Shown piece by piece: positions 1 through 60,948 of a stretch of DNA of 60,948 bases. The notes beneath the pieces are model-generated. The model had not been told where the DNA came from, made no database searches, and saw only the letters and a list, made by a program, of their open reading frames with translations. How positions within the stretch are numbered: position 1 is the first letter of the stretch; every line of letters begins with the position of its first letter. The translations under genes were made by a program, and so were the position numbers. Source of the stretch: Clostridia bacterium (GTDB lineage: Bacteria; Bacillota; Clostridia; Oscillospirales; Acutalibacteraceae); the NCBI GenBank assembly GCA_017395425.1, contig JAFPUM010000004.1, positions 1-60,948 of the forward strand. Direction: 5' to 3'.

Positions 1-109
1 CCACTCACCTCCACGTTTTCTGTAGTATGCCGACTTCCTACAGTTATCATTATAGCGCATTTTATTCTTTAGCGAAAGCTCCGTTGACTCGTTTCATAAC
101 CTCATCGGT

Positions 110-126
110 GCCTTTCGCAGAAAGGC
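110..126 (+). promoter_or_regulatory. Hairpin covering the dapL ribosome-binding site
   Basis: GCCTTTC and GAAAGGC form a 7-bp stem with a 3-nt loop. The right arm contains the GAAAGG that would serve as the dapL Shine-Dalgarno, 12 nt before the ATG at 138. Pairing would hide the ribosome site. The rest of the leader lies at the window edge, so I cannot tell whether this is part of a larger riboswitch. Confidence 0.35.
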
Positions 127-137
127 GGTTTATAACT

Positions 138-1355
138 ATGTTTCATATCAACGATAATTTCACAAAAATCCCGCAGAGCTATCTGTTTTCGGATATTGCC
201 AAACGGGTAGCGGCTTACACGCAGGCACACCCCGAACAGTCGATCATCCGTCTGGGCATCGGCGACGTGACCCGTCCGCTGGCGCCCGCCGTGGTGGAAG
301 CTATGAAAAAAGCCTGCGACGAGATGGGCAGAGAAGAGACCTTCCGCGGCTACGGTCCCGAACAGGGCTATGATTTCCTGCGGCAGGCAATTGTGCAGAA
401 TGACTATCACGCCAGAGGCATTGACATCAGCGCCGACGAAATCTTTGTGAGCGACGGCGCGAAGTCCGACACCGGCAACATCGGCGACATTTTTTCCCGG
501 GACAATGTCGTGGCGGTCTGCGACCCGGTCTATCCGGTCTATGTGGACACCAACGCGATGGCGGGACGCGCGGGAAATCTGAACGTCGAAGGCAGGTGGG
601 ACAGACTGGTCTATATGCCCTGCACGGCGGAAAACGGCTTTGCCCCCGCGATTCCCCAAAAGCGCGCCGATATGATTTACCTCTGCTTCCCCAACAATCC
701 CACCGGCGCTTCCATCACCTATGAAGGATTGCAGCAATGGGTGGATTACGCGCGGGAGAACGGTTCGGTGATTCTGTTCGATTCCGCTTACGAAGCGTTT
801 ATCACGGAGGATATTCCCCACAGTATCTTTGAAATCGAGGGTGCGAAGCAGTGCGCGATTGAATTCCGCAGTTTCAGCAAGACGGCGGGCTTTACCGGTA
901 CGCGCTGCGGCTATACGGTTGTCCCCAAGGAGCTGACCTGCGGCGGCGTATCGCTCCACGCACTGTGGAACCGTCGGCAGACCACCAAGTTCAACGGCGT
1001 GCCGTACATTGTCCAGCGCGGCGCGGAGGCGGTGTATTCGCCGGAGGGACAGAAGCAGATACGCGAGACGATTGCCTACTATCTGCATAATGCCAAAGTC
1101 ATCCGGGAAGGATTGGCGGAGGCGGGCTTCACGGTGTACGGCGGCATCAACGCGCCTTACATCTGGCTGAAAACGCCGGACGGCATGACCTCGTGGGAAT
1201 TCTTTGACGCGCTGATGGAGAAAGCCGGGGTAGTGGGTACGCCCGGTTCGGGCTTCGGTCCGAGCGGCGAGGGATATTTCCGGCTGACGGCATTCGGGTC
1301 ACTGGAAAATTCTATAAAAGCCATTGAGAGAATCCAAAACGCGGTACGCAATTAG
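138..1355 (+). CDS. dapL: LL-diaminopimelate aminotransferase
   Basis: Makes LL-diaminopimelate directly from tetrahydrodipicolinate and glutamate, using PLP (DapL bypass to lysine and peptidoglycan; cytosolic fold-type I aminotransferase). The protein opens [17 protein letters not shown], matching the usual DapL N-terminus, so I start at 138 rather than at the in-frame ATG at 27. SFSKTAGF carries the PLP lysine (Lys248), and the NNPTG motif is present. At 405 aa it is normal length for the family. The last codons and the TAG stop lie inside the AATTAG that opens a dispersed hairpin element. lysA in the same window supplies the last step of the pathway. Confidence 0.93.
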
Positions 1356-1504
1356 CCGCGAAGCGGCGCGGGGTGCAGGGGGTAAGCTCCCTGCCGAGGT
1401 CAAGGGCGAGTAGCCCTTGCAGGGGCTGGGGCAGCGCCCCAGAAGCACCGCTTTAGCGGGGCGAGCGAGACGAGCCAAGACCCACAACAGGAAAGGGCGA
1501 ACAC
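1350..1504 (+). repeat. Modular hairpin repeat, copy 1 (after dapL)
   Basis: Element opening with AATTAG whose TAG is the dapL stop codon. Hairpin modules in order: CCGCGAAGCGG; a CAGGGGGTAAGCTCCCTG hairpin; a CAAGGGC...GCCCTTG hairpin; CTGGGGCAGCGCCCCAG; GCACCGCTTTAGCGGGGC. It ends in GAGCGAGACGAGCC and AAAGGGCGAAC. Upstream GTACGC is shared with copy 9. Family membership is seen directly by comparing copies; function unknown. Confidence 0.85.
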
Positions 1505-1595
1505 AAACGGCGATTATGAAAATATTCCCGGCATTGGGCAAAATCCATCAAAAATCCCCATCCATTCACCATCCGGGTTGGCGAAAATTTGGATA

Positions 1596-1648
1596 TTGCA
1601 ATTGCGCCAGCCGTATGATAAAATGATATGAAATGTGTGTCATATCAT
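1596..1648 (+). promoter_or_regulatory. carAB promoter with palindrome at the start site
   Basis: -35 TTGCAA (1596-1601), 17-bp spacer, -10 TAAAAT (1619-1624). A perfect 9-bp inverted repeat, ATGATATGA (1623-1631) and TCATATCAT (1640-1648) with an 8-nt gap, starts inside the -10 and covers the expected start point. That placement fits a repressor operator better than an RNA hairpin. No PyrR-type attenuator is obvious in the remaining leader. Confidence 0.6.
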
Positions 1649-1701
1649 GAGGCAAAGATCATCTGCTACACAAATCTGTAAAGAAAAGGAATGAACCGCA
1701 A

Positions 1702-2778
1702 ATGAAAGCATGGCTGATTCTCGAGGACGGAAAAGTTTATCAGGGCGAATCCGTCGGCGCGGAGCGGAAAACCGTCTGCGAAATCGTGTTCAACACGTCC
1801 ATGACGGGCTACCGCGAACTGCTTACCGACCCCTCCTATGCCGGACAGGGCGTGGTGATGACCTATCCGATTATCGGCAACTACGGCGTCTGCATGGAGG
1901 ATACCGAATCCGACAGACCGTGGCTGGAGGCGTACATTGTCAGAGAGCTCAACCGGATGGATTCCAATTTCCGTTCGGAGGGTTCGCTGCGCAGCTATCT
2001 CATCAAGAACAACATTCCGGTGGTTCAGGGCGTGGATACCCGCGCGCTGACCAAGCACCTGAGAGAGTCGGGCACCATGCGGGGCATGATTACCTTCGGC
2101 GAGAGCATGGATATCGACGAATGCCTCAAGGAAATCAAAGCCTACACCCTGCCCGAAGTGGTTCCCACCGTGACCTGCTCCGAGAAGTATGTGGTAGGTG
2201 AGGGCAATAAATTCAACGTGGCGCTGCTGGATTTCGGCACCAAGCGCAACATTGTTCGCTCGCTGGTGAATCTGGGCTGCCGCGTGACGGTGTATCCCGC
2301 CTTCACGCCGGCGGAGGAAATACTCGCGGGCGGTCACGACGGCATTATGCTGTCCAACGGTCCCGGCGACCCCAAGCAGTGCGGCGCGATTGTTCAGGAA
2401 GTCAAGAAGCTCATCGCCGCGAAAATGCCGATCTTTGCGATCTGTCTGGGGCATCAGCTCGTCGCGCTTGCGAGCGGCTTTGATACCTACAAGCTCAAAT
2501 ACGGTCACAGAGGCGCCAATCACCCCGTCAAGGAACTCAAAACCGGGCACGTATACATCACTTCTCAGAATCACGGCTATGTGGTGGACGACAAGACCAT
2601 CGACCCCGCGATTGCCGAGATGAGCTATGTCAATGTCAACGACGGTAGCTGCGAGGGCGTGCGCTACAAGAACGGTCACGTCTTCACCGTGCAGTTCCAC
2701 CCCGAAGCCTGCGCCGGTCCGCAGGACGCCGCACCGCTCTTTAACCAATTCTTTGCTATGATGGGAGGCAAAAACTAA
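1702..2778 (+). CDS. carA: Carbamoyl-phosphate synthase small (glutaminase) subunit
   Basis: Hydrolyses glutamine and channels ammonia to CarB for carbamoyl phosphate (pyrimidine and arginine synthesis). The N-terminal CPSase small-chain domain (about 1-140) is followed by a class I glutamine amidotransferase domain. The triad is visible: Cys248 in FAICLGHQ, His333 and Glu335 in FHPEAC. SNGPGDP is also present. 358 aa is full length. It sits 78 nt downstream of the promoter's -10, and its TAA overlaps the ATG of carB, so the two are translationally coupled. Confidence 0.96.
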   Translation: MKAWLILEDGKVYQGESVGAERKTVCEIVFNTSMTGYRELLTDPSYAGQGVVMTYPIIGNYGVCMEDTESDRPWLEAYIVRELNRMDSNFRSEGSLRSYLIKNNIPVVQGVDTRALTKHLRESGTMRGMITFGESMDIDECLKEIKAYTLPEVVPTVTCSEKYVVGEGNKFNVALLDFGTKRNIVRSLVNLGCRVTVYPAFTPAEEILAGGHDGIMLSNGPGDPKQCGAIVQEVKKLIAAKMPIFAICLGHQLVALASGFDTYKLKYGHRGANHPVKELKTGHVYITSQNHGYVVDDKTIDPAIAEMSYVNVNDGSCEGVRYKNGHVFTVQFHPEACAGPQDAAPLFNQFFAMMGGKN

Positions 2779-5700
2779 TGCCCAAGAATCCGAATATTCA
2801 GAAGGTTGTTGTCATCGGTTCCGGTCCGATTATCATCGGACAGGCTGCCGAGTTCGATTATGCCGGTACGCAGGCGTGCCGTTCCCTGAAAGAAGAAGGC
2901 GTGGAGGTTGTCCTCATCAACTCCACCCCCGCCACCATTAGGACCGATAAGGATATCGCCGACAGAGTGTACATCGAACCGCTCACCGCCGATACCATCA
3001 AAAAGGTCATTCTCGCCGAGAAGCCCGACTCCATTCTGCCCACGCTGGGCGGTCAGAACGCGCTCAACCTCGCGGTGGAACTGGAGGAAGAGGGATTCTT
3101 TGCCGAACACAATGTCAAATTGATCGGCACCACTGCCGAGACCATCCGCAAGGCGGAAGACCGGCAGGAATTCAAGGACACGATGGAAAAAATCGGTCAG
3201 CCCTGCGCGGACAGCCTCGTGGTTCACAATGTGGAGGACGCGGTTGCCTTTGCCGAGAAGATCGGCTATCCGGTTGTCGTGCGTCCCGCCTTTACCCTCG
3301 GCGGCACCGGCGGCGGCATTGCCCGCACGCGGGAAGAGCTGGAGGAAATCTGCGGTCACGGCTTGCAGGTCAGCCGCGTGACCGAGGCGCTGATTGAGCG
3401 CTATATCGGCGGCTGGAAGGAAATCGAGTTTGAAGTCATCCGCGACGGCGACGGCAATTGCGTGACCGTGTGCAGCATGGAAAACGTGGACCCCGTGGGC
3501 GTGCATACCGGCGATTCCATCGTTGTGGCGCCTGCCCAGACGCTCGCCGACAAGGAATATCAGATGCTCCGCACCGCCGCGCTGGCGATTATCGAGGAAC
3601 TCAAAATCTCCGGCGGCTGCAACGTGCAGTTCGCGCTGCATCCTGACAGCTTTGAATACGCGGTTATCGAGGTCAATCCCCGTCTGAGCCGTTCCTCCGC
3701 ACTGGCTTCCAAGGCAACCGGCTATCCGATTGCCCGCGTCGCCTCCAAGATTGCGCTGGGCTTCCGCCTCGACGAGATTAAGAACGCCATTACCCACAAG
3801 ACCTACGCCTGTTTTGAGCCGACCGTGGACTACTGCGTGGTCAAGATTCCGCGCTGGCCGTTTGACAAGTTCGTCTATGCCAAGCGCAAGCTGGGCACCC
3901 AGATGAAGGCGACCGGCGAAGTCATGGGCATCGGCATCAACTTCGAGAGTGCGCTCATGAAAGCCATCCGCTGTCTGGAGACCAATGTCTTCTCCCTGCG
4001 GGTCAAGGAAATCATGGAGCTGAGTGACGAGGCACTCGCCAAGGCGCTCCATCTGGTGGATGACCGCCGTATCTATGTCATCGCCGAAGCGTTGCGCCGC
4101 GGCTATACCCAGAAGAAAATCCACGACATCACCACCATTGACCTGTGGTTCATTGATAAACTTGCCTCCATCGTGGAGATGGAAAAGGCTATCGCCACTG
4201 ATTTCAACGTGGAAACCCTCCGCCGTGCCAAGCTGCTGGGCTTCACCGACAAGGTGATCGGCGAAATCTGCGGCAAGAATGAAGACGACATCCGCGCCCT
4301 GCGTTATGAGAATGACATCAGGGTTGCCTACAAGATGGTGGATACCTGCGCCGCGGAATTCGACGCGGAAACCCCCTACTACTACTCCTGCTACGAGAGC
4401 GAGAACGAGGTTGACCCCGCCACCGACAAAAAGAAGGTCATGGTCATCGGTTCGGGACCCATCCGCATCGGTCAGGGCGTGGAATTTGACTACTGCTCGG
4501 TGCATTCGGTGTGGGCGCTGCGCGAGGCGGGCTATGAAACCATCATCGTCAACAACAACCCCGAAACCGTTTCCACCGACTTCGACGTCGCGGACAAGCT
4601 CTATTTCGAGCCGCTGACCCCCGAAGACGTGCGCAACATCGTGGAGCTGGAACAGCCCTACGGCGCGGTGGTGCAGTTCGGCGGACAGACCGCCATCAAG
4701 CTCTGCGAGGCGCTGGACAAGATGGGCGTGCGGATTCTCGGCACGTCGGCGGAGAATATGGACAAGGCGGAAGACAGAGAACTCTTTGACCAGATTCTCA
4801 CCCAGTGCCAGATTCCGAAAGCACCCGGCAAGACGGTCTTCACCTGCGAGGAAGCCATTGCCGCCGCCAATGAAATCGGTTATCCCGTGCTGGTGCGTCC
4901 GTCCTATGTACTGGGCGGTCAGGGTATGCACATCGCCTTCTCGGATAAGGAAATCCGCGAGTACATCGGCATCATCAACCGGGTACAGCAGGATCACCCG
5001 ATTCTGGTGGATAAATACATCATGGGCAAGGAAGTCGAAGTGGACGCCATCTGCGACGGCACCGACATCCTGATTCCGGGCATCATGGAGCATATCGAAC
5101 GCGCGGGCGTGCATTCGGGCGATTCCATCTCGGTGTATCCCTGCCAGTCGCTCAAGAAGAGCGTGCAGGAAAAGATTGTGGAAGATACCCGCAATCTCGC
5201 GCTGGCACTGGGCGTGATCGGCATGATCAACATCCAGTTCATTGTCAAGGACGATGTGGTGTATATCATCGAAGCCAATCCCCGTTCGTCGAGAACGGTT
5301 CCCTATATCAGTAAGATCACGGGCATTCCGATTGTCAAGCTGGCGACGCAGTGTCTCTTCGGGGATAAGGAGATTCCCGATCTGGGCTATGAATACGGTC
5401 TCCAGCCGGAGAAGTCCACGATTGCCATCAAGATGCCGGTCTTCTCCTTTGAGAAGCTCTACGGCGCGGACATCAGCCTCGGACCCGAAATGAAGTCCAC
5501 CGGCGAAGTGCTGGGTATCGGTTACACCTACGAGGAAGCGCTCATCAAGGCGTTTGTCGGCACGGGTATCCATCTGCCCACCACCCATAAGATTGCCATT
5601 ACGGTGAAGGATATGGACAAGGAAGAAGTCGTGCCGATTGCCAAGGATTTTGCCGATCTCGGCTACGAAATCTACTGCACCGCCGGCACGGGCAAATATC

Positions 5701-5975
5701 TCGCCGACCGCGGCATTCCCAACCGTGTGGTCAAGAGACTGCAAGGGGGCAAGCCGAATTATCTGGATATGATTGTCAATAACGAGCTTGACCTCATCAT
5801 CAATACGCCGACGCAGGGCATGGAGACTAAGCGCGACGGATTCCTGATCCGCCGGAATGCCGTGGAATGCGGCGTGCATTGCCTGACCTCGCTGGATACG
5901 GCGAGAGCGCTGGTCAACTGTCTGAAAGATGCGGCAGGCGTGGATTTGTCGGTGATTGACATCGCGAAAATCTAA
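2778..5975 (+). CDS. carB: Carbamoyl-phosphate synthase large subunit
   Basis: Uses two ATP, bicarbonate and ammonia from CarA to make carbamoyl phosphate. The two homologous ATP-grasp halves are clear (GSGPIIIGQAAEFDYAG near the N-terminus; GSGPIRIGQGVEFDYCS near residue 560), and the C-terminal 130 residues form the MGS-like allosteric domain. 1065 aa is normal. The start overlaps the carA stop (TAATG). Hairpin repeat copy 2 begins 12 nt after the stop. Confidence 0.97.
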   Translation: MPKNPNIQKVVVIGSGPIIIGQAAEFDYAGTQACRSLKEEGVEVVLINSTPATIRTDKDIADRVYIEPLTADTIKKVILAEKPDSILPTLGGQNALNLAVELEEEGFFAEHNVKLIGTTAETIRKAEDRQEFKDTMEKIGQPCADSLVVHNVEDAVAFAEKIGYPVVVRPAFTLGGTGGGIARTREELEEICGHGLQVSRVTEALIERYIGGWKEIEFEVIRDGDGNCVTVCSMENVDPVGVHTGDSIVVAPAQTLADKEYQMLRTAALAIIEELKISGGCNVQFALHPDSFEYAVIEVNPRLSRSSALASKATGYPIARVASKIALGFRLDEIKNAITHKTYACFEPTVDYCVVKIPRWPFDKFVYAKRKLGTQMKATGEVMGIGINFESALMKAIRCLETNVFSLRVKEIMELSDEALAKALHLVDDRRIYVIAEALRRGYTQKKIHDITTIDLWFIDKLASIVEMEKAIATDFNVETLRRAKLLGFTDKVIGEICGKNEDDIRALRYENDIRVAYKMVDTCAAEFDAETPYYYSCYESENEVDPATDKKKVMVIGSGPIRIGQGVEFDYCSVHSVWALREAGYETIIVNNNPETVSTDFDVADKLYFEPLTPEDVRNIVELEQPYGAVVQFGGQTAIKLCEALDKMGVRILGTSAENMDKAEDRELFDQILTQCQIPKAPGKTVFTCEEAIAAANEIGYPVLVRPSYVLGGQGMHIAFSDKEIREYIGIINRVQQDHPILVDKYIMGKEVEVDAICDGTDILIPGIMEHIERAGVHSGDSISVYPCQSLKKSVQEKIVEDTRNLALALGVIGMINIQFIVKDDVVYIIEANPRSSRTVPYISKITGIPIVKLATQCLFGDKEIPDLGYEYGLQPEKSTIAIKMPVFSFEKLYGADISLGPEMKSTGEVLGIGYTYEEALIKAFVGTGIHLPTTHKIAITVKDMDKEEVVPIAKDFADLGYEIYCTAGTGKYLADRGIPNRVVKRLQGGKPNYLDMIVNNELDLIINTPTQGMETKRDGFLIRRNAVECGVHCLTSLDTARALVNCLKDAAGVDLSVIDIAKI

Positions 5976-5987
5976 AAAAACGCGCCC

Positions 5988-6155
5988 AATTAGCCGCGCA
6001 GCGGCGGGGATTCCAAAGGGACGAGTCCCTTTGGCAGGTCAAGGGCAGCGCCCTTGCAGGGGCTGGGGCAGCGCCCCAGAAGCACCGCTTTAGCGGTGCG
6101 AGCGAGACGAGCTATGACCCGCAACAAGGTAGGGCGAATACAGACAAAGGAACCC
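5988..6155 (+). repeat. Modular hairpin repeat, copy 2 (after carB)
   Basis: Best-preserved copy. AATTAG; CCGCGCAGCGG; an 8-9 bp CCAAAGGGAC/GTCCCTTTGG hairpin; CAAGGGCAGCGCCCTTG; CTGGGGCAGCGCCCCAG; GCACCGCTTTAGCGGTGC; GAGCGAGACGAGC; ends AGGGCGAATAC followed by AAAGGAACCC. Same strand as carB. Confidence 0.88.
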
Positions 6156-6260
6156 TATCACCATTCGCCTGACCCTGATATTCATCGAGGCTTTTCTTGC
6201 CGGGACGTCCGGAGGTCGTCCCCTACAAAAAGGAACGGCAAAACCTGAAAACAACCCAAA
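6156..6260. other. Short intergenic stretch with a GGGACG/CGTCCC inverted repeat
   Basis: No gene seen. At 6202-6222 an imperfect inverted repeat (GGGACGTCC with GGTCGTCCC, followed by CCTAC) looks like a single copy of a small palindromic intergenic repeat. I see no second copy in this window. Confidence 0.3.
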
Positions 6261-6307
6261 ATCACCCCGAACCGTTATGTAAAAAGACACAAACGGTTCG
6301 GGGTGAT
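6261..6307. terminator. Convergent terminator between carAB and the Smr gene
   Basis: A 16-bp perfect stem (ATCACCCCGAACCGTT with its complement at 6292-6307) and a 15-nt A-rich loop. It directly abuts the stop codon of the minus-strand Smr gene and lies downstream of carB on the plus strand, so it may serve both. Confidence 0.7.
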
Positions 6308-6571
6308 TTATTTCCCGGTCTTTTTCAAAAACAGCTTGGTGACGCCGTCGTTCTGGAGAGAGGGGAGACGGTAGGCAATGCGGGGGTGGCGCAGACGGGT
6401 CATGACCATGCTTTTGAGGGTATCGCCGCGGCGGTAGCCGTGAATGACGTGAATCTCGGCGACGTCGCGTCCGGCATGATCGATGAGCCGGAGCAGGTCG
6501 CGATAAGCTTCGTCGGACGTCATGCCGTGGATGTCCGCTTCGATGATATTGCCTTTGCGCCGTGTCAACAT
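6308..6571 (-). CDS. Small Smr-domain protein
   Basis: An 87-aa stand-alone Smr domain, the MutS2 C-terminal-type fold with nucleic-acid nicking or binding activity in characterised members. The DIHGMT motif, the helix SDEAYRDLLRLIDHA and the VIHGYRRGDTLKS loop are visible. The ATG at 6571 is preferred to an upstream in-frame TTG because that TTG has no spacing to its ribosome site. Its own promoter is at 6652-6680. The target is unknown. Confidence 0.75.
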   Translation of the reverse strand: MLTRRKGNIIEADIHGMTSDEAYRDLLRLIDHAGRDVAEIHVIHGYRRGDTLKSMVMTRLRHPRIAYRLPSLQNDGVTKLFLKKTGK

Positions 6572-6604
6572 GAATCTACCGCCGTCCTCTGATAAGATAC
6601 GCAA

Positions 6605-6983
6605 CTCCGGAATTGCTGTGAAATACCCTGCCGGTGTTTTCGATGGGATTTATCTTAGCATGTTTTTGTCGGTTTGTCAAACAGGTGGAACCTATTTTGT
6701 CTGTGGTTCGGGGAGGATAGGATGTTGTCGAGTGTTGTCTAGCAAAAAAGGACTTCTTCGACAACACTTCAAGTACCAAAAAAAGCCTGAAATACGCGGT
6801 TTTCAGGCAATCACAGGGTAAATGTTGTCGATGAAACGAGGAAAATACAGTAAAAGTAAAAAAAATAAATATATAGTTTACAGCAAAATCCTCGTAACCT
6901 TCGTATACCGGCAACCGGATTGTATGAGTTACCAAAAATCACCGCTTGTTTCAGGGCATCTCTACAAATCCGTTGCCAATATA
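6605..6983. other. AT-rich gene-free stretch with hairpins
   Basis: No convincing gene on either strand. It holds the Smr promoter, a 9-bp AGTGTTGTC/GACAACACT hairpin (about 6729-6766), and the 9-mer TGTTGTCGA in three places (near 6723, 6757 inverted, 6833). GCCTGAAA...TTTCAGGC (6784-6809), read on the minus strand, is followed by a T-run and looks like a minus-strand terminator without an obvious gene feeding it. Confidence 0.4.
6652..6680 (-). promoter_or_regulatory. Promoter of the Smr gene
   Basis: On the minus strand: -35 TTGACA (6675-6680), 17-bp spacer, -10 TAAGAT (6652-6657). Confidence 0.6.
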
Positions 6984-7024
6984 TTGACAAAACGATAGTG
7001 ATATGATATTATTTTGATATCAAA
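6984..7024 (+). promoter_or_regulatory. Promoter of the SPFH gene with TTTGATATCAAA palindrome
   Basis: -35 TTGACA (6984-6989), 17-bp spacer, -10 TATTAT (7007-7012). The perfect 12-bp palindrome TTTGATATCAAA (7013-7024) follows immediately and could be an operator. The leader also has two TGATCACT direct repeats near 7058-7075 before the AAAGGAG ribosome site. Confidence 0.65.
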
Positions 7025-7093
7025 TATATTTGACAAGCCATCAAAACCTTATCAAGAGTGATCACTTGATCACTTGCAAAGGAGTACATCACC

Positions 7094-8119
7094 ATGAAAG
7101 AAATGCAGGAAAAAATTCTGACCAAAAGAAAGAACGGCATGGCGGTACTGGTGCTGACCGTGCTGCTGTATATTGCCAGTGTGTCGGCGTTTGTGATCGG
7201 TACCTCCATGGAAGAACCGACCGGTTCAATTCTGTGCATTGCCGCGGCTGTCTGGTTCTCACTGGGCTGGATTGTGTTTCTGGGTCTGAAGGTTCTCAAG
7301 CCGCAGGAAGCGCTGGTGCTGACGCTGTTCGGCAAGTATGTCGGCACGCTCCGGGGCGACGGCTTCTACTGGGTGAATCCCTTCTGCACCGCCTTCAATC
7401 CCGCTGCCGGCACCAAGCTCCGACAGAGCGGAGATGTGAGTGACGACGACGGCGACGCCGTTTTGCCGGTCAACCAGATGCAGGTGAATCTCACCACAGG
7501 TCCCAGCAAGACCATCTCCCTCAAAATCATGACCCTCAACAACAACAAGCAGAAAATCAACGACTGCCTCGGCAATCCCATTGAAATCGGCATTGCGGTG
7601 ATCTGGAGGGTAGTGGATACCGCGAAGGCTGTCTTCAACGTGGATAACTACAAGGAATATCTCTCGCTCCAGTGCGACACGGCACTCCGGAACATCGTCC
7701 GTCTCTATCCCTACGACGTGGCGGAGAATGTGGATACCACCGGCGACGGCATTGCCGACGAGGGTTCTCTCCGCGGTTCGAGTGAAATCGTGGCACAGCG
7801 CATCCGCGACGAGATTCAGGAAAAGGTCGAAAACGCGGGCATTGAAATCATTGAAGCCCGCATCACCTATCTCGCCTACGCGCCCGAAATTGCCGCCGCC
7901 ATGCTCCAGCGTCAGCAGGCAAGCGCCGTGGTGGACGCGCGGAAGCTCATTGTGGACGGCGCGGTGGGCATGGTGGAAATGGCGCTCGAACAGCTCAGTG
8001 AAAAGAACGTGGTGGAGCTGGACGACGAGCGCAAAGCCGCGATGGTCTCCAATCTGTTGGTGGTTCTCTGCGGCAATCACGACGCGCAGCCTGTCGTCAA
8101 TTCCGGCAGCCTGTATTGA
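7094..8119 (+). CDS. SPFH/band-7 domain membrane protein
   Basis: Flotillin/stomatin-type protein of 341 aa expected to sit at the inner face of the membrane and form large oligomers. Two N-terminal membrane segments (about 16-36 and 46-68) are followed by the SPFH core beginning near [19 protein letters not shown], and a helical region ending around the [17 protein letters not shown] stretch that is typical of the family's coiled-coil transition. AAAGGAG lies 9 nt before the ATG. A ribbon-helix-helix gene follows after 6 nt, so the two are probably co-transcribed up to the terminator at 8355. The client process is unknown. Confidence 0.85.
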
Positions 8120-8125
8120 TGCCCC

Positions 8126-8347
8126 ATGGCGGCGAAGAAACAGGTGCCCCTCCGTCTGTCCGAAAAGCTGTACAACGAGATTGCTGCGTGGGCAGAGGAT
8201 GATTTCCGCTCGGTCAACGGGCAGATCGAATATTTATTGACCGAGTGCGTCAGACAGCGGCGCAAGAACGGCGGTTACGTCGGCAAAGAGATTGACGCGC
8301 CGCCGGACATTGATGTGAACCGCTTCGGCAGTGAAGACAACCCATAA
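8126..8347 (+). CDS. Small Arc-like ribbon-helix-helix protein
   Basis: A 73-aa protein. VPLRLSEKLYNEIAAWAEDD followed by SVNGQIEYLLTECV is the beta-alpha-alpha pattern of Arc/MetJ-type DNA-binding proteins. It begins 6 nt after the SPFH stop with no separate ribosome site, so translation is probably coupled. There is no toxin gene beside it, so an antitoxin role is not supported. It could regulate its own operon through the palindrome at 7013, but that is inference. Confidence 0.7.
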   Translation: MAAKKQVPLRLSEKLYNEIAAWAEDDFRSVNGQIEYLLTECVRQRRKNGGYVGKEIDAPPDIDVNRFGSEDNP

Positions 8348-8354
8348 TGCCATG

Positions 8355-8397
8355 ACGGGAACGGTACAAAGGAGCAGTGCCGTTCCCGTTTTTTTTT
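8355..8397 (+). terminator. Rho-independent terminator of the SPFH operon
   Basis: 10-bp perfect stem ACGGGAACGG/CCGTTCCCGT with a 15-nt loop and a run of nine T. Confidence 0.92.
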
Positions 8398-8444
8398 CTG
8401 TCCCTGACAGCAGATGAAATATATCAAAACTCACAAAAAAGTGG

Positions 8445-8473
8445 TTGATTTATCCCGTCATATTCGTTATAAT
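8445..8473 (+). promoter_or_regulatory. Promoter of the 8511 gene
   Basis: -35 TTGATT (8445-8450), 17-bp spacer, -10 TATAAT (8468-8473). Confidence 0.7.
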
Positions 8474-8510
8474 ATGTATCATACCAGAATTGTCACAGGA
8501 GGCGTTTGAT

Positions 8511-8897
8511 ATGGATATGACGGAATTTGTGGATTCCTCGCTGCGGATGCCGGCGGGAAGCGAGTATGCAGTCAGCGAGGACGTGCTGATGGATATCACC
8601 GACTGTTTGCAGAACAGCAAGTTTTACGGGGACGAGGGGGCTACCATTGAAGCCCGTCTGACAGCACTCTGTGACGGACGGCACCCCAGCTGGGAGGCAT
8701 TCCAGAGCCGGAAAGGACCCATTTATGTCAACTGTAAATGTGCCGCCACGGTTGCCAGCCGCGACGTGGAGATTGCGCTGCAATTCGGTATCGGCGACGA
8801 CCGGCGCACCTTTGCGCTGATCGCGATTATGCTGGATAACCGTCCCCAGACCGATGAATATATTGACGAGTTTTTAGCGATGATTCGGCGGCTGTAA
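8511..8897 (+). CDS. Unrecognised 128-aa soluble protein
   Basis: I do not recognise a family. The start at 8511 has AGGAGG 8 nt upstream and its own sigma-A promoter; a longer frame back to 8445 would overlap that promoter. The protein is acidic, has no signal peptide or membrane segment, and its C-terminal half (GPIYVNCKCAATVASRDVEI and following) alternates hydrophobic residues as expected of a small beta-rich fold. A heptanucleotide repeat array begins directly after its stop. Confidence 0.65.
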   Translation: MDMTEFVDSSLRMPAGSEYAVSEDVLMDITDCLQNSKFYGDEGATIEARLTALCDGRHPSWEAFQSRKGPIYVNCKCAATVASRDVEIALQFGIGDDRRTFALIAIMLDNRPQTDEYIDEFLAMIRRL

Positions 8898-8900
8898 TAG

Positions 8901-8956
8901 TGGGAAGTGGGGAGTGGGAAGTGGGGAGTGGCTAGTGGTTAGTGGTTAGTGAATAA
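8901..8956 (+). repeat. Heptanucleotide tandem array 1
   Basis: Eight consecutive 7-nt units: TGGGAAG, TGGGGAG, TGGGAAG, TGGGGAG, TGGCTAG, TGGTTAG, TGGTTAG, TGAATAA. It starts 3 nt after a TAA stop. The final unit matches the units of the arrays at 17299 and 53661. Confidence 0.85.
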
Positions 8957-8985
8957 AGCCAATCAATAGAAAGGACGGAAACAAT

Positions 8986-9684
8986 GTGAAAGAAAACATC
9001 TGCACCATACCGGTCAACGAAATATTTGAAGTCAACGACGGCTGTCCCATCTGCCGTATGCGGAATATCATTGAAGCCAAGTATATCGACTACATCACCG
9101 GTCCCGCGATGATGGAGCCGGATATCCGCATTGAAACCAACCGCGCCGGTTTTTGCGAGCGGCATTACGGCATGATGCTGACTTCGGGACGGGCGCGTCT
9201 GCCGGTAGCGCTCACGCTGGAGAGCCATCTGATCGACGTGCGGGAAAAGCTGCTCGCCAAAAAGCCCGACAAGAAAACGTTGGACGCCATTCAGACGCTG
9301 GAAAACAGTTGCTTTGTGTGCGAATACATCGAGCCGCACCTGACGCGCTATATCGAAACCATCTGCCTGAGCTATCGCGACGACGCGGAGTTCCGCCGAC
9401 TGTATGAAGGGCAGCCCTATATCTGCCTGTCGCATTACCGTATGCTGGTGCAGAACGGCAAAAAGCCGCTGGGTCGGGAATATGACCGGTTTGTGGAGAT
9501 TACCCGCAATCTGACCCGCCGGTATGCCGACAGCCTGCAAAATGATATTGCCGCCTTCCGCGACGCCTTTGACTATAAGAACGCGGGCAAACCGCTGGCA
9601 CCCGAGGCACGGACGTCCATTGAGCGAACCATCGAGTATCTCACCGCCCGTCCCTGCGGCGACAAATCCGAGAGTGGTCAGTGA
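8986..9684 (+). CDS. DUF6062-type protein with twin CxxC...CxxH metal motifs
   Basis: 232 aa, cytosolic. GTG start with AGAAAGGACG about 8 nt upstream. The protein is an internal duplication: GCPICRMR ... GFCERHYGMML in the first half and SCFVCEYI ... YICLSHYRMLV in the second. Each half would supply CxxC plus CxxH ligands, most likely for zinc or a cluster. I believe this matches DUF6062, a family of unknown function common in Clostridia, but that name is from memory. Confidence 0.7.
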   Translation: MKENICTIPVNEIFEVNDGCPICRMRNIIEAKYIDYITGPAMMEPDIRIETNRAGFCERHYGMMLTSGRARLPVALTLESHLIDVREKLLAKKPDKKTLDAIQTLENSCFVCEYIEPHLTRYIETICLSYRDDAEFRRLYEGQPYICLSHYRMLVQNGKKPLGREYDRFVEITRNLTRRYADSLQNDIAAFRDAFDYKNAGKPLAPEARTSIERTIEYLTARPCGDKSESGQ

Positions 9685-9722
9685 TTTTTTTACTTACCAC
9701 TCCCTCAGAGAAGAAGACAATC

Positions 9723-9777
9723 ATCCCCCGGCTGCCGTGACAGATTATCACAGGCAGCCGGGGGATTGACATTTTTT
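9723..9777. terminator. Convergent terminator
   Basis: 14-bp perfect stem ATCCCCCGGCTGCC with its complement at 9753-9766, then ATTGACATTTTTT on the plus strand. It separates the plus-strand DUF6062 gene from the minus-strand DUF4364 gene, whose stop overlaps the T-run. Confidence 0.85.
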
Positions 9778-10367
9778 CAAGGCTGTCGCATGGGTTTGGG
9801 GGCGATTTCAGGGGTATCGGTGAGCTGCGCCATGACCGCCCGATAGAGCGTTTCAGGGTCCTGCAGAAAACGGTCGCGCACGAAGGTGGCGTAATTGAAG
9901 GTCGGGACATACACCTTTACGCTCATGGTATCCATGGTGCCGTCGTTGACGGTGCAGGTGACGGTATAGCCCTTGTCGCAAGCCTCGATGCGGGTCTTGT
10001 TGTACTTGTTGATGTGTTTGCGGGTGAGGAGCTGCTCTATCGCCTCGAGGGATTTTTCCCGCACCGTGACGGGCAGTCCGTCATAGAGCGTGTCGGCGAT
10101 GAATTTGCCCTTGTCGGTGATGGTTAATGCGCCGTCTTCCGGCTGCTCGGTGACATTTTCGTGCCGGAGCAGCGAGGAAATCGCGTCGGCTGCCTCAAAG
10201 TAATTGGCAAGCCCCCATTCGAGAAAGATGTCGGTGAGGTCTTTTTGGGTAAGGGGCTGGCTGCAATGACTGAGCAGAAAACACACCAGCACCTTGATAT
10301 CGCTTTTGTTTTTCAGTCCGTCGGGACGCACGCCTCCCGTGAAGGCGTCCACATGATCCTGCGGCAT
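9777..10367 (-). CDS. DUF4364 family winged-helix protein
   Basis: 196 aa. The N-terminal half (LVCFLLSHCSQPLTQKDLTDIF, then ADAISSLLRHENVTE and GALTITDKGKFIADTLY) has the helix-turn-helix/wing pattern of DUF4364, a Firmicutes family of presumed transcription regulators. The C-terminal half is a beta-rich domain of unknown function. It is the third gene of a minus-strand set with the radical SAM and zinc-ribbon genes; AGGAGGG lies in the 26-nt gap upstream. Confidence 0.78.
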   Translation of the reverse strand: MPQDHVDAFTGGVRPDGLKNKSDIKVLVCFLLSHCSQPLTQKDLTDIFLEWGLANYFEAADAISSLLRHENVTEQPEDGALTITDKGKFIADTLYDGLPVTVREKSLEAIEQLLTRKHINKYNKTRIEACDKGYTVTCTVNDGTMDTMSVKVYVPTFNYATFVRDRFLQDPETLYRAVMAQLTDTPEIAPKPMRQP

Positions 10368-10393
10368 AGGAAGAACCCTCCTTTTCCGGGCGG

Positions 10394-10819
10394 TCAGTTG
10401 CCGTCCGTATTCTTTTCGGAACCCATATACATCCCGCCCAGCCTGTCATCCGAAACCGTGGCGGGGCTGCCGCATTGGGGACAGTATTTCTGACGGTCAA
10501 TCATGAGCGTGGTCTGCCATGAAAAGCCGCACTTGGTACAGGTATGGGTACGCGGCACCGGCATGGGACCGTAGATGCACTGCATGAGGTTCTGATAGGG
10601 TTCAAAGGCGCCTTCCCCGGCTTTGGTGCCGCAGATACGGCAGTACTTGTCATCCGGCTCGAGACCGGCGTGACAGTTGCCGCACTGCCGGCTGCGATCG
10701 GGTTCCACCCAGTCTCCCGCGCGGTTGACCGTGCCGCAGGCGGTACAGCGCGGCTGTTCCCAGCTCACCGGCTTGCCGCAATTTTCGCAGCGGCCGCGAC
10801 GGTTATTCCCGAATATCAT
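10394..10819 (-). CDS. Multi-zinc-ribbon protein
   Basis: 141 aa with eight CxxC-type knuckles giving about four zinc ribbons (CENCGKP, CTACGTV, CGNCHAG, CRICGTK, CTKCGFS, CPQCGSP). No membrane segment. The ATG at 10819 is chosen over 10828 because GAAAGGA then has proper 8-nt spacing. The start overlaps the end of the radical SAM gene by 17 nt, indicating tight coupling. The role is unknown; such ribbons usually mediate nucleic-acid or protein contacts. Confidence 0.75.
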   Translation of the reverse strand: MIFGNNRRGRCENCGKPVSWEQPRCTACGTVNRAGDWVEPDRSRQCGNCHAGLEPDDKYCRICGTKAGEGAFEPYQNLMQCIYGPMPVPRTHTCTKCGFSWQTTLMIDRQKYCPQCGSPATVSDDRLGGMYMGSEKNTDGN

Positions 10820-11903
10820 AACAATCATCCTTTCTCAAAAAGCAAAATAAAGGTTTGTTCCGTTCATAATCCCATGTATGCGCCGCGTCTCCGCCGCAGA
10901 ATGTCCGTTCGGGGCATTGGCGGCATTCGGCGCAGCTTTCGCTCCGGTCGGCGCGGAAGGCTTGGAATTTATCCCGCCAGACCTCCGAAAACCGGTCGCG
11001 GGCAATGTGTCCCTGCACCAGTTCCGGACGGCGTTCGATATCGAGACAGGAGTATATTTCACCACTGCACAGAATACTCGCGACATACAGTCCCGAACCG
11101 CACAAAAAATAATTGTCCCGCACCTCGTGTTCGTATTCATAGGAAAGATAGTGGGAACAGCCGAAACGCACGTCCATCGGCGTGGCGGGGTCGAAACGTC
11201 TGGCGCGGATGAAGTCCAGCAGCCGGGTAAATTCCTCGCGGGAGAGCAGCAGTTCCGGATGGGACAGCGCACGCCCGATGGGTTCAAGGTTGATCACACG
11301 CCATGAGGCAATGTGCAGTGTGCAGAGAAATTTATACAGCGCTTCCCGCTCGGCGAAATTCTCTTTGTGCAGCACGGTGGTGATCTGCACCGGAATCGCC
11401 GCGTCATGAAGCACTTCCACAGCCTTGACGGTGCGGTCAAAGCTGCCCGGCACCTGACGCAGCGCGTCATGGGAATCGCGCAGTCCGTCGAGACTGAGGG
11501 TGAGGGTGCCGATGCCGTTGGTACGGAGCCGCGCGGCGCAGGCGCCGTCAATCAGCGTGCCGTTGCTGGTCATGCCCCACGGGAATCCCAGCGCGTGAAC
11601 GCGGGCGGCAATGCGGTCAAAATCAGGGTGGAGCAGCGGTTCGCCGCCGGTCAGACAGATCATGACCGAGCCGGGTTCAAAATCCTCGGCGACCTGTTCC
11701 AGTGTGCGCAGCAGGAGTTCCGTGTCCAGAAAGGTGCCGTGATGGGGTTCGCATCGGCTTCCGCAGTGGAGACAGCGGAGGTTGCAGCGGTCGGTCAGCT
11801 CCACGAAGAGATAGGTCAGACGGGGATGGGCGCGGAGATGGGCGCGATACTGCGCAAGCTGTTCCATATTGCGCGATTTAATGCGGACTTTTGCGTCGTT
11901 CAA
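10803..11903 (-). CDS. Radical SAM/SPASM domain protein
   Basis: 366 aa. The [4Fe-4S]-SAM site CNLRCLHC (Cys40/44/47) and the SAM-binding GGEPLLHP are present. The C-terminal SPASM region (CGSG..., CSGEIYSC, CAECRQCPERTFCGG) would bind auxiliary clusters. The open frame reaches a GTG at 11915 that overlaps its own ribosome site; the TTG at 11903, 11 nt after AGGGAGG, is more likely. No small peptide substrate lies next to it, so it may act on a protein or on a distant peptide. SPASM enzymes include peptide maturases and sulfatase-activating enzymes. Confidence 0.85.
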   Translation of the reverse strand: MNDAKVRIKSRNMEQLAQYRAHLRAHPRLTYLFVELTDRCNLRCLHCGSRCEPHHGTFLDTELLLRTLEQVAEDFEPGSVMICLTGGEPLLHPDFDRIAARVHALGFPWGMTSNGTLIDGACAARLRTNGIGTLTLSLDGLRDSHDALRQVPGSFDRTVKAVEVLHDAAIPVQITTVLHKENFAEREALYKFLCTLHIASWRVINLEPIGRALSHPELLLSREEFTRLLDFIRARRFDPATPMDVRFGCSHYLSYEYEHEVRDNYFLCGSGLYVASILCSGEIYSCLDIERRPELVQGHIARDRFSEVWRDKFQAFRADRSESCAECRQCPERTFCGGDAAHTWDYERNKPLFCFLRKDDCYDIRE

Positions 11904-12109
11904 TGGCGACGGCACCTCCCTTCATTTCATCAGAAAATCCTTCTGCTTTTATTGTAACTGTCAGACGCGGTAAATTCAACCCGTTTTTTTTGAACAAGGG
12001 TGGAAAAAAACAAAAGAAACGAAAAAATCACTAAAAAATTTATAAATACCTGTTCCATTTTTCATCTCTCTATGCTATAATCTTGGGGAAAGGATGTGTC
12101 TCATCTGCA
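11904..12109. other. AT-rich divergent intergenic region with a -10 element
   Basis: Separates the minus-strand radical SAM operon from the plus-strand CpXC gene. TATAAT at 12076-12081 is a good -10 for the CpXC gene, but I see no good -35 at 17 bp. Nothing else is evident. Confidence 0.45.
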
Positions 12110-12838
12110 ATGGAGAACAAAAAGTACACGATAAAATGCCCTCAGTGCGGCACGGCGATGGAAGTTGTGCGTCCCGCCATTATCAACGTCCAGAATGACC
12201 CTTCCTATAAGGCAAAGGTGCTGACCGGTGAGCTGTTCCATGAAACCTGCCCGAACTGCGGACAGGAGATTCAGGTGGTGTCCCGCATCGCCTACCACGA
12301 CATGGAAAAACGCATGATGATCTATTTCCGTCCCATCACTTCGCAGGAGGAACTCAAGACCTTTGACTATGAAGCCATCCGGAGCGCGATTGAGGATAAT
12401 TTCAAGGCGCCGGGGTATGGCATCCGCGTGGTGACGACGGTCAACGAGCTGATGGAGAAGATCAAGATTGCTGAGTTCGGATTGAACGACGGCGTGATTG
12501 AAATCGCGAAATTTGTTTATTTTGATATTTTTGTCAAGCAGTTTGACGGAATCGGCGTGGTGAATATTTATTATGAGCGCCGTGACGATAAAAACGCGCT
12601 GATTTTCTTCTGTGACGACGGAAATACGCGCTCCATTGTGATTGACCCGAAGATTTACGCGAGTATTGAGAAGCGGTTTTCGGAAGTGGTCAATGCCATT
12701 TATACGTCCCGGGTGTGCATGGTGGGACGTGACTGGGCGCTGAGGATGATTAAGGCGTATAGTAAGCGCGACAGGCAGGGGGCTGATGAAGCGGAGATAC
12801 AGCCGGAGATCAAGCTGGTAACCAGCGAAGAGGCATAA
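12110..12838 (+). CDS. CpXC domain protein
   Basis: 242 aa. Residues 4-70 form a CpXC domain: IKCPQCGTAMEV and ETCPNCGQEI knuckles flank a beta region, and the following YHDMEKRMMIYFRP is typical. This zinc-binding family is of unknown function. The remainder (EDNFKAPGYGIRVVTTVNELMEKI and on) resembles the C-terminal part of other CpXC proteins. I use the ATG at 12110; AAAGGA is about 15 nt upstream, a long spacing, and an in-frame TTG at 12083 is the alternative. Hairpin repeat copy 3 follows the stop. Confidence 0.75.
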   Translation: MENKKYTIKCPQCGTAMEVVRPAIINVQNDPSYKAKVLTGELFHETCPNCGQEIQVVSRIAYHDMEKRMMIYFRPITSQEELKTFDYEAIRSAIEDNFKAPGYGIRVVTTVNELMEKIKIAEFGLNDGVIEIAKFVYFDIFVKQFDGIGVVNIYYERRDDKNALIFFCDDGNTRSIVIDPKIYASIEKRFSEVVNAIYTSRVCMVGRDWALRMIKAYSKRDRQGADEAEIQPEIKLVTSEEA

Positions 12839-12864
12839 GACAAGAAGAAAGAAAAAAGAAAAAA

Positions 12865-13050
12865 GCGCGAAGCGCCAATTAGCCGCGCAGCGGCGGGGAT
12901 TCCAAAGGGACGAGTCCCTTTGGCAGGTCAAGGGCAGCGCCCTTGCAGGGACCGGGGCAGCGCCCCGGCAGGCAGGCGGAAGCCTGCCGAGCGAATCAAG
13001 CGAATGTATAAAACGGGGGCGGGCGAATTCCATAAAGGGTATCCTTTCCG
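12865..13050 (+). repeat. Modular hairpin repeat, copy 3 (after CpXC gene)
   Basis: Has the longer 5' end GCGCGAAGCGC before AATTAG. Then CCGCGCAGCGG, the CCAAAGGG/CCCTTTGG hairpin, CAAGGGCAGCGCCCTTG, CGGGGCAGCGCCCCG and GGCAGGCGGAAGCCTGCC. It ends GCGGGCGAATTCC followed by AAAGGGTATCCTTT. Starts 26 nt after the stop, same strand. Confidence 0.88.
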
Positions 13051-13108
13051 GATTCGTCCGACCCCGTGGTGCGTCCGGGCAAATTCAAACAGCAAACCAA
13101 AAAAAGAC

Positions 13109-13137
13109 TTGACAAAACGGAAATCAGGCGATAAACT
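13109..13137 (+). promoter_or_regulatory. Promoter of the short leader transcript
   Basis: -35 TTGACA (13109-13114), 17-bp spacer, -10 TAAACT (13132-13137). Confidence 0.7.
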
Positions 13138-13144
13138 AATACTA

Positions 13145-13284
13145 TCAGTCTGCTTCATCAAAAAATCCATGCAGACAGGAAAGGAGAATTCTGATGATTG
13201 TGAGCGAGGTATACACGAGCTAACTGAATATGGGCACGTTTTGAAAAAAAAGCGGGACTTGTGACGTCCCTTTTTCGTCGTGCC
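13145..13284 (+). ncRNA. Candidate small RNA or attenuator leader upstream of rsgA
   Basis: Downstream of a good promoter, the transcript would contain a GTCTGC/GCAGAC hairpin (about 13148-13176), a 9-codon ORF with a strong ribosome site, and a compound hairpin: outer GGCACG/CGTGCC (13233-13284) around GGGAC/GTCCC followed by TTTTT (13254-13275). A stronger terminator follows at 13321. No known RNA family is recognised. It is either an autonomous small transcript or an attenuator for rsgA. Confidence 0.5.
13194..13223 (+). CDS. Nine-residue leader ORF
   Basis: Encodes MIVSEVYTS. AAAGGAG lies 7 nt before the ATG, better than many real genes here. It is followed by hairpins and a terminator, as in translated leaders. 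It has no run of a single amino acid that would point to one regulatory signal. Whether it is translated is unproven. Confidence 0.4.
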   Translation: MIVSEVYTS

Positions 13285-13320
13285 GAATCAACAAATCCTT
13301 TCACGATGGATGCTTTTTAT

Positions 13321-13361
13321 GCCGCAGAAATCCGTTAAGGATTGGTTTCTGCGGCTTTTTT
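13321..13361 (+). terminator. Rho-independent terminator ahead of rsgA
   Basis: 10-bp stem GCCGCAGAAA/TTTCTGCGGC, 15-nt loop, six T. It ends 88 nt before the rsgA start, so rsgA needs readthrough or its own promoter. Confidence 0.85.
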
Positions 13362-13449
13362 GCGCCCATTTTCAGTTAGATTTTTTCAGCAGTATGAATC
13401 ATAATAAATCAAATTAGAAGAAAAAACACTGAAAATGGAGGAAACCACA

Positions 13450-14496
13450 TTGCAGCTTTACGATTTTGGATTTACCGATAATATGATGCCCGAAGGCAGA
13501 ACCGGCACCCCCGCACGCGTCATTTCCGTACACAAGGGACGGTACGGTATCGTCTGGGACGGCGGCGAGGGATACGCCCAGCTCAAATCCAAGGAATATT
13601 ATTACGAGGGCGAAACCTTCCCGACTGTGGGCGATTTTGTGCTGATCGATCCGGTCGAAAACGGCGACAGCCGCATTACTGCCACACTTCCCCGCAGAAC
13701 CTTCTTTTCCCGCCGTGACCCCGATGTAGGAAGAGGCGAACAGTTGATTGCCGCAAATTTTGACTATGTGTTTCTCATGCAGTCGCTCAACGACAATTTC
13801 AATCCCAAGCGCATGGAGCGCTATCTCACCGCCGTCCGACAGTCCGGCGCCCAGCCCGTGGTGATTCTGACCAAGGCGGATCTGACCGACGATTACCTTC
13901 CCTATATCCTCGAAACCAGCCGCGTCGCGGAAGGCGTGGAAACCCACATCGTCAGTTCCCAGACAGGCTACGGCATGGAATATCTCAATAAATATCTGCA
14001 AAAGGGCAGGACACTGGTCTTTCTGGGTTCGTCCGGCGTGGGCAAGTCCAGCCTTGTCAACGCCCTGGCAGGCGAAGAAATCATGGACACCAGCGGTATC
14101 CGGGAATCCGACAGCCGCGGCAGGCACACCACCACCCACCGCCAACTGGTCATGCTGCCCTGCGGCGCGATGGTCATCGACACGCCCGGTATGCGGGAAC
14201 TGGGTATGTGGGACGTAACCGAAGGTCTGGGGCAGGCGTTCACCGACATTGAAACCCTCGCACAGCAGTGCCGGTTCCGTGACTGCCGTCACGAAAACGA
14301 ACCCGGCTGTGCCGTGCGCGAAGCCATCGAAAAAGGCGAGCTGGACGAACGCCGTCTCGAAAGCTACCGCAAACTCAGGACGGAGGCAAAATACAGCGAC
14401 GACAAGGTAAGCTATCGCCGTCAAAAGGAACAGTGGGCAAAGTCCGTCAGCGTTTACAGCCGCAAAATGAAGAAAGAAGGAAAGATCAAAAAATGA
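13450..14496 (+). CDS. rsgA: Ribosome small-subunit-dependent GTPase A
   Basis: Late 30S subunit assembly factor. N-terminal OB fold (about 10-75), then a circularly permuted GTPase domain: G4 TKAD precedes G1 GSSGVGKSS, then DTPGM, and a C-terminal zinc knuckle CRFRDCRHENEPGC. 348 aa. The ATG at 13435 overlaps its own ribosome site, so I prefer the TTG at 13450, 8 nt after TGGAGG. Its stop overlaps the start of the next gene (ATGA). Confidence 0.93.
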   Translation: MQLYDFGFTDNMMPEGRTGTPARVISVHKGRYGIVWDGGEGYAQLKSKEYYYEGETFPTVGDFVLIDPVENGDSRITATLPRRTFFSRRDPDVGRGEQLIAANFDYVFLMQSLNDNFNPKRMERYLTAVRQSGAQPVVILTKADLTDDYLPYILETSRVAEGVETHIVSSQTGYGMEYLNKYLQKGRTLVFLGSSGVGKSSLVNALAGEEIMDTSGIRESDSRGRHTTTHRQLVMLPCGAMVIDTPGMRELGMWDVTEGLGQAFTDIETLAQQCRFRDCRHENEPGCAVREAIEKGELDERRLESYRKLRTEAKYSDDKVSYRRQKEQWAKSVSVYSRKMKKEGKIKK

Positions 14497-15041
14497 GCAG
14501 AACCATTCAATCCATGTCACCAAAATACCGGCAGTCTTCCCTCGATATGATAAGAAGAACCTTTACCGACTACGAAAACGCCGAAGAGGCGCAGGTTGTG
14601 GTCAGCTTAGTCGAGGAAATCCGTTCCATGAACACCTATATTCCTGAACTGGAGCTTATCATGACAGACGAAAACGATGAGGTCATCGGCTACGCCATGT
14701 TTTCCGGTTTTCACCTCGGCGGCAGATCCCGGGAGGAACTGCTGCTGCTTTCACCCGTAGCCGTCAAAACGGAATGCCAGCGGCAGCATATTTCCAAAGA
14801 GCTGATTGAGTACGGCTTCCAAAGGGCAAAAGAAATGGGCTTTCAGGCGGTCATCGTGGAGGGCAATCCTCAGAATTACAGAAGCAGAGGGTTTCAGACG
14901 TCAGCCGATTTCGGGATTGTCGCCGGGGAAAGCGTCGGACTTCCCGCCGTCGAATGCCTCATGGTCAAGGAGCTTTGCGAAAACGCGCTGGAACACATCA
15001 GCGGCGTCGTGGAATACACCGACTATCGCTGCCTGAAATGA
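14493..15041 (+). CDS. GNAT-family N-acetyltransferase
   Basis: 182 aa. Motif A region LLLLSPVAVKTECQRQHISKELIEYG (acetyl-CoA loop with Q/RxxH in place of the usual Q/RxxGxG/A) and a motif B region with VEGNPQNYRSRGFQ, a common GNAT ending. Starts in the ATGA overlap with rsgA, so both are made from one message. The substrate is not deducible. Confidence 0.8.
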   Translation: MSRTIQSMSPKYRQSSLDMIRRTFTDYENAEEAQVVVSLVEEIRSMNTYIPELELIMTDENDEVIGYAMFSGFHLGGRSREELLLLSPVAVKTECQRQHISKELIEYGFQRAKEMGFQAVIVEGNPQNYRSRGFQTSADFGIVAGESVGLPAVECLMVKELCENALEHISGVVEYTDYRCLK

Positions 15042-15088
15042 CAAATTATCCCGATATAATTTCTATTTCTGAATCAATCTGAAAAAGC

Positions 15089-15148
15089 ATCCCCCGCGGG
15101 ATTCGGGCAAATCTGTATGATTTGAGACGAATCCCGCGGGGGATTTTT
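15089..15148. terminator. Convergent terminator
   Basis: 17-bp perfect stem beginning ATCCCCCGCGGGATTCG with its complement at 15128-15144. Followed by TTTT on the plus strand and flanked by AAAAAG on the other side, so it serves rsgA-GNAT and the minus-strand anti-sigma operon. Confidence 0.88.
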
Positions 15149-15179
15149 ATCATCTGTCATTTTTGAAATAATAGCTGTC

Positions 15180-16595
15180 TCAGCCGCGATTGAAATTGTA
15201 GGTTCCGACCGCTTCCGCCTTGAAGCCTTCCTTGGCGCTGCCCGTGATCCGAATGACGGTATTCGAGCCGAAAACCGAGAGAAGCGGCACTTTGCCCTGG
15301 ACATCGTGCGATTTGCCGTCGGTGGTCTTGACCGTAAAGCCTACTGCCAGTTCGCTGCCCGCCAGATCAGGATTGCCAAAGCCGAAACGCTCCACATTTT
15401 CCGGATCGTAATAGGGGTCAGCCGTTCCTTCGGACTGGTGAACGACTTTGCCGTCCTGATAGAGCGTATGCGTATAGGCATAGACGTGATCCTTGGTGTC
15501 AATCACCAGCGTGAAGGAAATGTGGTCGTGTCCGTCGCCGATATCCGCGCCGGTATCGTGATAGGACGGAGATACGCTCAATTGGAGCTGGCTGATGAGT
15601 TCATCGAGCGCGCGCACATTGTCATAGCAGACTTTCACGCTTTGTCCCGTGAAGAGATCGGCTTCCGCGACGGTCACATCCTTGGTGCAGGACTGTCCGT
15701 CCACCGTGTATTCATACGTCACGCCGTCGAGGTTTTCAATCACGCCCATCATGACACAGGCAATCGACGTCATATCGTTTTCCTTGGCAGCTTTCTCAGA
15801 CGAAGAGATATCCTCCGAGAGCTTGATAACCCATGTGTAGGGTTCCTCCGCCGTGCGAAGCTCGTTGGTAAAGTCGCCCAGATAAGCCGACACGCCCAGC
15901 GCGTCGGCGGTGCGGGCATTGGCGGATACATCGCCTATATAGGAGTGGCGGGTCTGATAGACCTCAGAGGTCAGGGAGGTGATCTCGTAATTGTTATACC
16001 ACAGGATGCGGTCATTGATATTGACCTGCTTCACTTCATCGCCCTTGACTTCATATTCCGCGTGGAAGCTGCCGTCATGACGGAACCACGAAGCCAGCAC
16101 CGCCGTGGTACGAGCCGTCACCACACCGTCCTTCTCGGTGAAGGTAACGCCCGAAACGCAATGCACACTGTCGAGCGGCGTGCCGTCGAGAATGATCTGA
16201 TTGCCGTTGACCTGCACCTTGCAGGCAATCCAGTCGCCGCCCATCTCGCCGCCGATCACGAACAGCCGCAGATAGACCAGTGCCAGCGCCAGCACGAGTG
16301 CGCCCGCGATACTTCCAAGCAATATCTTCATATTGCGCCTCTTGTTCTTCTTCAAAAAATCCAGCACCTTGACTTCCTCCTTTTTCCCGTCGGAGAGTTC
16401 CTGCTCCGGCTCACGCATGGCGTTCAGAATCCCGCCGCACGCCTGACAGTCCGCGACGTGCTGCTCAATCAGGCGGTTGGTCACGTCGCTGGTCAGACCG
16501 TCGATATAGGACGGGAACAGGTCGCGCACCGCCTCACAGGGCAGTGTTTTTCCTGTCATTTCAGTCATTTCTTTCATTTCAAGGGCTTCACTCAT
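15180..16595 (-). CDS. Membrane anti-sigma factor (zf-HC2 plus DUF4825-like sensor)
   Basis: 471 aa. Cytosolic N-terminus with an anti-sigma zinc motif (CEAVRDLFPSYIDG ... HVADCQAC), a basic stretch and a single membrane segment (about residues 92-115, ILLGSIAGALVLALALVYL), and a large extracytoplasmic region. Part of that (SYIGDVSANARTADALG ... YTWVIKLSED) resembles DUF4825. The ATG at 16595 overlaps the sigma-factor stop, so the pair is translationally coupled. It should hold the ECF sigma factor inactive until an envelope signal is sensed. Confidence 0.82.
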   Translation of the reverse strand: MSEALEMKEMTEMTGKTLPCEAVRDLFPSYIDGLTSDVTNRLIEQHVADCQACGGILNAMREPEQELSDGKKEEVKVLDFLKKNKRRNMKILLGSIAGALVLALALVYLRLFVIGGEMGGDWIACKVQVNGNQIILDGTPLDSVHCVSGVTFTEKDGVVTARTTAVLASWFRHDGSFHAEYEVKGDEVKQVNINDRILWYNNYEITSLTSEVYQTRHSYIGDVSANARTADALGVSAYLGDFTNELRTAEEPYTWVIKLSEDISSSEKAAKENDMTSIACVMMGVIENLDGVTYEYTVDGQSCTKDVTVAEADLFTGQSVKVCYDNVRALDELISQLQLSVSPSYHDTGADIGDGHDHISFTLVIDTKDHVYAYTHTLYQDGKVVHQSEGTADPYYDPENVERFGFGNPDLAGSELAVGFTVKTTDGKSHDVQGKVPLLSVFGSNTVIRITGSAKEGFKAEAVGTYNFNRG

Positions 16596-17085
16596 GGTCA
16601 CTCAAATCCTTTCTCAGTTTTTCTCTGCCGCGATAAAACGTCACGCGCGCCCAGTTTTCGGTTTTGCCCTGCACCTCGCCGATCTCGCGGAACGACAGTC
16701 CGCCGAACACGCGGAGGTACATGATTTCGCGGTAGGGTTCGGGCAGTTCATGCAGCCTGCGGAAGAGCGTCACCCGCTCGTCCGATTGCAGAATTTCACT
16801 CTCGGCGGACGGTCGCGCAAACTGTTCCTCCGGCACGTCGGCAATATCCTCATGCGGCGGATGCTTCCGGCAATAGGTGCGCCACACGTTCTTGGCAATA
16901 CCGCACAGCCATGTGGACATCGCGCAGCTTCCGTCAAACCGGTCGCTGCACCGTATCGCCTGAAAGAAGGTTTCCTGCGTCAGTTCCTCCGCCAGACCGT
17001 CATCCCGCGTCAGCGACAGCAGGTATTTATACACTGTCTGCGCGTATTGCTGGTATACGTCTTCCATATCGTCTGTGGCTTGCAT
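16588..17085 (-). CDS. ECF-type RNA polymerase sigma factor
   Basis: 165 aa. Region 2 (MEDVYQQYAQTVYKYLLSLTRDDGLAEELTQETFFQAI, with the STWLCGIAKNVW core) and region 4 (LPEPYREIMYLRVFGGLSFREIGEVQGKTENWARVTFYRGREKL) are complete. The start at 17085 has GGGAGG 8 nt upstream; a GTG at 17109 is the alternative. Upstream on the minus strand, CCGTGTAACAAATCC followed about 16 nt later by TTACAGTAT could be an autoregulated promoter, but this is weak. Confidence 0.9.
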   Translation of the reverse strand: MQATDDMEDVYQQYAQTVYKYLLSLTRDDGLAEELTQETFFQAIRCSDRFDGSCAMSTWLCGIAKNVWRTYCRKHPPHEDIADVPEEQFARPSAESEILQSDERVTLFRRLHELPEPYREIMYLRVFGGLSFREIGEVQGKTENWARVTFYRGREKLRKDLSDHE

Positions 17086-17253
17086 CGTTGTCACCTCCCG
17101 CTGTCCCACTGGGTTCTTTCATACTGTAAATGCAGATGGAAAAGGATTTGTTACACGGTTTTTGGATTTTTTTTATTTTTTTTCGTTCATCAAAAAGCGG
17201 AGGCGGTGAGAGTGATGGAACTGCCCGCCGCTTCCGCTATTCTTTTATTTTTT

Positions 17254-17300
17254 CAAGCGCGAAGCGCTTCCTTCACGCTGCCGCTTGTCGGCAGCTAATT
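17254..17300 (-). repeat. Modular hairpin repeat, copy 4 (remnant after the TPM gene)
   Basis: On the minus strand AATTAG is followed by GCTGCCG/CGGCAGC, a variant of module 1, then GAAGCGCTTCGCGCTTG. The rest of the element is missing. It joins directly to heptanucleotide array 2. Confidence 0.6.
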
Positions 17301-17326
17301 CACTATTCATTATTCATTATTCACTA
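17299..17326 (-). repeat. Heptanucleotide tandem array 2
   Basis: On the minus strand: TAGTGAA, TAATGAA, TAATGAA, TAGTGAA. The first TAG is the stop codon of the TPM gene. The array places TAG/TAA/TGA in every frame because 7 is not a multiple of 3. Confidence 0.82.
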
Positions 17327-18580
17327 AAAATGTCCGCCGCTTCCGCCGTGGCTGCTGCCCGACGAACTGCTATGGCTCGAACTGCCGCCGCCTGAGGAAT
17401 GACTGCCGCTATCGGTATCCTGCGGTTTGGCGGTACGGCTGACCGTATTATACAGATATACGTCGTTTTTCAGGCTGATCTTCAGACTGCCCGGCTTGGT
17501 ATATGCTCCCGCGGCTGCCTGCGGACGCACGGATTTCAGATCGCTCTTCATCACCGTGACCGTAATCAGTCCCACGAGAAGTCCTCCCACGCCGCAGCCC
17601 AATATCGCCATGAACCAGCCAAAGGGCTCCTTGGGCAAATCGCCTGTATCATATGCCTTGTCGGTTTCCTCATAATGAGTCATGAATTCATCGCACAGCT
17701 CCGCAAAGCAGTTGAAGCCGCCGTAATAATTGCCGTCGCTCAGATAGGAGACAAACCGGTCGGACATATATTCCTGTCCCGCGTCGGTAAAGACCGTGAT
17801 GCCTTTGCCGGTGGTGGTAATCCGCCAGTCGCGGTCTTCCATCCCCAGCAGCAGCAGGATACCGTCACGGTTTTCCCCGAAGCCGTAGCCGTTGTAATCG
17901 TAGAAATCGTCGGCATATTCCATCGGGGTCTTGCCGCCGAGGGAATACTGCGTGACCACGACGACGTCCATCTGATGGGCTTCGCTGATGGTGTTGAGTG
18001 TTTCGAGCAGTGCCGAAGCGTCGTCGCCGCTGACCAGTCCCGCGTAGTCCACGAAGCGGGGAAGCAGCCGTTCGGAGGGAATGGGCAGCGTGCCTTTTTT
18101 CATCAGGACGTCGCTCACGCCGTCAATATAGTTCAGAAAGGCGCGGGTATAAGTCTCCTGCGCGTTGGCATTGTGCATGATATCGCTGCATTCCTCATTG
18201 GTCAGGAGTTCACGCGCACGCCCGTAGGAATAGATATGCACCGTGTTGCCCTCATACAGCAGCACCACTGCCGCGTCGGTATCGGCGCGTTTCTTATAGA
18301 TTTTATTGGCAATACTGCCGGGCTTTTCGAGTTCCTTCTCGATGAGATAGCAGAACGCGTCCACTCCGCAGCGCTGATACAGCGCTGCCGCAGCGGATTC
18401 GATATTGGCTTTGTTTTCGTCGCTGATGATGCCATCGTCGTCAATGATGTAATGATAGGCAACGGTGGGCGTTTCCTCTTCCGTCACTGTCACAGACTGC
18501 TCGCCCTCGGCAAAAACCGGCGCCGCCACGGTGAGAAGCAGGAACCATACAGTGAGAAAGGCTGTGAGTCGTTTGGTCAT
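17324..18580 (-). CDS. TPM-domain membrane protein (YdjH-like)
   Basis: 418 aa. Signal peptide at the N-terminus (TKRLTAFLTVWFLLLTVAAPVFA), two TPM-like regions (about 40-150, beginning IIDDDGIISDENKANIE; and 175-300, beginning VDYAGLVSGDDASALLE), one membrane segment (GWFMAILGCGVGGLLVGLITVTV) and a Ser/Gly/His-rich tail ending GGSGGHF, which is typical of the family. AAGGAGGGG precedes the ATG at 18580; a longer frame to 18676 would overlap the upstream gene. In Bacillus the ydjGHI set follows pspA and is under SigW. Confidence 0.82.
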   Translation of the reverse strand: MTKRLTAFLTVWFLLLTVAAPVFAEGEQSVTVTEEETPTVAYHYIIDDDGIISDENKANIESAAAALYQRCGVDAFCYLIEKELEKPGSIANKIYKKRADTDAAVVLLYEGNTVHIYSYGRARELLTNEECSDIMHNANAQETYTRAFLNYIDGVSDVLMKKGTLPIPSERLLPRFVDYAGLVSGDDASALLETLNTISEAHQMDVVVVTQYSLGGKTPMEYADDFYDYNGYGFGENRDGILLLLGMEDRDWRITTTGKGITVFTDAGQEYMSDRFVSYLSDGNYYGGFNCFAELCDEFMTHYEETDKAYDTGDLPKEPFGWFMAILGCGVGGLLVGLITVTVMKSDLKSVRPQAAAGAYTKPGSLKISLKNDVYLYNTVSRTAKPQDTDSGSHSSGGGSSSHSSSSGSSHGGSGGHF

Positions 18581-18594
18581 CGTCCGTCCCCTCC

Positions 18595-19689
18595 TTATGC
18601 CAGCCAGATCAGATAGCAGATGCCCAGCATGGCCGCAGCCGCAACGCCCGCGACGCCGCACAGCCATCTGAACCACGCGTTCCTATCGCAGGGAAGGTTG
18701 CCCACGAATTTGCCGGTCTGACCGTTCATGGCGAAGAGATACTGCTGACCGTTCCATGATGTTGTCATGAGCCAGATCGGGAACAGCGCGTATTTGGCTT
18801 TGCTGTTGACGAGCTGGATATTGACGTTTTCGGTTTTGACGGTGTTGTAGCCTGTCACCGTCTCCCGGAATTCCTTTTCGGTACTCTGCCGCACCCGCTC
18901 ATTGGCACGCGTCACGCATTGATCGTCGCTTACATCGTATTTATCCGCGAGATAGCCCGAAAGATAAGCCGTCTGGAAATCCACCGCCTGACTGAAATCA
19001 AACGGCTCGAGCGATTCGGTCAGATCGTTGGGGATTTTGGAGGAACTGTCCACCGGGATATGTTCAAAGCTCACGCTGCCCCCGCGGTCGACGGAATAAA
19101 AGCGCGTTTCGGTGTAATTGTAGCGGCTGTCGCTCCAGGTGCGCACCTTGGTGGCGCGATAGGTAATCCGGGCGTTGGAATCGGTGTCGAACAGCCAGAA
19201 GGGAACATACACACCCTTGATTTCGTCAATATGGTGATCGGTCTTGAACGCCTTGGGCAACAGGATTTTTCCTTTGAGGTGGCTGGCAAAAGCTGCTTTG
19301 GCAGCTTCCTTGTCCAGCTTGAAGGGAATGACGTAATCCGGACGCAGTGCGCCTTTGAGCCTTCCCATCATGATGACCGGGTTGCCGCAGTAGGGACAGT
19401 GGGTCGCCGCGGTCGTGTCGTCACAGATAATCTCGCCTCCGCAGGAATTGCACACATACACCGACATTCCCTCCGCGTCGGTACCTGACCATTCGTCCGG
19501 CGTTTCGTGCCATTCCATCTCATTGGGCGCTGCTTCACTCTCACGAAGCACGTTGTCATAATCCCGAAGGGTATCTATTTCAAATTCCGTCTCGCAGAAG
19601 GGACATTTCATCTTCTGCAATCCGCTGTCAAATTCAATCTTGCCCCCGCAGCAGGGACATTTGTATTCCATCAAATCTGCCACAAGCAT
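18595..19689 (-). CDS. Zinc-ribbon membrane protein (YdjG-like)
   Basis: 364 aa. Two N-terminal zinc ribbons (CPCCGGKIEFD ... CPFCETEFE and CNSCGGEI ... CPYCGNP), a long central domain (PFKLDKEAAKAAFASHLKGK and on) and a single C-terminal membrane segment (VAGVAAAAMLGICYLIWLA). Layout matches the TFIIB-zinc-ribbon-like YdjG. The ATG at 19689 follows GGGAG by 4 nt; MEYKC at 19671 is an alternative start. Confidence 0.75.
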   Translation of the reverse strand: MLVADLMEYKCPCCGGKIEFDSGLQKMKCPFCETEFEIDTLRDYDNVLRESEAAPNEMEWHETPDEWSGTDAEGMSVYVCNSCGGEIICDDTTAATHCPYCGNPVIMMGRLKGALRPDYVIPFKLDKEAAKAAFASHLKGKILLPKAFKTDHHIDEIKGVYVPFWLFDTDSNARITYRATKVRTWSDSRYNYTETRFYSVDRGGSVSFEHIPVDSSSKIPNDLTESLEPFDFSQAVDFQTAYLSGYLADKYDVSDDQCVTRANERVRQSTEKEFRETVTGYNTVKTENVNIQLVNSKAKYALFPIWLMTTSWNGQQYLFAMNGQTGKFVGNLPCDRNAWFRWLCGVAGVAAAAMLGICYLIWLA

Positions 19690-19786
19690 CACACTCCCAA
19701 TCATACGGCAGTCGGATACCAAACAAACGCGGCACGCTATGAAACGCACGTTCCACAGAATGCCGCGCCTGTATTTTCAATTATTA

Positions 19787-19822
19787 CGAATTACGCATTC
19801 CGCATTCCGCATTCCGCATTTA
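19787..19822 (-). repeat. Heptanucleotide tandem array 3
   Basis: On the plus strand: CGAATTA, CGCATTC three times, CGCATTT. On the minus strand it begins immediately after the TAA stop of the YdjI-like gene. Confidence 0.8.
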
Positions 19823-21127
19823 TTACTGCACTCTGTCGTTATCATCAAACGGGTCGCCGCATTCGGGGCAGAACTTCGGCGGATGATAGGGATCGGCAGG
19901 CTGCCAGCCGCACTTGTCGCAGCGATAGAGCGGAGCGCCCGCGGGCTTGGGCTTGCCGCAGTTCATACAGAACTTGCCCTGATTCCCGGTGCCGCAGGCA
20001 CACATCCAGCCGCCGGTGGCTGCCTTGGGCGCCGCCTGCTGCTGAGGCTGCTGCTGATATGCCTGCTGCTGAGGATAGCCCTGCTGCTGATAGCCCTGCG
20101 GGGCATACTGTGCCTGCTGCTGACCCATCTGGAAGAGGTTGGCAGCGGTATTGGCGCCGCCCGCATTCTGTGCCATGCCCATGCCCATAAAGCCGGTCAT
20201 CGCTCCGGCAGTATTCTTGGCTGCGTCCTGCATGGCCTGTGCCTGCGAGCCGATGAGCGTGGCGGCTGCCATATTGGGATCGCGGTTGATGGCGTTGCGC
20301 TGGGCGGTCTTGATGATTTCCGCGTCCTCCGGCGGGAGGGTGATAGTGTTGAACGCCACGGACACGATCTCAATGCCGCGCAGATTGCTCCACTTCTGGG
20401 ACATAATGCCATTCATCGCGGTGCAGAGTTCATCCACATGAGCAGGCAGCTCATTGGGACGCACCTGCATGGCGGAAATCTGCGCCAGACCCGGCTGGAG
20501 CGCGCTGATAAACTCGGTCTTGAGCTGGTTATCCAGCTGGGCGCGCTTGTATTCATCCGACACATTGCCCGACACGTTGGTGTAGAACAGCAGCGGGTTG
20601 GTGATGCGGTAGGAATAGACGCCGTTGCAGCGGACCGAAACGTCGATATCGAGGTTGATATTCCTGTCCACCACGCGGAAAGGAACCGGGGTGGGAGTAC
20701 CGAACTTGTTGTCGGTGATTTCGCGGGTATTGAAATAGTAGACGCGCTGATCCTTGGCGGTATCGCCGCCGAAGGTGAAACGCTTGCCGATCTGCTTGAA
20801 GGTGTCCACAATTGCCTTGCCGAGATTGCCGTAGAAAAGGCTGGGCTCGGTGGAAGTGTCATAGATGAATTCGCCCGGCACCGCGCAGAATTCCACGACC
20901 TTGCCCTGCTCGACGATGATCATGCACTGACCGTCGGCGACGGCAATCTTGGAGCCGTTGGAGATGATGTTGTCGTTGCCCTTGGTATTGGAGGAACGGC
21001 TGCCGATCTGCTTTCTGCCGCGCAGCACGAGGGTATCCACCGGAATCGCGTCGCAATAGAAGAATTCTCTCCACTGGTCAGCCATAGCGCCGCCGGCGGC
21101 GCCTGACAATGCCTTAATCAGTCCCAT
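19823..21127 (-). CDS. SPFH-domain protein with C-terminal zinc ribbons (YdjI-like)
   Basis: 434 aa. N-terminal SPFH/virion-core-like domain (about 1-300, with QWREFFYCDAIPVDTLVLRG at the start), a Gln/Tyr/Pro-rich linker (about 325-370), and a double zinc ribbon (CACGTGNQGKFCMNCGKP, CDKCGWQP...CPECGDP). This is the architecture of Bacillus YdjI, which works with YdjG/YdjH and PspA in envelope stress. The order here is ydjI-, ydjG-, ydjH-like; no pspA gene is in the window. Confidence 0.85.
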   Translation of the reverse strand: MGLIKALSGAAGGAMADQWREFFYCDAIPVDTLVLRGRKQIGSRSSNTKGNDNIISNGSKIAVADGQCMIIVEQGKVVEFCAVPGEFIYDTSTEPSLFYGNLGKAIVDTFKQIGKRFTFGGDTAKDQRVYYFNTREITDNKFGTPTPVPFRVVDRNINLDIDVSVRCNGVYSYRITNPLLFYTNVSGNVSDEYKRAQLDNQLKTEFISALQPGLAQISAMQVRPNELPAHVDELCTAMNGIMSQKWSNLRGIEIVSVAFNTITLPPEDAEIIKTAQRNAINRDPNMAAATLIGSQAQAMQDAAKNTAGAMTGFMGMGMAQNAGGANTAANLFQMGQQQAQYAPQGYQQQGYPQQQAYQQQPQQQAAPKAATGGWMCACGTGNQGKFCMNCGKPKPAGAPLYRCDKCGWQPADPYHPPKFCPECGDPFDDNDRVQ

Positions 21128-21226
21128 AGTAATATGAAACCCCTTTCAATATGTTTTTATTTTTTCCATCCGCACATCCGCGCGGATGCTTGATATGTAC
21201 CTGACGAAAGCGGCATCCGGAAAGCC

Positions 21227-21559
21227 TTACTTCTGTTTGAAAACCTCGCTGTCGCTCTGTACCGAATAGGGATTCTTGTTGGGTCTGCTCTCGTCGGGCA
21301 GGTTGCCCATCGCGTTGCCCCATACGACTACGACCGTGACAAACACCACATAGCCCAGCCACAGTCCGAGCGCCACCCAGAAAACCCACATCGGCCAGTG
21401 CAGCAGATAATGCGCCGCCAGCAGTCCCCACGCGGGTATCGACCAGCCGATATGCGCCACCAGCGACGCAAACAACGCGCCGAAAAATCCGCCTATGCCG
21501 CTGCCTCGCTGAATGCCTCTCGGCTGAATTTTGTTTCTGCCGTACAATCCGTCACCCAT
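21227..21559 (-). CDS. Small two-helix membrane protein
   Basis: 110 aa, family not recognised. Two hydrophobic segments (about 24-52 and 56-82: GGFFGALFASLVAHIGWSIPAWGLLAAHYLL, then MWVFWVALGLWLGYVVFVTVVVVW), with short charged ends. AAAGGAGCG precedes the ATG, and a sigma-A promoter lies at 21594-21622. It is first in the minus-strand run leading to the YdjI-like gene, so an accessory role in envelope stress is possible but not shown. Confidence 0.65.
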   Translation of the reverse strand: MGDGLYGRNKIQPRGIQRGSGIGGFFGALFASLVAHIGWSIPAWGLLAAHYLLHWPMWVFWVALGLWLGYVVFVTVVVVWGNAMGNLPDESRPNKNPYSVQSDSEVFKQK

Positions 21560-21593
21560 GATAATCGCTCCTTTCCGATTAGCGGTTATTTAC

Positions 21594-21622
21594 AATATAC
21601 CATAATCCTTTGCAAAAGTCAA
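21594..21622 (-). promoter_or_regulatory. Promoter of the envelope-stress-like cluster
   Basis: Minus strand: -35 TTGACT (21617-21622), 17-bp spacer, -10 TATATT (21594-21599). Confidence 0.6.
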
Positions 21623-21638
21623 ATAAATTTCCACAGAT

Positions 21639-22379
21639 TTACACTTTTGCAATGACCCTGCCGCAGCACAGAATACTGTCTGACGCGCTGTATGGCTTGG
21701 GCGGATAGTGGGGATTGAGCGAAAGCAGCGCATCTACGCCGAGTTTTTTGATGTAACTCTCGCCGTTGAGTACGAAAATGCCGATCTCCCCGATCTCCAC
21801 CGACGGCTGACGCGCCACCAGTACGCGGTCGCCGTCGCTGAACTGCGGCAGCATGGAATCGCCGCTGACCCGTACAATAAAATCGCCCCGGCGATGCTCG
21901 GGTGAATCCGCAATCTCCATTTCCTCCTGCGCCGCTTCGTCGAGCGGATTGCCCAGACCCGCCGACACCGGGATCAGATAAAAGGGACGGCGCAGCGTGC
22001 CGACTTTGTGCTCTGCCGCGCGCTGGGCATTCCGGGAAAAACACCGCTCATACTCCATTGTCAGCACCGTCTCAACCAGCTCCTGACCGTAACGGTCCAG
22101 CAAGCGGAATTTTTCAAGCGCCAGCGATTCTTTTCTGGTCAGCCGCGCACCGCTGCCGTCACGGTGTCCGTCGGTCGGTTCCGCCAGTCCCAGTGCTTCG
22201 TCCAGCGAACAGTGCAGTTCCCGGCAGATCGCCCGCGCTGTCATCACCGTGGGATTGCGATTGGTTCCGGCTGTAATCTTGCTGAGGGTGCTCTTGGGTA
22301 CGCCTGATTTTTCCGACAATTCATCCACCGTCAGACGGCATTCCTTACGACGTTCATTGATGTACTCGTTAAAGGTCAT
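21639..22379 (-). CDS. XRE-S24 self-cleaving repressor (LexA/CI-like)
   Basis: 246 aa. HTH at about 15-55 (LTVDELSEKSGVPKSTLSKI) and a C-terminal peptidase S24 domain with the catalytic pair Ser175 (SGDSM) and Lys211 (SYIKKL). The Ala140-Gly141 dipeptide in PVSAGLG is placed where LexA/CI proteins cut themselves, so inactivation by the RecA pathway is plausible. It is divergent from the phage-like genes at 22.6 kb. ATTCC-N6-GGAAT repeats next to both promoters are its likely operators. Confidence 0.88.
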   Translation of the reverse strand: MTFNEYINERRKECRLTVDELSEKSGVPKSTLSKITAGTNRNPTVMTARAICRELHCSLDEALGLAEPTDGHRDGSGARLTRKESLALEKFRLLDRYGQELVETVLTMEYERCFSRNAQRAAEHKVGTLRRPFYLIPVSAGLGNPLDEAAQEEMEIADSPEHRRGDFIVRVSGDSMLPQFSDGDRVLVARQPSVEIGEIGIFVLNGESYIKKLGVDALLSLNPHYPPKPYSASDSILCCGRVIAKV

Positions 22380-22409
22380 TTGAATCCCTCATTTTGATTT
22401 GATAAGGTC

Positions 22410-22438
22410 ATCATATCATATTATATGGATTGTGTCAA
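22410..22438 (-). promoter_or_regulatory. Promoter of the XRE-S24 repressor
   Basis: Minus strand: -35 TTGACA (22433-22438), 17-bp spacer, -10 TATGAT (22410-22415). Confidence 0.68.
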
Positions 22439-22447
22439 GTTGAAATC

Positions 22448-22463
22448 ATTCCCTTTATGGAAT
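22448..22463. promoter_or_regulatory. Operator 1, ATTCC-N6-GGAAT
   Basis: ATTCC CTTTAT GGAAT, ten bases upstream of the repressor's -35 and 20 bases upstream of the divergent -35. Same half-sites and same spacing as operator 2. Confidence 0.65.
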
Positions 22464-22482
22464 TTGTCCCAAAAAGTCGCAC

Positions 22483-22511
22483 TTGACAAATCCCCGCAAG
22501 GACACTATAAT
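22483..22511 (+). promoter_or_regulatory. Consensus promoter of the phage-like cassette
   Basis: Perfect -35 TTGACA (22483-22488), 17-bp spacer and perfect -10 TATAAT (22506-22511). Such a strong promoter would need tight repression; operator 2 covers its start site. Confidence 0.82.
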
Positions 22512-22517
22512 AGACTT

Positions 22518-22539
22518 AAAATTCCTCAAAAGGAATTTT
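22518..22539. promoter_or_regulatory. Operator 2, ATTCC-N6-GGAAT at the start site
   Basis: AAAATTCC TCAAAA GGAATTTT, a 22-bp palindrome beginning 7 nt after the -10. It is followed by a second perfect palindrome, TATCGCGCGATA (22539-22550). Confidence 0.68.
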
Positions 22540-22595
22540 ATCGCGCGATAAAAAACCAAAAAAGGAATTCCAGTGATAGGAGGGATCGTGCGTTC

Positions 22596-22823
22596 ATGAA
22601 AATACCGCTCAATCCCTATGAGCGATTTGAAATCACAGGCCGACTGCCGTGCCGGAAACACCACGCCGAATGGTACCGGACACTGTCGGGAGAGGAGAAC
22701 CTACATGTCAAATTTCAAGCGTTGTATCTACTGCGGCGGACATCTTTACCGCGGCAGAAAAATGTGCCCCCTCTGCGAGGAAAAGCTCCGGTTGATCCGA
22801 AAAATCAGGCGGATCGTCTTTGA
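22596..22823 (+). CDS. Possible small phage-type ORF
   Basis: 75 aa if read to its stop, starting MKIPLNPYERFEITG. AGGAGG lies 12 nt upstream. Its 3' half overlaps the next ORF in another frame and looks like a shadow of it, so only the first 35 or so codons may be meaningful, or a frameshift separates the two. No family recognised. Confidence 0.3.
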   Translation: MKIPLNPYERFEITGRLPCRKHHAEWYRTLSGEENLHVKFQALYLLRRTSLPRQKNVPPLRGKAPVDPKNQADRL

Positions 22824-23088
22824 AATCCGGCGTCAGGCACAAAAGGAGGCAAACACTCATGAACAAAAGCAACTTATCTGCGGAAAAAACACCTCAAACG
22901 CAGCAGGCAAAGCCTTCGCACAAGGCATTGCAAGCCAAAAAACACAAAAAAATCAAGGCGATGCTGGGGCAGTATCTCCGGCAGAAAACGGAATGCGAGT
23001 ATCTGTACGAAAAAATCCGGAACAAGCACGAGGATATGCAGACGCTCAAAGCCGTGACCGCCGACAGCGTGGGACGGCACGGCAATGA
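22705..23088 (+). CDS. Small zinc-ribbon protein of the phage-like cassette
   Basis: Starts MSNFKRCIYCGGHLYRG with GAGGAG 7 nt upstream. A CxxC ... CPLC knuckle (residues 7-23) is followed by a basic helix (EEKLRLIRKIRRIVFEIRRQ). The frame stays open for 128 codons, but beyond about residue 50 it overlaps the better-supported DUF1492-like gene by 230 nt. Either this is a long overlap or a frameshift has removed the original stop. Confidence 0.45.
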   Translation: MSNFKRCIYCGGHLYRGRKMCPLCEEKLRLIRKIRRIVFEIRRQAQKEANTHEQKQLICGKNTSNAAGKAFAQGIASQKTQKNQGDAGAVSPAENGMRVSVRKNPEQARGYADAQSRDRRQRGTARQ

Positions 23089-23371
23089 GGTTTCCGATTA
23101 TGTAGAAAAAGCCATCGAACAAATCGACGGCTTGATCACGTATTACGCAAAGATGGTGGTGCAGCGTGAGGAATCCGAACGGCGGGTTTTGTCCATGATA
23201 GAACAGATTACCGACCCGGATGCTTATCTGGTGATATACCTGCACTATATCGAGGGACTGCCGTTCAGCGAAATTCCCCAGCGGCTGGCGTTATCCGAGC
23301 GCTGTATGTGGAACCGGTACAGGAGCGCTCTGGATTCCCTCTGTGTCTGTCAGGAGAATACGGCGGACTAG
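22859..23371 (+). CDS. ArpU/DUF1492-like phage transcription regulator
   Basis: 170 aa. AAAAGGAGG lies 9 nt before the ATG. Basic N-terminus, a central helical part, and a C-terminal sigma region-4-like helix-turn-helix (DPDAYLVIYLHYIEGLPFSEIPQRLALSERCMWNRYRSALDSL). This is the pattern of DUF1492/ArpU-type proteins that control phage late genes. No structural phage gene or integrase lies near it, so it is an orphan here. Confidence 0.72.
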   Translation: MNKSNLSAEKTPQTQQAKPSHKALQAKKHKKIKAMLGQYLRQKTECEYLYEKIRNKHEDMQTLKAVTADSVGRHGNEVSDYVEKAIEQIDGLITYYAKMVVQREESERRVLSMIEQITDPDAYLVIYLHYIEGLPFSEIPQRLALSERCMWNRYRSALDSLCVCQENTAD

Positions 23372-23407
23372 GTTCGGCGGAAACCGGCTTGACCTGCTTT
23401 GGCTTGC

Positions 23408-25165
23408 TCATTTCTTTTGCAGTCCGAATGTCTTTTCCAGCGCGTTGGCAAGCGCCCGCGCAATGGTCTTGGGATGATTCATAATCCATTGGGCGCTGGA
23501 AGATTTATCGTGAAACTCCACTTCCGCCAGGATGCTGACCATGCCGTAATTGGACGGGTCACGCACATCGGTGTAGCCGGTTTTGTCAAACGCCAGCATA
23601 CCGTTGACCACATTGGGCGACACAGTGGAGCCTCTTGGCGTGACTTTGCTCAGTTCGGTCACAACGTTCTGCGCCAGACGCTTGCTCTGGGCACAGCCCG
23701 GAAAATAGAAACCCATCGGTCCGTAGTGATGCGAATTTACCTTGGGGTCGGCGTTGCTGTGAATCGCCAGATACACGTCCGCCTTTCGGAGATACGCGTC
23801 ATAGGCTCGTCCGTGCGATTCGAGCGGCATGGAAACCGGCGCGGTATACACGCTGCACACATATTCCTTTTTCAGAATGCTTTCCAATTCTTTTGCCACG
23901 CGATACATCTGTTCCTGCTCGTTGGTGGAACGAACCGCGTAAGCGTTGTGTACCTGACGCGAAGGGGAAAGGTAAATCATGGGTGTGCCGCCGTTCTGAA
24001 AATTCTTTGACGGAATCTCGGTGTAAATGTCGGATACCGACACCTTCAGCCGGGAAATCCAGACGGTCTTTCCGTTGAGTTTGAAGGAATACCATGTGAT
24101 ATCATGGGAATCGTTCTGCCAGTCGGTGGCGATATATTTCGCACCCCGCACGACGGTTCCCATTTTTGCATGATTGCTGCCGGGCGCACTGTGCACCGAC
24201 GTCTTCTGCTTCACCGTGATGGTACGCTGAATATACCGCTTGCCGTCATCCTGTTTCGGCTTGGTGGGAGAGGTGGCAGCCGTGGTTTTCTGTGTACTGG
24301 GAGCGGTGGTGGAAACCGTCGTTTGTGTGGTGACGGGAACCTCGACAATCTGCGCGTAGCTGCTCACCACCCAGCCCTTGAGTTTCGAGGTGAACTGTAT
24401 CTGATACCACACCTTGCCGTTGGAGGCCTTCTTGGAGCCGAGGTAGACATAGGTCTTGCCCTTGGACGTCTGCCCCAGCTTGGTATAGGACTGTCCCGCA
24501 TTGGCGCGGACATTGAGCGGCGTGCGAAGAATTTTTACCATTTTCTGCGTAGGGATTTTTGTCGTGGTTGTAGTGGTCGGTTTTTCCGTGACGGTTGTTG
24601 TGGCAGTCGTGGCAGTGGTCACGGTGGTCGTGGTGACAGTCGCAGAATCGGTGGTCTTTTCGGTAGTCGCCGTCGTGGAGGTCGTGGAGGATTTCTCCGC
24701 AATGGTGGTCGATGAATAGACCGTGGAAGTTTCTTCCGTAACCGTGGTGACAGTGGTCGAAGTTAAAGCCGCGGAAGTGGTGGAAGGATTTTCCGCGGTA
24801 GTGGCTGCGGTTGATTGGGTTGTGGTGGTGGTAGTCGCAGGTTTCGCGGTCGTAGTGGTGGAATCAGGGATTTTGACCAATTTGCCGTAGCCGCTGCTGA
24901 TCCAGCCTTTTTTCCCGTCGGCTAGCTGAATCTGATACCACACCCGCCCGTTGGATGCCTTCTTGCTGCGAAAATAGGGGAATGTCTTGCCTTGACCCAC
25001 CACCCCGATTTTCCGATAGGACGTTCCCGCGTCGCTGCGGACATTGACCGTGCCGTTTGTCACCTTGACAACGGTTTTCGCCTCTGCCGGCAGGGCAAAG
25101 TATACCCACAGCAGCATGACCAGAATGACCGCCGCCAACAGACGCGGCTTTTTCCTGTTTTTCAC
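23408..25165 (-). CDS. Secreted N-acetylmuramoyl-L-alanine amidase with three SH3b domains
   Basis: 585 aa, GTG start. N-terminal signal/anchor (about 8-29), SH3b 1 (32-98), a Thr-rich linker of about 105 residues, SH3b 2 (208-275), a short Thr-rich linker, SH3b 3 (310-378), and an amidase_3-like domain (390-580). Metal/catalytic candidates: SPSRQVHN in place of the classic PGHGG, Glu in TNEQEQMY, His in IHSNAD and Glu in LAEVEFH. A cell-wall hydrolase acting outside the cell. The Thr-rich linkers probably act as flexible or glycosylated spacers. Confidence 0.85.
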   Translation of the reverse strand: MKNRKKPRLLAAVILVMLLWVYFALPAEAKTVVKVTNGTVNVRSDAGTSYRKIGVVGQGKTFPYFRSKKASNGRVWYQIQLADGKKGWISSGYGKLVKIPDSTTTTAKPATTTTTTQSTAATTAENPSTTSAALTSTTVTTVTEETSTVYSSTTIAEKSSTTSTTATTEKTTDSATVTTTTVTTATTATTTVTEKPTTTTTTKIPTQKMVKILRTPLNVRANAGQSYTKLGQTSKGKTYVYLGSKKASNGKVWYQIQFTSKLKGWVVSSYAQIVEVPVTTQTTVSTTAPSTQKTTAATSPTKPKQDDGKRYIQRTITVKQKTSVHSAPGSNHAKMGTVVRGAKYIATDWQNDSHDITWYSFKLNGKTVWISRLKVSVSDIYTEIPSKNFQNGGTPMIYLSPSRQVHNAYAVRSTNEQEQMYRVAKELESILKKEYVCSVYTAPVSMPLESHGRAYDAYLRKADVYLAIHSNADPKVNSHHYGPMGFYFPGCAQSKRLAQNVVTELSKVTPRGSTVSPNVVNGMLAFDKTGYTDVRDPSNYGMVSILAEVEFHDKSSSAQWIMNHPKTIARALANALEKTFGLQKK

Positions 25166-25234
25166 GTTTTTCCTGCCTTTCCTGATGTCACATCATCACG
25201 CGTCCCTGTTTCCTTGTTCGTAGTATTTGCCTTT

Positions 25235-25263
25235 ATTATAAAAGAATGAAAAAAAGTTGTCAA
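25235..25263 (-). promoter_or_regulatory. Promoter of the SH3b amidase
   Basis: Minus strand: -35 TTGACA (25258-25263), 17-bp spacer, -10 TATAAT (25235-25240); both perfect consensus. Between it and the YfhO stop lies a perfect AGGAGGTGA (25306-25314, minus) with no start codon behind it. Confidence 0.78.
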
Positions 25264-25366
25264 GTCAAATGTGTCCATTGTTCACAACAAGAGGAAGATA
25301 CTGATCTCTCACCTCCTCTGTTCTATTCGGCTGCGGCAAGGAATCTGTGACGCTTCTGCCATGTTT

Positions 25367-28300
25367 TTATTGTTTCAGGTTTTCTTCCGTAATCTCAAAT
25401 ACCTCCGGCGGCTCTTCGCGCAATTCTTCCCCCGCCGGCGCTTCCGCCGGGGATTTCGCCGGGAAGCCTGCCCCGGAATCCGCCGGGAACAGATCGTCAA
25501 AGGACAGCGGCGTATTGACAGCCGGCTTGCTTTTGGGTTCGACGGTACCGTACAGCACCGGCACATATTCCCGCAGCAGCGGATAAATCAGCCGCTCCCG
25601 CAGTCCCCACAGCACCAGAATCAGGATACCCGCCAGCGTGAGCAGCACACCGGGCAGAAGTCCCTGCGTATGGTAACGGCATTCGATTTCATGCGTACCG
25701 GCGGGCAGGTCAATTCCCAGCAGCGCGTCGCCGATAGCAAAGGTTTCCACGCGCTTTCCGTCCACCTTGACCGTCCAGCCGTCATTGTAGGGAATGGACG
25801 TGAAGAGGGCACAGTCGCGGTCGACGGTGACGGTACCCTTCCAGAGACCGTCGGTCTGACGTGTGACCTCCATCTGATGCTGTCCCAGCAGTGAGATGAC
25901 GTCTTCCAGCGCGTTGGTATCCAGCTCCGCGACAAAGACATTGCCGCTGCAGGTGCCGTTGGTTTCGATCTGGACGTACACCGCGTCACCCTCGTGCATT
26001 TTGCCCAGATCAATGATATAGGGTTCATACGGCGTGACGCTCCAATTGGAATTGCCCGCCGATACGTTGATGGACGAGGCGGCGCGGCAGTCCACATAGA
26101 CATAGGTCTGCGATTCCCGCTCCTTGGTGACCGAAGCGGTAAAGGAACCCGCGCCGCCGGTCGATTCGGCGTAAAAATAGGAGCCGTTGAATTCCACCTC
26201 GGTGCCGTTCTGTTCCTCCACGTCGGGGGTCATCATGGTGTAGACCGGCGCGGCGTTGGCGGCGTATTCCACGAATTTGTTCTGCACGTCAAAGGGATTC
26301 TCATACTTGGCGGTGCTGCCGGAATTCCAGTAGACAATATCGCTGTCCACCGCGAAGGCACGCGACAGGGCAAGGCGGTTCTCATAAATATAGCGGTAAT
26401 TGCCGTTGCCGTCGTCCACATTGCCCAGATAGGTGAGCTGGGCGTGGGAGCCGATGTCATGATGGAAGGCGAGATAGCGGAGATTCAGCACCGAGTCCAT
26501 GAGCGGCACATAGCTGTTGTAGATATAGCTGTTGACGCCGTTGATGGCGTAGCCCAGCTTGCCCATGAGCGTCGTGGTTGCCTTGGCGTTGCTGGAGGCA
26601 AAGACCGAGAGACCCGCGTAGTCATACATCGCGTCGTCGTTGCAGGTCTTGCGGGGGAGCAGCTCCATACGGCTGCCGTCGAGGTTGATTTCTTCGACGT
26701 AACTGACGGCGGCTTTGTTGATATCGTAATCGGAGACAAAGCTCTCGCGGTCGGTAAAGACTTCATTGTCGTTGAGCTTTCGGAAGGTCTCGGTCGCGTT
26801 GCCCGAAATTTCCGTGAATGCTACCGCCAGCAGCAGCGCCGCGGCAGTGGCGCGGCGGGCGGCGGGAAGCCGCGTACCCCATGCCAGAATCAGCCCGTAC
26901 AGCGCGAGGAATCCCAGCGACATCCAGACCGGACGGTAGTCCGCGCTGCCGAATTTCTGTTCGATGACCAGCATCCCTACGACAATGGCAAGTCCTTTGG
27001 CGACGGTTTCGCGGTCAAGCTCCTTTACCCTGTCGAGCGCCTGGACGGCAATAGCGAGCATCACAAAGCTCACGAGGAAGGAATTGCGATAGGGCAGATC
27101 GTTGGGAAAATGGAAGCCGTGGAAGGCGAAGTTGGTCCAGTTGTTTGCCATGAGCAGCACAAGCGCGCCCAGCAGTCCGCCGTAGCAGACCCGCGTGCGC
27201 AGCCGGATATTCCGGCAGAGCGCAAAGAGAACCATCATCAGCACCGCCAGCACCGAGCAGTAGATATTGGGCAGATTGTCCCCGCGTTCGGTGGGGGTCA
27301 TGCCGTAAAGCGTGCGGGGGAAGATATCCCAGAAGCTGAAATTGCTGTTGACCGCACGGGAGAAGGTATCCTCCGCGCCGGAGGTGTGACGCAGGGAAAT
27401 GGCGGTGGGAATAAGAATCCACATGGAGAGCAGTCCGCCGACCACCGACGTCCACGCGAAGCGCAGGAGTTTCATGAGCCGCAGGCGCCACAGACCGCCC
27501 ACCGGGGCAGCGTCAAAACGACCGCCGGTTTCGAGCATACGCATGGCGAACCACAGTACCATAAAGACACAGACCATGTAGCCGATGTAATAATTGGTGC
27601 TGACGGCAAGTCCTAACGTAATGCAGTAGAGCAAAGGAGATTTCCCTTGCAGCACCCATTCCAGTCCCCAGACAATCAGCGGCAGCAGCACCAGACAGTC
27701 CAGCCACATCACGTCCCATGAATAGGCGATAAAGTAAGCCGAGAGCGCGTAAGCGACCGATACGGCGACGGAGGTGTAGTCTTCCTTCTTGTAAACCCCC
27801 CGGCAGAAGAGCGCGAAGGTGACGCCTGCCGACGTGATCTTGAGCATTTCGATGAGGGCAATGGCTTCCGTCAGCCACGCGCGGGGGAAGATGAGCGCGA
27901 TGAGGTTGTAAGGACTGCACAGGTAGTAGGCAATCAGGGGAATGAGTCCGCTGCCCATTCCCACGCTTTCGGAGTAGGAGAGCGAATCAAATGACAGGAT
28001 TTTCTCCCGCACCAGCGAGAAGAATGCGGAGTACTGGTGGTGCATGTCAATAATCATCACCGATTTGATGCCGAAGGGATAAATGCCCAGTCCCATGTAG
28101 GCAACGGTAATCGCCGCAAAGGAGAGCAGCGCCGCCATCCAGATGTAGTAGTGCTTCACGCGCGGCGCTTCGACCGACACGACCGAATGGCAGACCAGCA
28201 GCGCGAGAATACCCGCTGTCACCGCGAAGGTAAAGCAATGTGCCGTAGGGTTATCTCCGAGCGCGCACACGACATAAGCGGCAATCATGGTGAGGAAGAA

Positions 28301-28408
28301 TGACAGCACATATCGGAGCATCGAAACCAGCGATTGGGTGCCGACTGTATTTTTGCCGGTTGCTGGATGTGTGCCCTGATTCGCCGGAGCAGATGTTTTG
28401 GGTTCCAT
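25367..28408 (-). CDS. YfhO-family polytopic membrane protein
   Basis: 1013 aa. About a dozen membrane helices in the first half and two more near residue 940, with a large extracytoplasmic beta-rich region between (about 560-930) that ends in the GWTVKVDG and LPAGTHEIECRY motifs of YfhO proteins. YfhO acts in glycosylation of lipoteichoic acid in Bacillus and Listeria. The C-terminal 60 residues are an acidic/proline tail. AAAGGACG precedes the ATG, and a -10 TATAAT lies at 28488-28493 on the minus strand. It is followed by the amidase, so the two neighbours both concern the cell wall. Confidence 0.9.
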   Translation of the reverse strand: MEPKTSAPANQGTHPATGKNTVGTQSLVSMLRYVLSFFLTMIAAYVVCALGDNPTAHCFTFAVTAGILALLVCHSVVSVEAPRVKHYYIWMAALLSFAAITVAYMGLGIYPFGIKSVMIIDMHHQYSAFFSLVREKILSFDSLSYSESVGMGSGLIPLIAYYLCSPYNLIALIFPRAWLTEAIALIEMLKITSAGVTFALFCRGVYKKEDYTSVAVSVAYALSAYFIAYSWDVMWLDCLVLLPLIVWGLEWVLQGKSPLLYCITLGLAVSTNYYIGYMVCVFMVLWFAMRMLETGGRFDAAPVGGLWRLRLMKLLRFAWTSVVGGLLSMWILIPTAISLRHTSGAEDTFSRAVNSNFSFWDIFPRTLYGMTPTERGDNLPNIYCSVLAVLMMVLFALCRNIRLRTRVCYGGLLGALVLLMANNWTNFAFHGFHFPNDLPYRNSFLVSFVMLAIAVQALDRVKELDRETVAKGLAIVVGMLVIEQKFGSADYRPVWMSLGFLALYGLILAWGTRLPAARRATAAALLLAVAFTEISGNATETFRKLNDNEVFTDRESFVSDYDINKAAVSYVEEINLDGSRMELLPRKTCNDDAMYDYAGLSVFASSNAKATTTLMGKLGYAINGVNSYIYNSYVPLMDSVLNLRYLAFHHDIGSHAQLTYLGNVDDGNGNYRYIYENRLALSRAFAVDSDIVYWNSGSTAKYENPFDVQNKFVEYAANAAPVYTMMTPDVEEQNGTEVEFNGSYFYAESTGGAGSFTASVTKERESQTYVYVDCRAASSINVSAGNSNWSVTPYEPYIIDLGKMHEGDAVYVQIETNGTCSGNVFVAELDTNALEDVISLLGQHQMEVTRQTDGLWKGTVTVDRDCALFTSIPYNDGWTVKVDGKRVETFAIGDALLGIDLPAGTHEIECRYHTQGLLPGVLLTLAGILILVLWGLRERLIYPLLREYVPVLYGTVEPKSKPAVNTPLSFDDLFPADSGAGFPAKSPAEAPAGEELREEPPEVFEITEENLKQ

Positions 28409-28561
28409 AAAGACGTCCTTTCCGTGGTTTGGCTGCCGTGCGTCAAAAGACAGGCGGCAGGAAAATCACATATGAAGTGGTTTTTTTATTATACCACGGC
28501 GCTGTACGGTTTAACAGTGAAAAATTGTTAAATTTACCAAAAAAATCAGAGCGCAGCCGAC
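28409..28561. other. Leader region of the YfhO gene
   Basis: No gene. On the minus strand TATAAT at 28488-28493 would be the -10; no good -35 is seen at standard spacing. Confidence 0.35.
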
Positions 28562-28606
28562 AAAAAAGAGGCGTGAACGGTAGAGCCAAGTTCTACGGTT
28601 CACGCC
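28562..28606 (-). terminator. Terminator after the DUF3021 gene
   Basis: 15-bp stem with one mismatch (GGCGTGAACGGTAGA against 28592-28606) and, read on the minus strand, a T-run right after it. Confidence 0.82.
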
Positions 28607-28641
28607 TTATGGTGATATGCGGTAAAAGTGCGGATGAATTG

Positions 28642-29091
28642 TCAGGAATGACGGAAAGCGGCGATGGCGTCGTTCATCTGATGACAGATACGGCGATCCT
28701 GCAAATACTCAATGGCGGTAACGGCTGAGAATACCGCCAGCACAATGAACCCCATGACAATCGCTGTCCACGGAGAATCGAATCCCATCACCAGCGCAGT
28801 GCCGCCTACAATGCACAGTTCCAGCAGCGCAAGCTCCCCCAGCGCTTCCAGCAGGAAAGCGGTGAGACTTTGCTGCCTTCCCCGGAAGAGGTATTGCCTG
28901 AGAAGGTATTCGATGAGCAGCGGCAGGCAGCCCACCGCGCTCAGCAGAAGCGGGAAGAACGTATTCACATAGCGGAAGGTTGCCTCCGGATAGAGGGAGG
29001 TGCCGATGACGGCGATGCCCAGATTGATAAAGGTGACGATCATGAAATAGGTGGGGATGAGTTTCCTGACAAGATATTGCTTAAAATTCAT
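28642..29091 (-). CDS. DUF3021 family membrane protein
   Basis: 149 aa with four membrane helices (about 13-32, 43-62, 82-103, 108-126). DUF3021 proteins are usually encoded beside a LytTR regulator and are thought to modulate it, as here. The ATG overlaps the end of the LytTR gene by 11 nt, with GGGAGG 8 nt upstream. Confidence 0.82.
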   Translation of the reverse strand: MNFKQYLVRKLIPTYFMIVTFINLGIAVIGTSLYPEATFRYVNTFFPLLLSAVGCLPLLIEYLLRQYLFRGRQQSLTAFLLEALGELALLELCIVGGTALVMGFDSPWTAIVMGFIVLAVFSAVTAIEYLQDRRICHQMNDAIAAFRHS

Positions 29092-29536
29092 TGATGTTGC
29101 CTCCCAACAGGATTTCGCGCAGGGGCTTGATGTACTGGCGGGAGATGACCACGCACTCGCCGCCCGAAAGCTCCGCCATAAACTTGCGTCCGAGGGTGGG
29201 ACGGATGGTTTGCAGCTTGGTCAAGTGCAGCAGCACCGATTTGGAAATGCGTGCAAACCCCTTTTGTCCCAGCCGGTCCTCGTATTCATAGAGACGTCCC
29301 TTGACCTCGCCTACCGCGTCGGACAGATAGACAAAGACCTTTTCGTCCAGCGCCTCAAAATAAAGGATATCGTCGAGCGGCACGCTGAGCGTCTTTCCGT
29401 CGATCATCGCCGTGACGCAGTTGCCCACGCTCTCGGCATACGCCTGTAAATTCCGGATTTCCTGCGTGACCTCGACACACGCGATGGTCACCTGTTCATC
29501 GGCATTGTCGGATACCGGTTGCAGTACGGTTTTCAT
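29081..29536 (-). CDS. LytTR DNA-binding regulator
   Basis: 151 aa. A short N-terminal region with no receiver domain, then a LytTR domain (about 48-148: LYFEALDEKVFVYLSD ... LYEYEDRLGQKGFARISKSVLLHLTKL ... GGECVVISRQYIKPLRE). As with other stand-alone LytTR proteins paired with DUF3021, it probably controls its own operon. AAAAGGAG lies 9 nt upstream. Only 33 nt separate it from the hydrolase gene, so all three genes may share one transcript. Confidence 0.85.
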   Translation of the reverse strand: MKTVLQPVSDNADEQVTIACVEVTQEIRNLQAYAESVGNCVTAMIDGKTLSVPLDDILYFEALDEKVFVYLSDAVGEVKGRLYEYEDRLGQKGFARISKSVLLHLTKLQTIRPTLGRKFMAELSGGECVVISRQYIKPLREILLGGNINEF

Positions 29537-29569
29537 GAATCGGTCTCCTTTTCGGCGCAGCGGTACGGA

Positions 29570-30898
29570 TTAATAGATGTTCTTGATCGGAGGCGTTCTG
29601 ACGCCGTCCTCTTTGACATAAGCGTCGAACCATTCGCGCACCACGTCGTTGGTGATTTCGATGACCTCGCGGCCGTCGCGTTCACCGGTGCCGAGCATAC
29701 CGGCAAGGGTGGGGGAGAAGAGCGGCAGATCGGTTAAATTCATGTGGCCAGTGCCTTCGATGACGACGTTCTTGGCGAGATCGGCATGTTCCACGGTGTA
29801 GAAATTGACATAGGCATGAGCGTCCTCTTCGGAGGGCTTGTAATTGTTGTTGTAGTGATCCATTGCCATGACGTTGAGCAGAGGCTTGGGGTAGGCGTCG
29901 GTATTGAACTGATAGATGCCGTTTTCCACGCCGGTATAGTCGCCCAGGAAGGTGCCGTCGAGTACGATGACCGCGTCGATTTCCTCACGCTGTCTGCCGA
30001 GTGCCTCAGCGGTAGCGCCGCCCATGGAGTGACCGTAGGCGCCGATGTGTTCGAGATCGATCATCTTGAAGATTTCGTCCGTGCCCTCGGCGCAGTTCTT
30101 CTCGATGGTGTCGAGGACAAAATTCGCGTCGCCCATGCGGACTTCCATCCACTTCCGGGTGAGGGCGTATTCGTCCTCCAGGGAAGATGAATACACGCCG
30201 TTGGTTGCGTCAATGGCTTCCTGAATAAAGCCGGAGTTGACAATTTTGGTGGTGCCGTCGGCTTCTTCGGTGAAGAACGCCTGATAGGTGTGGCTGAGAC
30301 TGCACACCACATAGCCGTTGGAGACCAGTTCCGCGTAGGAGGAGTAGTTGGACTTTTCAAAGCCGAACGCGCCGTGCGAGAAGAGGATCAGCGGGAACTT
30401 GTCGCCTTCCTTGGCTTCGGCGGGATAATAGAAGGTCACGGTGACATTGCGGTGTTCGCCGGAATCGTCGAGGGTTTCGACGCGGCTTTCGTCGGTCCAG
30501 GTGTAGACCTTATTGGCGATGGTGTAGCTGCCGGTGGTTTTGGGGTCTTTGTAGGGCGGGAAGATCAGCAGGGGAACCATCACGAAAAGCCAGAGCAGGC
30601 ATTTGCCGATGGCGCGTCCGATCACGCCGCCGTTCTTGAAGGGTTTCTCGTCTTTTTTGCGGGTATAGCGGATCACGCCGAGAATACCCAGCGCGATGAG
30701 CGCCACCATGAAGACCAGCAGGAAGAACCACTGGAATCCCATGCCGCGGGGAGAAGCCAGATAATAGGCGCCGATAGCGGCAGCCTGAATCAGCCACAGT
30801 ACGCGGTATTCCAGCCGCATACGGTTCTTCTTGATCAGGCTGTACACCATGAAGCCCAATTCCGACAACAGCATAACGAGTAAAAACTTTCCTACCAT
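29570..30898 (-). CDS. Membrane-anchored alpha/beta hydrolase (PAF-acetylhydrolase-like)
   Basis: 442 aa. Three N-terminal membrane helices (about 3-18, 31-46, 53-73), then an alpha/beta hydrolase domain facing outside. Seen: oxyanion region LFSHGAFGFEKSNYSS, nucleophile elbow GHSMGGA, an acid after VIVLDGTFLG, and a catalytic His in GTGHMNLTD. The fold resembles platelet-activating-factor acetylhydrolase II/lipase. The ATG at 30898 has GAAAGGCAGG upstream; the longer frame to 31063 would run into the promoter. Confidence 0.8.
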   Translation of the reverse strand: MVGKFLLVMLLSELGFMVYSLIKKNRMRLEYRVLWLIQAAAIGAYYLASPRGMGFQWFFLLVFMVALIALGILGVIRYTRKKDEKPFKNGGVIGRAIGKCLLWLFVMVPLLIFPPYKDPKTTGSYTIANKVYTWTDESRVETLDDSGEHRNVTVTFYYPAEAKEGDKFPLILFSHGAFGFEKSNYSSYAELVSNGYVVCSLSHTYQAFFTEEADGTTKIVNSGFIQEAIDATNGVYSSSLEDEYALTRKWMEVRMGDANFVLDTIEKNCAEGTDEIFKMIDLEHIGAYGHSMGGATAEALGRQREEIDAVIVLDGTFLGDYTGVENGIYQFNTDAYPKPLLNVMAMDHYNNNYKPSEEDAHAYVNFYTVEHADLAKNVVIEGTGHMNLTDLPLFSPTLAGMLGTGERDGREVIEITNDVVREWFDAYVKEDGVRTPPIKNIY

Positions 30899-30962
30899 AA
30901 GAGAAAACCTGCCTTTCAAAGTGTTTGTAGTAGGGAGATTGCTTTGCGTTTTCGATGGGTTT

Positions 30963-30991
30963 ATTGTATCATGCCCGCCGCGATTTGGCAA
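30963..30991 (-). promoter_or_regulatory. Promoter of the hydrolase-LytTR-DUF3021 operon
   Basis: Minus strand: -35 TTGCCA (30986-30991), 17-bp spacer, -10 TACAAT (30963-30968). Confidence 0.6.
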
Positions 30992-31041
30992 CCCCTTTGG
31001 GGATAAGCTGGCAGATCGGCAGGTAAGTTGGCAAAACAGAA

Positions 31042-31078
31042 AACTCCCGTCCTGACTTATCAAATCAGGACGGGAGTT
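31042..31078 (-). terminator. Terminator downstream of lysA
   Basis: 14-bp perfect stem AACTCCCGTCCTGA with its complement, 9-nt loop; the minus strand continues TTTCTGTTTT. It comes after hairpin repeat copy 5, so the repeat would be transcribed with lysA. Confidence 0.8.
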
Positions 31079-31114
31079 GGTGTTTCATAATGGGGCAGAG
31101 ACGGTTTGGAGGGG

Positions 31115-31285
31115 GGGACCCTTTTCTGTATTCGCCCTACCTTGTTGATTGTCCGGGCTGGTCTTGCTCGGCAGGCTAAGAGCCTGCCTGCCGGTGGCGC
31201 TGCCCCCGGTCCCCTGCAAGGGCGCTGCCCTTGACCTGCCAAAGGGACTCGTCCCTTTGGAATCCCCGCCGCTGCGCGGCTAATT
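31115..31285 (-). repeat. Modular hairpin repeat, copy 5 (after lysA)
   Basis: Minus strand: AATTAG 14 nt after the lysA stop, CCGCGCAGCGG, CCAAAGGG/CCCTTTGG hairpin, CAAGGGCAGCGCCCTTG, a CCGG...CCGG module, GGCAGGCTCTTAGCCTGCC, ends AGGGCGAATACAG and AAAAGGGTCCC. Confidence 0.86.
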
Positions 31286-31299
31286 ACGCTCCGCTTTCC

Positions 31300-32589
31300 T
31301 TAATCGGCGGTTTCCACTTGGATGTCAGCGCCCTCAAAATCGAAGGTAGCAAAGTAATCCGCGGGGGTTTCGGCGCGTCGGATGAGCTTCACGGAACCGT
31401 CCTCGCACAGAAGCAGCTCAGCGGAACGCAGCTTGCCGTTATAATTGTAGCCCATCGAGAAGCCGTGGGCGCCGGTATCGTGAATCACAAGGAAATCCCC
31501 GATATCAATGAGCGGCAGCTCGCGGTCGATGGCGAACTTGTCGTTGTTTTCGCAGAGCGAGCCGGTGATATCGTAGATGGTGGAAGGTCCGTTGAGATCC
31601 TTGCCCATGACGGTGATATGGTGATACGCGCCGTACATAGCGGGGCGCATGAGATTACAGGCGCAGGCGTCCACGCCGATATAGTGCTTGTAGGTCTCCT
31701 TGCGGTGAATGGCTTTGGTTACAAGATGACCGTAAGGGGCGAGCATGAAGCGTCCCAGTTCGGTGAAGAGGGAGATGCTGCCCATGCCGGCGGGAACAAG
31801 AATTTTTTCGTACTGACGGCGCACGCCTTCGCCGATCACGGCAATGTCATTGGGTTCCTGACCGGGACGGTAGGGAATTCCCACGCCGCCGGAGAGATTG
31901 ATGAATTCAATCGAAGCGCCGGTTTTTTCTTTGAGTTCGACCGCCAGTTCAAACAGCTGACGGGCGAGTTCGGGATAATAGTCGTTGGTAACGGTGTTGG
32001 AGGCGAGGAAGCTGTGAATGCCGAAGTGCTTCACGCCCATCTCCTTCAGTGTGACAAAGGCTTTGATGATCTGTTCGTGGGTCATGCCGTACTTGGCGTC
32101 GCCGGGGTTGTCCATGATGTCGGTGCCCAGCTCGAAGTAGCCGCCGGGATTATAGCGGCAGCAGATGGTATCGGGGAAGGCGTAACCCTGTTTGTCGGCG
32201 ATGTCTTTAAGGAAGGCGATGTGGGTGATGTCGTCGAGATTGATGATCGCGCCGAGTTTCAGGGCGAGGGCATATTCCTCCGGCGGCGTGGCGTTGGAGG
32301 AGAACATGATGTCGCTGCCGACGTTGCCGACGGCTTTGGCGAGCAGCAGTTCGGTATAGGAGGAGCAGTCGGAGCCGCATCCTTCTTCCCGGAGAATCCG
32401 CATGAGATAGGGATTGGGTGTGGCTTTGACCGCGAAATATTCTTTGAAGCCGGGATTCCACGCAAAGGCGGCTTTCAGACGGCGGGCATTTTCGCGAATG
32501 CCCTTTTCGTCATAGATATGATAGGGAGTGGGGTAGGTCTGATCAATTTCCCGCAGCTGTGCGAGGGTGACAAAGGGCTTTTTTTCCAT
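31300..32589 (-). CDS. lysA: Diaminopimelate decarboxylase
   Basis: Converts meso-diaminopimelate to lysine; PLP-dependent fold-type III (alanine racemase-like barrel). PLP lysine in FAVKATPNP, phosphate-binding SGGVGIPYRPGQEPND, and the active-site CENNDKF motif. The usual HIGS is replaced by HSFLASNT, as in a branch of LysA I recall from Clostridia and Bacteroidetes. 429 aa. GGAAAGG lies upstream of the ATG. With dapL at the start of the window this gives two lysine-pathway steps. Confidence 0.88.
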   Translation of the reverse strand: MEKKPFVTLAQLREIDQTYPTPYHIYDEKGIRENARRLKAAFAWNPGFKEYFAVKATPNPYLMRILREEGCGSDCSSYTELLLAKAVGNVGSDIMFSSNATPPEEYALALKLGAIINLDDITHIAFLKDIADKQGYAFPDTICCRYNPGGYFELGTDIMDNPGDAKYGMTHEQIIKAFVTLKEMGVKHFGIHSFLASNTVTNDYYPELARQLFELAVELKEKTGASIEFINLSGGVGIPYRPGQEPNDIAVIGEGVRRQYEKILVPAGMGSISLFTELGRFMLAPYGHLVTKAIHRKETYKHYIGVDACACNLMRPAMYGAYHHITVMGKDLNGPSTIYDITGSLCENNDKFAIDRELPLIDIGDFLVIHDTGAHGFSMGYNYNGKLRSAELLLCEDGSVKLIRRAETPADYFATFDFEGADIQVETAD

Positions 32590-32624
32590 ATAAACCGGTT
32601 CCTTTCCAAAAAGAGGTACTTGTC

Positions 32625-32653
32625 AGTATATCGCAAGAAAGCCCAAAAGTCAA
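32625..32653 (-). promoter_or_regulatory. lysA promoter
   Basis: Minus strand: -35 TTGACT (32648-32653), 17-bp spacer, -10 TATACT (32625-32630). The 5' leader is only about 30 nt, too short for a lysine riboswitch. Confidence 0.68.
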
Positions 32654-32670
32654 GAATTTTATGCAATCAA

Positions 32671-34920
32671 TTATACCCTCGGGTGAATCAGCCGTGACGC
32701 GTTTGCCACGCAGATCAGGCATACGCCCACATCGGCAAAGACCGCTGCCCACATGGGGGCATAACCGAATGCCGCCGCCAGCAGCACCGCTGCTTTGACG
32801 GCAAGGGCAAAGGCAATATTGCCCTTGATGATGCCCATCGCCTTGCGGAAATGCCGGATGGCACGGGGCAGGGTGCCGAGGCTGTTGGAGGAAAGCACGA
32901 TGTCCGCCGCTTCAATCGCCGCGCCGGAACCCAGTCCCATCGCGACGCCCACGTCCGCCGCCGCCAGCACGGGCGCGTCGTTGATGCCGTCGCCCACAAA
33001 GACCGTCACCATTCCTTCGTCCTTCATGGCGCTGACCGCCGCGACTTTATCCTCCGGCAGCAGTTCGGCGCGGTAATCGGTGATGCCCACGCTGTCCGCC
33101 ACCTGCCGCGCCGCATCGTGACCGTCGCCGGTCAGCATGGCAATGGTGGAAAGTCCGAGCTGTTTCAGTTCATCAATGGCAGTCTTCGCTCCTTGTGACG
33201 CGCTGTCGCTGATGAACAGACTGCCCGCGAGCCTGCCGTCATACGCCACATACGCCTGTGCCTTCGCGCCGTCGGGAAGCGCTATGCCGTTCTGCTTCAT
33301 GAACTTCGCGCCGCCGCAGAGAATCTTCTTATGCGCACCGTCCTCACAGGAAACGCCGTGACCGGATATTTCCTTGTAATCATGGTACTGTGCCGCGTTT
33401 TTGATCTCACCGGCATATGCCCTGATAGCCTGTGCATAGGGGTGAACCGATTGAGCTTCCGCTGCTGCCGCCATTTGCGCCACCTGCTCAATGGTGAAGC
33501 CGTCCTCGCTCCTGACATCATGAACGGCGGGCTTGCCCTCGGTGACGGTTCCCGTCTTGTCAAAGGCAATGGCACGCGCCTTGGCGAGTGCCTCGGCAAA
33601 GTTGCCGCCCTTGACCAGTACGCCGAGTTTGGAAGCGCCGCCGATGGCAGAGAAGAATGCCAGCGGCACCGATATGACAATCGCGCAGGGGCAGGACGCG
33701 ACCAAAAACGTCAGCGCCCGGAAGATGAAATCGTGGAAGCTGCCCATGTGCAGCAGCGGGGGAATCACGGCAATCAGCACCGCCAGCCCCACCACAATCG
33801 GGGTATAGACCACCGCGAAACGGGTGACAAATTTTTCCGCGCTGCCCTTATTCTCGGTGGACTCGGTGACCAGGCGAATGATTCTTGCCGCCGCCGAATC
33901 CTCGTAGCGCCGGGTGACACGGGCGGTGAGAGTGCCGTCGCCGTTCATCATGCCGCTGAGCAGTTCCGTACCTTCCTCTGCTGCCAGTGGCAGGGATTCA
34001 CCCGTCAGGGCGGAACTGTCCACGGCGGACTGTCCTTCCGTCACCACGCAGTCGAGTGGAATCCGTTCATGGGGATGAATCACAATGCAGTCCTCCACCC
34101 GCACCTGTTCGGCGTGCAGTGTCTCCACACTGCCGCCGCTTCTGACGACGTGAGCGGTATCGGGACGGATTTCCGCCAATGCTTCGATGCTCCGGCGGGA
34201 ATTGTCCACCGCCTTGTCCTCCAGCCATTCGCCGATCCGGTAGAGAACCGCCACCATTGCGCCTTCAAAGAATTCGCCTAGCAGCGCCGCGGCTACCATC
34301 GCAATTGCCATGAGCGCACTCTCGTCGAGACGCAGCCGGCAAACGGATTTCACGCCGCTGATCATCACATCGTACCCCGCCAGCACAATCGCCGCCACAT
34401 ACGCGGCAGCCGATACGGTTTCGTGCGACGGAAAGGCAATCAGCGATGAAGCAATTCCGACACCTCCCGCGATCAGCGCCAGTATGGTGGTGACAACCAT
34501 CGTGCCGGATAGCTCCCCGCCATGTTCATGGCTGTGTCCGTGTTCGTGTTCGTGAGAATGACCCTGCTCATGCGTATGTTCATGTTCATGCTCGTGTTCA
34601 TGCTCGTGATCGTGACCGCAGCAGCACGCGCCGTCATGGTCGTGATGATGCTCGTGGTGATGTTCGTGGTGATGTTCGTGGTGATGTTCATGTTCGTGAG
34701 AAAATTCCTTTACCTGCACGCCTGATGTCACGCTGTCGGCAATTTTCTGGATATCGTCCCGCACGTCGCCCGCACCGTCTTTCAATTGCACGGTCAGACG
34801 CTTGTGCATAAAATCCACCGACGCGCTCTCCGCAAAATCCGCCTTGCTCACTGCCGCTTCAATCTTTGCCGCGCAGCCCGCACAGTCCAGTCCTTCCAGC
34901 GTGTATCTCTTTTTTTCCAA
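32671..34920 (-). CDS. Zn/Cd/Pb-exporting P1B-type ATPase
   Basis: 749 aa. HMA domain with GLDCAGC at the N-terminus, a very His/Glu-rich stretch (about residues 78-140), membrane helices, TGES actuator loop, SCPCA metal site in the membrane, DKTGTVTEG phosphorylation site, and GDGINDAPVLAAADVGVAMG. CPC plus an ArsR sensor upstream points to Zn(II)/Cd(II)/Pb(II) export (CadA/ZntA type). I choose the TTG at 34920, 8 nt after GCGGAGG; the longer frame to 34962 runs through the duplicated arsR tail. Confidence 0.92.
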   Translation of the reverse strand: MEKKRYTLEGLDCAGCAAKIEAAVSKADFAESASVDFMHKRLTVQLKDGAGDVRDDIQKIADSVTSGVQVKEFSHEHEHHHEHHHEHHHEHHHDHDGACCCGHDHEHEHEHEHEHTHEQGHSHEHEHGHSHEHGGELSGTMVVTTILALIAGGVGIASSLIAFPSHETVSAAAYVAAIVLAGYDVMISGVKSVCRLRLDESALMAIAMVAAALLGEFFEGAMVAVLYRIGEWLEDKAVDNSRRSIEALAEIRPDTAHVVRSGGSVETLHAEQVRVEDCIVIHPHERIPLDCVVTEGQSAVDSSALTGESLPLAAEEGTELLSGMMNGDGTLTARVTRRYEDSAAARIIRLVTESTENKGSAEKFVTRFAVVYTPIVVGLAVLIAVIPPLLHMGSFHDFIFRALTFLVASCPCAIVISVPLAFFSAIGGASKLGVLVKGGNFAEALAKARAIAFDKTGTVTEGKPAVHDVRSEDGFTIEQVAQMAAAAEAQSVHPYAQAIRAYAGEIKNAAQYHDYKEISGHGVSCEDGAHKKILCGGAKFMKQNGIALPDGAKAQAYVAYDGRLAGSLFISDSASQGAKTAIDELKQLGLSTIAMLTGDGHDAARQVADSVGITDYRAELLPEDKVAAVSAMKDEGMVTVFVGDGINDAPVLAAADVGVAMGLGSGAAIEAADIVLSSNSLGTLPRAIRHFRKAMGIIKGNIAFALAVKAAVLLAAAFGYAPMWAAVFADVGVCLICVANASRLIHPRV

Positions 34921-34936
34921 AGCTGCCGCCTCCGCT

Positions 34937-35034
34937 CTATCTGTCTTCGAGAATATGTTCAAAGCCCAGTTCGATCATTTTCTTGACATGGTCGTCGTCC
35001 AGCGAATAGAACGCCGATCTTTTTCCAAAATCGC
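34937..35034 (-). pseudogene. Duplicated 3' end of an ArsR sensor gene
   Basis: A 102-bp tandem copy of the end of the neighbouring arsR gene. Translated in frame it gives FGKRSAFYSLDDDHVKKMIE and LGFEHILEDR then stop, against KSAFYSLDDDHVKKIIELGF and DHILEDR in the intact gene. It has no start or HTH. The substitutions (Ile to Met, Asp to Glu, one extra codon) keep the metal ligands, so this looks like the tail of a former second sensor gene left by a deletion. Confidence 0.78.
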
Positions 35035-35038
35035 CGCT

Positions 35039-35440
35039 CTATCTGTCTTCGAGAATATGGTCAAAGCCCAGTTCAATAATTTTCTTCACATGGTCGTCGT
35101 CCAGCGAATAGAACGCCGACTTTCCGCAGCGCCGCACCTTGATCAGACCCGCCGTCCGCAGCACGCGCAACTGATGGGAAATCGCCGACTGGTTCATCTC
35201 CAGCGCGTCGGAAATGTCGCACACACACAGTTCATGGTGCAGCAGTGCCGAGAGAATCCGCAGCCGCGTGGAATCGCCGAATACCTTGAAGAGTTCCGCC
35301 AGATCATAGATATCGTCCACGCTGTACATATCCTGCCGCACCAGCCCGACGTAATCGGTATGGGTTTCCCGCACCTCACAGACGTCCGGCAAATCGTCGG
35401 CGCTGCGCTCCATGATTTTCACCATCTTGGGTTTTTCCAT
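35039..35440 (-). CDS. ArsR/SmtB-family metal-sensing repressor
   Basis: 133 aa. Winged helix with recognition helix in VCDISDALEMNQSAISHQLRVLRTAGLIKV. The C-terminal helix DDDHVKKIIELGFDHILE fits D-x-H-x10-H-x2-E, the alpha-5 zinc site of SmtB/CzrA; Cys in ELCVCD and the N-terminal CEVRETHTD could form a second, cadmium/lead-type site. It should release its operator when metal binds. The ATG at 35440 has GGAGGCGG upstream; 35455 is an alternative. Confidence 0.9.
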   Translation of the reverse strand: MEKPKMVKIMERSADDLPDVCEVRETHTDYVGLVRQDMYSVDDIYDLAELFKVFGDSTRLRILSALLHHELCVCDISDALEMNQSAISHQLRVLRTAGLIKVRRCGKSAFYSLDDDHVKKIIELGFDHILEDR

Positions 35441-35461
35441 GACTTCCGCCTCCATAAACGA

Positions 35462-35477
35462 ATGAACATTTATTCAT
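35462..35477. promoter_or_regulatory. ArsR/SmtB-type operator
   Basis: ATGAA CATTTA TTCAT, the imperfect AT-rich repeat typical of SmtB/CzrA/CadC operators, between the promoter and the arsR start codon. Confidence 0.75.
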
Positions 35478-35483
35478 ATGTTT

Positions 35484-35512
35484 ATTATACGCGCCTTCCC
35501 CGGAAATGTCAA
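35484..35512 (-). promoter_or_regulatory. Promoter of the arsR-ATPase operon
   Basis: Minus strand: perfect -35 TTGACA (35507-35512), 17-bp spacer, perfect -10 TATAAT (35484-35489). The operator covers the start point. Confidence 0.85.
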
Positions 35513-35560
35513 GAGGGTTATGCCAAAAAACGGGAAAAAACCGTTTTGACATAACCCTCC
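35513..35560 (-). terminator. Hairpin and terminator after iscU
   Basis: Outer 10-bp stem GAGGGTTATG/CATAACCCTC encloses AAAACGG ... CCGTTTT, which on the minus strand ends in TTTTTT. It separates iscU from the arsR promoter. Confidence 0.6.
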
Positions 35561-35572
35561 GTCAAAAAAAAA

Positions 35573-35962
35573 CTATTCGGATTTGGTTTGATCGCGTCGG
35601 CTGTAATAATCCTCCAGCGCCTTCTGAATGGCTTCCTCCGCCAGCACCGAGCAGTGCATTTTATAATCCGGCAGTCCGTCGAGCGCCTCCGCCACTGCCT
35701 GATTGGTGAGTGCCATCGCCTCCGATACCGAACGCCCTTTGATCAGTTCCGTCGCCATAGAGCTCGACGCAATCGCGCTGCCGCAGCCGAATGTTTCAAA
35801 TTTTACGTCGGTAATGGTATCGTCTTCGATTTTGAGATACATTTTCATGATATCGCCGCACTTGGCGTTGCCCACCTCGCCCACGCCGTCCGCGTCGGGG
35901 ATAAAGCCCACGTTGCGGGGGTTGCGGAAATGGTCCATTACTTTTTCACTGTACAATGCCAT
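35573..35962 (-). CDS. iscU: Iron-sulfur cluster scaffold protein
   Basis: 129 aa IscU/NifU-N domain. The three cluster-ligand cysteines are present (GNAKCGD, FGCGSAIASSS, MHCSVLAEEA), with Asp after the first Cys. It assembles Fe-S clusters using sulfur from the desulfurase encoded 16 nt upstream. GAGGAGG precedes the ATG. Confidence 0.93.
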   Translation of the reverse strand: MALYSEKVMDHFRNPRNVGFIPDADGVGEVGNAKCGDIMKMYLKIEDDTITDVKFETFGCGSAIASSSMATELIKGRSVSEAMALTNQAVAEALDGLPDYKMHCSVLAEEAIQKALEDYYSRRDQTKSE

Positions 35963-35978
35963 AATTCAGAATACCTCC

Positions 35979-37166
35979 TCACAGAATAAAGCTGCCTTTT
36001 CCGGCGATGAGATCGCGCCAGACGGGAGAAAATCCCCGCAGATAGGTCACGACCTCTTTGACGGACTGAATGATATAATCTATCTCCTCTTCTGTTGTAT
36101 TGTCGCCGAGTGTCAGACGCAGCGAGCCGTGCGCCACATCGTGTACCCTGCCGATTGCCAGCAGCACATGACTCGGGTCGAGCGAGCCCGACGTACACGC
36201 CGAGCCGGACGACGCGCAAATTCCCTTGTCGTCGAGCAGCAGCAGCAGCGATTCCCCCTCGATACCCTCAAAACAAAAGTTCACGTTGCCGGGCAGCCGT
36301 TTCCGCGGGTCGCCGTTGAGCGCGGAATGGGGAATTTCAGTCAGCCCCCGGATCAGTCTGTCGCGGAGCATAGCTGTTTTTTCGGCGTTTTCCGCCATAT
36401 GTCCCACCGATTCTTCCAGCGCTGCCGCCATTGCGACGATGCCCGCTACATTCTCCGTACCGGCGCGTCTGCCGCGTTCCTGCGCGCCGCCCTCGATGAG
36501 CGGCACTGTCGGTATGCCCCGCCGGACATAGAGAAAGCCCACGCCCTTGGGACCGTGGAATTTATGTGCCGAGGCGGACAGCATGTCCGCGTGATCTTCC
36601 GCCACATTCACCGGGATATGACCTACCGCCTGCACCGCGTCGGTGTGGAAAAGAATCCCTCGTTCGCGGCAAAGCGCGCCGATATCCCGAATGGGCTGAA
36701 TGGTACCGATTTCGTTGTTGGCGTACATTACTGTCACCAGACAGGTATCCTCCCGCAGCGCCGCCGCCAGTTCCTCCACCCGCACAATACCGTCGGAATG
36801 TACAGGCAGATAGGTCACCTCAAAGCCCTCTTTTTCCAGCTTTTTCAGCGTGTGCAGCACCGCGTGATGCTCGATCGCGTCCGATACGATATGGCGTTTT
36901 CCCTTTCGTGCGCCGTGTGCCGCCGCGGAACGTATGGCTTGGTTGTCCGCTTCCGAACCCCCCGACGTAAAGAGTATCTCTCTCGGCTCCGCACCGATAC
37001 ACTTTGCCACTGTCGCCCGCGCTTCCTCGATTGCTTCCTTCGAGCGCTGTCCGAATGCGTACAGGCTCGACGGGTTTCCGTAATATTCGGTCAGATAGGG
37101 CAGCATTGCCTTTACCGCCGTCTGGCTCATCGCCGTCGTGGCGGCATTATCCGCATATATGTTCAA
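35979..37166 (-). CDS. nifS: Cysteine desulfurase
   Basis: 395 aa class V PLP aminotransferase fold. PLP lysine in SASAHKFHGPKG, mobile-loop cysteine in SSGSACTSG, N-terminal YADNAATT. It passes sulfur to IscU. TTG start, 8 nt after AAGGAGG, and its own consensus promoter. NifS/IscS naming is not distinguishable from sequence alone. Confidence 0.93.
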   Translation of the reverse strand: MNIYADNAATTAMSQTAVKAMLPYLTEYYGNPSSLYAFGQRSKEAIEEARATVAKCIGAEPREILFTSGGSEADNQAIRSAAAHGARKGKRHIVSDAIEHHAVLHTLKKLEKEGFEVTYLPVHSDGIVRVEELAAALREDTCLVTVMYANNEIGTIQPIRDIGALCRERGILFHTDAVQAVGHIPVNVAEDHADMLSASAHKFHGPKGVGFLYVRRGIPTVPLIEGGAQERGRRAGTENVAGIVAMAAALEESVGHMAENAEKTAMLRDRLIRGLTEIPHSALNGDPRKRLPGNVNFCFEGIEGESLLLLLDDKGICASSGSACTSGSLDPSHVLLAIGRVHDVAHGSLRLTLGDNTTEEEIDYIIQSVKEVVTYLRGFSPVWRDLIAGKGSFIL

Positions 37167-37198
37167 CCGTATAACCTCCTTATCGTTGTCCGTTGCTC

Positions 37199-37227
37199 AT
37201 TATAGCGCAACAAACTTATTATGTCAA
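37199..37227 (-). promoter_or_regulatory. nifS-iscU promoter
   Basis: Minus strand: -35 TTGACA (37222-37227), 17-bp spacer, -10 TATAAT (37199-37204). No IscR gene in the window. Confidence 0.8.
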
Positions 37228-37262
37228 TAGGTTTTATAAGATTTGTTTCTCTGATAATACCG

Positions 37263-37307
37263 TCAAAAAAAACAGCAGCGCGTTTCTTACGAGAAGAAAC
37301 GCGCTGC
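37263..37307 (-). terminator. ychF terminator
   Basis: 14-bp stem GCAGCGCGTTTCTT with its complement (37294-37307), 5-nt loop, T-run on the minus strand. Confidence 0.85.
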
Positions 37308-37340
37308 GGCGCAAATCGTTATGTGAAAAAATATGAAAAA

Positions 37341-38432
<1,092 letters not shown>

Positions 38433-38480
38433 AAAAGATTCCGTCTTCCTTTCCAAAATAGGCAAATCAGGGATTTCCCC

Positions 38481-38525
38481 GTATCACATGAATCACATGA
38501 TACAACAGAAATCCCCGTTTGTCAA
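38481..38525 (-). promoter_or_regulatory. ychF promoter with palindromic -10 region
   Basis: Minus strand: -35 TTGACA (38520-38525), 17-bp spacer, -10 TATCAT (38497-38502). The -10 lies in the inverted repeat GTATCA-N11-TGATAC (38481-38503), nested inside GGGATTTC/GAAATCCC (38470-38515). The outer stem may also end transcription of the upstream lipoprotein gene. Confidence 0.55.
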
Positions 38526-38553
38526 TTATGAATTGTCATTTTTTCGCCTGACG

Positions 38554-39309
38554 TCAATAGATTACAACGGCGCCTTTCTCGCCCCGATGCTCACTGTATT
38601 CCTGAAAATCATACGTCACTCCCATGACCGCCTGCATCGCGACATCGTTGCTGTCCTTGATCAGCATGACGTCCTCCTGCCTCGGAATATAGGAAAACGT
38701 CTTGACATCAGCCGCTTTCTGCGGCGTTTTCATACAATAGAGATTGAGATGTTCGCCGTTGATGCCGTCGGCAAGAAACGCGTCCACTGCCTTATCGAAT
38801 TGTTCCCGCATGGTCTGTTCATCATAGATTTCGCTGAAAATGAAATTGATACAGAAATCGTTATGCTGCAGATACTCCTCCAGCGTCGTATTCCGATCAT
38901 ACCATTCCGCCGGAAAATGGTTGTAGCAGTCATCGTATGTCACCATTTTCACACCCGGAAAGACGCGCTCCGAAACGGCTTGAATACGGTGATACGCCTC
39001 TTCGCCGTATTTCATATAGATATAGTCGGTGTTGACGGGGTTCTGATCGTCAAACCAGAACACGCGGATACCCTTGCCCGGCAGTTCGTCGCATCTCACG
39101 GTGACATCGCAGCTCACGCCCCCGGGGAACGGATTCTTCTTCGTGACGGTGAGATGAATGCCGTACTGCTCCTCCACCGTGCGGACAGCCTGATCAATAT
39201 TCGCCTGCTCGTTGCCGCGGGTCAACCCGCATCCGCCCAGCATCAGGCAAAGTATCAGCGCCAGCAGTATTGCAGGCAACCGGTTCCAAGAATTGACGGT
39301 TTGTTTCAT
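38554..39309 (-). CDS. Putative lipoprotein
   Basis: 251 aa. Signal peptide with lipobox LMLGGC (Cys27). No recognised family. The mature part is a soluble mixed alpha/beta domain, and its end (MGVTYDFQEYSEHRGEKGAVVIY) reads as beta strands. Third gene of a minus-strand set of lipoprotein-type genes; only 15 nt separate it from the gene before it. Confidence 0.7.
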   Translation of the reverse strand: MKQTVNSWNRLPAILLALILCLMLGGCGLTRGNEQANIDQAVRTVEEQYGIHLTVTKKNPFPGGVSCDVTVRCDELPGKGIRVFWFDDQNPVNTDYIYMKYGEEAYHRIQAVSERVFPGVKMVTYDDCYNHFPAEWYDRNTTLEEYLQHNDFCINFIFSEIYDEQTMREQFDKAVDAFLADGINGEHLNLYCMKTPQKAADVKTFSYIPRQEDVMLIKDSNDVAMQAVMGVTYDFQEYSEHRGEKGAVVIY

Positions 39310-39324
39310 ACGGATATTTCCCCC

Positions 39325-40017
39325 TTAATCGTTGAATGTCACCGAGCTTTCGCCGTTTTCCCCGCCAGTCTCGCTGCTCACATCAGAGCCGGATACCTGC
39401 GCGGGCGTATTGGTGGGTGTGACCGACGAGAAATCGCCGTTTTCCACCATCGCGTTGGCTTCGTTGATGTAGCCCATCATAATGTTGAAGGACGTGCTGT
39501 CGAGAATGATATACCAATGATCCTTCTCCCGCCGGAGATTGACCTGACACTCGGTTTCCACGCGGTCGGCGTCATTGGTTGCCGATTCCCGCACAATCTC
39601 CGAAACCAGTGCTTCGCGCATCTCTTCGGCGGATATCTTCGCGCCCTTGAGTACGTCGTCCACATAGCCGTTGGTCACTTTGGCAGCCGCCTCGCCGTAA
39701 ATCCTGCGCAGATCGACGGTTTTGACATTCAGTCTTGCCGCACCTGTCGCGCCGGAGGTCTGAATGTCCAGAATCGTGATCTCCAGTGTACGGGATACCG
39801 CGTCCACAATCTTCCGCGTGCCGTCCTGATCGCCTTTGTCAAAGCTCAGACCATCATACTCCGAAACATACGCGAACGCACCCTTGTAATTGCAGTCGTT
39901 CATCTTGACATTAAAGCTTTTGATCGCCTGTTCCGGCGTGACCGCGTCGTTGCAGGCGGTAAGCATCAGCAGTGCCGCCGCGACCAGCGCGGCGATCACC
40001 GCCTTCCACTGTTTCAT
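39325..40017 (-). CDS. Putative lipoprotein
   Basis: 230 aa. Signal peptide with lipobox LMLTAC (Cys near residue 22). The mature part (VTPEQAIKSFNVKMNDCNYKGAFAYVSEYDG) looks like the small NTF2-like/DUF4878 fold found in many lipoproteins, but that is a weak match from memory. It ends in a Ser/Gly/Glu-rich tail. The ATG at 40017 follows GGAAGGGA; a GTG at 40050 lacks a ribosome site. Confidence 0.7.
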   Translation of the reverse strand: MKQWKAVIAALVAAALLMLTACNDAVTPEQAIKSFNVKMNDCNYKGAFAYVSEYDGLSFDKGDQDGTRKIVDAVSRTLEITILDIQTSGATGAARLNVKTVDLRRIYGEAAAKVTNGYVDDVLKGAKISAEEMREALVSEIVRESATNDADRVETECQVNLRREKDHWYIILDSTSFNIMMGYINEANAMVENGDFSSVTPTNTPAQVSGSDVSSETGGENGESSVTFND

Positions 40018-40061
40018 TCCGCTTTTCGTTCCCTTCCGTTTGGTTTTCACACATCAATCCG

Positions 40062-42539
40062 CTACTGATTGGAACGGTTGCTTCTGTGAATGGCAATGCC
40101 CGTGTCAATCAGCACCAGCAGTACGCCGCCCAGTGCCAGCAGCACATAAATCATGATGGAATAATGATACCCCCAGCTCATTTCCAGCGAGATAGGTTTG
40201 GATACTTCCGCGCGAAAGGCGTTGACCTGTTCTTCCATTGTGGTGGGAAGCCCCAGCAGATACCAGATTTGCAGGGCGGACAGTCCGATGACAGCGATAT
40301 CATCCAATAATTTGGGCAGGGTATAACGGAAACTGAGCAGCAGGAAGATTGCCACGGGAATGACCAGCAGAATGGCATTCAGGTAGAAGCCTTCCAGCGT
40401 GCGGTTCATCAAATCCTTGCCCAGCACCAGATCCAGACCGGAGAGCGAACCGGTTCGGGGAATGATATCGTTCCACGACAGTGAGCCGAAGCCGAGGAAG
40501 AAGAGTACGCCTGCCATCACCGAGAAGAGACGCAGGGCCGTGCTGAACAGCCAGAGGTTTTCGGGCTCGTCGTCGTCCTCGTCCAGACCGTCGTCGTGCT
40601 TGGGCGAAATGACCACTGTCTGGGCGGCTTCTTCGGGGGTGACTTCCATCATGGTTTCGGTGCCGTCGGGCATCTTGACCAGTGCCATGGTCTTGACCGC
40701 CGCGAGCTTTTCCGCTTCACGCTTTTTGCGGCGACCCAGCGCGAGGCGTCCGGCTGTCATGAGCACAATGCCCGCCGCTGCCAGCACCAGTCCCGCGATC
40801 AGCAGCACAAACATCAGATTGATGCGGCGCAGATGGTAAGTAATGGTAAAGGTATGGGAAGAGATGGGATGTTCAAAGGTATCGGTGCGGTAAGCGCCCA
40901 TGAGGATGTCGCTCTTACCGCCGTCGGAAGCGGTCCAGTCCACGTCGTAGGCCTGTCCCGGTCCCTTGAAGCTGTACATAATTTCGCCGGTGTACTGGGA
41001 GGGCTTGAGTTCCTCCGCCAGATCGACCTGTACCGATACATTCCGTTTGTTGTAGAAGGTGAATTGATCCTGCCCGTCCACCGAAACGGCATTCCCCGCG
41101 CCGAAATAGTTCGCGAGCATGGCGTTGACTTTTTCCTCCGAGGTCTTGGGGGTGGAGATGGTCACGGCGTACTGCGTACCCGCTTCGTTGAACGGCGCGA
41201 CGTTCACGGTAAATTCACTGCCTTCAAGACGGCGCTTGAAGTAGGCGGCGGCAAACTGCGCGCCGTAATCCTCGGTATCAATGGGGGAGGCGAGGATAAT
41301 GGACTGGCTGACCTTGTCGTCACTGCCGATCTCGGTGATAACGTCCACTTCACTCAGCTTGTAGACAGTGGAGGAATACAGTTTGATATCGGCATTGGAC
41401 GCTTTCTGATAGATCAGCTTGACGGTTTTGTTTTCATCAAACCGTCCCTCGCCGTTGATGCGCTTGCTGCCGGCATACAGCGTGGACTTCTCTCCGTCAA
41501 ATTCACTGGCGTCCATGTTTTTATAGGTGATATTGGCGTTGCAGGTGCCGTTGTTTTCGCAGGGGAACTTGGAGAAATCCAGCTTTTCGGTCAGCACGCC
41601 GGTTTCAGAGAAGGCAGTATAGAGTGTCTCGTCCTTGACATAGCTGAAAGAACTGCTGCCGCCGAAGAGTTGCTTGGTGCAGGCGTCGATGTCGTCGGCG
41701 GTGCCGCTGAACGACACGCGGTAGCGGGAGGTGCTTCCCTCGTCGGAGAGCCACTGTCCCGCGGCGCCGCTGGCGGTGGCATTCTGCATGAAGGTCTGAA
41801 TGTTTTCCTTGCCCAGTGTTTCCACGGTCTTTTTGGGCATATTCAGCACGACTTCGCGCTTGTAATCGTCATCGCCGTACCGGATGGTTTCGATATCGAG
41901 ACTGCTCAGGCGGTACTGGGCAATGGTATCGATTTTAATGCGGGACGACATGAGATTGTCGTTGTCATAGGACACGTCGTTGAGGGTAATCGTGACCGAA
42001 TCGGTCATGCTCGACACATTCTGCGAGAGATTCAGATCCTTCTTGAGCGCCGGCTTGACCCACGCCAGCAAATCCTTGGATTCAAAGTCCTCGGTCAGTG
42101 AGAAGCCGCTCTTGAAAAGATCCTCTTCCGGGCTCCGGTACGTATACTGCACCGACGGTGTGCGACCGATGAGCGCCGCCACCTTGGTCTTGTAATCCTC
42201 GATATCGTTGAAAGGCAGGGAAAAGGTATAGACCACCTTGGACTGCTTGCTGTCGCTGTACTCATAGGAAAACTGCAGCTGTTCGGGGCAGTTGTTCTGA
42301 AGCGATTCGGTGATATCCTTCACCTTTTTGGAAGAAAAGATCAGGGAGGTGTCGGAAATTTCCTCACACACCATGATGCGTTCTCCCGCGAAATCGCTGT
42401 TCATTTTGAGATTGGTCTTCATGCCGCAGCCGGTCAGCACCAACAGCATGACGCAGCCAAACAGCGCCATCAGGAACAGCCGGCGCACCGTGAGCCGGTC
42501 AGGGGCAGTCCGGGTTTGCATTTTCTGCTCTTTTTTCAC
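40062..42539 (-). CDS. Large lipoprotein with polytopic membrane C-terminus
   Basis: 825 aa. GTG start 6 nt after GGGAGAG. N-terminal signal with lipobox LVLTGC, then about 550 residues outside in repeated LppM-like beta units (TNLKMNSDFAGERIMVCEEI; VTITLNDVSYDNDNLMSSRI). Next come a membrane helix (MFVLLIAGLVLAAAGIVLM), a cytosolic RRKKR stretch with an acidic loop (DDGLDEDDDEPE), and four further helices. Unknown role; first of three genes that look like one envelope complex. Confidence 0.72.
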   Translation of the reverse strand: MKKEQKMQTRTAPDRLTVRRLFLMALFGCVMLLVLTGCGMKTNLKMNSDFAGERIMVCEEISDTSLIFSSKKVKDITESLQNNCPEQLQFSYEYSDSKQSKVVYTFSLPFNDIEDYKTKVAALIGRTPSVQYTYRSPEEDLFKSGFSLTEDFESKDLLAWVKPALKKDLNLSQNVSSMTDSVTITLNDVSYDNDNLMSSRIKIDTIAQYRLSSLDIETIRYGDDDYKREVVLNMPKKTVETLGKENIQTFMQNATASGAAGQWLSDEGSTSRYRVSFSGTADDIDACTKQLFGGSSSFSYVKDETLYTAFSETGVLTEKLDFSKFPCENNGTCNANITYKNMDASEFDGEKSTLYAGSKRINGEGRFDENKTVKLIYQKASNADIKLYSSTVYKLSEVDVITEIGSDDKVSQSIILASPIDTEDYGAQFAAAYFKRRLEGSEFTVNVAPFNEAGTQYAVTISTPKTSEEKVNAMLANYFGAGNAVSVDGQDQFTFYNKRNVSVQVDLAEELKPSQYTGEIMYSFKGPGQAYDVDWTASDGGKSDILMGAYRTDTFEHPISSHTFTITYHLRRINLMFVLLIAGLVLAAAGIVLMTAGRLALGRRKKREAEKLAAVKTMALVKMPDGTETMMEVTPEEAAQTVVISPKHDDGLDEDDDEPENLWLFSTALRLFSVMAGVLFFLGFGSLSWNDIIPRTGSLSGLDLVLGKDLMNRTLEGFYLNAILLVIPVAIFLLLSFRYTLPKLLDDIAVIGLSALQIWYLLGLPTTMEEQVNAFRAEVSKPISLEMSWGYHYSIMIYVLLALGGVLLVLIDTGIAIHRSNRSNQ

Positions 42540-42708
42540 AAAAATCTCTCCCTCTTGACCGATCGCCTGTGGCGGTCGGAATATAGGACGTTGCCAGAGA
42601 ACGCCCTGTTTCACCGCGTTGCCTGTCGTCACCCGACAGACATATACAGCTTTATTATATAATAAAATCTCCGCAACGTCAATCGGATATTGTGGAATTT
42701 ATAAAAAA

Positions 42709-42760
42709 ATCCGGAACCGTCCGGTGCGGCATTTTTTTTGCGCACCGGACGGTTCCGGAT
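42709..42760 (-). terminator. Strong terminator of the acidic membrane protein gene
   Basis: 20-bp perfect stem (42709-42728 with 42741-42760), 12-nt loop, and TTTTTTT on the minus strand. Confidence 0.9.
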
Positions 42761-42791
42761 ATTTTATCCAATCCTGTCGTATATGGGCATA

Positions 42792-44342
42792 TCAGTCATC
42801 CGACGGGGAGACCATTTCCCCGTCTTCGATCTCGTATCCATCCTCATCATAATATACGTCGTCATATGCCTCGTCGGAATCCGAGACCGTTGTCTTTTCC
42901 TTGTTCCACGGCAGCCACGATGTATCAATCACGGAGGTGTCAAGATAGTGAGGCGTCGTGCTTTCCACGTGTAGCACGAGATCATTGAGCTGCTGGGTCT
43001 TGGTTGCTTGGGTATAGTCCAGATAGAAGCTCAGATCTTCCGTGCGGTAGCAATAGAGATCGGGCGTATCATAATCGGGCGCGGAGTAATTGATGATGGT
43101 ATAAGCCGCCATAAAGCCGTTGTCGCTGTTCTGCACGCCGGGAATCAATCCTGAAATCGCGTTGCCCGCCAGAAGCGCGAAGTATCCGGTGGGATTGGTG
43201 GTGTCGTTGATTTCGGGGCTGAACCCGATATCCAGCGAAACCATCTTGCCGAAACGCACTTTTGCTGTCAGGTTCACCATACCGTCAAATTTTGTAACGG
43301 TACGTCCGTTTTTAAGAGCGGCGATATCCGCTTGGCTGAGGGTGGTTTCCTTGTCGCTGTAAGAAACTTTACCGATGCCCAGCATATCGCCGTAGGAGAA
43401 ATCGTTGGTGCGGCAGGCATTGAAGCGGTCGGTATAAGAGACAAGCGCCACATTCATACTGCGCTGGAACCGCGTGGCAAAGAGGAATGCGCCCGTGAGC
43501 ACCAGCACCGTGCCCAGACAGGTCAGCAGCATGGTCAACAATGCGGATTTGCCCGACACAATGATTTTGGGACGAACCTCATCCTCATCGTAATCCAGAT
43601 AGTCGTCTTCGTCAATGCCTTCGTCCTCTTCGTCGTCGGCATCTTCCATTTCCTCGTCGAAATCTTCTTCGTCTTCTTCCTGATCGTCCGCCTCTTCGTC
43701 AAAGCTTTCAAGCTCATCGTCGTCGTCAAGAACCATATAATTGTCATCCGATGTCAATTCGTCCTTGATTTCCTCGGATTCCTCAGCTTCCTCGATTTCT
43801 TCGGGTTCCTCGGGTTCTTCGGTTTCTTCGGCTTCGTCAGCTTCTTCGGTTTCTTCGACTTCCTCGGTTTCTTCGACTTCGTCGGTTTCTTCGACTTCGT
43901 CGGTTTCTTCGACTTCGTCGGCTTCCTCGGTCTCTTCGGCTTCGTCGGTTTCTTCGGCTTCGTCGACTATTTCGGCTTCGTCGGTTTCGTCGGCTTCCTC
44001 GGTCTCTTCGACTTCTTCGACTTCCTCGGATTCTTCGGCTTCCTCGGTCTCTTCGACTTCGTCGGTTTCCTCGGTCTCTTCGACTTCTTCGACTTCTTCG
44101 GTCTCTTCGTCGGTTTCTTCGACTTCGTCGGTTTCTTCGGTCTCTTCGGATTCCTCAGTGTCTTCGGCTTCTTCGGTCTCTTCGATTTCTTCGATTGCCT
44201 CAGATTCCTCTGCCTCAGATTCCTCTTCCTCGGTTACTTCTTGTTCGATTTCTTCGACGTCCTTGGCTTCCTCGGTTTCTTCGACGGCTTCCAAAACCGC
44301 TTCTTTCTCTATGGTATCGGTATTATTCTGCTTGTCCGCCAT
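42792..44342 (-). CDS. Single-pass membrane protein with a 260-residue Glu/Asp repeat domain
   Basis: 516 aa. Residues about 10-270 are almost only Glu, Asp, Thr, Val, Ala and Ser in short units such as EETEE, DEVEETDE and EEVEE, then Asp/Glu-only tracts. One membrane helix follows (about 283-308, LLTMLLTCLGTVLVLTGAFLF), then an outside domain of about 200 residues with an acidic C-terminus. By topology the acidic domain is cytosolic. The DNA itself is a mosaic of 6-12 bp repeats. No family recognised. AAAGGAG lies 11 nt before the ATG at 44342. Confidence 0.75.
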   Translation of the reverse strand: MADKQNNTDTIEKEAVLEAVEETEEAKDVEEIEQEVTEEEESEAEESEAIEEIEETEEAEDTEESEETEETDEVEETDEETEEVEEVEETEETDEVEETEEAEESEEVEEVEETEEADETDEAEIVDEAEETDEAEETEEADEVEETDEVEETDEVEETEEVEETEEADEAEETEEPEEPEEIEEAEESEEIKDELTSDDNYMVLDDDDELESFDEEADDQEEDEEDFDEEMEDADDEEDEGIDEDDYLDYDEDEVRPKIIVSGKSALLTMLLTCLGTVLVLTGAFLFATRFQRSMNVALVSYTDRFNACRTNDFSYGDMLGIGKVSYSDKETTLSQADIAALKNGRTVTKFDGMVNLTAKVRFGKMVSLDIGFSPEINDTTNPTGYFALLAGNAISGLIPGVQNSDNGFMAAYTIINYSAPDYDTPDLYCYRTEDLSFYLDYTQATKTQQLNDLVLHVESTTPHYLDTSVIDTSWLPWNKEKTTVSDSDEAYDDVYYDEDGYEIEDGEMVSPSDD

Positions 44343-44450
44343 GACAAACATCGCTCCTTTCGGCACTCTTGAATTTATACTCTGTATATTCTTGCACATT
44401 CTTCGCAAAAAGGCAAGTGTTTTTTTTCTGAAATCGGGGAAATCCTTTTG

Positions 44451-44637
44451 GGAGGGTTCCTTCTCTGTATTCGCCTTTCCCTATGGATTGTCCGGGCTGG
44501 GTTCGCTCGGCAGCACGTTGTGCTGCCTTATGGGGCGCTGCCCCATTCCCCGGCAGGGCTCCTGCCCTGCACCCGCGAGGAGGGCAGTGGCCCCCCTCGA
44601 CTCCCCCGCCGCTGCGCGGCTAATTGGCGCTTCGCGC
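44451..44637 (-). repeat. Modular hairpin repeat, copy 6 (after pgsA)
   Basis: Minus strand: GCGCGAAGCGC, AATTAG (44620-44625), CCGCGCAGCGG. The next hairpins have different sequence from other copies but intact pairing: CGAGG...GGGCCACTGCCC...CCTCG, GCAGGGCAGGAGCCCTGC, TGGGGCAGCGCCCCA, GGCAGCACAACGTGCTGCC. Ends AAGGCGAATACAG and AAGGAACCC. Confidence 0.85.
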
Positions 44638-44673
44638 TTTTTCTTTTTTTGTTTTTTCTTCTTTCTATTTTAT

Positions 44674-45246
44674 CTACATATCCTTGAACAAATCCCGGCA
44701 GTCATACACATACACCGCGCCCGACGCAATCGTAGCTATCACCGCCGCGTACAGGATCACCATGGATACCCCCAGCAGCACGTCTCCCGCTGCCCGCGGA
44801 ATCAGAAAATCAAACTCATACAGCGCTTCGGCACAGAAAATGCCGACAATCGCCACCATCTGCGTCACTGTCTTGACTTTGCCCCAGAGATTTGCCGAAA
44901 TCACCAGTCCCTTGTCCACCGCGACCATGCGCATGGACGTGACCAGAAATTCCCGGAACAGGATAATCGCCACCACCCACGCGCCGCAAATCTCCGCCTG
45001 CACAAAGCAGACCAGCGTGGACATCACCAGCATTTTATCCGCCACCGGATCCATCAGCTTGCCGAAATCCGTAATCAGATTCCGGCTGCGGGCAATGCGT
45101 CCGTCCAGCATATCGGTCAGCGACGCCAGTCCGAAACAGATACCTCCCAGCAGCCAGCGATAGGGAATGGCATCCCACAGAATGCACACCATGACAGCCG
45201 GGATAAACAGTACGCGCAGCACCGTCAGTTTATTGGGTAGATTCAT
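44674..45246 (-). CDS. pgsA: CDP-diacylglycerol-glycerol-3-phosphate phosphatidyltransferase
   Basis: 190 aa integral membrane enzyme making phosphatidylglycerol phosphate. CDP-alcohol phosphotransferase motif DGRIAR...GKLMDPVADK (D-G-x2-A-R-x8-G-x3-D-x3-D) is intact. Five to six membrane helices. 42 nt downstream of rimO, a common pairing in Clostridia. GAGAGG upstream. Confidence 0.92.
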   Translation of the reverse strand: MNLPNKLTVLRVLFIPAVMVCILWDAIPYRWLLGGICFGLASLTDMLDGRIARSRNLITDFGKLMDPVADKMLVMSTLVCFVQAEICGAWVVAIILFREFLVTSMRMVAVDKGLVISANLWGKVKTVTQMVAIVGIFCAEALYEFDFLIPRAAGDVLLGVSMVILYAAVIATIASGAVYVYDCRDLFKDM

Positions 45247-45288
45247 CTTTCACATATCCTCTCGTCGATGTATTTCAGAACAGGCTCT

Positions 45289-46620
45289 TTAGACCCGATG
45301 ACCCACCAGATCGCAGCCCATCGAATCCGTGATCTCTACCTCCACAAAATCGCCCATCGCGGGGCGTGCCCCCTCGACGTCAAAGAAAATTTTGCCGTCA
45401 ATCTCCGGCGCTTCGCCTTCCGAACGTCCGAAACAGCATTCCGCCAGCCGGTCAAAGCCTTCCACCAGCACCCTGCGGCGCTGACCGATCATGCGTTCGC
45501 ACCATTCGTCGATCACGCGGGACTGCTCATCCAGCAGCGATTCCTCCCGCTGGGCAGCGGTCTCTTCGTCCACGCGGTCGGGCAGATCAAAGGCAGGCGT
45601 TCCCTCTTCCGGTGACCAGATGAAGCAGCCCAGCTTTTCAAACTTCATTTCCCGCACGAAATCCGCCAGCTCTTCAAAATCCTCCTGCGTCTCACCCGGG
45701 AAACCGGTCATGACGGTGGTGCGAAGCGTTACGCCCGGCACCTTCTCGCGGATATGTGCGATCAGCGCCGACAACGACGCTTTATCACCCGGACGGCGCA
45801 TGGCGCGCAGCACTTTTTGGCTCACATGCTGAATGGGCATGTCAATGTATTTGCAGATTTTGGGCTGCTCCGCCATCACGTCGAGCAGTTCATCCGTGAT
45901 TTTTTCCGGATAGCAGTACAGCACGCGGATCCATTCCAACCCCTCCACGTCGCACAGCCGCCGCAGCAGTTCCGGCAGACACCGTCTGCCGTACAGATCG
46001 GAGCCGTATTCGGTGGGATCCTGCGCCACAATATTGAGTTCCTTCACGCCGCGCCGCGCCAACTGATCCGCTTCCCTGAGCAGTTCTTCCATCGGACGCG
46101 AACGGAACCCGCCGCGGATCAGGGGGATCGCGCAGAAGGAACAGCGGTTATGACACCCCTCCGCGATTTTGAGGTAACTGTAATAGAATTCCGTGGTCTG
46201 CACCCGCCGTCCGCACAGCGGCAGTGCTTCCTTTTCGCCGTACACGCTCATTCCCTTTTCTTTCAGCGAGCGCGCTACGATGTCGGCAATCTGCGCGTTG
46301 GCGCCGATGCCTACGACCGCGTCCACTTCGGGGATTTCTTCGAGAACCGCGTCGCGATAGCGCTCCGCCAGACAGCCCGTCACAATCAGGCTCTTAATGC
46401 GCCCTTCCTTTTTGAGCGCTGCCAGTTCGAGAATCTCCTCGATGGCTTCCGCCTTGGCGCTTTCGATGAAACCGCAGGTATTGACAATCGCCACGTCCGC
46501 CATTGCCGCGTCCGCCGTCAATTCATAGCCCGCGTCCGCCAGAAAGCCCAGCAGCAGTTCTGCGTCCACCTGATTTTTCGGACAGCCTAGGCTGACCATT
46601 CCCACTTTAACCTCACTCAT
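45289..46620 (-). CDS. rimO: Ribosomal protein S12 methylthiotransferase
   Basis: 443 aa radical SAM methylthiotransferase. N-terminal UPF0004 domain with SLGCPKN, a Cys in VNTCGFIESAK and a third in VTGCLAERY; radical SAM CHNRCSFC; C-terminal TRAM domain. SLGCPKNQVD is the RimO-type opening, as opposed to MiaB. The start at 46620 has AAAGGAG 11 nt upstream; 46629 would be 2 nt away. Confidence 0.93.
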   Translation of the reverse strand: MSEVKVGMVSLGCPKNQVDAELLLGFLADAGYELTADAAMADVAIVNTCGFIESAKAEAIEEILELAALKKEGRIKSLIVTGCLAERYRDAVLEEIPEVDAVVGIGANAQIADIVARSLKEKGMSVYGEKEALPLCGRRVQTTEFYYSYLKIAEGCHNRCSFCAIPLIRGGFRSRPMEELLREADQLARRGVKELNIVAQDPTEYGSDLYGRRCLPELLRRLCDVEGLEWIRVLYCYPEKITDELLDVMAEQPKICKYIDMPIQHVSQKVLRAMRRPGDKASLSALIAHIREKVPGVTLRTTVMTGFPGETQEDFEELADFVREMKFEKLGCFIWSPEEGTPAFDLPDRVDEETAAQREESLLDEQSRVIDEWCERMIGQRRRVLVEGFDRLAECCFGRSEGEAPEIDGKIFFDVEGARPAMGDFVEVEITDSMGCDLVGHRV

Positions 46621-46923
46621 TCTTTGCATGGCTCCTTTGATTCCATCGCCGCAACAGGACGATGGGATTCACATGATTTTTCTATTATATCATATCGCCG
46701 CGAAGTTTCCTATGTTTTTTCAGCCAAATTCATCAAAATTAAAAAAATATTCAAATTTTTCCTGTGGGTTTTCCTTTTGATTTTTCTGTTGAAAGAATCC
46801 TGTTGCAATCCGGACGGCAGCGTGTATAATGTATAATTGAATACGGACAATATCTGACAATGAAAAAAACGGCATGACTTCGGAACTGCCATGCCGCACA
46901 CGCAGAAAGGAACTGTTTCGCAC
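46621..46923. other. AT-rich divergent intergenic region
   Basis: Separates rimO (minus) and the DUF2974 gene (plus). On the minus side TATAAT lies near 46684-46689 without a clear -35. No gene seen. Confidence 0.4.
46803..46830 (+). promoter_or_regulatory. Promoter of the DUF2974 gene
   Basis: -35 TTGCAA (46803-46808), 16-bp spacer, -10 TATAAT (46825-46830). Confidence 0.62.
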
Positions 46924-48054
46924 ATGAATATTCTGGATTATCTGGACTGGCGCGGCGATCTCACATTTGCTGAACGTCCTTTTAACGAGGTGGACAATCT
47001 CATCTTCTCCGAATTGGCTTATGCCGAAATGGAGAACATTGTGCCGGAATCATTTGCTTTCACCGTCTCGCTCCGGACGCTTTGTGAATCCTATCTCGCG
47101 CTGGGCTATCAGTCGGTGCTGATCAACGATCCCCTACCCCTGCTCCAAAAAGCCGCCGTCTGCGAGCGCTATCGGGACGTGCGGGTGGGCGGCTATCTCA
47201 ACCGCGTGGATGAGGGCGAACAGATGCAGTTCGCCGCCATGACCTTTGCACTGGGTGACGGCACCCTCTATGCCGCGTTCCGCGGCACCGACAATACCAT
47301 CGTCGGCTGGCGGGAGGATTTCAACATCAGCTTTCTGCCCGAAACCCCCGGACAGGCGGAAGCCGCGGCGTATCTCAACCGTCTGGCGGCTGCTTCCACT
47401 CATCCCATCCGCGTCGGCGGTCACTCCAAGGGCGGCAACTTCGCGGTTTACGCGGCGGCTTTCTGCGAGGAGGAACTGAACGACAACCGGCGCATCGTCG
47501 AGGTGTATTCCAACGACGGTCCCGGTTTCAACAGCAGCGTGGCGGATTCTCCCCGCTACAAAGCCATACTGCCCAAGGTTAAAAAGATTGTCCCCGAATC
47601 CTCCCTGATCGGGCTGCTGCTTTCCAGCCGGGCGGAACGCCGGGTTATCCGCAGCGACGCCAAGGGACTGCTCCAGCACGATCCTTATACATGGAGCGTT
47701 GTGGGAGATCACTTCGTTGCCGCCGACGGTCTTTCGCCCGAAAGCACCTTTATGGACGAGACGCTCGCCGGCTGGATCGACAGCATGGACAACGAACAGA
47801 AAAAAGCAGTGGTTTCAGCCATCTTCGATTCGATGGAAGCCTCCGGCGCATCCACCATCACCGAAATGAACGAAAACAAATGGCTCTCTTACAGTGCCAT
47901 CGGCAAGGCGCTCGGCGCGCTGGATAAGACGACCGCCGACAACGTGACGGCTTGCCTGAAAAAGCTGTTTGACGCGGGCAAAGATGTCTTCCGCGAACAG
48001 TGGGAAAAAGCATTGCAGCAAAATCAGAAGGCAATCAGCGTCAAGCGCAACTAA
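46924..48054 (+). CDS. DUF2974 (Mbeg1-like) alpha/beta hydrolase
   Basis: 376 aa, cytosolic. Opens MNILDYLDWRGDLTFAERPF, typical of the family, then a lipase-like fold with FRGTDNTIVGWREDFN, nucleophile GHSKGGN (Ser) and NDGPGF. A Mbeg1-like protein of unknown substrate, common in Firmicutes. AAAGGAAC lies 10 nt before the ATG at 46924. Confidence 0.85.
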   Translation: MNILDYLDWRGDLTFAERPFNEVDNLIFSELAYAEMENIVPESFAFTVSLRTLCESYLALGYQSVLINDPLPLLQKAAVCERYRDVRVGGYLNRVDEGEQMQFAAMTFALGDGTLYAAFRGTDNTIVGWREDFNISFLPETPGQAEAAAYLNRLAAASTHPIRVGGHSKGGNFAVYAAAFCEEELNDNRRIVEVYSNDGPGFNSSVADSPRYKAILPKVKKIVPESSLIGLLLSSRAERRVIRSDAKGLLQHDPYTWSVVGDHFVAADGLSPESTFMDETLAGWIDSMDNEQKKAVVSAIFDSMEASGASTITEMNENKWLSYSAIGKALGALDKTTADNVTACLKKLFDAGKDVFREQWEKALQQNQKAISVKRN

Positions 48055-48349
48055 GCGAATGCCGAATATATGTTGCAGAGCGCAGAGAGGACGATTCTCT
48101 GCCGCTTGTTTGCCGGGTATCCGGATAAACCGCATGGGGCGCGGGGCGCGGCTGAATAAAGTCTGGTGTCGTTTCACGTTCTTTCATGTTGTGAAATAGG
48201 AAAACGCGTTGTTCGCGTCGGAGCTTTTGCCCCGATGTTCGCGACGGAGAGCTGAATACGGCAAAGCCGCCCGCGTACTTCACGCGACGGGCTTTATCAC
48301 GGAAAATCCCACTGCCTTGCAGAGTGCGCGGCTTTTCGTGCGTTTTTTT
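48055..48349 (+). ncRNA. Candidate structured transcript or 3' UTR
   Basis: No gene in about 300 nt. It contains GCAGAGA/TCTCTGC, CCGG-GTAT-CCGG, TTTCAC/GTGAAA, ACGCG/CGCGT, CGGC-AAA-GCCG and GCCCG...CGGGC hairpins in series, closing with GCGCG-GCTTTT-CGTGC and seven T (48326-48349), a terminator. No known RNA family recognised. It could be an independent RNA or the 3' UTR of the DUF2974 gene; I see no promoter of its own. Confidence 0.4.
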
Positions 48350-48385
48350 CGTGGCGGATTCCGTAATTCTTTATCAATATAGTGC

Positions 48386-48414
48386 TTGCATTTTGATTAT
48401 AAATCGGCTATAAT
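48386..48414 (+). promoter_or_regulatory. Promoter of the M50-scpAB operon
   Basis: -35 TTGCAT (48386-48391), 17-bp spacer, -10 TATAAT (48409-48414). Confidence 0.7.
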
Positions 48415-48484
48415 ATTACGAACTATTTTTAATGGGGAGTTTGCCCTTATTTGCTTTTTTGAGCGATAGGAAAGGAATGTTGAT

Positions 48485-49213
48485 ATGGGATTTTTTAGTA
48501 CGCTGGGAAATGTGGAAGACATGCTGCTGTATGCGCTGACCATGTGTCTGATGCTGTTCTTTATCATGCCGGTGCATGAGTGCGCGCACGGCTTGATGGC
48601 GAAGGCACTCGGCGACGATACCGCCGAACGCGCCGGACGTCTGACGCTTCAGCCGCTGGCGCACCTGAATCTGTACGGCGCGCTGTTCATGTTTTTCTTC
48701 GGCTTCGGCTGGGCGGAACCGGTGCCGGTCAATCCCGTCCGCTTCCGCAACCAGAAGCGTCGGCAGGGCTATATGGCGCTGGTGGCATTTGCGGGACCGC
48801 TTTCCAATCTCATTATGGCGGTGCTGGGAATGCTGATCTATCGCGGCGGACTGTGCTTTGACATGAACGAAACGTTTTACGACAGCTTTACCTTTGTGAT
48901 GCTGCGCATTGTGATTCTCAATATCGGACTGGCGGTCTTTAATCTGCTGCCCATCATGCCGCTCGACGGTTCCAAAATTCTCAATTGGATCATGCCGGAC
49001 AGGATTATGTACCATATCGAGAACTTTATCAGCAGGCTCAACCCCATTATCTATATTGTGGCGTTCTACCTGTTCATCAACCTGCTCAGCGGTCCGCTTT
49101 CGGCTGTGCAGTACAGCATATTTTACGGTCTGTTCGGCGGTGTGAACGCGCTGTTCAACGCGTTGGGACTGGGACTGTCCGATTCGGTCATTTCGATTCT
49201 GATGGGTATCTGA
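48485..49213 (+). CDS. Site-2 protease family (M50) membrane protein
   Basis: 242 aa with about five membrane helices. Zinc site HECAH (HExxH) in the second helix and NLLPIMPLDGSKIL, the counterpart of the NPDG motif, later. A small M50 rhomboid-like intramembrane protease commonly encoded just before scpA. AAAGGAATG precedes the ATG. Confidence 0.87.
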   Translation: MGFFSTLGNVEDMLLYALTMCLMLFFIMPVHECAHGLMAKALGDDTAERAGRLTLQPLAHLNLYGALFMFFFGFGWAEPVPVNPVRFRNQKRRQGYMALVAFAGPLSNLIMAVLGMLIYRGGLCFDMNETFYDSFTFVMLRIVILNIGLAVFNLLPIMPLDGSKILNWIMPDRIMYHIENFISRLNPIIYIVAFYLFINLLSGPLSAVQYSIFYGLFGGVNALFNALGLGLSDSVISILMGI

Positions 49214-49219
49214 CGCCGT

Positions 49220-49951
49220 ATGGAAAAACTGTCCTATAAGCTGGAGGTCTTTGAGGGACCGCTGGATCTGCTGCTCTTCCTGATCTCCAAAAACAAACTC
49301 AATATTTACGATATTCCCGTCGCCGAACTGCTGGAACAGTATATGGCGCACATCGACCTCATGCGCATGGAGAATATGGACGTCTCCAGCGAATTCCTCA
49401 CGATGGCGTCCCGGCTGGTCTATATCAAGACTGCCATGCTCATGCCGCGCAAGGAAGAAGCCGAGGAACTCAAAAAGGAACTCAGCGGCGAACTGGTGGA
49501 ATATCAGCTCTGTAAACAAATGGCGGGCAGGCTCGCGGAGCAGGCGAGCTTTGACGGCTTTACCCGCCGCGAGATGAAGATTGCCCATGATATGACGTAC
49601 AGCCGCCGTCACGCGCCGGACGAGCTGCTCAAGGCGTATATCAGCGCCGTCGGACGGGGCTTGCGCCGTCAGCCGCCGTCCAAGGAGAACTTCCGCGCCA
49701 TTGTGGGCAGGAAGATCGTCTCGGTTACCGAACGCGTCGGCTTTGTGCTGAAAAGCATTTATCAGTCGCGGCGGCTGCGGTTTTCGGCGCTGTTTGAGAG
49801 GGCGGATTCGCGGAGCGAGCTGATTGCCACGTTTCTGGCGGTGCTGGATTTAATCCGGAGTCGGCGGGTGAATATGGACGACAACGGCATGATGACCATC
49901 AATGAGAGTGGGGGACGCAATTGGAAGCAAGCGGACTCAGAGCAGTCGTAG
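49220..49951 (+). CDS. scpA: Segregation and condensation protein A
   Basis: 243 aa kleisin subunit bridging Smc heads for chromosome organisation. The opening YKLEVFEGPLDLLLFLISKNKLNIYDIPVAELLEQY is diagnostic. It begins 6 nt after the M50 stop and overlaps scpB by 31 nt. Confidence 0.95.
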   Translation: MEKLSYKLEVFEGPLDLLLFLISKNKLNIYDIPVAELLEQYMAHIDLMRMENMDVSSEFLTMASRLVYIKTAMLMPRKEEAEELKKELSGELVEYQLCKQMAGRLAEQASFDGFTRREMKIAHDMTYSRRHAPDELLKAYISAVGRGLRRQPPSKENFRAIVGRKIVSVTERVGFVLKSIYQSRRLRFSALFERADSRSELIATFLAVLDLIRSRRVNMDDNGMMTINESGGRNWKQADSEQS

Positions 49952-50505
49952 AGGCGATGCTGTTTGCGGGAGGCGACCCCGTAAGCTGTGAACGCATGGC
50001 GGGCGTGCTGGGCGTGAGCATGGATACCATCGACGGCGTGTGCGCCGAACTGAGCGAATTCTATGAGCAGAGCGGCAGCGCGCTTCGTGTGGTGCGGCTG
50101 GGAAAGCAGTACCAGATTGCCACGCGGGACGAGTACGCGCCGATGATCCGCACGCTGCTGGATCTGAAAAAGGACGCGCCGCTGTCCAATGCCGCGATGG
50201 AAGTGCTGGCGGTGATCGCCTATAACGAGCCTGTCACCAAGAATTTTGTGGAACGGGTGCGCGGTGTGGACTGTTCGGGCGTGGTCAATACGCTGCTGGC
50301 GCGGGGACTGATTGAAGAGCGCGGGCGGCTGGATTTGCCGGGACGTCCGATGCAGTACGCGACCAGTCCGAATTTCATGCGGTGCTTCGGGCTGGAATCC
50401 ATGGGGGAACTGCCCACGGTGCCGTCCGAAACCGGCGAGAATGTGCAGATCAGCGTGGAAGAAGCCATTGAAGAAAATCTGAAGACAGAAGATAAGCCCA
50501 ATTAG
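49921..50505 (+). CDS. scpB: Segregation and condensation protein B
   Basis: 194 aa with two winged-helix domains (RAVVEAMLFAGGDPVS ... ; SNAAMEVLAVIAYNEPVTKNFVERVRGVD). Partner of ScpA and Smc. TTG start 4 nt after a GGGGGAC ribosome site, inside the scpA 3' end. The stop TAG is the TAG of the AATTAG that opens repeat copy 7, so the last residue Asn and the stop come from the element. Confidence 0.93.
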   Translation: MEASGLRAVVEAMLFAGGDPVSCERMAGVLGVSMDTIDGVCAELSEFYEQSGSALRVVRLGKQYQIATRDEYAPMIRTLLDLKKDAPLSNAAMEVLAVIAYNEPVTKNFVERVRGVDCSGVVNTLLARGLIEERGRLDLPGRPMQYATSPNFMRCFGLESMGELPTVPSETGENVQISVEEAIEENLKTEDKPN

Positions 50506-50700
50506 CGAAGCGTGGGATTCCAAAGGGACGAGTCCCTTTGGCAGGGGTGTAGGGGCAGCGCCACCACTGGGGAGTGGGGCAACGCCCCACAAGGCAAGGG
50601 CAAAGCCCTTGCCGGGCGAGATGAGCCAATCTCTCAAACAGGGAAGGGCGAATCCAAAGCAAGCCGCGCCAATCTATAAAACGGGGAAGGGCGCATTCAG
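50500..50700 (+). repeat. Modular hairpin repeat, copy 7 (after scpB)
   Basis: AATTAG is fused to the scpB stop. Module 1 is shortened (GCGAAGC). Then the CCAAAGGG/CCCTTTGG hairpin, GTGGGGCAACGCCCCAC and GGCAAGGGCAAAGCCCTTGCC-type hairpin. The 3' end unit (CCAATCT...GGGAAGGGCGAATCC) is present twice, 43 nt apart. The next gene's ribosome site AAAGGAGG follows at once. Confidence 0.85.
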
Positions 50701-50718
50701 AAAGGAGGACGTAATCCA

Positions 50719-51582
50719 ATGATTCTGCTGAAAATCATAGCCGTTCTCCTCAAACTCCTCGGCATCATATTGTTACTTCTTCTTCTCGCAATGTGCATTC
50801 CCACAAGCCTTGGCGTAACCTATAAAGATACAGTCATCATCCACATCCAATATCTGTTTTTCAAATACACCTTCGACAGCGCCAGCCTGAACGAAGAAAA
50901 ACCCGAACCGGAAGAAAAACCCAAAAAACCAAGACTTCTCAAAACCGTTTTTACGTATCTGCTCGGCAGTGTCGTGTGGATTCTGCGTCTGATAAAACGC
51001 CTGCTTTCGGCTATCCTAAAATATATCAAAACATATAGCAAACGCGGCATTGCCGGTTTGAAAAGATTTATCAAAACCCATTTCAAGCCCAAGCCCAAAA
51101 AGAAACAGAAACAAACCGACGATGACGAAGAGGATTCCCCGAAGGAGAAAAAACAGCAGAGTTTATTCGGCAGTCTGCGGGAGGATCGCGGATTCTGGGG
51201 CGCGATCGGCTTTTTTGCGGATCTGGGCAAGGCGCTGGGCGGCGGTCTGGTGCGGATCTATCGCGGCGTGGCAATAGAAGCATTCACGCTGCGCGTATCA
51301 ATCTGCGGCGAGGATGCCGCGGATACCGCGATTCAATACGGAAAAGTGTGCAGCGTCGCCTATCCGGCGCTGTCCTTTCTGCTGACCCATGCGCGGCGCT
51401 ACCGGCAGGACATCGAAATTACCCCGGATTTCGCCGGAAACGGCGCACCCATTACGTTTGACGGCGAGTTTATTCTCTATCCCATTCTGATATTGGCTCA
51501 TCTGCTGGGCGCGGTGTTCCGTTTCCTGATTTCGCAGGTGAGATATTATACAACCCGAAAGCTCAATGAAAAGAAAGGCTGA
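50719..51582 (+). CDS. DUF2953 membrane protein
   Basis: 287 aa. N-terminal membrane helix (KIIAVLLKLLGIILLLLLLAM), a strongly charged Lys/Glu/Pro middle part (about 56-155), and a conserved C-terminal part including SICGEDAADTAIQYGKVCSVAYP and DIEITPDF. DUF2953 is found next to ytfJ in endospore formers. AAAGGAGG upstream. Confidence 0.82.
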   Translation: MILLKIIAVLLKLLGIILLLLLLAMCIPTSLGVTYKDTVIIHIQYLFFKYTFDSASLNEEKPEPEEKPKKPRLLKTVFTYLLGSVVWILRLIKRLLSAILKYIKTYSKRGIAGLKRFIKTHFKPKPKKKQKQTDDDEEDSPKEKKQQSLFGSLREDRGFWGAIGFFADLGKALGGGLVRIYRGVAIEAFTLRVSICGEDAADTAIQYGKVCSVAYPALSFLLTHARRYRQDIEITPDFAGNGAPITFDGEFILYPILILAHLLGAVFRFLISQVRYYTTRKLNEKKG

Positions 51583-51592
51583 GTGAAACATT

Positions 51593-52120
51593 ATGGCAGA
51601 GGAAAAAAAGACAGCGACAGAGGCGGCGGCACCCGTCGAGGAAAAGGGCAAAACCGCCAATCACCCGATCAAGGGTATGATGGACGTGACGCTTTCCAAA
51701 ATCAAGGACATGGTGGATGTTTCCACCATTATCGGCGATCCCATCATGGCGGGCGAAACCACGATTATCCCGATCTCCAAAATGGCTTACGGCTTCGCGT
51801 CGGGCGGCTCGGACTTCGACGGCAAGTCGGGACACCGCTGCTTCGGCGGTGGCGGAGGCGCGGGCGTGACCATTCAGCCGGTGGCGTTTCTGGTGATTCA
51901 TGGGAGCAACGTGCGTCTGCTGCAAATCGACAACAATATGAATTCGCTTGACAAGGCGGTGGGCATGATTCCCAATCTGGTGGACAAGGTGAGCGATCTG
52001 CTGTCGGGCAGCGGCAAGGACAAGGACACGGCAAACGCGTCGGACGAGCCGGAAGTCACTTCCGAAAACGCCGAAAAAGCGGAACCGCTCACGCTTGATG
52101 TGACGGTGGAGGAAGACTGA
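51593..52120 (+). CDS. ytfJ: Sporulation protein YtfJ (GerW family)
   Basis: 175 aa. Core VSTIIGDPIMAGETTIIPISKM, then FASGGSDFDGKSG and the Gly-rich GGGGGAGVTIQPVAFLVI, diagnostic of YtfJ/GerW, a spore-associated protein needed for some germinant responses in Bacillus. An acidic tail follows. 10 nt after the DUF2953 gene. Confidence 0.92.
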   Translation: MAEEKKTATEAAAPVEEKGKTANHPIKGMMDVTLSKIKDMVDVSTIIGDPIMAGETTIIPISKMAYGFASGGSDFDGKSGHRCFGGGGGAGVTIQPVAFLVIHGSNVRLLQIDNNMNSLDKAVGMIPNLVDKVSDLLSGSGKDKDTANASDEPEVTSENAEKAEPLTLDVTVEED

Positions 52121-52226
52121 CGGCTGTCGCGCATAATCCCTTTCCCCGCGGGAAACACTATACCCGGAACAGACATTTTTGTGAATAATCTATCTATCAA
52201 AAAGATGACAAAAGGCAGGGGATTGG

Positions 52227-53666
52227 ATGCAAGTGAAATATCCATCGGACGGACGGACGGCGGGATGGTTCCGCCGGTTGACGGCGCTGGCTGCAGCCGT
52301 GGCACTGACCGCGCTGTGCGCTTCTCCCGTTGTGGCGGAAGGAACCACGGCGCCGCTCTCGGGCAAACGCAATTCCGCCTATGACGCGCGGACTGCCGCT
52401 GTGACCACCACTACCGCACCCGCGACCAACGGCACAACTGCTCCGACCGCGTCAAATGACACTTCCGACACGTCGCAGACGACGACCACCACGGCGGCTT
52501 CCACCGAGATTGACGAAAATTCCAAGGAAGCGGAACTGGCTGCCGAGACTTCCTCTCCACAATTCAACGAGGACGGCACGCCCAATATCACGGCGGGTGC
52601 CGCAATTGTCATGGACTGTCAGACGGGGTTGATTCTCTACGGTCTCAACGAAAATGCGCAGATGCCCATGGCGAGTACCACCAAGATTATGACCTGTATT
52701 CTCGCGCTGGAAAGCGGCGACATCGGACGCGTGGTCACGGTGACGGAGGACTGTATGGACCTGCTCGACGGCACGCAGATCGGCCTGAAGGTGGGCGATA
52801 CCATCACGCTGTACGACCTGTGCGTGACCATGATGATGTATTCCGGCAACGACGCCGCCAACACGGCTGCCGTCGCGGTGAGCGGGAGCATTCCCGCCTT
52901 CGTGTCCCTGATGAACGAGAAGGCTGCCGAGCTGGGTATGCTCAACACGCATTTTGACACACCGTCGGGTCTGGACCAATTCTCCGACGGGGCGCATTAT
53001 TCCTCGGCTTACGATATGGCGCTGCTGGGACGCTATGCCATGCAGAATGCCGATTTCCGCGACATCGTGAATTTCAAGGTGCGCAACGTGTATTTCGGCG
53101 AATACGCCAAACACGGCAAATCACTCTATACCCACAACTACCTGATGGAAGGGCAGAAATTCGGCTACAAGGGCTGCGACGGCATCAAGACCGGCGTCAC
53201 CAATCTGGCGGGACAGTGCCTTGTCTCCCATGTCACCACCGACGAGGGTATCCAGCTGGTGTGTGTGTCGCTCAACAACACCAACCGCTGGAGCGATCAC
53301 AAAGCGATGTATGAATACGCCAAAAGCCTCTATGAGCAGGTGGATGTGGACGGCAGTCTGAGCGGCTTTCAGCCCAAGGTGGTGGGCGGTACCAAGTCCA
53401 CGCTGCGGGTGAATTGCGAGACCGACGCCAAGCTCAATATTCTCAAGACGCAGGCGGGCAATCTCAAGCGGGAACTGGTGTATGACAGCTTTCTGCTGGC
53501 GCCTATCGAAAAAGGCGACGTGGTGGGATATCTGCAATATTCCGCCAACGGTATGCTGCTGGCGAGTTATCCGATTACCGCTGCCGAAAGTATTCAGGGC
53601 AATACCGACAGCTGGTTCACGGATTGTATCCGCACACTGGAGCAGGAAGCAAAAGATAATGAATAG
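52227..53666 (+). CDS. dacF: D-alanyl-D-alanine carboxypeptidase (DacF-like)
   Basis: 479 aa penicillin-binding protein. Signal sequence (about 13-38), Thr/Ala-rich linker, then the peptidase S11 domain with STTK (SxxK nucleophile), YSGND (SxN) and GIKTGVT (KTG); C-terminal PBP5-type domain. Trims peptidoglycan pentapeptides; the ytfJ neighbourhood suggests a sporulation role. The TAG stop lies inside heptanucleotide array 4. Confidence 0.9.
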   Translation: MQVKYPSDGRTAGWFRRLTALAAAVALTALCASPVVAEGTTAPLSGKRNSAYDARTAAVTTTTAPATNGTTAPTASNDTSDTSQTTTTTAASTEIDENSKEAELAAETSSPQFNEDGTPNITAGAAIVMDCQTGLILYGLNENAQMPMASTTKIMTCILALESGDIGRVVTVTEDCMDLLDGTQIGLKVGDTITLYDLCVTMMMYSGNDAANTAAVAVSGSIPAFVSLMNEKAAELGMLNTHFDTPSGLDQFSDGAHYSSAYDMALLGRYAMQNADFRDIVNFKVRNVYFGEYAKHGKSLYTHNYLMEGQKFGYKGCDGIKTGVTNLAGQCLVSHVTTDEGIQLVCVSLNNTNRWSDHKAMYEYAKSLYEQVDVDGSLSGFQPKVVGGTKSTLRVNCETDAKLNILKTQAGNLKRELVYDSFLLAPIEKGDVVGYLQYSANGMLLASYPITAAESIQGNTDSWFTDCIRTLEQEAKDNE

Positions 53667-53688
53667 TGAATAGTGAATAGTGAATAAA
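53661..53688 (+). repeat. Heptanucleotide tandem array 4
   Basis: GAATAGT three times, then GAATAAA. The dacF stop TAG is in the first unit. The array runs directly into hairpin repeat copy 8. Confidence 0.85.
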
Positions 53689-53694
53689 GAAAAA

Positions 53695-53905
53695 GCGCGA
53701 AGCGCCAATTAGCCGCGCAGCGGCGGGGATTCCAAAGGGACGAGTCCCTTTGGCAGGTCAAGGGCGGCGCCCTTGCAGGGGACCAAGCTGTCGCTGGCGA
53801 CAGCTAAGGCAGACGCCACCGGCAGGCAGGCGTAAGCCTGCCGAGCGAATCGGGCTATGACCCGCAACGGGGAAGGGCGAATTCCCAAAGGGAACCCTTC
53901 CCGAT
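53695..53905 (+). repeat. Modular hairpin repeat, copy 8 (after dacF)
   Basis: GCGCGAAGCGC, AATTAG (53707-53712), CCGCGCAGCGG, CCAAAGGG/CCCTTTGG hairpin, CAAGGGCGGCGCCCTTG, a different fourth hairpin GCTGTCGCTGGCGACAGC, GGCAGGCGTAAGCCTGCC, ends AAGGGCGAATTCCC with AAAGGGAACCCTT. Confidence 0.88.
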
Positions 53906-53955
53906 GGAACCCCCGTTGACAACCCACAGGAATCTACATAAAGGAATGTGACAGA

Positions 53956-54765
53956 ATGGCTCAGAAAATCAGGCTGCAAAAATTCATGGCGGACTGCGGT
54001 CTTGCCTCGCGCCGGAAGGCGGAGGAACTGATCGCGGAAGGCAAGGTGCGTGTGAACGGACGCGTCGCGACGGTGGGAGAAAAAGTAGACCCCGCGGTGG
54101 ACAAGGTGACGGTCGGTTCCCGCAAGCTGGCGGCACAGAGCGGTCGGCGGGTCTATCTGATGGTACACAAGCCGCGCGGCTTCGTGACCACGATGGACGA
54201 TGAGCTGGGGCGCAAATGTGTGGCGCAGCTTGTCGCTGATGTGCAGGAACGCGTCTTTCCCGTGGGACGGCTCGACCGCGACAGCGAGGGTCTGCTGCTC
54301 ATGACCAACGACGGCGACTTCGCCAACCGCATTTCCCATCCGCGCAGCCACGTTTCCAAGACCTACCGCGTGACCGTGCGGCAGCAGGTGACGGAGGATA
54401 TGCTGTCAAAGCTCTCAGAAGGTCTGATGATTGACGGACAGATGACGCTTCCTGCCGACGTGAGCATCGCGCACAAGGAGGAAAACCGCTGTGTGCTGCT
54501 CATCACACTTTATGAGGGACGCAACCGCCAGATTCGTAAGATGTGCGAGGAACTGGGGCTGGACGTGATCCGGCTCAAACGCGTCGCGGTGGGCAACGTC
54601 AAGCTGGGTATGCTCAAACCGGGCGACTGGCGCGATCTGAATGACGACGAGCTGCGTTCGCTCATGACCGCCGCGCAGATTTCCGCGTCCCGCCGCAGAC
54701 CGGTCGCCAAGGCTGCCGATAAGGCGCCGTACAGGAAAAACAGGAAAAACCGAAGCAAACAATAA
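53956..54765 (+). CDS. rluB: 23S rRNA pseudouridine synthase, RluB/RsuA family
   Basis: 269 aa. N-terminal S4 RNA-binding domain (about 4-62, RLQKFMADCGLASRRKAEELI), then the catalytic domain with Asp107 in GRLDRDSEGLLLMTNDG and the RNRQIRKM motif. Basic C-terminal tail. RluB is the usual paralogue in this gene order; RsuA activity is not excluded. Confidence 0.9.
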   Translation: MAQKIRLQKFMADCGLASRRKAEELIAEGKVRVNGRVATVGEKVDPAVDKVTVGSRKLAAQSGRRVYLMVHKPRGFVTTMDDELGRKCVAQLVADVQERVFPVGRLDRDSEGLLLMTNDGDFANRISHPRSHVSKTYRVTVRQQVTEDMLSKLSEGLMIDGQMTLPADVSIAHKEENRCVLLITLYEGRNRQIRKMCEELGLDVIRLKRVAVGNVKLGMLKPGDWRDLNDDELRSLMTAAQISASRRRPVAKAADKAPYRKNRKNRSKQ

Positions 54766-54786
54766 AAATAAGAGAGGTTTCGACAT

Positions 54787-55155
54787 ATGCTGGAAATACA
54801 TCCCGTGAAAGAACGTGAAATACTGGAATCTTACATGACGCAGCACGGACTGCCTGCCGACGCGGCATTGCTGCAAGCCTACGAAAACGGCGAGGTCACG
54901 GGTCATGCCGCGATGACTATTGCCGGAGAAGAAGCGGAAGGCACGCTGACGCTGCATACATGGGACTATACCGACGATTTCACCGGCGAGCTGCTGCTGC
55001 GCGCGGTGATTTCATATGCCTTCAACCGTGCCGTTCCCACGGTGTCGGTTCCCGCTTCCTGCCGCAACGCCATTCTCGAACGGGTGGGCTTTCAGCCTGA
55101 CGGAGAAAATCTGACAATTGCGACGAAAAATGTGGTGCATTTCTGTCAAAAATAG
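54787..55155 (+). CDS. Small GNAT-like protein
   Basis: 122 aa. Looks like a reduced acetyltransferase fold: GHAAMTIAGEEAEGTLTLHTW, then LLLRAVISYAFNRAVPTVSVP and ILERVGFQPDGENLTIAT, where the LLLRAV helix and VGFQ ending match GNAT motifs. The acetyl-CoA loop (RxxGxG) is not visible, so activity is doubtful. AGAGAGG precedes the ATG; 21 nt after rluB. Confidence 0.6.
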   Translation: MLEIHPVKEREILESYMTQHGLPADAALLQAYENGEVTGHAAMTIAGEEAEGTLTLHTWDYTDDFTGELLLRAVISYAFNRAVPTVSVPASCRNAILERVGFQPDGENLTIATKNVVHFCQK

Positions 55156-55185
55156 GGAAATTGCGCTCAATCAGTCAATTAAGCC

Positions 55186-55214
55186 TTGTATATCGTTTGA
55201 CGGTGTAATATAAT
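55186..55214 (+). promoter_or_regulatory. Promoter of the biotin carboxyltransferase operon
   Basis: -35 TTGTAT (55186-55191), 17-bp spacer, -10 TATAAT (55209-55214). A TTGACG also lies in the spacer at too short a distance. Confidence 0.68.
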
Positions 55215-55244
55215 AGGGTACAAAGCATTCATGATAATGGATTA

Positions 55245-55398
55245 CAGTGGGGAAGTAGCGTTTACAGCCCCGCTGTCTGAGGAATCTGAAAGAAATAAGA
55301 GGATAGTTTCTATCAAACTCTCCTGAAATACACAAGCTTTCGGAAGAAAGTGCTATCAAATTAAATCTTTCAGATTCCTGAAAATTTCAGGGGGTTTT
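55245..55398 (+). promoter_or_regulatory. Structured 5' leader, candidate cis-regulatory RNA
   Basis: Hairpin CAGTGGGG/CCCCGCTG (about 55245-55275), then a perfect 14-bp closing stem AGGAATCTGAAAGA (55280-55293) with TCTTTCAGATTCCT (55366-55379). Inside lie GATAG-TTT-CTATC and CTTTC-GGAA-GAAAG, giving a three-way junction; a second CTATC (55353-55357) could pair with GATAG instead. The closing stem ends 10 nt before AGGGGG, the ribosome site of the 55404 gene. No known riboswitch recognised. Confidence 0.55.
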
Positions 55399-55403
55399 GC
55401 AGA

Positions 55404-56798
55404 GTGAATTTAGAAAGTAAAATGCAAAAGGTGCTGGAGATGAAGGCTGCCGTCCGCGAGACAGTGGCTTACAAGCGCCTTTCCATGCTCTTTGACGAAG
55501 GTTCCATGATGGAATTTGACACGCTGGTCAAGTCCGAGGGCGGACTGGCGGAGGTTGTGACCGCTTACGGCACCGTTGAAGGTCTGCCGGTCTACGCGTT
55601 CGCCCAGGACGGCGACGTGGCAGGCGGCGCGATTTCCAAGGCGCAGGCGGGCAAAATCAAGAAAATCTACGATTTCGCCGCCAAGACCGGCGCCCCCGTG
55701 GTCGGCATTTTTGATTCGCAGGGCGCACGCCTCGAAGAAGGCGGCAAGATTCTGGCAGCCTACGGCGATATGCTGCTGTGGAGCAGCAGTCTGTCGGGCG
55801 TGGTGCCGCAGATTTCGGTCATCGCGGGAACCTGCGTGGGAACCAACGCGCTGATTGCGGCAAGCGCGGATATCGTGATTGCGGCGCAGGGCGCGGATTT
55901 CGGCATTGAGACCAACGGACGGGAGAAAAAGACCGAGGATGCCGCCGACAGCGTACATATGCTTGCCAAGGATGTTTCTCACGCGCTCCGGCAGACCCGT
56001 AAACTCATCACCATGCTGCCTTCCAACAATCTGGGCACCGTGCCGGTTGCCGACTACGCGGAGCCGACGGTTACGGGCGAGGAGCTGAACGCCGCGTCCG
56101 CCGCGATCGGCACCGATACGCGCATTATTTCTCACATCACCACCGGCGTGATCGACGCGGGCAGCCTGCTGGATTTGCAGCCCAAGTTCGGACGCAGCGT
56201 GCTGACCGGTCTGGCGACCATTCAGGGCAATACCGTGGGTATTGTTGCCTCCAGAAGCCGAAACGACGGCGGCAAGATCGACGCCAACAGTGCCGCGAAG
56301 CTGGCGCGTTTTGTGCGATTCTGTGACGCGTTTTCCATCCCGCTGGTGTCGCTGGTAGATACCTACGGCTTTGAATCCGTGCGCGACGCGGCGAAGGTTG
56401 CCCACGCGTATGCCGAGGCAACGACCGTCAAAATCGCGGTCATCGTCGGTTCGGTCTACGGTCCGGCATTTGTTTCCATGGCAGGCAGAGCCGCCAATGC
56501 CGATCTCACCGTGGCATGGCCAAACGCGGTCATCGCGCCGCTGGCACCCGAAACCTACACGGCGATTATGTACAGCGATAAACTCCGCGGCGTGCAGAAT
56601 CCCGCCGAAAAGCGGTGGGAAATGGTGGAGGAATACAAGAATACGCTGGCTTCGCCCGCCGCTTCGGCAGAGGGCGGCTATGTGGACGACGTGATCGCCC
56701 CTTCCGATACCCGCCGGGTGGTGGCGATGGCGCTCGAAATGCTCGCCTCCAAGAAAGTCACGCGTATGCCCAAGAAGCATTCCAATATCCAACTGTAA
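55404..56798 (+). CDS. Biotin-dependent carboxyltransferase subunit (12S/MmdA-like)
   Basis: 464 aa, GTG start 9 nt after AGGGGG. Two crotonase-like halves of the carboxyltransferase domain are seen: FDSQGARLEEGGKILAAYGD with VPQISVIAGTCVGTNALIAASAD in the first, and IPLVSLVDTYGF with GSVYGPAFVSMAGRAANADL in the second. It moves CO2 between biotin and an acyl-CoA. It is about 50 residues shorter than typical MmdA/PccB, and the biotin-site loops are unusual. The acyl-CoA (methylmalonyl, propionyl or acetyl) cannot be fixed from sequence. Confidence 0.8.
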   Translation: MNLESKMQKVLEMKAAVRETVAYKRLSMLFDEGSMMEFDTLVKSEGGLAEVVTAYGTVEGLPVYAFAQDGDVAGGAISKAQAGKIKKIYDFAAKTGAPVVGIFDSQGARLEEGGKILAAYGDMLLWSSSLSGVVPQISVIAGTCVGTNALIAASADIVIAAQGADFGIETNGREKKTEDAADSVHMLAKDVSHALRQTRKLITMLPSNNLGTVPVADYAEPTVTGEELNAASAAIGTDTRIISHITTGVIDAGSLLDLQPKFGRSVLTGLATIQGNTVGIVASRSRNDGGKIDANSAAKLARFVRFCDAFSIPLVSLVDTYGFESVRDAAKVAHAYAEATTVKIAVIVGSVYGPAFVSMAGRAANADLTVAWPNAVIAPLAPETYTAIMYSDKLRGVQNPAEKRWEMVEEYKNTLASPAASAEGGYVDDVIAPSDTRRVVAMALEMLASKKVTRMPKKHSNIQL

Positions 56799-56861
56799 TT
56801 TTATATTTTTTATAAAATCTGCTTTTATCTTATTTAACATCGGTTCAGGAGGAATATTCCC

Positions 56862-57224
56862 ATGAAAAACTTGAAGATTACCGTCAACGGCGTCGCTTAT
56901 GACGTACAGGTGGAGGAAGTGGGCGAAGGCGCTGCTGCTGCCCCTGTTGCTGCTCCTGCCGCTCCCGCGCCTGCACCGAAGGCTGCTGCTCCTGCTCCTG
57001 CCGCGACAGGCGGTGAACCCGTCAATTCGCCTATGCCCGGCACCGTGCTGGATGTCAAGGTCAAGGCGGGCGACAGCGTGAAGTCGGGCGACACGCTGAT
57101 CGTGCTGGAAGCCATGAAGATGGAGAACGCCATTGTGGCGCCCAAGGATGCCAAGGTGGTTGCGGTTCATGTCACCAAGGGACAGACGGTCGAATCCGGC
57201 AGCGCTCTTGTCTCGTTGGGCTGA
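56862..57224 (+). CDS. Biotin carboxyl carrier protein (1.3S-like)
   Basis: 120 aa. N-terminal strand region (KNLKITVNGVAYDVQVEEV), an Ala/Pro-rich flexible linker (about 24-50), and a biotinyl domain (52-120) with EAMKMEN, biotin on Lys86. Shuttles CO2 between the two carboxyltransferase subunits encoded on each side. AGGAGG upstream. Confidence 0.93.
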   Translation: MKNLKITVNGVAYDVQVEEVGEGAAAAPVAAPAAPAPAPKAAAPAPAATGGEPVNSPMPGTVLDVKVKAGDSVKSGDTLIVLEAMKMENAIVAPKDAKVVAVHVTKGQTVESGSALVSLG

Positions 57225-57246
57225 ACCGGGCGGGAGGAACACCATT

Positions 57247-58644
57247 ATGCCACAGATTAAAATTACCGAAACCGTTCTGCGCGACGCGCATCAGTCTCTG
57301 ATTGCCACCCGCATGACCACCGAGGACATGATTCCCATGCTTGCCGATCTGGACAAGGTGGGCTTCCATTCGCTCGAATGCTGGGGCGGCGCGACGTTTG
57401 ACGCCTGCCTGCGTTTTCTGGGGGAAGACCCGTGGGAACGCCTTCGCACGATTCGAAAGGCATGTCCCAACACCAAGCTCCAGATGCTCTTCCGCGGTCA
57501 GAATATGCTGGGCTACCGCCATTATGCCGACGACGTGATCGAATACTTCGTGGAGAAATCCATTGACAACGGCATTGACATCATGCGTATCTTCGACGCG
57601 CTCAACGATATCCGCAATCTGGAAACTTCCATCAACGCCGCCAAGAAATACGGCGGTCATGTGCAGGGATGTATTTCCTACACGACCGGTCCGGTCTTTA
57701 CATTGGACTATTACACCAAGTACGCCAAAACGCTGGAAAATGTCGGCGCGGATTCCATCTGCATCAAGGATATGGCGGGACTTCTCACCCCTTACGGCAC
57801 CTACGATCTTGTCAAGGCGCTGAAAGAAACCGTGAAGATTCCGATTCAGCTCCACACCCATTACACCTCCGGTCTTGCCTCGATGAGCCTGCTCAAGGGC
57901 ATCGAAGCGGGCGTGGACGTGGTGGATACCGCGATGTCCCCGCTGGCGCTGGGTACGTCCCATCCCGCGACGGAATCCATGGTTGCCGCGCTGCAAGGCA
58001 CCGAGTACGACACCGGTCTGGATCTCAATCTGCTCGCCAAAATCCGCGATTATGTCGAAACCCTGCGGCAGAAGTATCTGGAAAGCGGGCTGATGAATCC
58101 GAAGGTGCTGGAAGTCGATTCCAAGACGCTGCTCTATCAGGTGCCGGGCGGTATGCTCTCCAACCTCGTGTCGCAGCTCAAGGAAGCCGGACAGCTCGAC
58201 AAGCTCCCCGACGTGCTCAACGAAGTGCCGCGTGTGCGTGAGGACGCGGGCTATCCGCCGCTGGTCACGCCTACTTCCCAGATTGTCGGCACACAGGCGG
58301 TGCTGAACGTCATCTGCGGCGAGCGCTACAAGATGACCTCCAACGAATTCAAGGGTTTGGTGCAGGGTACTTACGGCAGAACGCCGGTTGCCATTTCCCC
58401 CGCGTTCCGCAAAAAGATTATCGGCGACAGCAAGCCCATCGACTGCCGTCCCGCCGATCTGCTGGAGCCCGAACTCGACAAGCTGCGCAGTGAGATGACC
58501 GAGTATCTCGAACAGGAAGAGGACGTTCTCTCCTATGCCTGCTTCGGTCAGGTGGCGACGAAGTTCTTCAAGAAGCGCCGCGACGAGAAGTATGGCATTG
58601 ATTCTGCACATGCCGATCTCAAAGCCAAGGTTCATCCTGTATAA
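57247..58644 (+). CDS. Oxaloacetate/pyruvate carboxyltransferase subunit (5S/OadA/PycB-like)
   Basis: 465 aa TIM-barrel HMGL-like domain: ITETVLRDAHQSLIATRMTT, GGATFDACLRFLGEDPWERL, LFRGQNMLGYRHYADDV, metal-site HTHYTSG and the Lys of CIKDMAG. The C-terminal domain has no biotinyl module, so biotin comes from the separate carrier. Swaps CO2 between biotin and pyruvate/oxaloacetate. GGGAGG lies 9 nt before the ATG at 57247. Confidence 0.9.
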   Translation: MPQIKITETVLRDAHQSLIATRMTTEDMIPMLADLDKVGFHSLECWGGATFDACLRFLGEDPWERLRTIRKACPNTKLQMLFRGQNMLGYRHYADDVIEYFVEKSIDNGIDIMRIFDALNDIRNLETSINAAKKYGGHVQGCISYTTGPVFTLDYYTKYAKTLENVGADSICIKDMAGLLTPYGTYDLVKALKETVKIPIQLHTHYTSGLASMSLLKGIEAGVDVVDTAMSPLALGTSHPATESMVAALQGTEYDTGLDLNLLAKIRDYVETLRQKYLESGLMNPKVLEVDSKTLLYQVPGGMLSNLVSQLKEAGQLDKLPDVLNEVPRVREDAGYPPLVTPTSQIVGTQAVLNVICGERYKMTSNEFKGLVQGTYGRTPVAISPAFRKKIIGDSKPIDCRPADLLEPELDKLRSEMTEYLEQEEDVLSYACFGQVATKFFKKRRDEKYGIDSAHADLKAKVHPV

Positions 58645-58655
58645 TAGTTGTTCAG

Positions 58656-58697
58656 ACCCGATGTACGTTTCATTCCGGACGCGCATCGGGTTTTTTT
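58656..58697 (+). terminator. Terminator of the carboxyltransferase operon
   Basis: 8-bp stem ACCCGATG/CATCGGGT, 20-nt loop, seven T. Confidence 0.8.
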
Positions 58698-58777
58698 GTA
58701 TTCATGCCGCCGAAACGCCAACCTTTTGGGCAATCCGGCGGTTATATAAACAGAAACCGAAAAAGGAGGTTTGTCGT

Positions 58778-59107
58778 ATGAAATTAAAGAAGACAGAACA
58801 GTACGAAGCGGGCTATTCCGCGCATAGCCTTTTGAAGAAATGCGCGGCGGGGGCGCTGGGAGCGGCAATGCTGGGAAGCATGACCGCCTGCACGCCGCAG
58901 TATGACGGGAATATGGTGATAGACGGCGATATTTCCTATGTCACGCCGTCGGACGTGTCGCCGTCGGATGTGTCCACCGGGAGCGAGCTGCCGCTGGATG
59001 GCAAGGTCATGGTAGATCCCGGAGACGACGGGCAGACCGAATCCGGATTCACGCTGGACGGCGACGTGATTGTGTCCTCCGTGCCGGAAGATGGGTCGTC
59101 ACGATGA
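58778..59107 (+). CDS. Lipoprotein-like peptide with three DG(D/K) repeats, probable radical SAM substrate
   Basis: 109 aa; AAAAAGGAGG lies 8 nt before the ATG. Leader KKTEQYEAGYSAHSLLKK, a short hydrophobic stretch (CAAGALGAAMLGSMTAC) ending in a lipobox-like MTAC (Cys38), then an acidic mature part. This holds NMVIDGDISYV (45-55), ELPLDGKVMVD (70-80) and GFTLDGDVIVS (90-100), each followed by a Pro/Asp-rich spacer. Its TGA overlaps the ATG of the radical SAM gene. It is either a precursor with three core repeats or a lipoprotein modified by the enzyme. Confidence 0.72.
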   Translation: MKLKKTEQYEAGYSAHSLLKKCAAGALGAAMLGSMTACTPQYDGNMVIDGDISYVTPSDVSPSDVSTGSELPLDGKVMVDPGDDGQTESGFTLDGDVIVSSVPEDGSSR

Positions 59108-60165
59108 TCGGCACCTTGATTCTCACCAAACAATGCAATCTCCGGTGCCGCTACTGCTTTGAAACGCATGCGAATGTCTTTATGACCGAGGAAACCGCGC
59201 TGGCGGGGGTGGATTTGCTGGCAAGCGACGACCAGCCGCAGGGCGGGATTTCCTTCTTCGGCGGGGAACCGCTGCTGCGGAAGGAACTGATTTACCGCTG
59301 TGTGGATAGGGTAAAAACCATGTATCCCCACAAGGTCTTTTCCTACAATATGACTACCAACGGTCTGCTGCTGGACGAGGAATTTCTCACCTTCGCCCGC
59401 GACAATCATTTCACCATTGCCCTTTCCCACGACGGTCTGATGAGCCGGGTCAACCGGTTGTATCCCGACGGACAAGACTGTCTGGCGCTGCTGGACGAAA
59501 AGCTTGCACTGCTGATGTACTATCAGCCAAATACGTTCATCATGGCAACCGTATCGGCGGACTGCGTGAAGCAGGCGGCGGAATCGGTGATTTCGCTTTA
59601 TGAAAAAAGTATCTGTCAGGTGAATCTGACAGTGGATGCCCGTCCGGAGGCGGGATGGAACGATGACAGCATGGACGAACTGAGGCGGCAGCTTCGTTTG
59701 ATCGCGGATTATGTGTTTGCCGCGTTCCGGGAAGGAAAACAGATTTCCTTCCACGGATTTGACGAGAAAATACGGAGTATTACCCAGCAAAAGTCCTGTC
59801 ATGTGTGCAATCTCGGCTACCGGAAGCTCTATATCGACTGGGACGGGTGGATTTACCCGTGCATTCAGTTCGGGGGACTGGCGGAATACCGCATCGGCAG
59901 TGTGACGGAGGGCATTGACGAGGGTGCGCGGGAAGCGATTCACCGGGAAAGTCTGGTGAAACCGGCGTTCTGCCGGGGCTGCGCGCTGGAGGCGCGGTGC
60001 GTCAATGACTGTGCGTGTCTGAATTATCAGCAATGCGGGAATATGGGAGAGGTGTCGCCGGAACAGTGCGCGTTTCAGCGGATGCTGATCGAGACGGCGG
60101 ACGAGCTGGCAAGGCGTATGATCGAACAGGATGAGGAGCAGTTTATCAAACGCTATCTGCAATAA
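59104..60165 (+). CDS. Radical SAM/SPASM peptide maturase-like enzyme
   Basis: 353 aa. CNLRCRYC (Cys11/15/18), GGEPLLRK, MTTNGLLL and ALSHDG are radical SAM core motifs. The SPASM region has many Cys: CHVCNLGYRKLYIDWDGWIYPC, CRGCALEARCVNDCACLNYQQC, EQCAF; this fits two auxiliary [4Fe-4S] clusters. No N-terminal RRE (precursor-recognition) domain is visible. Starts in the ATGA overlap with the peptide gene, so the two are made together. Chemistry unknown. Confidence 0.87.
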   Translation: MIGTLILTKQCNLRCRYCFETHANVFMTEETALAGVDLLASDDQPQGGISFFGGEPLLRKELIYRCVDRVKTMYPHKVFSYNMTTNGLLLDEEFLTFARDNHFTIALSHDGLMSRVNRLYPDGQDCLALLDEKLALLMYYQPNTFIMATVSADCVKQAAESVISLYEKSICQVNLTVDARPEAGWNDDSMDELRRQLRLIADYVFAAFREGKQISFHGFDEKIRSITQQKSCHVCNLGYRKLYIDWDGWIYPCIQFGGLAEYRIGSVTEGIDEGAREAIHRESLVKPAFCRGCALEARCVNDCACLNYQQCGNMGEVSPEQCAFQRMLIETADELARRMIEQDEEQFIKRYLQ

Positions 60166-60174
60166 AAAAGAGGG

Positions 60175-60354
60175 GTACGCAATTAGCCGCGCAGCGGCGC
60201 GGGGTCCAGGGGGTGAGCTCCCTGGCAGGGGCGTGGGGGCAGCGCCACCACTGGGGACTGGGGCAAAGCCCCAGCAGGCAGGCGTAAGCCTGCCGAGCGA
60301 GACGAGCCAAGACCCACAACGGGGAAGGGCGAATCCGGAAAAGGATCCCTTCCA
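60175..60354 (+). repeat. Modular hairpin repeat, copy 9 (after the radical SAM gene)
   Basis: GTACGC then AATTAG (60181-60186), CCGCGCAGCGG, CCAGGGGGTGAGCTCCCTGG hairpin (the copy 1 type), CTGGGGCAAAGCCCCAG, GCAGGCGTAAGCCTGC, GAGCGAGACGAGCC, ends GGAAGGGCGAATCC and AAAAGGATCCCTT. Confidence 0.87.
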
Positions 60355-60391
60355 AATAGATTTCCCCGACAAACAGATAAAGCACGAAATA

Positions 60392-60438
60392 AACGGACTG
60401 TTAAGAATACTTTTATCTTAACAGTCCGTTATTTTTTT
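60392..60438 (+). terminator. Rho-independent terminator
   Basis: 15-bp perfect stem AACGGACTGTTAAGA with its complement (60416-60430), 9-nt loop, T-run. It comes after repeat copy 9, which is therefore within the transcript. Confidence 0.9.
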
Positions 60439-60674
60439 AGTGGATATTATGAACGATGCAGAAATAATTGATACATTTCAATTGCTGAAACACGCAAGCA
60501 TACTGTATTCTTCCGCATAAATTGACTGACTAAATTCTGCATAGTTCCTTAGGCTCTGTTGAAAAATAAGTTGAACATTTCTCGGAAAGCAATATCGGTT
60601 ATACGATACTTGTAGGAGATTTTTGTTCAAGTTATTTCATAACAGTTCCTTAGTCAATAGGGTTTATGTTTTTT
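60439..60674. other. AT-rich gene-free stretch holding a small inverted-repeat element
   Basis: No gene seen. Base composition is clearly more AT than the flanks. It contains the MITE-like element listed separately. Confidence 0.5.
60543..60653. mobile_element. MITE-like element of about 90 bp
   Basis: Imperfect 22-bp terminal inverted repeats (60556-60577, CTGTTGAAAAATAAGTTGAA..., and 60624-60645) enclose about 46 bp with no coding capacity. The 10-mer AGTTCCTTAG occurs directly on both sides (60543-60552 and 60644-60653), as a target-site duplication would. No transposase nearby. Confidence 0.5.
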
Positions 60675-60948
60675 GAGAGTTCCTTTTTTGTGTTCCCCCT
60701 GTCCCGTTTTGTAGATTGGCGCGATTTGCTTTGGTGGGATTTCCCGTTTGCATTCGCCCGACCCCGTTTTGTAGATTGGCGCGATTTGCTTTGGTGGGGT
60801 TCCCCGTTTGCATTCGCCCGACCCCGTTGCAAAGATTGGCTTGTTTCGCTCGGCAGGCTTACGCCTGCCTGCCGGTGGCGCTGCCCCCGGTCCCCCGCAA
60901 GGGCGCTGCCCTTGACCTGCCAGGGAGCTCACCCCCTGGACCCCGCGC
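60675..60948 (-). repeat. Modular hairpin repeat, copy 10 (cut by window end)
   Basis: Minus strand, 5' part beyond the window: CCAGGGGGTGAGCTCCCTGG hairpin, CAAGGGCAGCGCCCTTG, GGCAGGCGTAAGCCTGCC, then the 3' end unit (CCAATCT, a GGGCGAATGC-type motif and about 30 nt more) repeated with an exact 60-bp period over 60701-60840, three units with the last diverged. Confidence 0.83.

Follow-up and report, generated by a model that had tools for sequence, protein, structure and literature searches.

A radical SAM/SPASM enzyme paired with a leader-bearing lipoprotein, a candidate two-gene modification system in Clostridia

In a 60,948-nucleotide stretch of DNA from a Clostridia bacterium of the family Acutalibacteraceae (contig JAFPUM010000004.1; the whole stretch is called the window hereafter), the gene for a small lipoprotein-like precursor overlaps the gene for a radical SAM/SPASM enzyme. 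The two genes recur together in distant relatives, the leader-like motif and the short modules of the lipoprotein are conserved, and the cluster ligands of the enzyme are intact. Based on these sequence patterns, the pair is probably a two-gene post-translational modification system, in which the SPASM enzyme would read the leader and modify the lipoprotein before its export by the lipoprotein pathway.

Results

A small lipoprotein gene overlaps a radical SAM/SPASM gene

The features of the locus, in window coordinates, are the following.

58674..58697, plus strand: terminator-like hairpin and T run 3' of an upstream carboxylase/decarboxylase-type gene
58763..58769, plus strand: Shine-Dalgarno sequence AAGGAGG, 8 nt upstream of the small-gene ATG
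58778..59107, plus strand: small open reading frame for the 109-aa lipoprotein-like precursor (ATG at 58778, stop at 59105-59107)
58778..58825, plus strand: leader-like n-region MKLKKTEQYEAGYSAH with Y-x-x-G-Y (YEAGY at 58802-58816)
58835..58891, plus strand: signal-peptide stretch (K20 onward) and lipobox SMTAC, by a pattern rule and not SignalP
58889-58891, plus strand: lipid-site Cys38, predicted from the lipobox
58901..58915, plus strand: loose fourth repeat copy YDGNM, residues 42-46
58919..58933, plus strand: repeat 1, IDGDI, residues 48-52
58994..59008, plus strand: repeat 2, LDGKV, residues 73-77
59054..59068, plus strand: repeat 3, LDGDV, residues 93-97, the best-conserved copy within the genus
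59104..60165, plus strand: 353-aa radical SAM/SPASM enzyme, its start codon overlapping the precursor stop (ATGA)
59134..59157, plus strand: radical SAM cluster motif CNLRCRYC (CX3CX2C), C11/C15/C18
59806..60069, plus strand: SPASM auxiliary-cluster region, C235 to C322 (Pfam SPASM 20.6 bits, cut-off 21.5)
60392..60438, plus strand: hairpin followed by a T run, read by eye, a possible terminator of the gene pair

The ATGA overlap described in the original prediction was confirmed at position 59104, and the two closest relatives, L015 and L016, have it as well. Purifying selection acts on the small gene, pS being 0.158 and pN 0.040 between the window and L015. Given the terminator-like hairpin upstream, the lipoprotein/enzyme pair may be its own transcription unit. 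The gene preceding that hairpin is, judging from its sequence, presumably of the carboxylase/decarboxylase type. A terminator scan returned 3 hairpin/T-run sites against a shuffle mean of 3.0, a result that is weak alone; the scan missed the hairpin at 60392..60438 because its loop is longer than the scan permits.

No protease or transporter was recognised next to the pair, where fewer than 800 bases lie between the enzyme and the contig end, and the listed open reading frames 3' of the enzyme in the window, read without family searches, include no other plausible gene. An Rfam scan of the window gave nothing at the gathering score. The contig end also carries a GC-rich element in two identical inverted copies (60204-60227, plus strand; 60918-60941, minus strand), just past the second of which the contig ends; direct repeats that are nearly identical can be seen between about 60690 and 60850.

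By pattern rule, the precursor has the n-region, the hydrophobic stretch and the lipobox Cys of a bacterial lipoprotein, in agreement with the lipoprotein-type signal that had been predicted from the hydrophobic stretch ending in MTAC. The M at position -3 of the SMTAC lipobox is unusual, L being found there in most relatives. The window protein has no Cys C-terminal of the lipid-site Cys. It matched no Pfam or NCBIfam model at E values up to 1, and its relatives in the genus had single weak NCBIfam matches only, the best being to the entericidin B model (E 0.0076).

The enzyme scores below the cut-offs of curated maturase families

The CX3CX2C motif and the SPASM cysteines C235, C253, C290, C293, C299, C303 and C322 are invariant in a nine-row alignment of the enzyme. 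Against Pfam, radical SAM was matched and SPASM fell marginally under its cut-off. The best NCBIfam match was the PapB maturase model NF047865, at 169.3 bits against a cut-off of 340; scores were 104.9 bits (cut-off 425) for the SCIFF model TIGR03974, 101.1 bits (cut-off 350) for the CXXX-repeat maturase model TIGR04115 and 31 bits (cut-off 425) for TIGR04133, rSAM_w_lipo. On these scores we rejected membership in the PapB, SCIFF and CXXX-repeat maturase families; the mature part of the window lipoprotein also has no Cys-Xn-Asp/Glu motif, and the window protein no CXXX repeat. The alignment to TIGR03974 begins at model position 102, so the SCIFF N-terminal part is missing from the enzyme. The solved structure closest by sequence, 5wgg, bears the entry name 'Radical SAM domain protein'; we take it to be the SCIFF maturase CteB.

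TIGR04133 deserves separate mention because the name that NCBI gives this radical SAM/SPASM family refers to a lipoprotein partner, and the original prediction had pointed to a family of this kind in TIGRFAMs. The score of the enzyme does not support membership, and the window lipoprotein is likewise without an NCBIfam match. The partner model of TIGR04133 is presumably TIGR04134. A second radical SAM/SPASM protein, at 10803-11915 of the window on the minus strand, has TIGR04133 as its best match (272.8 bits, cut-off 425), and a further TIGR04133-matching protein lies on contig C31 (265 bits).

The enzyme begins directly at its radical SAM domain, which leaves no space for an N-terminal RRE, as the original prediction had stated of this SPASM protein, and no RRE was found in the enzyme or beside it within the window. 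The sole PqqD-like gene of the genome above cut-off (contig C50:28712-28924, minus strand; locus L128) is unlinked to the pair. It encodes a stand-alone protein of 70 aa (43 bits) and adjoins a short open reading frame without a Pfam match; the surrounding open reading frames include none recognised as a radical SAM gene. This PqqD-like protein might serve a maturase in trans.

In a phylogenetic tree with 8 SCIFF-type and 2 PapB enzymes as the comparison set, the enzymes that accompany both lipoprotein types described below fall into a single group (100/99), separate from this comparison set. L028, a contig-edge fragment, and L058 were omitted, and the long branches L012, L051 and L035 are placed unsurely. 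Codon 29 of the L050 enzyme gene is an in-frame stop.

The lipoprotein and the enzyme occur together across the clade

In a protein search the enzyme is present in all 18 genomes of the genus, and it was found in 10 of 300 family genomes at 1e-40, with an identity outside the genus of 34-38% where measured. A nine-row enzyme profile at 1e-75 found it in 7 of 394 order, 16 of 391 class and 4 of 398 phylum genomes, samples that, together with the family one, overlap and were drawn from larger groups, and that include the window's own genome. Relatives of the enzyme recur across other families and orders.

Most of the genus sequences, but not that of genome G305, went into a lipoprotein profile that gave matches with E<1e-20 in all 18 genomes of the genus; in 17 of these the matched gene is linked to the enzyme. 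In G305 (L018) the lipoprotein gene is in its usual place behind the carboxylase/decarboxylase-type gene and the enzyme is on another contig. Small genes lacking the enzyme had been named beforehand as evidence against a pairing; both genes are present throughout the genus, unlinked in G305. A sample of 125 family genomes gave full-length matches in its two genus members only, and two weak matches (28 and 24.7 bits) were in longer frames and without the leader. Relatives that are distant and short-tailed, L012 (G001) for example, escape this profile, which is therefore a weak test for enzyme-free copies, and such copies may exist among distant lipoproteins.

We surveyed 43 enzyme loci, gathered with the window enzyme and the nine-row profile of the same clade, so that the survey describes that clade. 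Dropped beforehand were L013 and L014 (whose genomes are apparently those of L015 and L016), L029 (a second fragment of the G306 enzyme) and L030-L032 (repeats of L001, L008 and L009). A blind lipobox rule, which considers lipobox proteins on the same strand only, identified a neighbouring lipoprotein at 37 of the 43 enzyme loci versus 3 of 32 control loci (30 SCIFF and 2 PapB); the three control matches resemble membrane proteins. After correction by hand, 41 of the 43 carry a lipoprotein of the window kind, which supports the precursor/enzyme pair originally proposed. At L035 the rule picked the wrong open reading frame and the true lipoprotein gene is present; the rule overlooked L046 (lipoprotein 740 bases downstream) and L053, which were added by hand; and L011 and L048, counted among the 41, have C-terminal lipoprotein halves only, at contig edges. 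The other two of the 43 are L018, the unlinked case in G305, and L058.

At L058, the weakest enzyme match and one with a split reading frame, there is no lipobox protein and the locus was not counted. Behind its enzyme (2420-2970) one frame has a leader-like start (IKPVK...), and the next frame a signal-like stretch and two module-like strings without a lipobox Cys. An LtaS-like gene, for which we claim no role, lies 3' of the enzyme in L018, L021-L025 and L027; its Sulfatase domain was checked in L021 only, similar starts being read elsewhere.

The mature parts are of two kinds

C-terminal of the lipid Cys, some of the lipoproteins have a larger domain, and the others a short acidic tail that contains PhixG[DEN][VMA] modules. 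Type A, mostly short, acidic and with modules, comprises the window genus, L012, L035 and, from another genus, L051 and L053-L057. Type B lipoproteins, of about 200-320 aa, are found at L007-L011, L033, L034, L036, L046-L050, L052, L059 and L060. A related C-terminus of the LREQVRDFIxWLxxQGII kind is common to 11 aligned type B rows, and FLSE is present in 6 of the 11, within a conserved GxGxxGC...FLSEEEA-like region. These 11 rows gave three single weak NCBIfam matches only, and a comparison of type B lipoproteins with PDB sequences returned no match. L034 combines modules with the type B ending.

The window protein has three strict copies of [IL]DG[DK][IV], spaced 25 and 20 residues, just as the original prediction had described. 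When the mature region was shuffled 2000 times, three strict copies never arose (mean 0.00), and we rejected a chance origin of the repeats. Within the genus, at least two strict copies are present in 2 of 26 rows (the window and its nearest relative only) and at least one in 17. The relaxed module [LIVMFY]xG[DENKG][VIMAEP] is present in 26 of 26 rows and at least twice in 21 (62 modules in the 26 proteins versus 4.78 in shuffles), in line with the predicted repeats with variable spacers; this pattern, like most of the leader patterns given below, was written after sequence inspection, and the kinship of the rows inflates the counts.

Outside the genus, 14 short-tailed proteins (L034 included) contain 29 relaxed modules versus 4.32 in shuffles, with at least one module in 10 and none in 4. 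The strict motif, fixed beforehand by the original prediction, occurs 4 times outside the genus versus 0.02 in shuffles. The large-domain lipoproteins show no module enrichment (6 in 16 proteins versus 9.34 in shuffles). Loss of the repeats in relatives had been named as a sign against the prediction: the relaxed form persists throughout the genus and in most of the other short-tailed proteins, whereas it is unenriched in the large-domain branch. Because the large type is unenriched and some short-tailed proteins have no module, the modified site could not be one sequence throughout. At least one additional Cys is present in 17 of the 26 genus rows, and 9 have none behind the lipobox.

A leader-like motif precedes the signal peptide

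Of 59 n-regions, 51 contain the pattern Y..[PG].?[YFI] (in shuffles, 2.49 on average and 9 at most); the set of 59 excludes edge-cut starts (L011, L048 and the farther lipoproteins of L008 and L009) and includes three signal-less peptides. Within the genus, YxxGY is found ahead of the signal stretch in 28 of 29 rows (shuffle mean 0.20). The non-genus partners mostly have YxxPxY, and [YH]xxPx[YI] or YxxGYP is present in 24 of 30 n-regions (shuffle mean 0.66). By itself, YxxP stands out less, at 20 of 30 (shuffle mean 5.86, maximum 14). The YxxGYP of L049 and L050 is a form between the genus and non-genus leaders.

At three genus loci (L020, L022 and L023), a peptide without a signal lies just before the enzyme. 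YxxGY is kept in L020 and L022, and L023 has the related YEGAF; near their ends the peptides read YGDIIY (L020), CGNMSC (L022) and YGYDMVLF (L023). The leader thus also occurs, unchanged or in related form, on peptides that have no signal, and so is more than a piece of a signal peptide.

A precursor with a conserved leader beside a modifying enzyme is the general arrangement of RiPP systems, and it is the arrangement found here. In many RiPP classes an RRE binds the leader. YxxP is described, in the relevant passages of two papers, as the leader motif bound by the RREs of lasso and LPP systems (PMC13381572, PMC12710340). The leaders are alike in this motif but differ in that lasso and LPP leaders are bound by RREs (PMC13381572), a domain not found in the enzyme or beside it in the window.

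Discussion

We propose that, while the prolipoprotein is still in the cytosol, the enzyme would recognise the Y-x-x-[G/P] leader at its N-terminus and modify the region behind the future lipid Cys, most likely the PhixG[DEN][VMA] modules. Export, the transfer of diacylglycerol to Cys38 and the removal of the leader together with the signal peptide would then fall to Sec, Lgt and LspA, and the outcome would be a modified lipoprotein at the cell surface. The system would need no protease or transporter gene of its own. It is the lipobox that suggests lipidation and leader removal through the general pathway. The sequence that the partners share most widely stands ahead of the signal peptide, would be lost on export and should thus have its role in the cytosol, together with the enzyme; a leader acting there makes the lipoprotein the likely substrate and the leader the likely recognition site. 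A point against modification is that export could compete with it.

The lipoprotein might instead be a partner that shares an operon with an enzyme acting elsewhere, which we consider improbable. The two kinds of mature part, short repeats and a larger domain, have no single common core and the genes are unlinked in one genome, as might be expected of a partner, but the part that is shared is a pre-signal leader, which a surface protein loses on export. Beside the enzyme there are also peptides that have the leader, identical or related, but no signal, and L034 unites modules with the large-type ending, both of which argue for a substrate. The chance is smaller still, and the smallest we assign to any alternative, that YxxGY/YxxPxY only lengthens the n-region and serves lipoprotein sorting or membrane insertion. 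The motif is basic-rich and directly ahead of the hydrophobic stretch in most genus members, yet it is kept, exactly or in related form, in three peptides that have no signal.

Only slightly less remote is a PapB/SCIFF-like thioether formed through the lipobox Cys or an occasional downstream Cys, the 'lipoprotein' being a ranthipeptide with a hydrophobic leader. The PapB maturase model is the best curated match of the enzyme and 5wgg its best solved relative, Asp directly precedes Gly in every strict repeat, and one or more extra Cys are present in 17 of 26 genus rows. The PapB score, however, is 169 bits against a cut-off of 340, and another protein of the genome, probably a SCIFF maturase, outscores the enzyme on that model. 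Neither the window protein nor 9 of the 26 genus rows have a Cys behind the lipobox, and a lipobox Cys held in a thioether could not be lipidated. PapB requires Cys plus Asp/Glu, according to a passage of PMC9413430. The enzyme shares the radical SAM plus SPASM architecture with the PapB maturases but lies outside the branch of the two PapB enzymes, and its substrate would be without CX3D motifs. With the SCIFF maturases it shares the SPASM domain and the nearest solved structure; it differs in having no SCIFF N-terminal part and, beside it, a protein with no spare Cys. The SCIFF substrate has six Cys.

Returning to modification of the lipoprotein, Cys thioethers are unlikely as the reaction because the mature part of the window protein has no Cys except the lipid Cys. 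Our guess, nearly as apt to be right as wrong, is a Cys-free crosslink or oxidation within each module; epimerisation, the guess ranked next, seems unlikely, and some other reaction would be the remaining choice. We rejected an aromatic cyclophane as the general reaction, since LDGKVMV and LDGDVIV (repeats 2 and 3 plus two residues) are without aromatics.

By analogy, the pair is best read as a radical-SAM counterpart of the DAG-RiPPs, RiPP-lipoprotein hybrids described with MNIO enzymes only (DybA/DybH, NedA/NedBC) in passages of a 2025 preprint (PMC12636315). Its authors state there that other hybrids may exist and that such hybrids are expected to be leader-independent, and they also mention autoinducing peptides with lipoprotein signals (PMC12636315). 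The word 'radical' does not occur in that paper (PMC12636315). Signal peptides in RiPP precursors are termed highly unusual in a passage of PMC12452194. Among open-access papers, we found none on this radical SAM/lipoprotein family.

Like the DAG-RiPPs, the pair has a RiPP-type enzyme beside a lipobox precursor, and cytosolic modification followed by the general lipoprotein pathway, as proposed here, would be common to both. Of the defining features of DAG-RiPPs, the RiPP-type enzyme and the lipoprotein signal are present, and a radical SAM protein stands in place of the MNIO enzyme. In the described systems MNIO iron enzymes act on Cys motifs, whereas here a radical SAM/SPASM enzyme would act on Cys-free modules; and in contrast to the expected leader-independence, a leader-like motif precedes the signal peptide.

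It is possible, if a little more doubtful than our first guess at the chemistry, that the pairs make up a radical-SAM DAG-RiPP family scattered across Clostridia and their relatives, with a leader in the n-region that LspA removes in place of a special protease, a new Cys-free radical modification of repeated PhixG[DE]Phi modules shown at the cell surface, and a second branch where enzymes of this clade would modify entire lipoproteins of about 200-320 aa. If true, this would bring an enzyme class new to RiPP-lipoprotein hybrids and a leader built into the lipoprotein signal, and it would account for maturation without a dedicated protease or transporter. The leader motif would be a handle for finding further such systems, and the pair a small two-gene system for discovering radical chemistry on Cys-free repeats. 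Some uncultured Clostridia, these results suggest, may display chemically altered lipoproteins.
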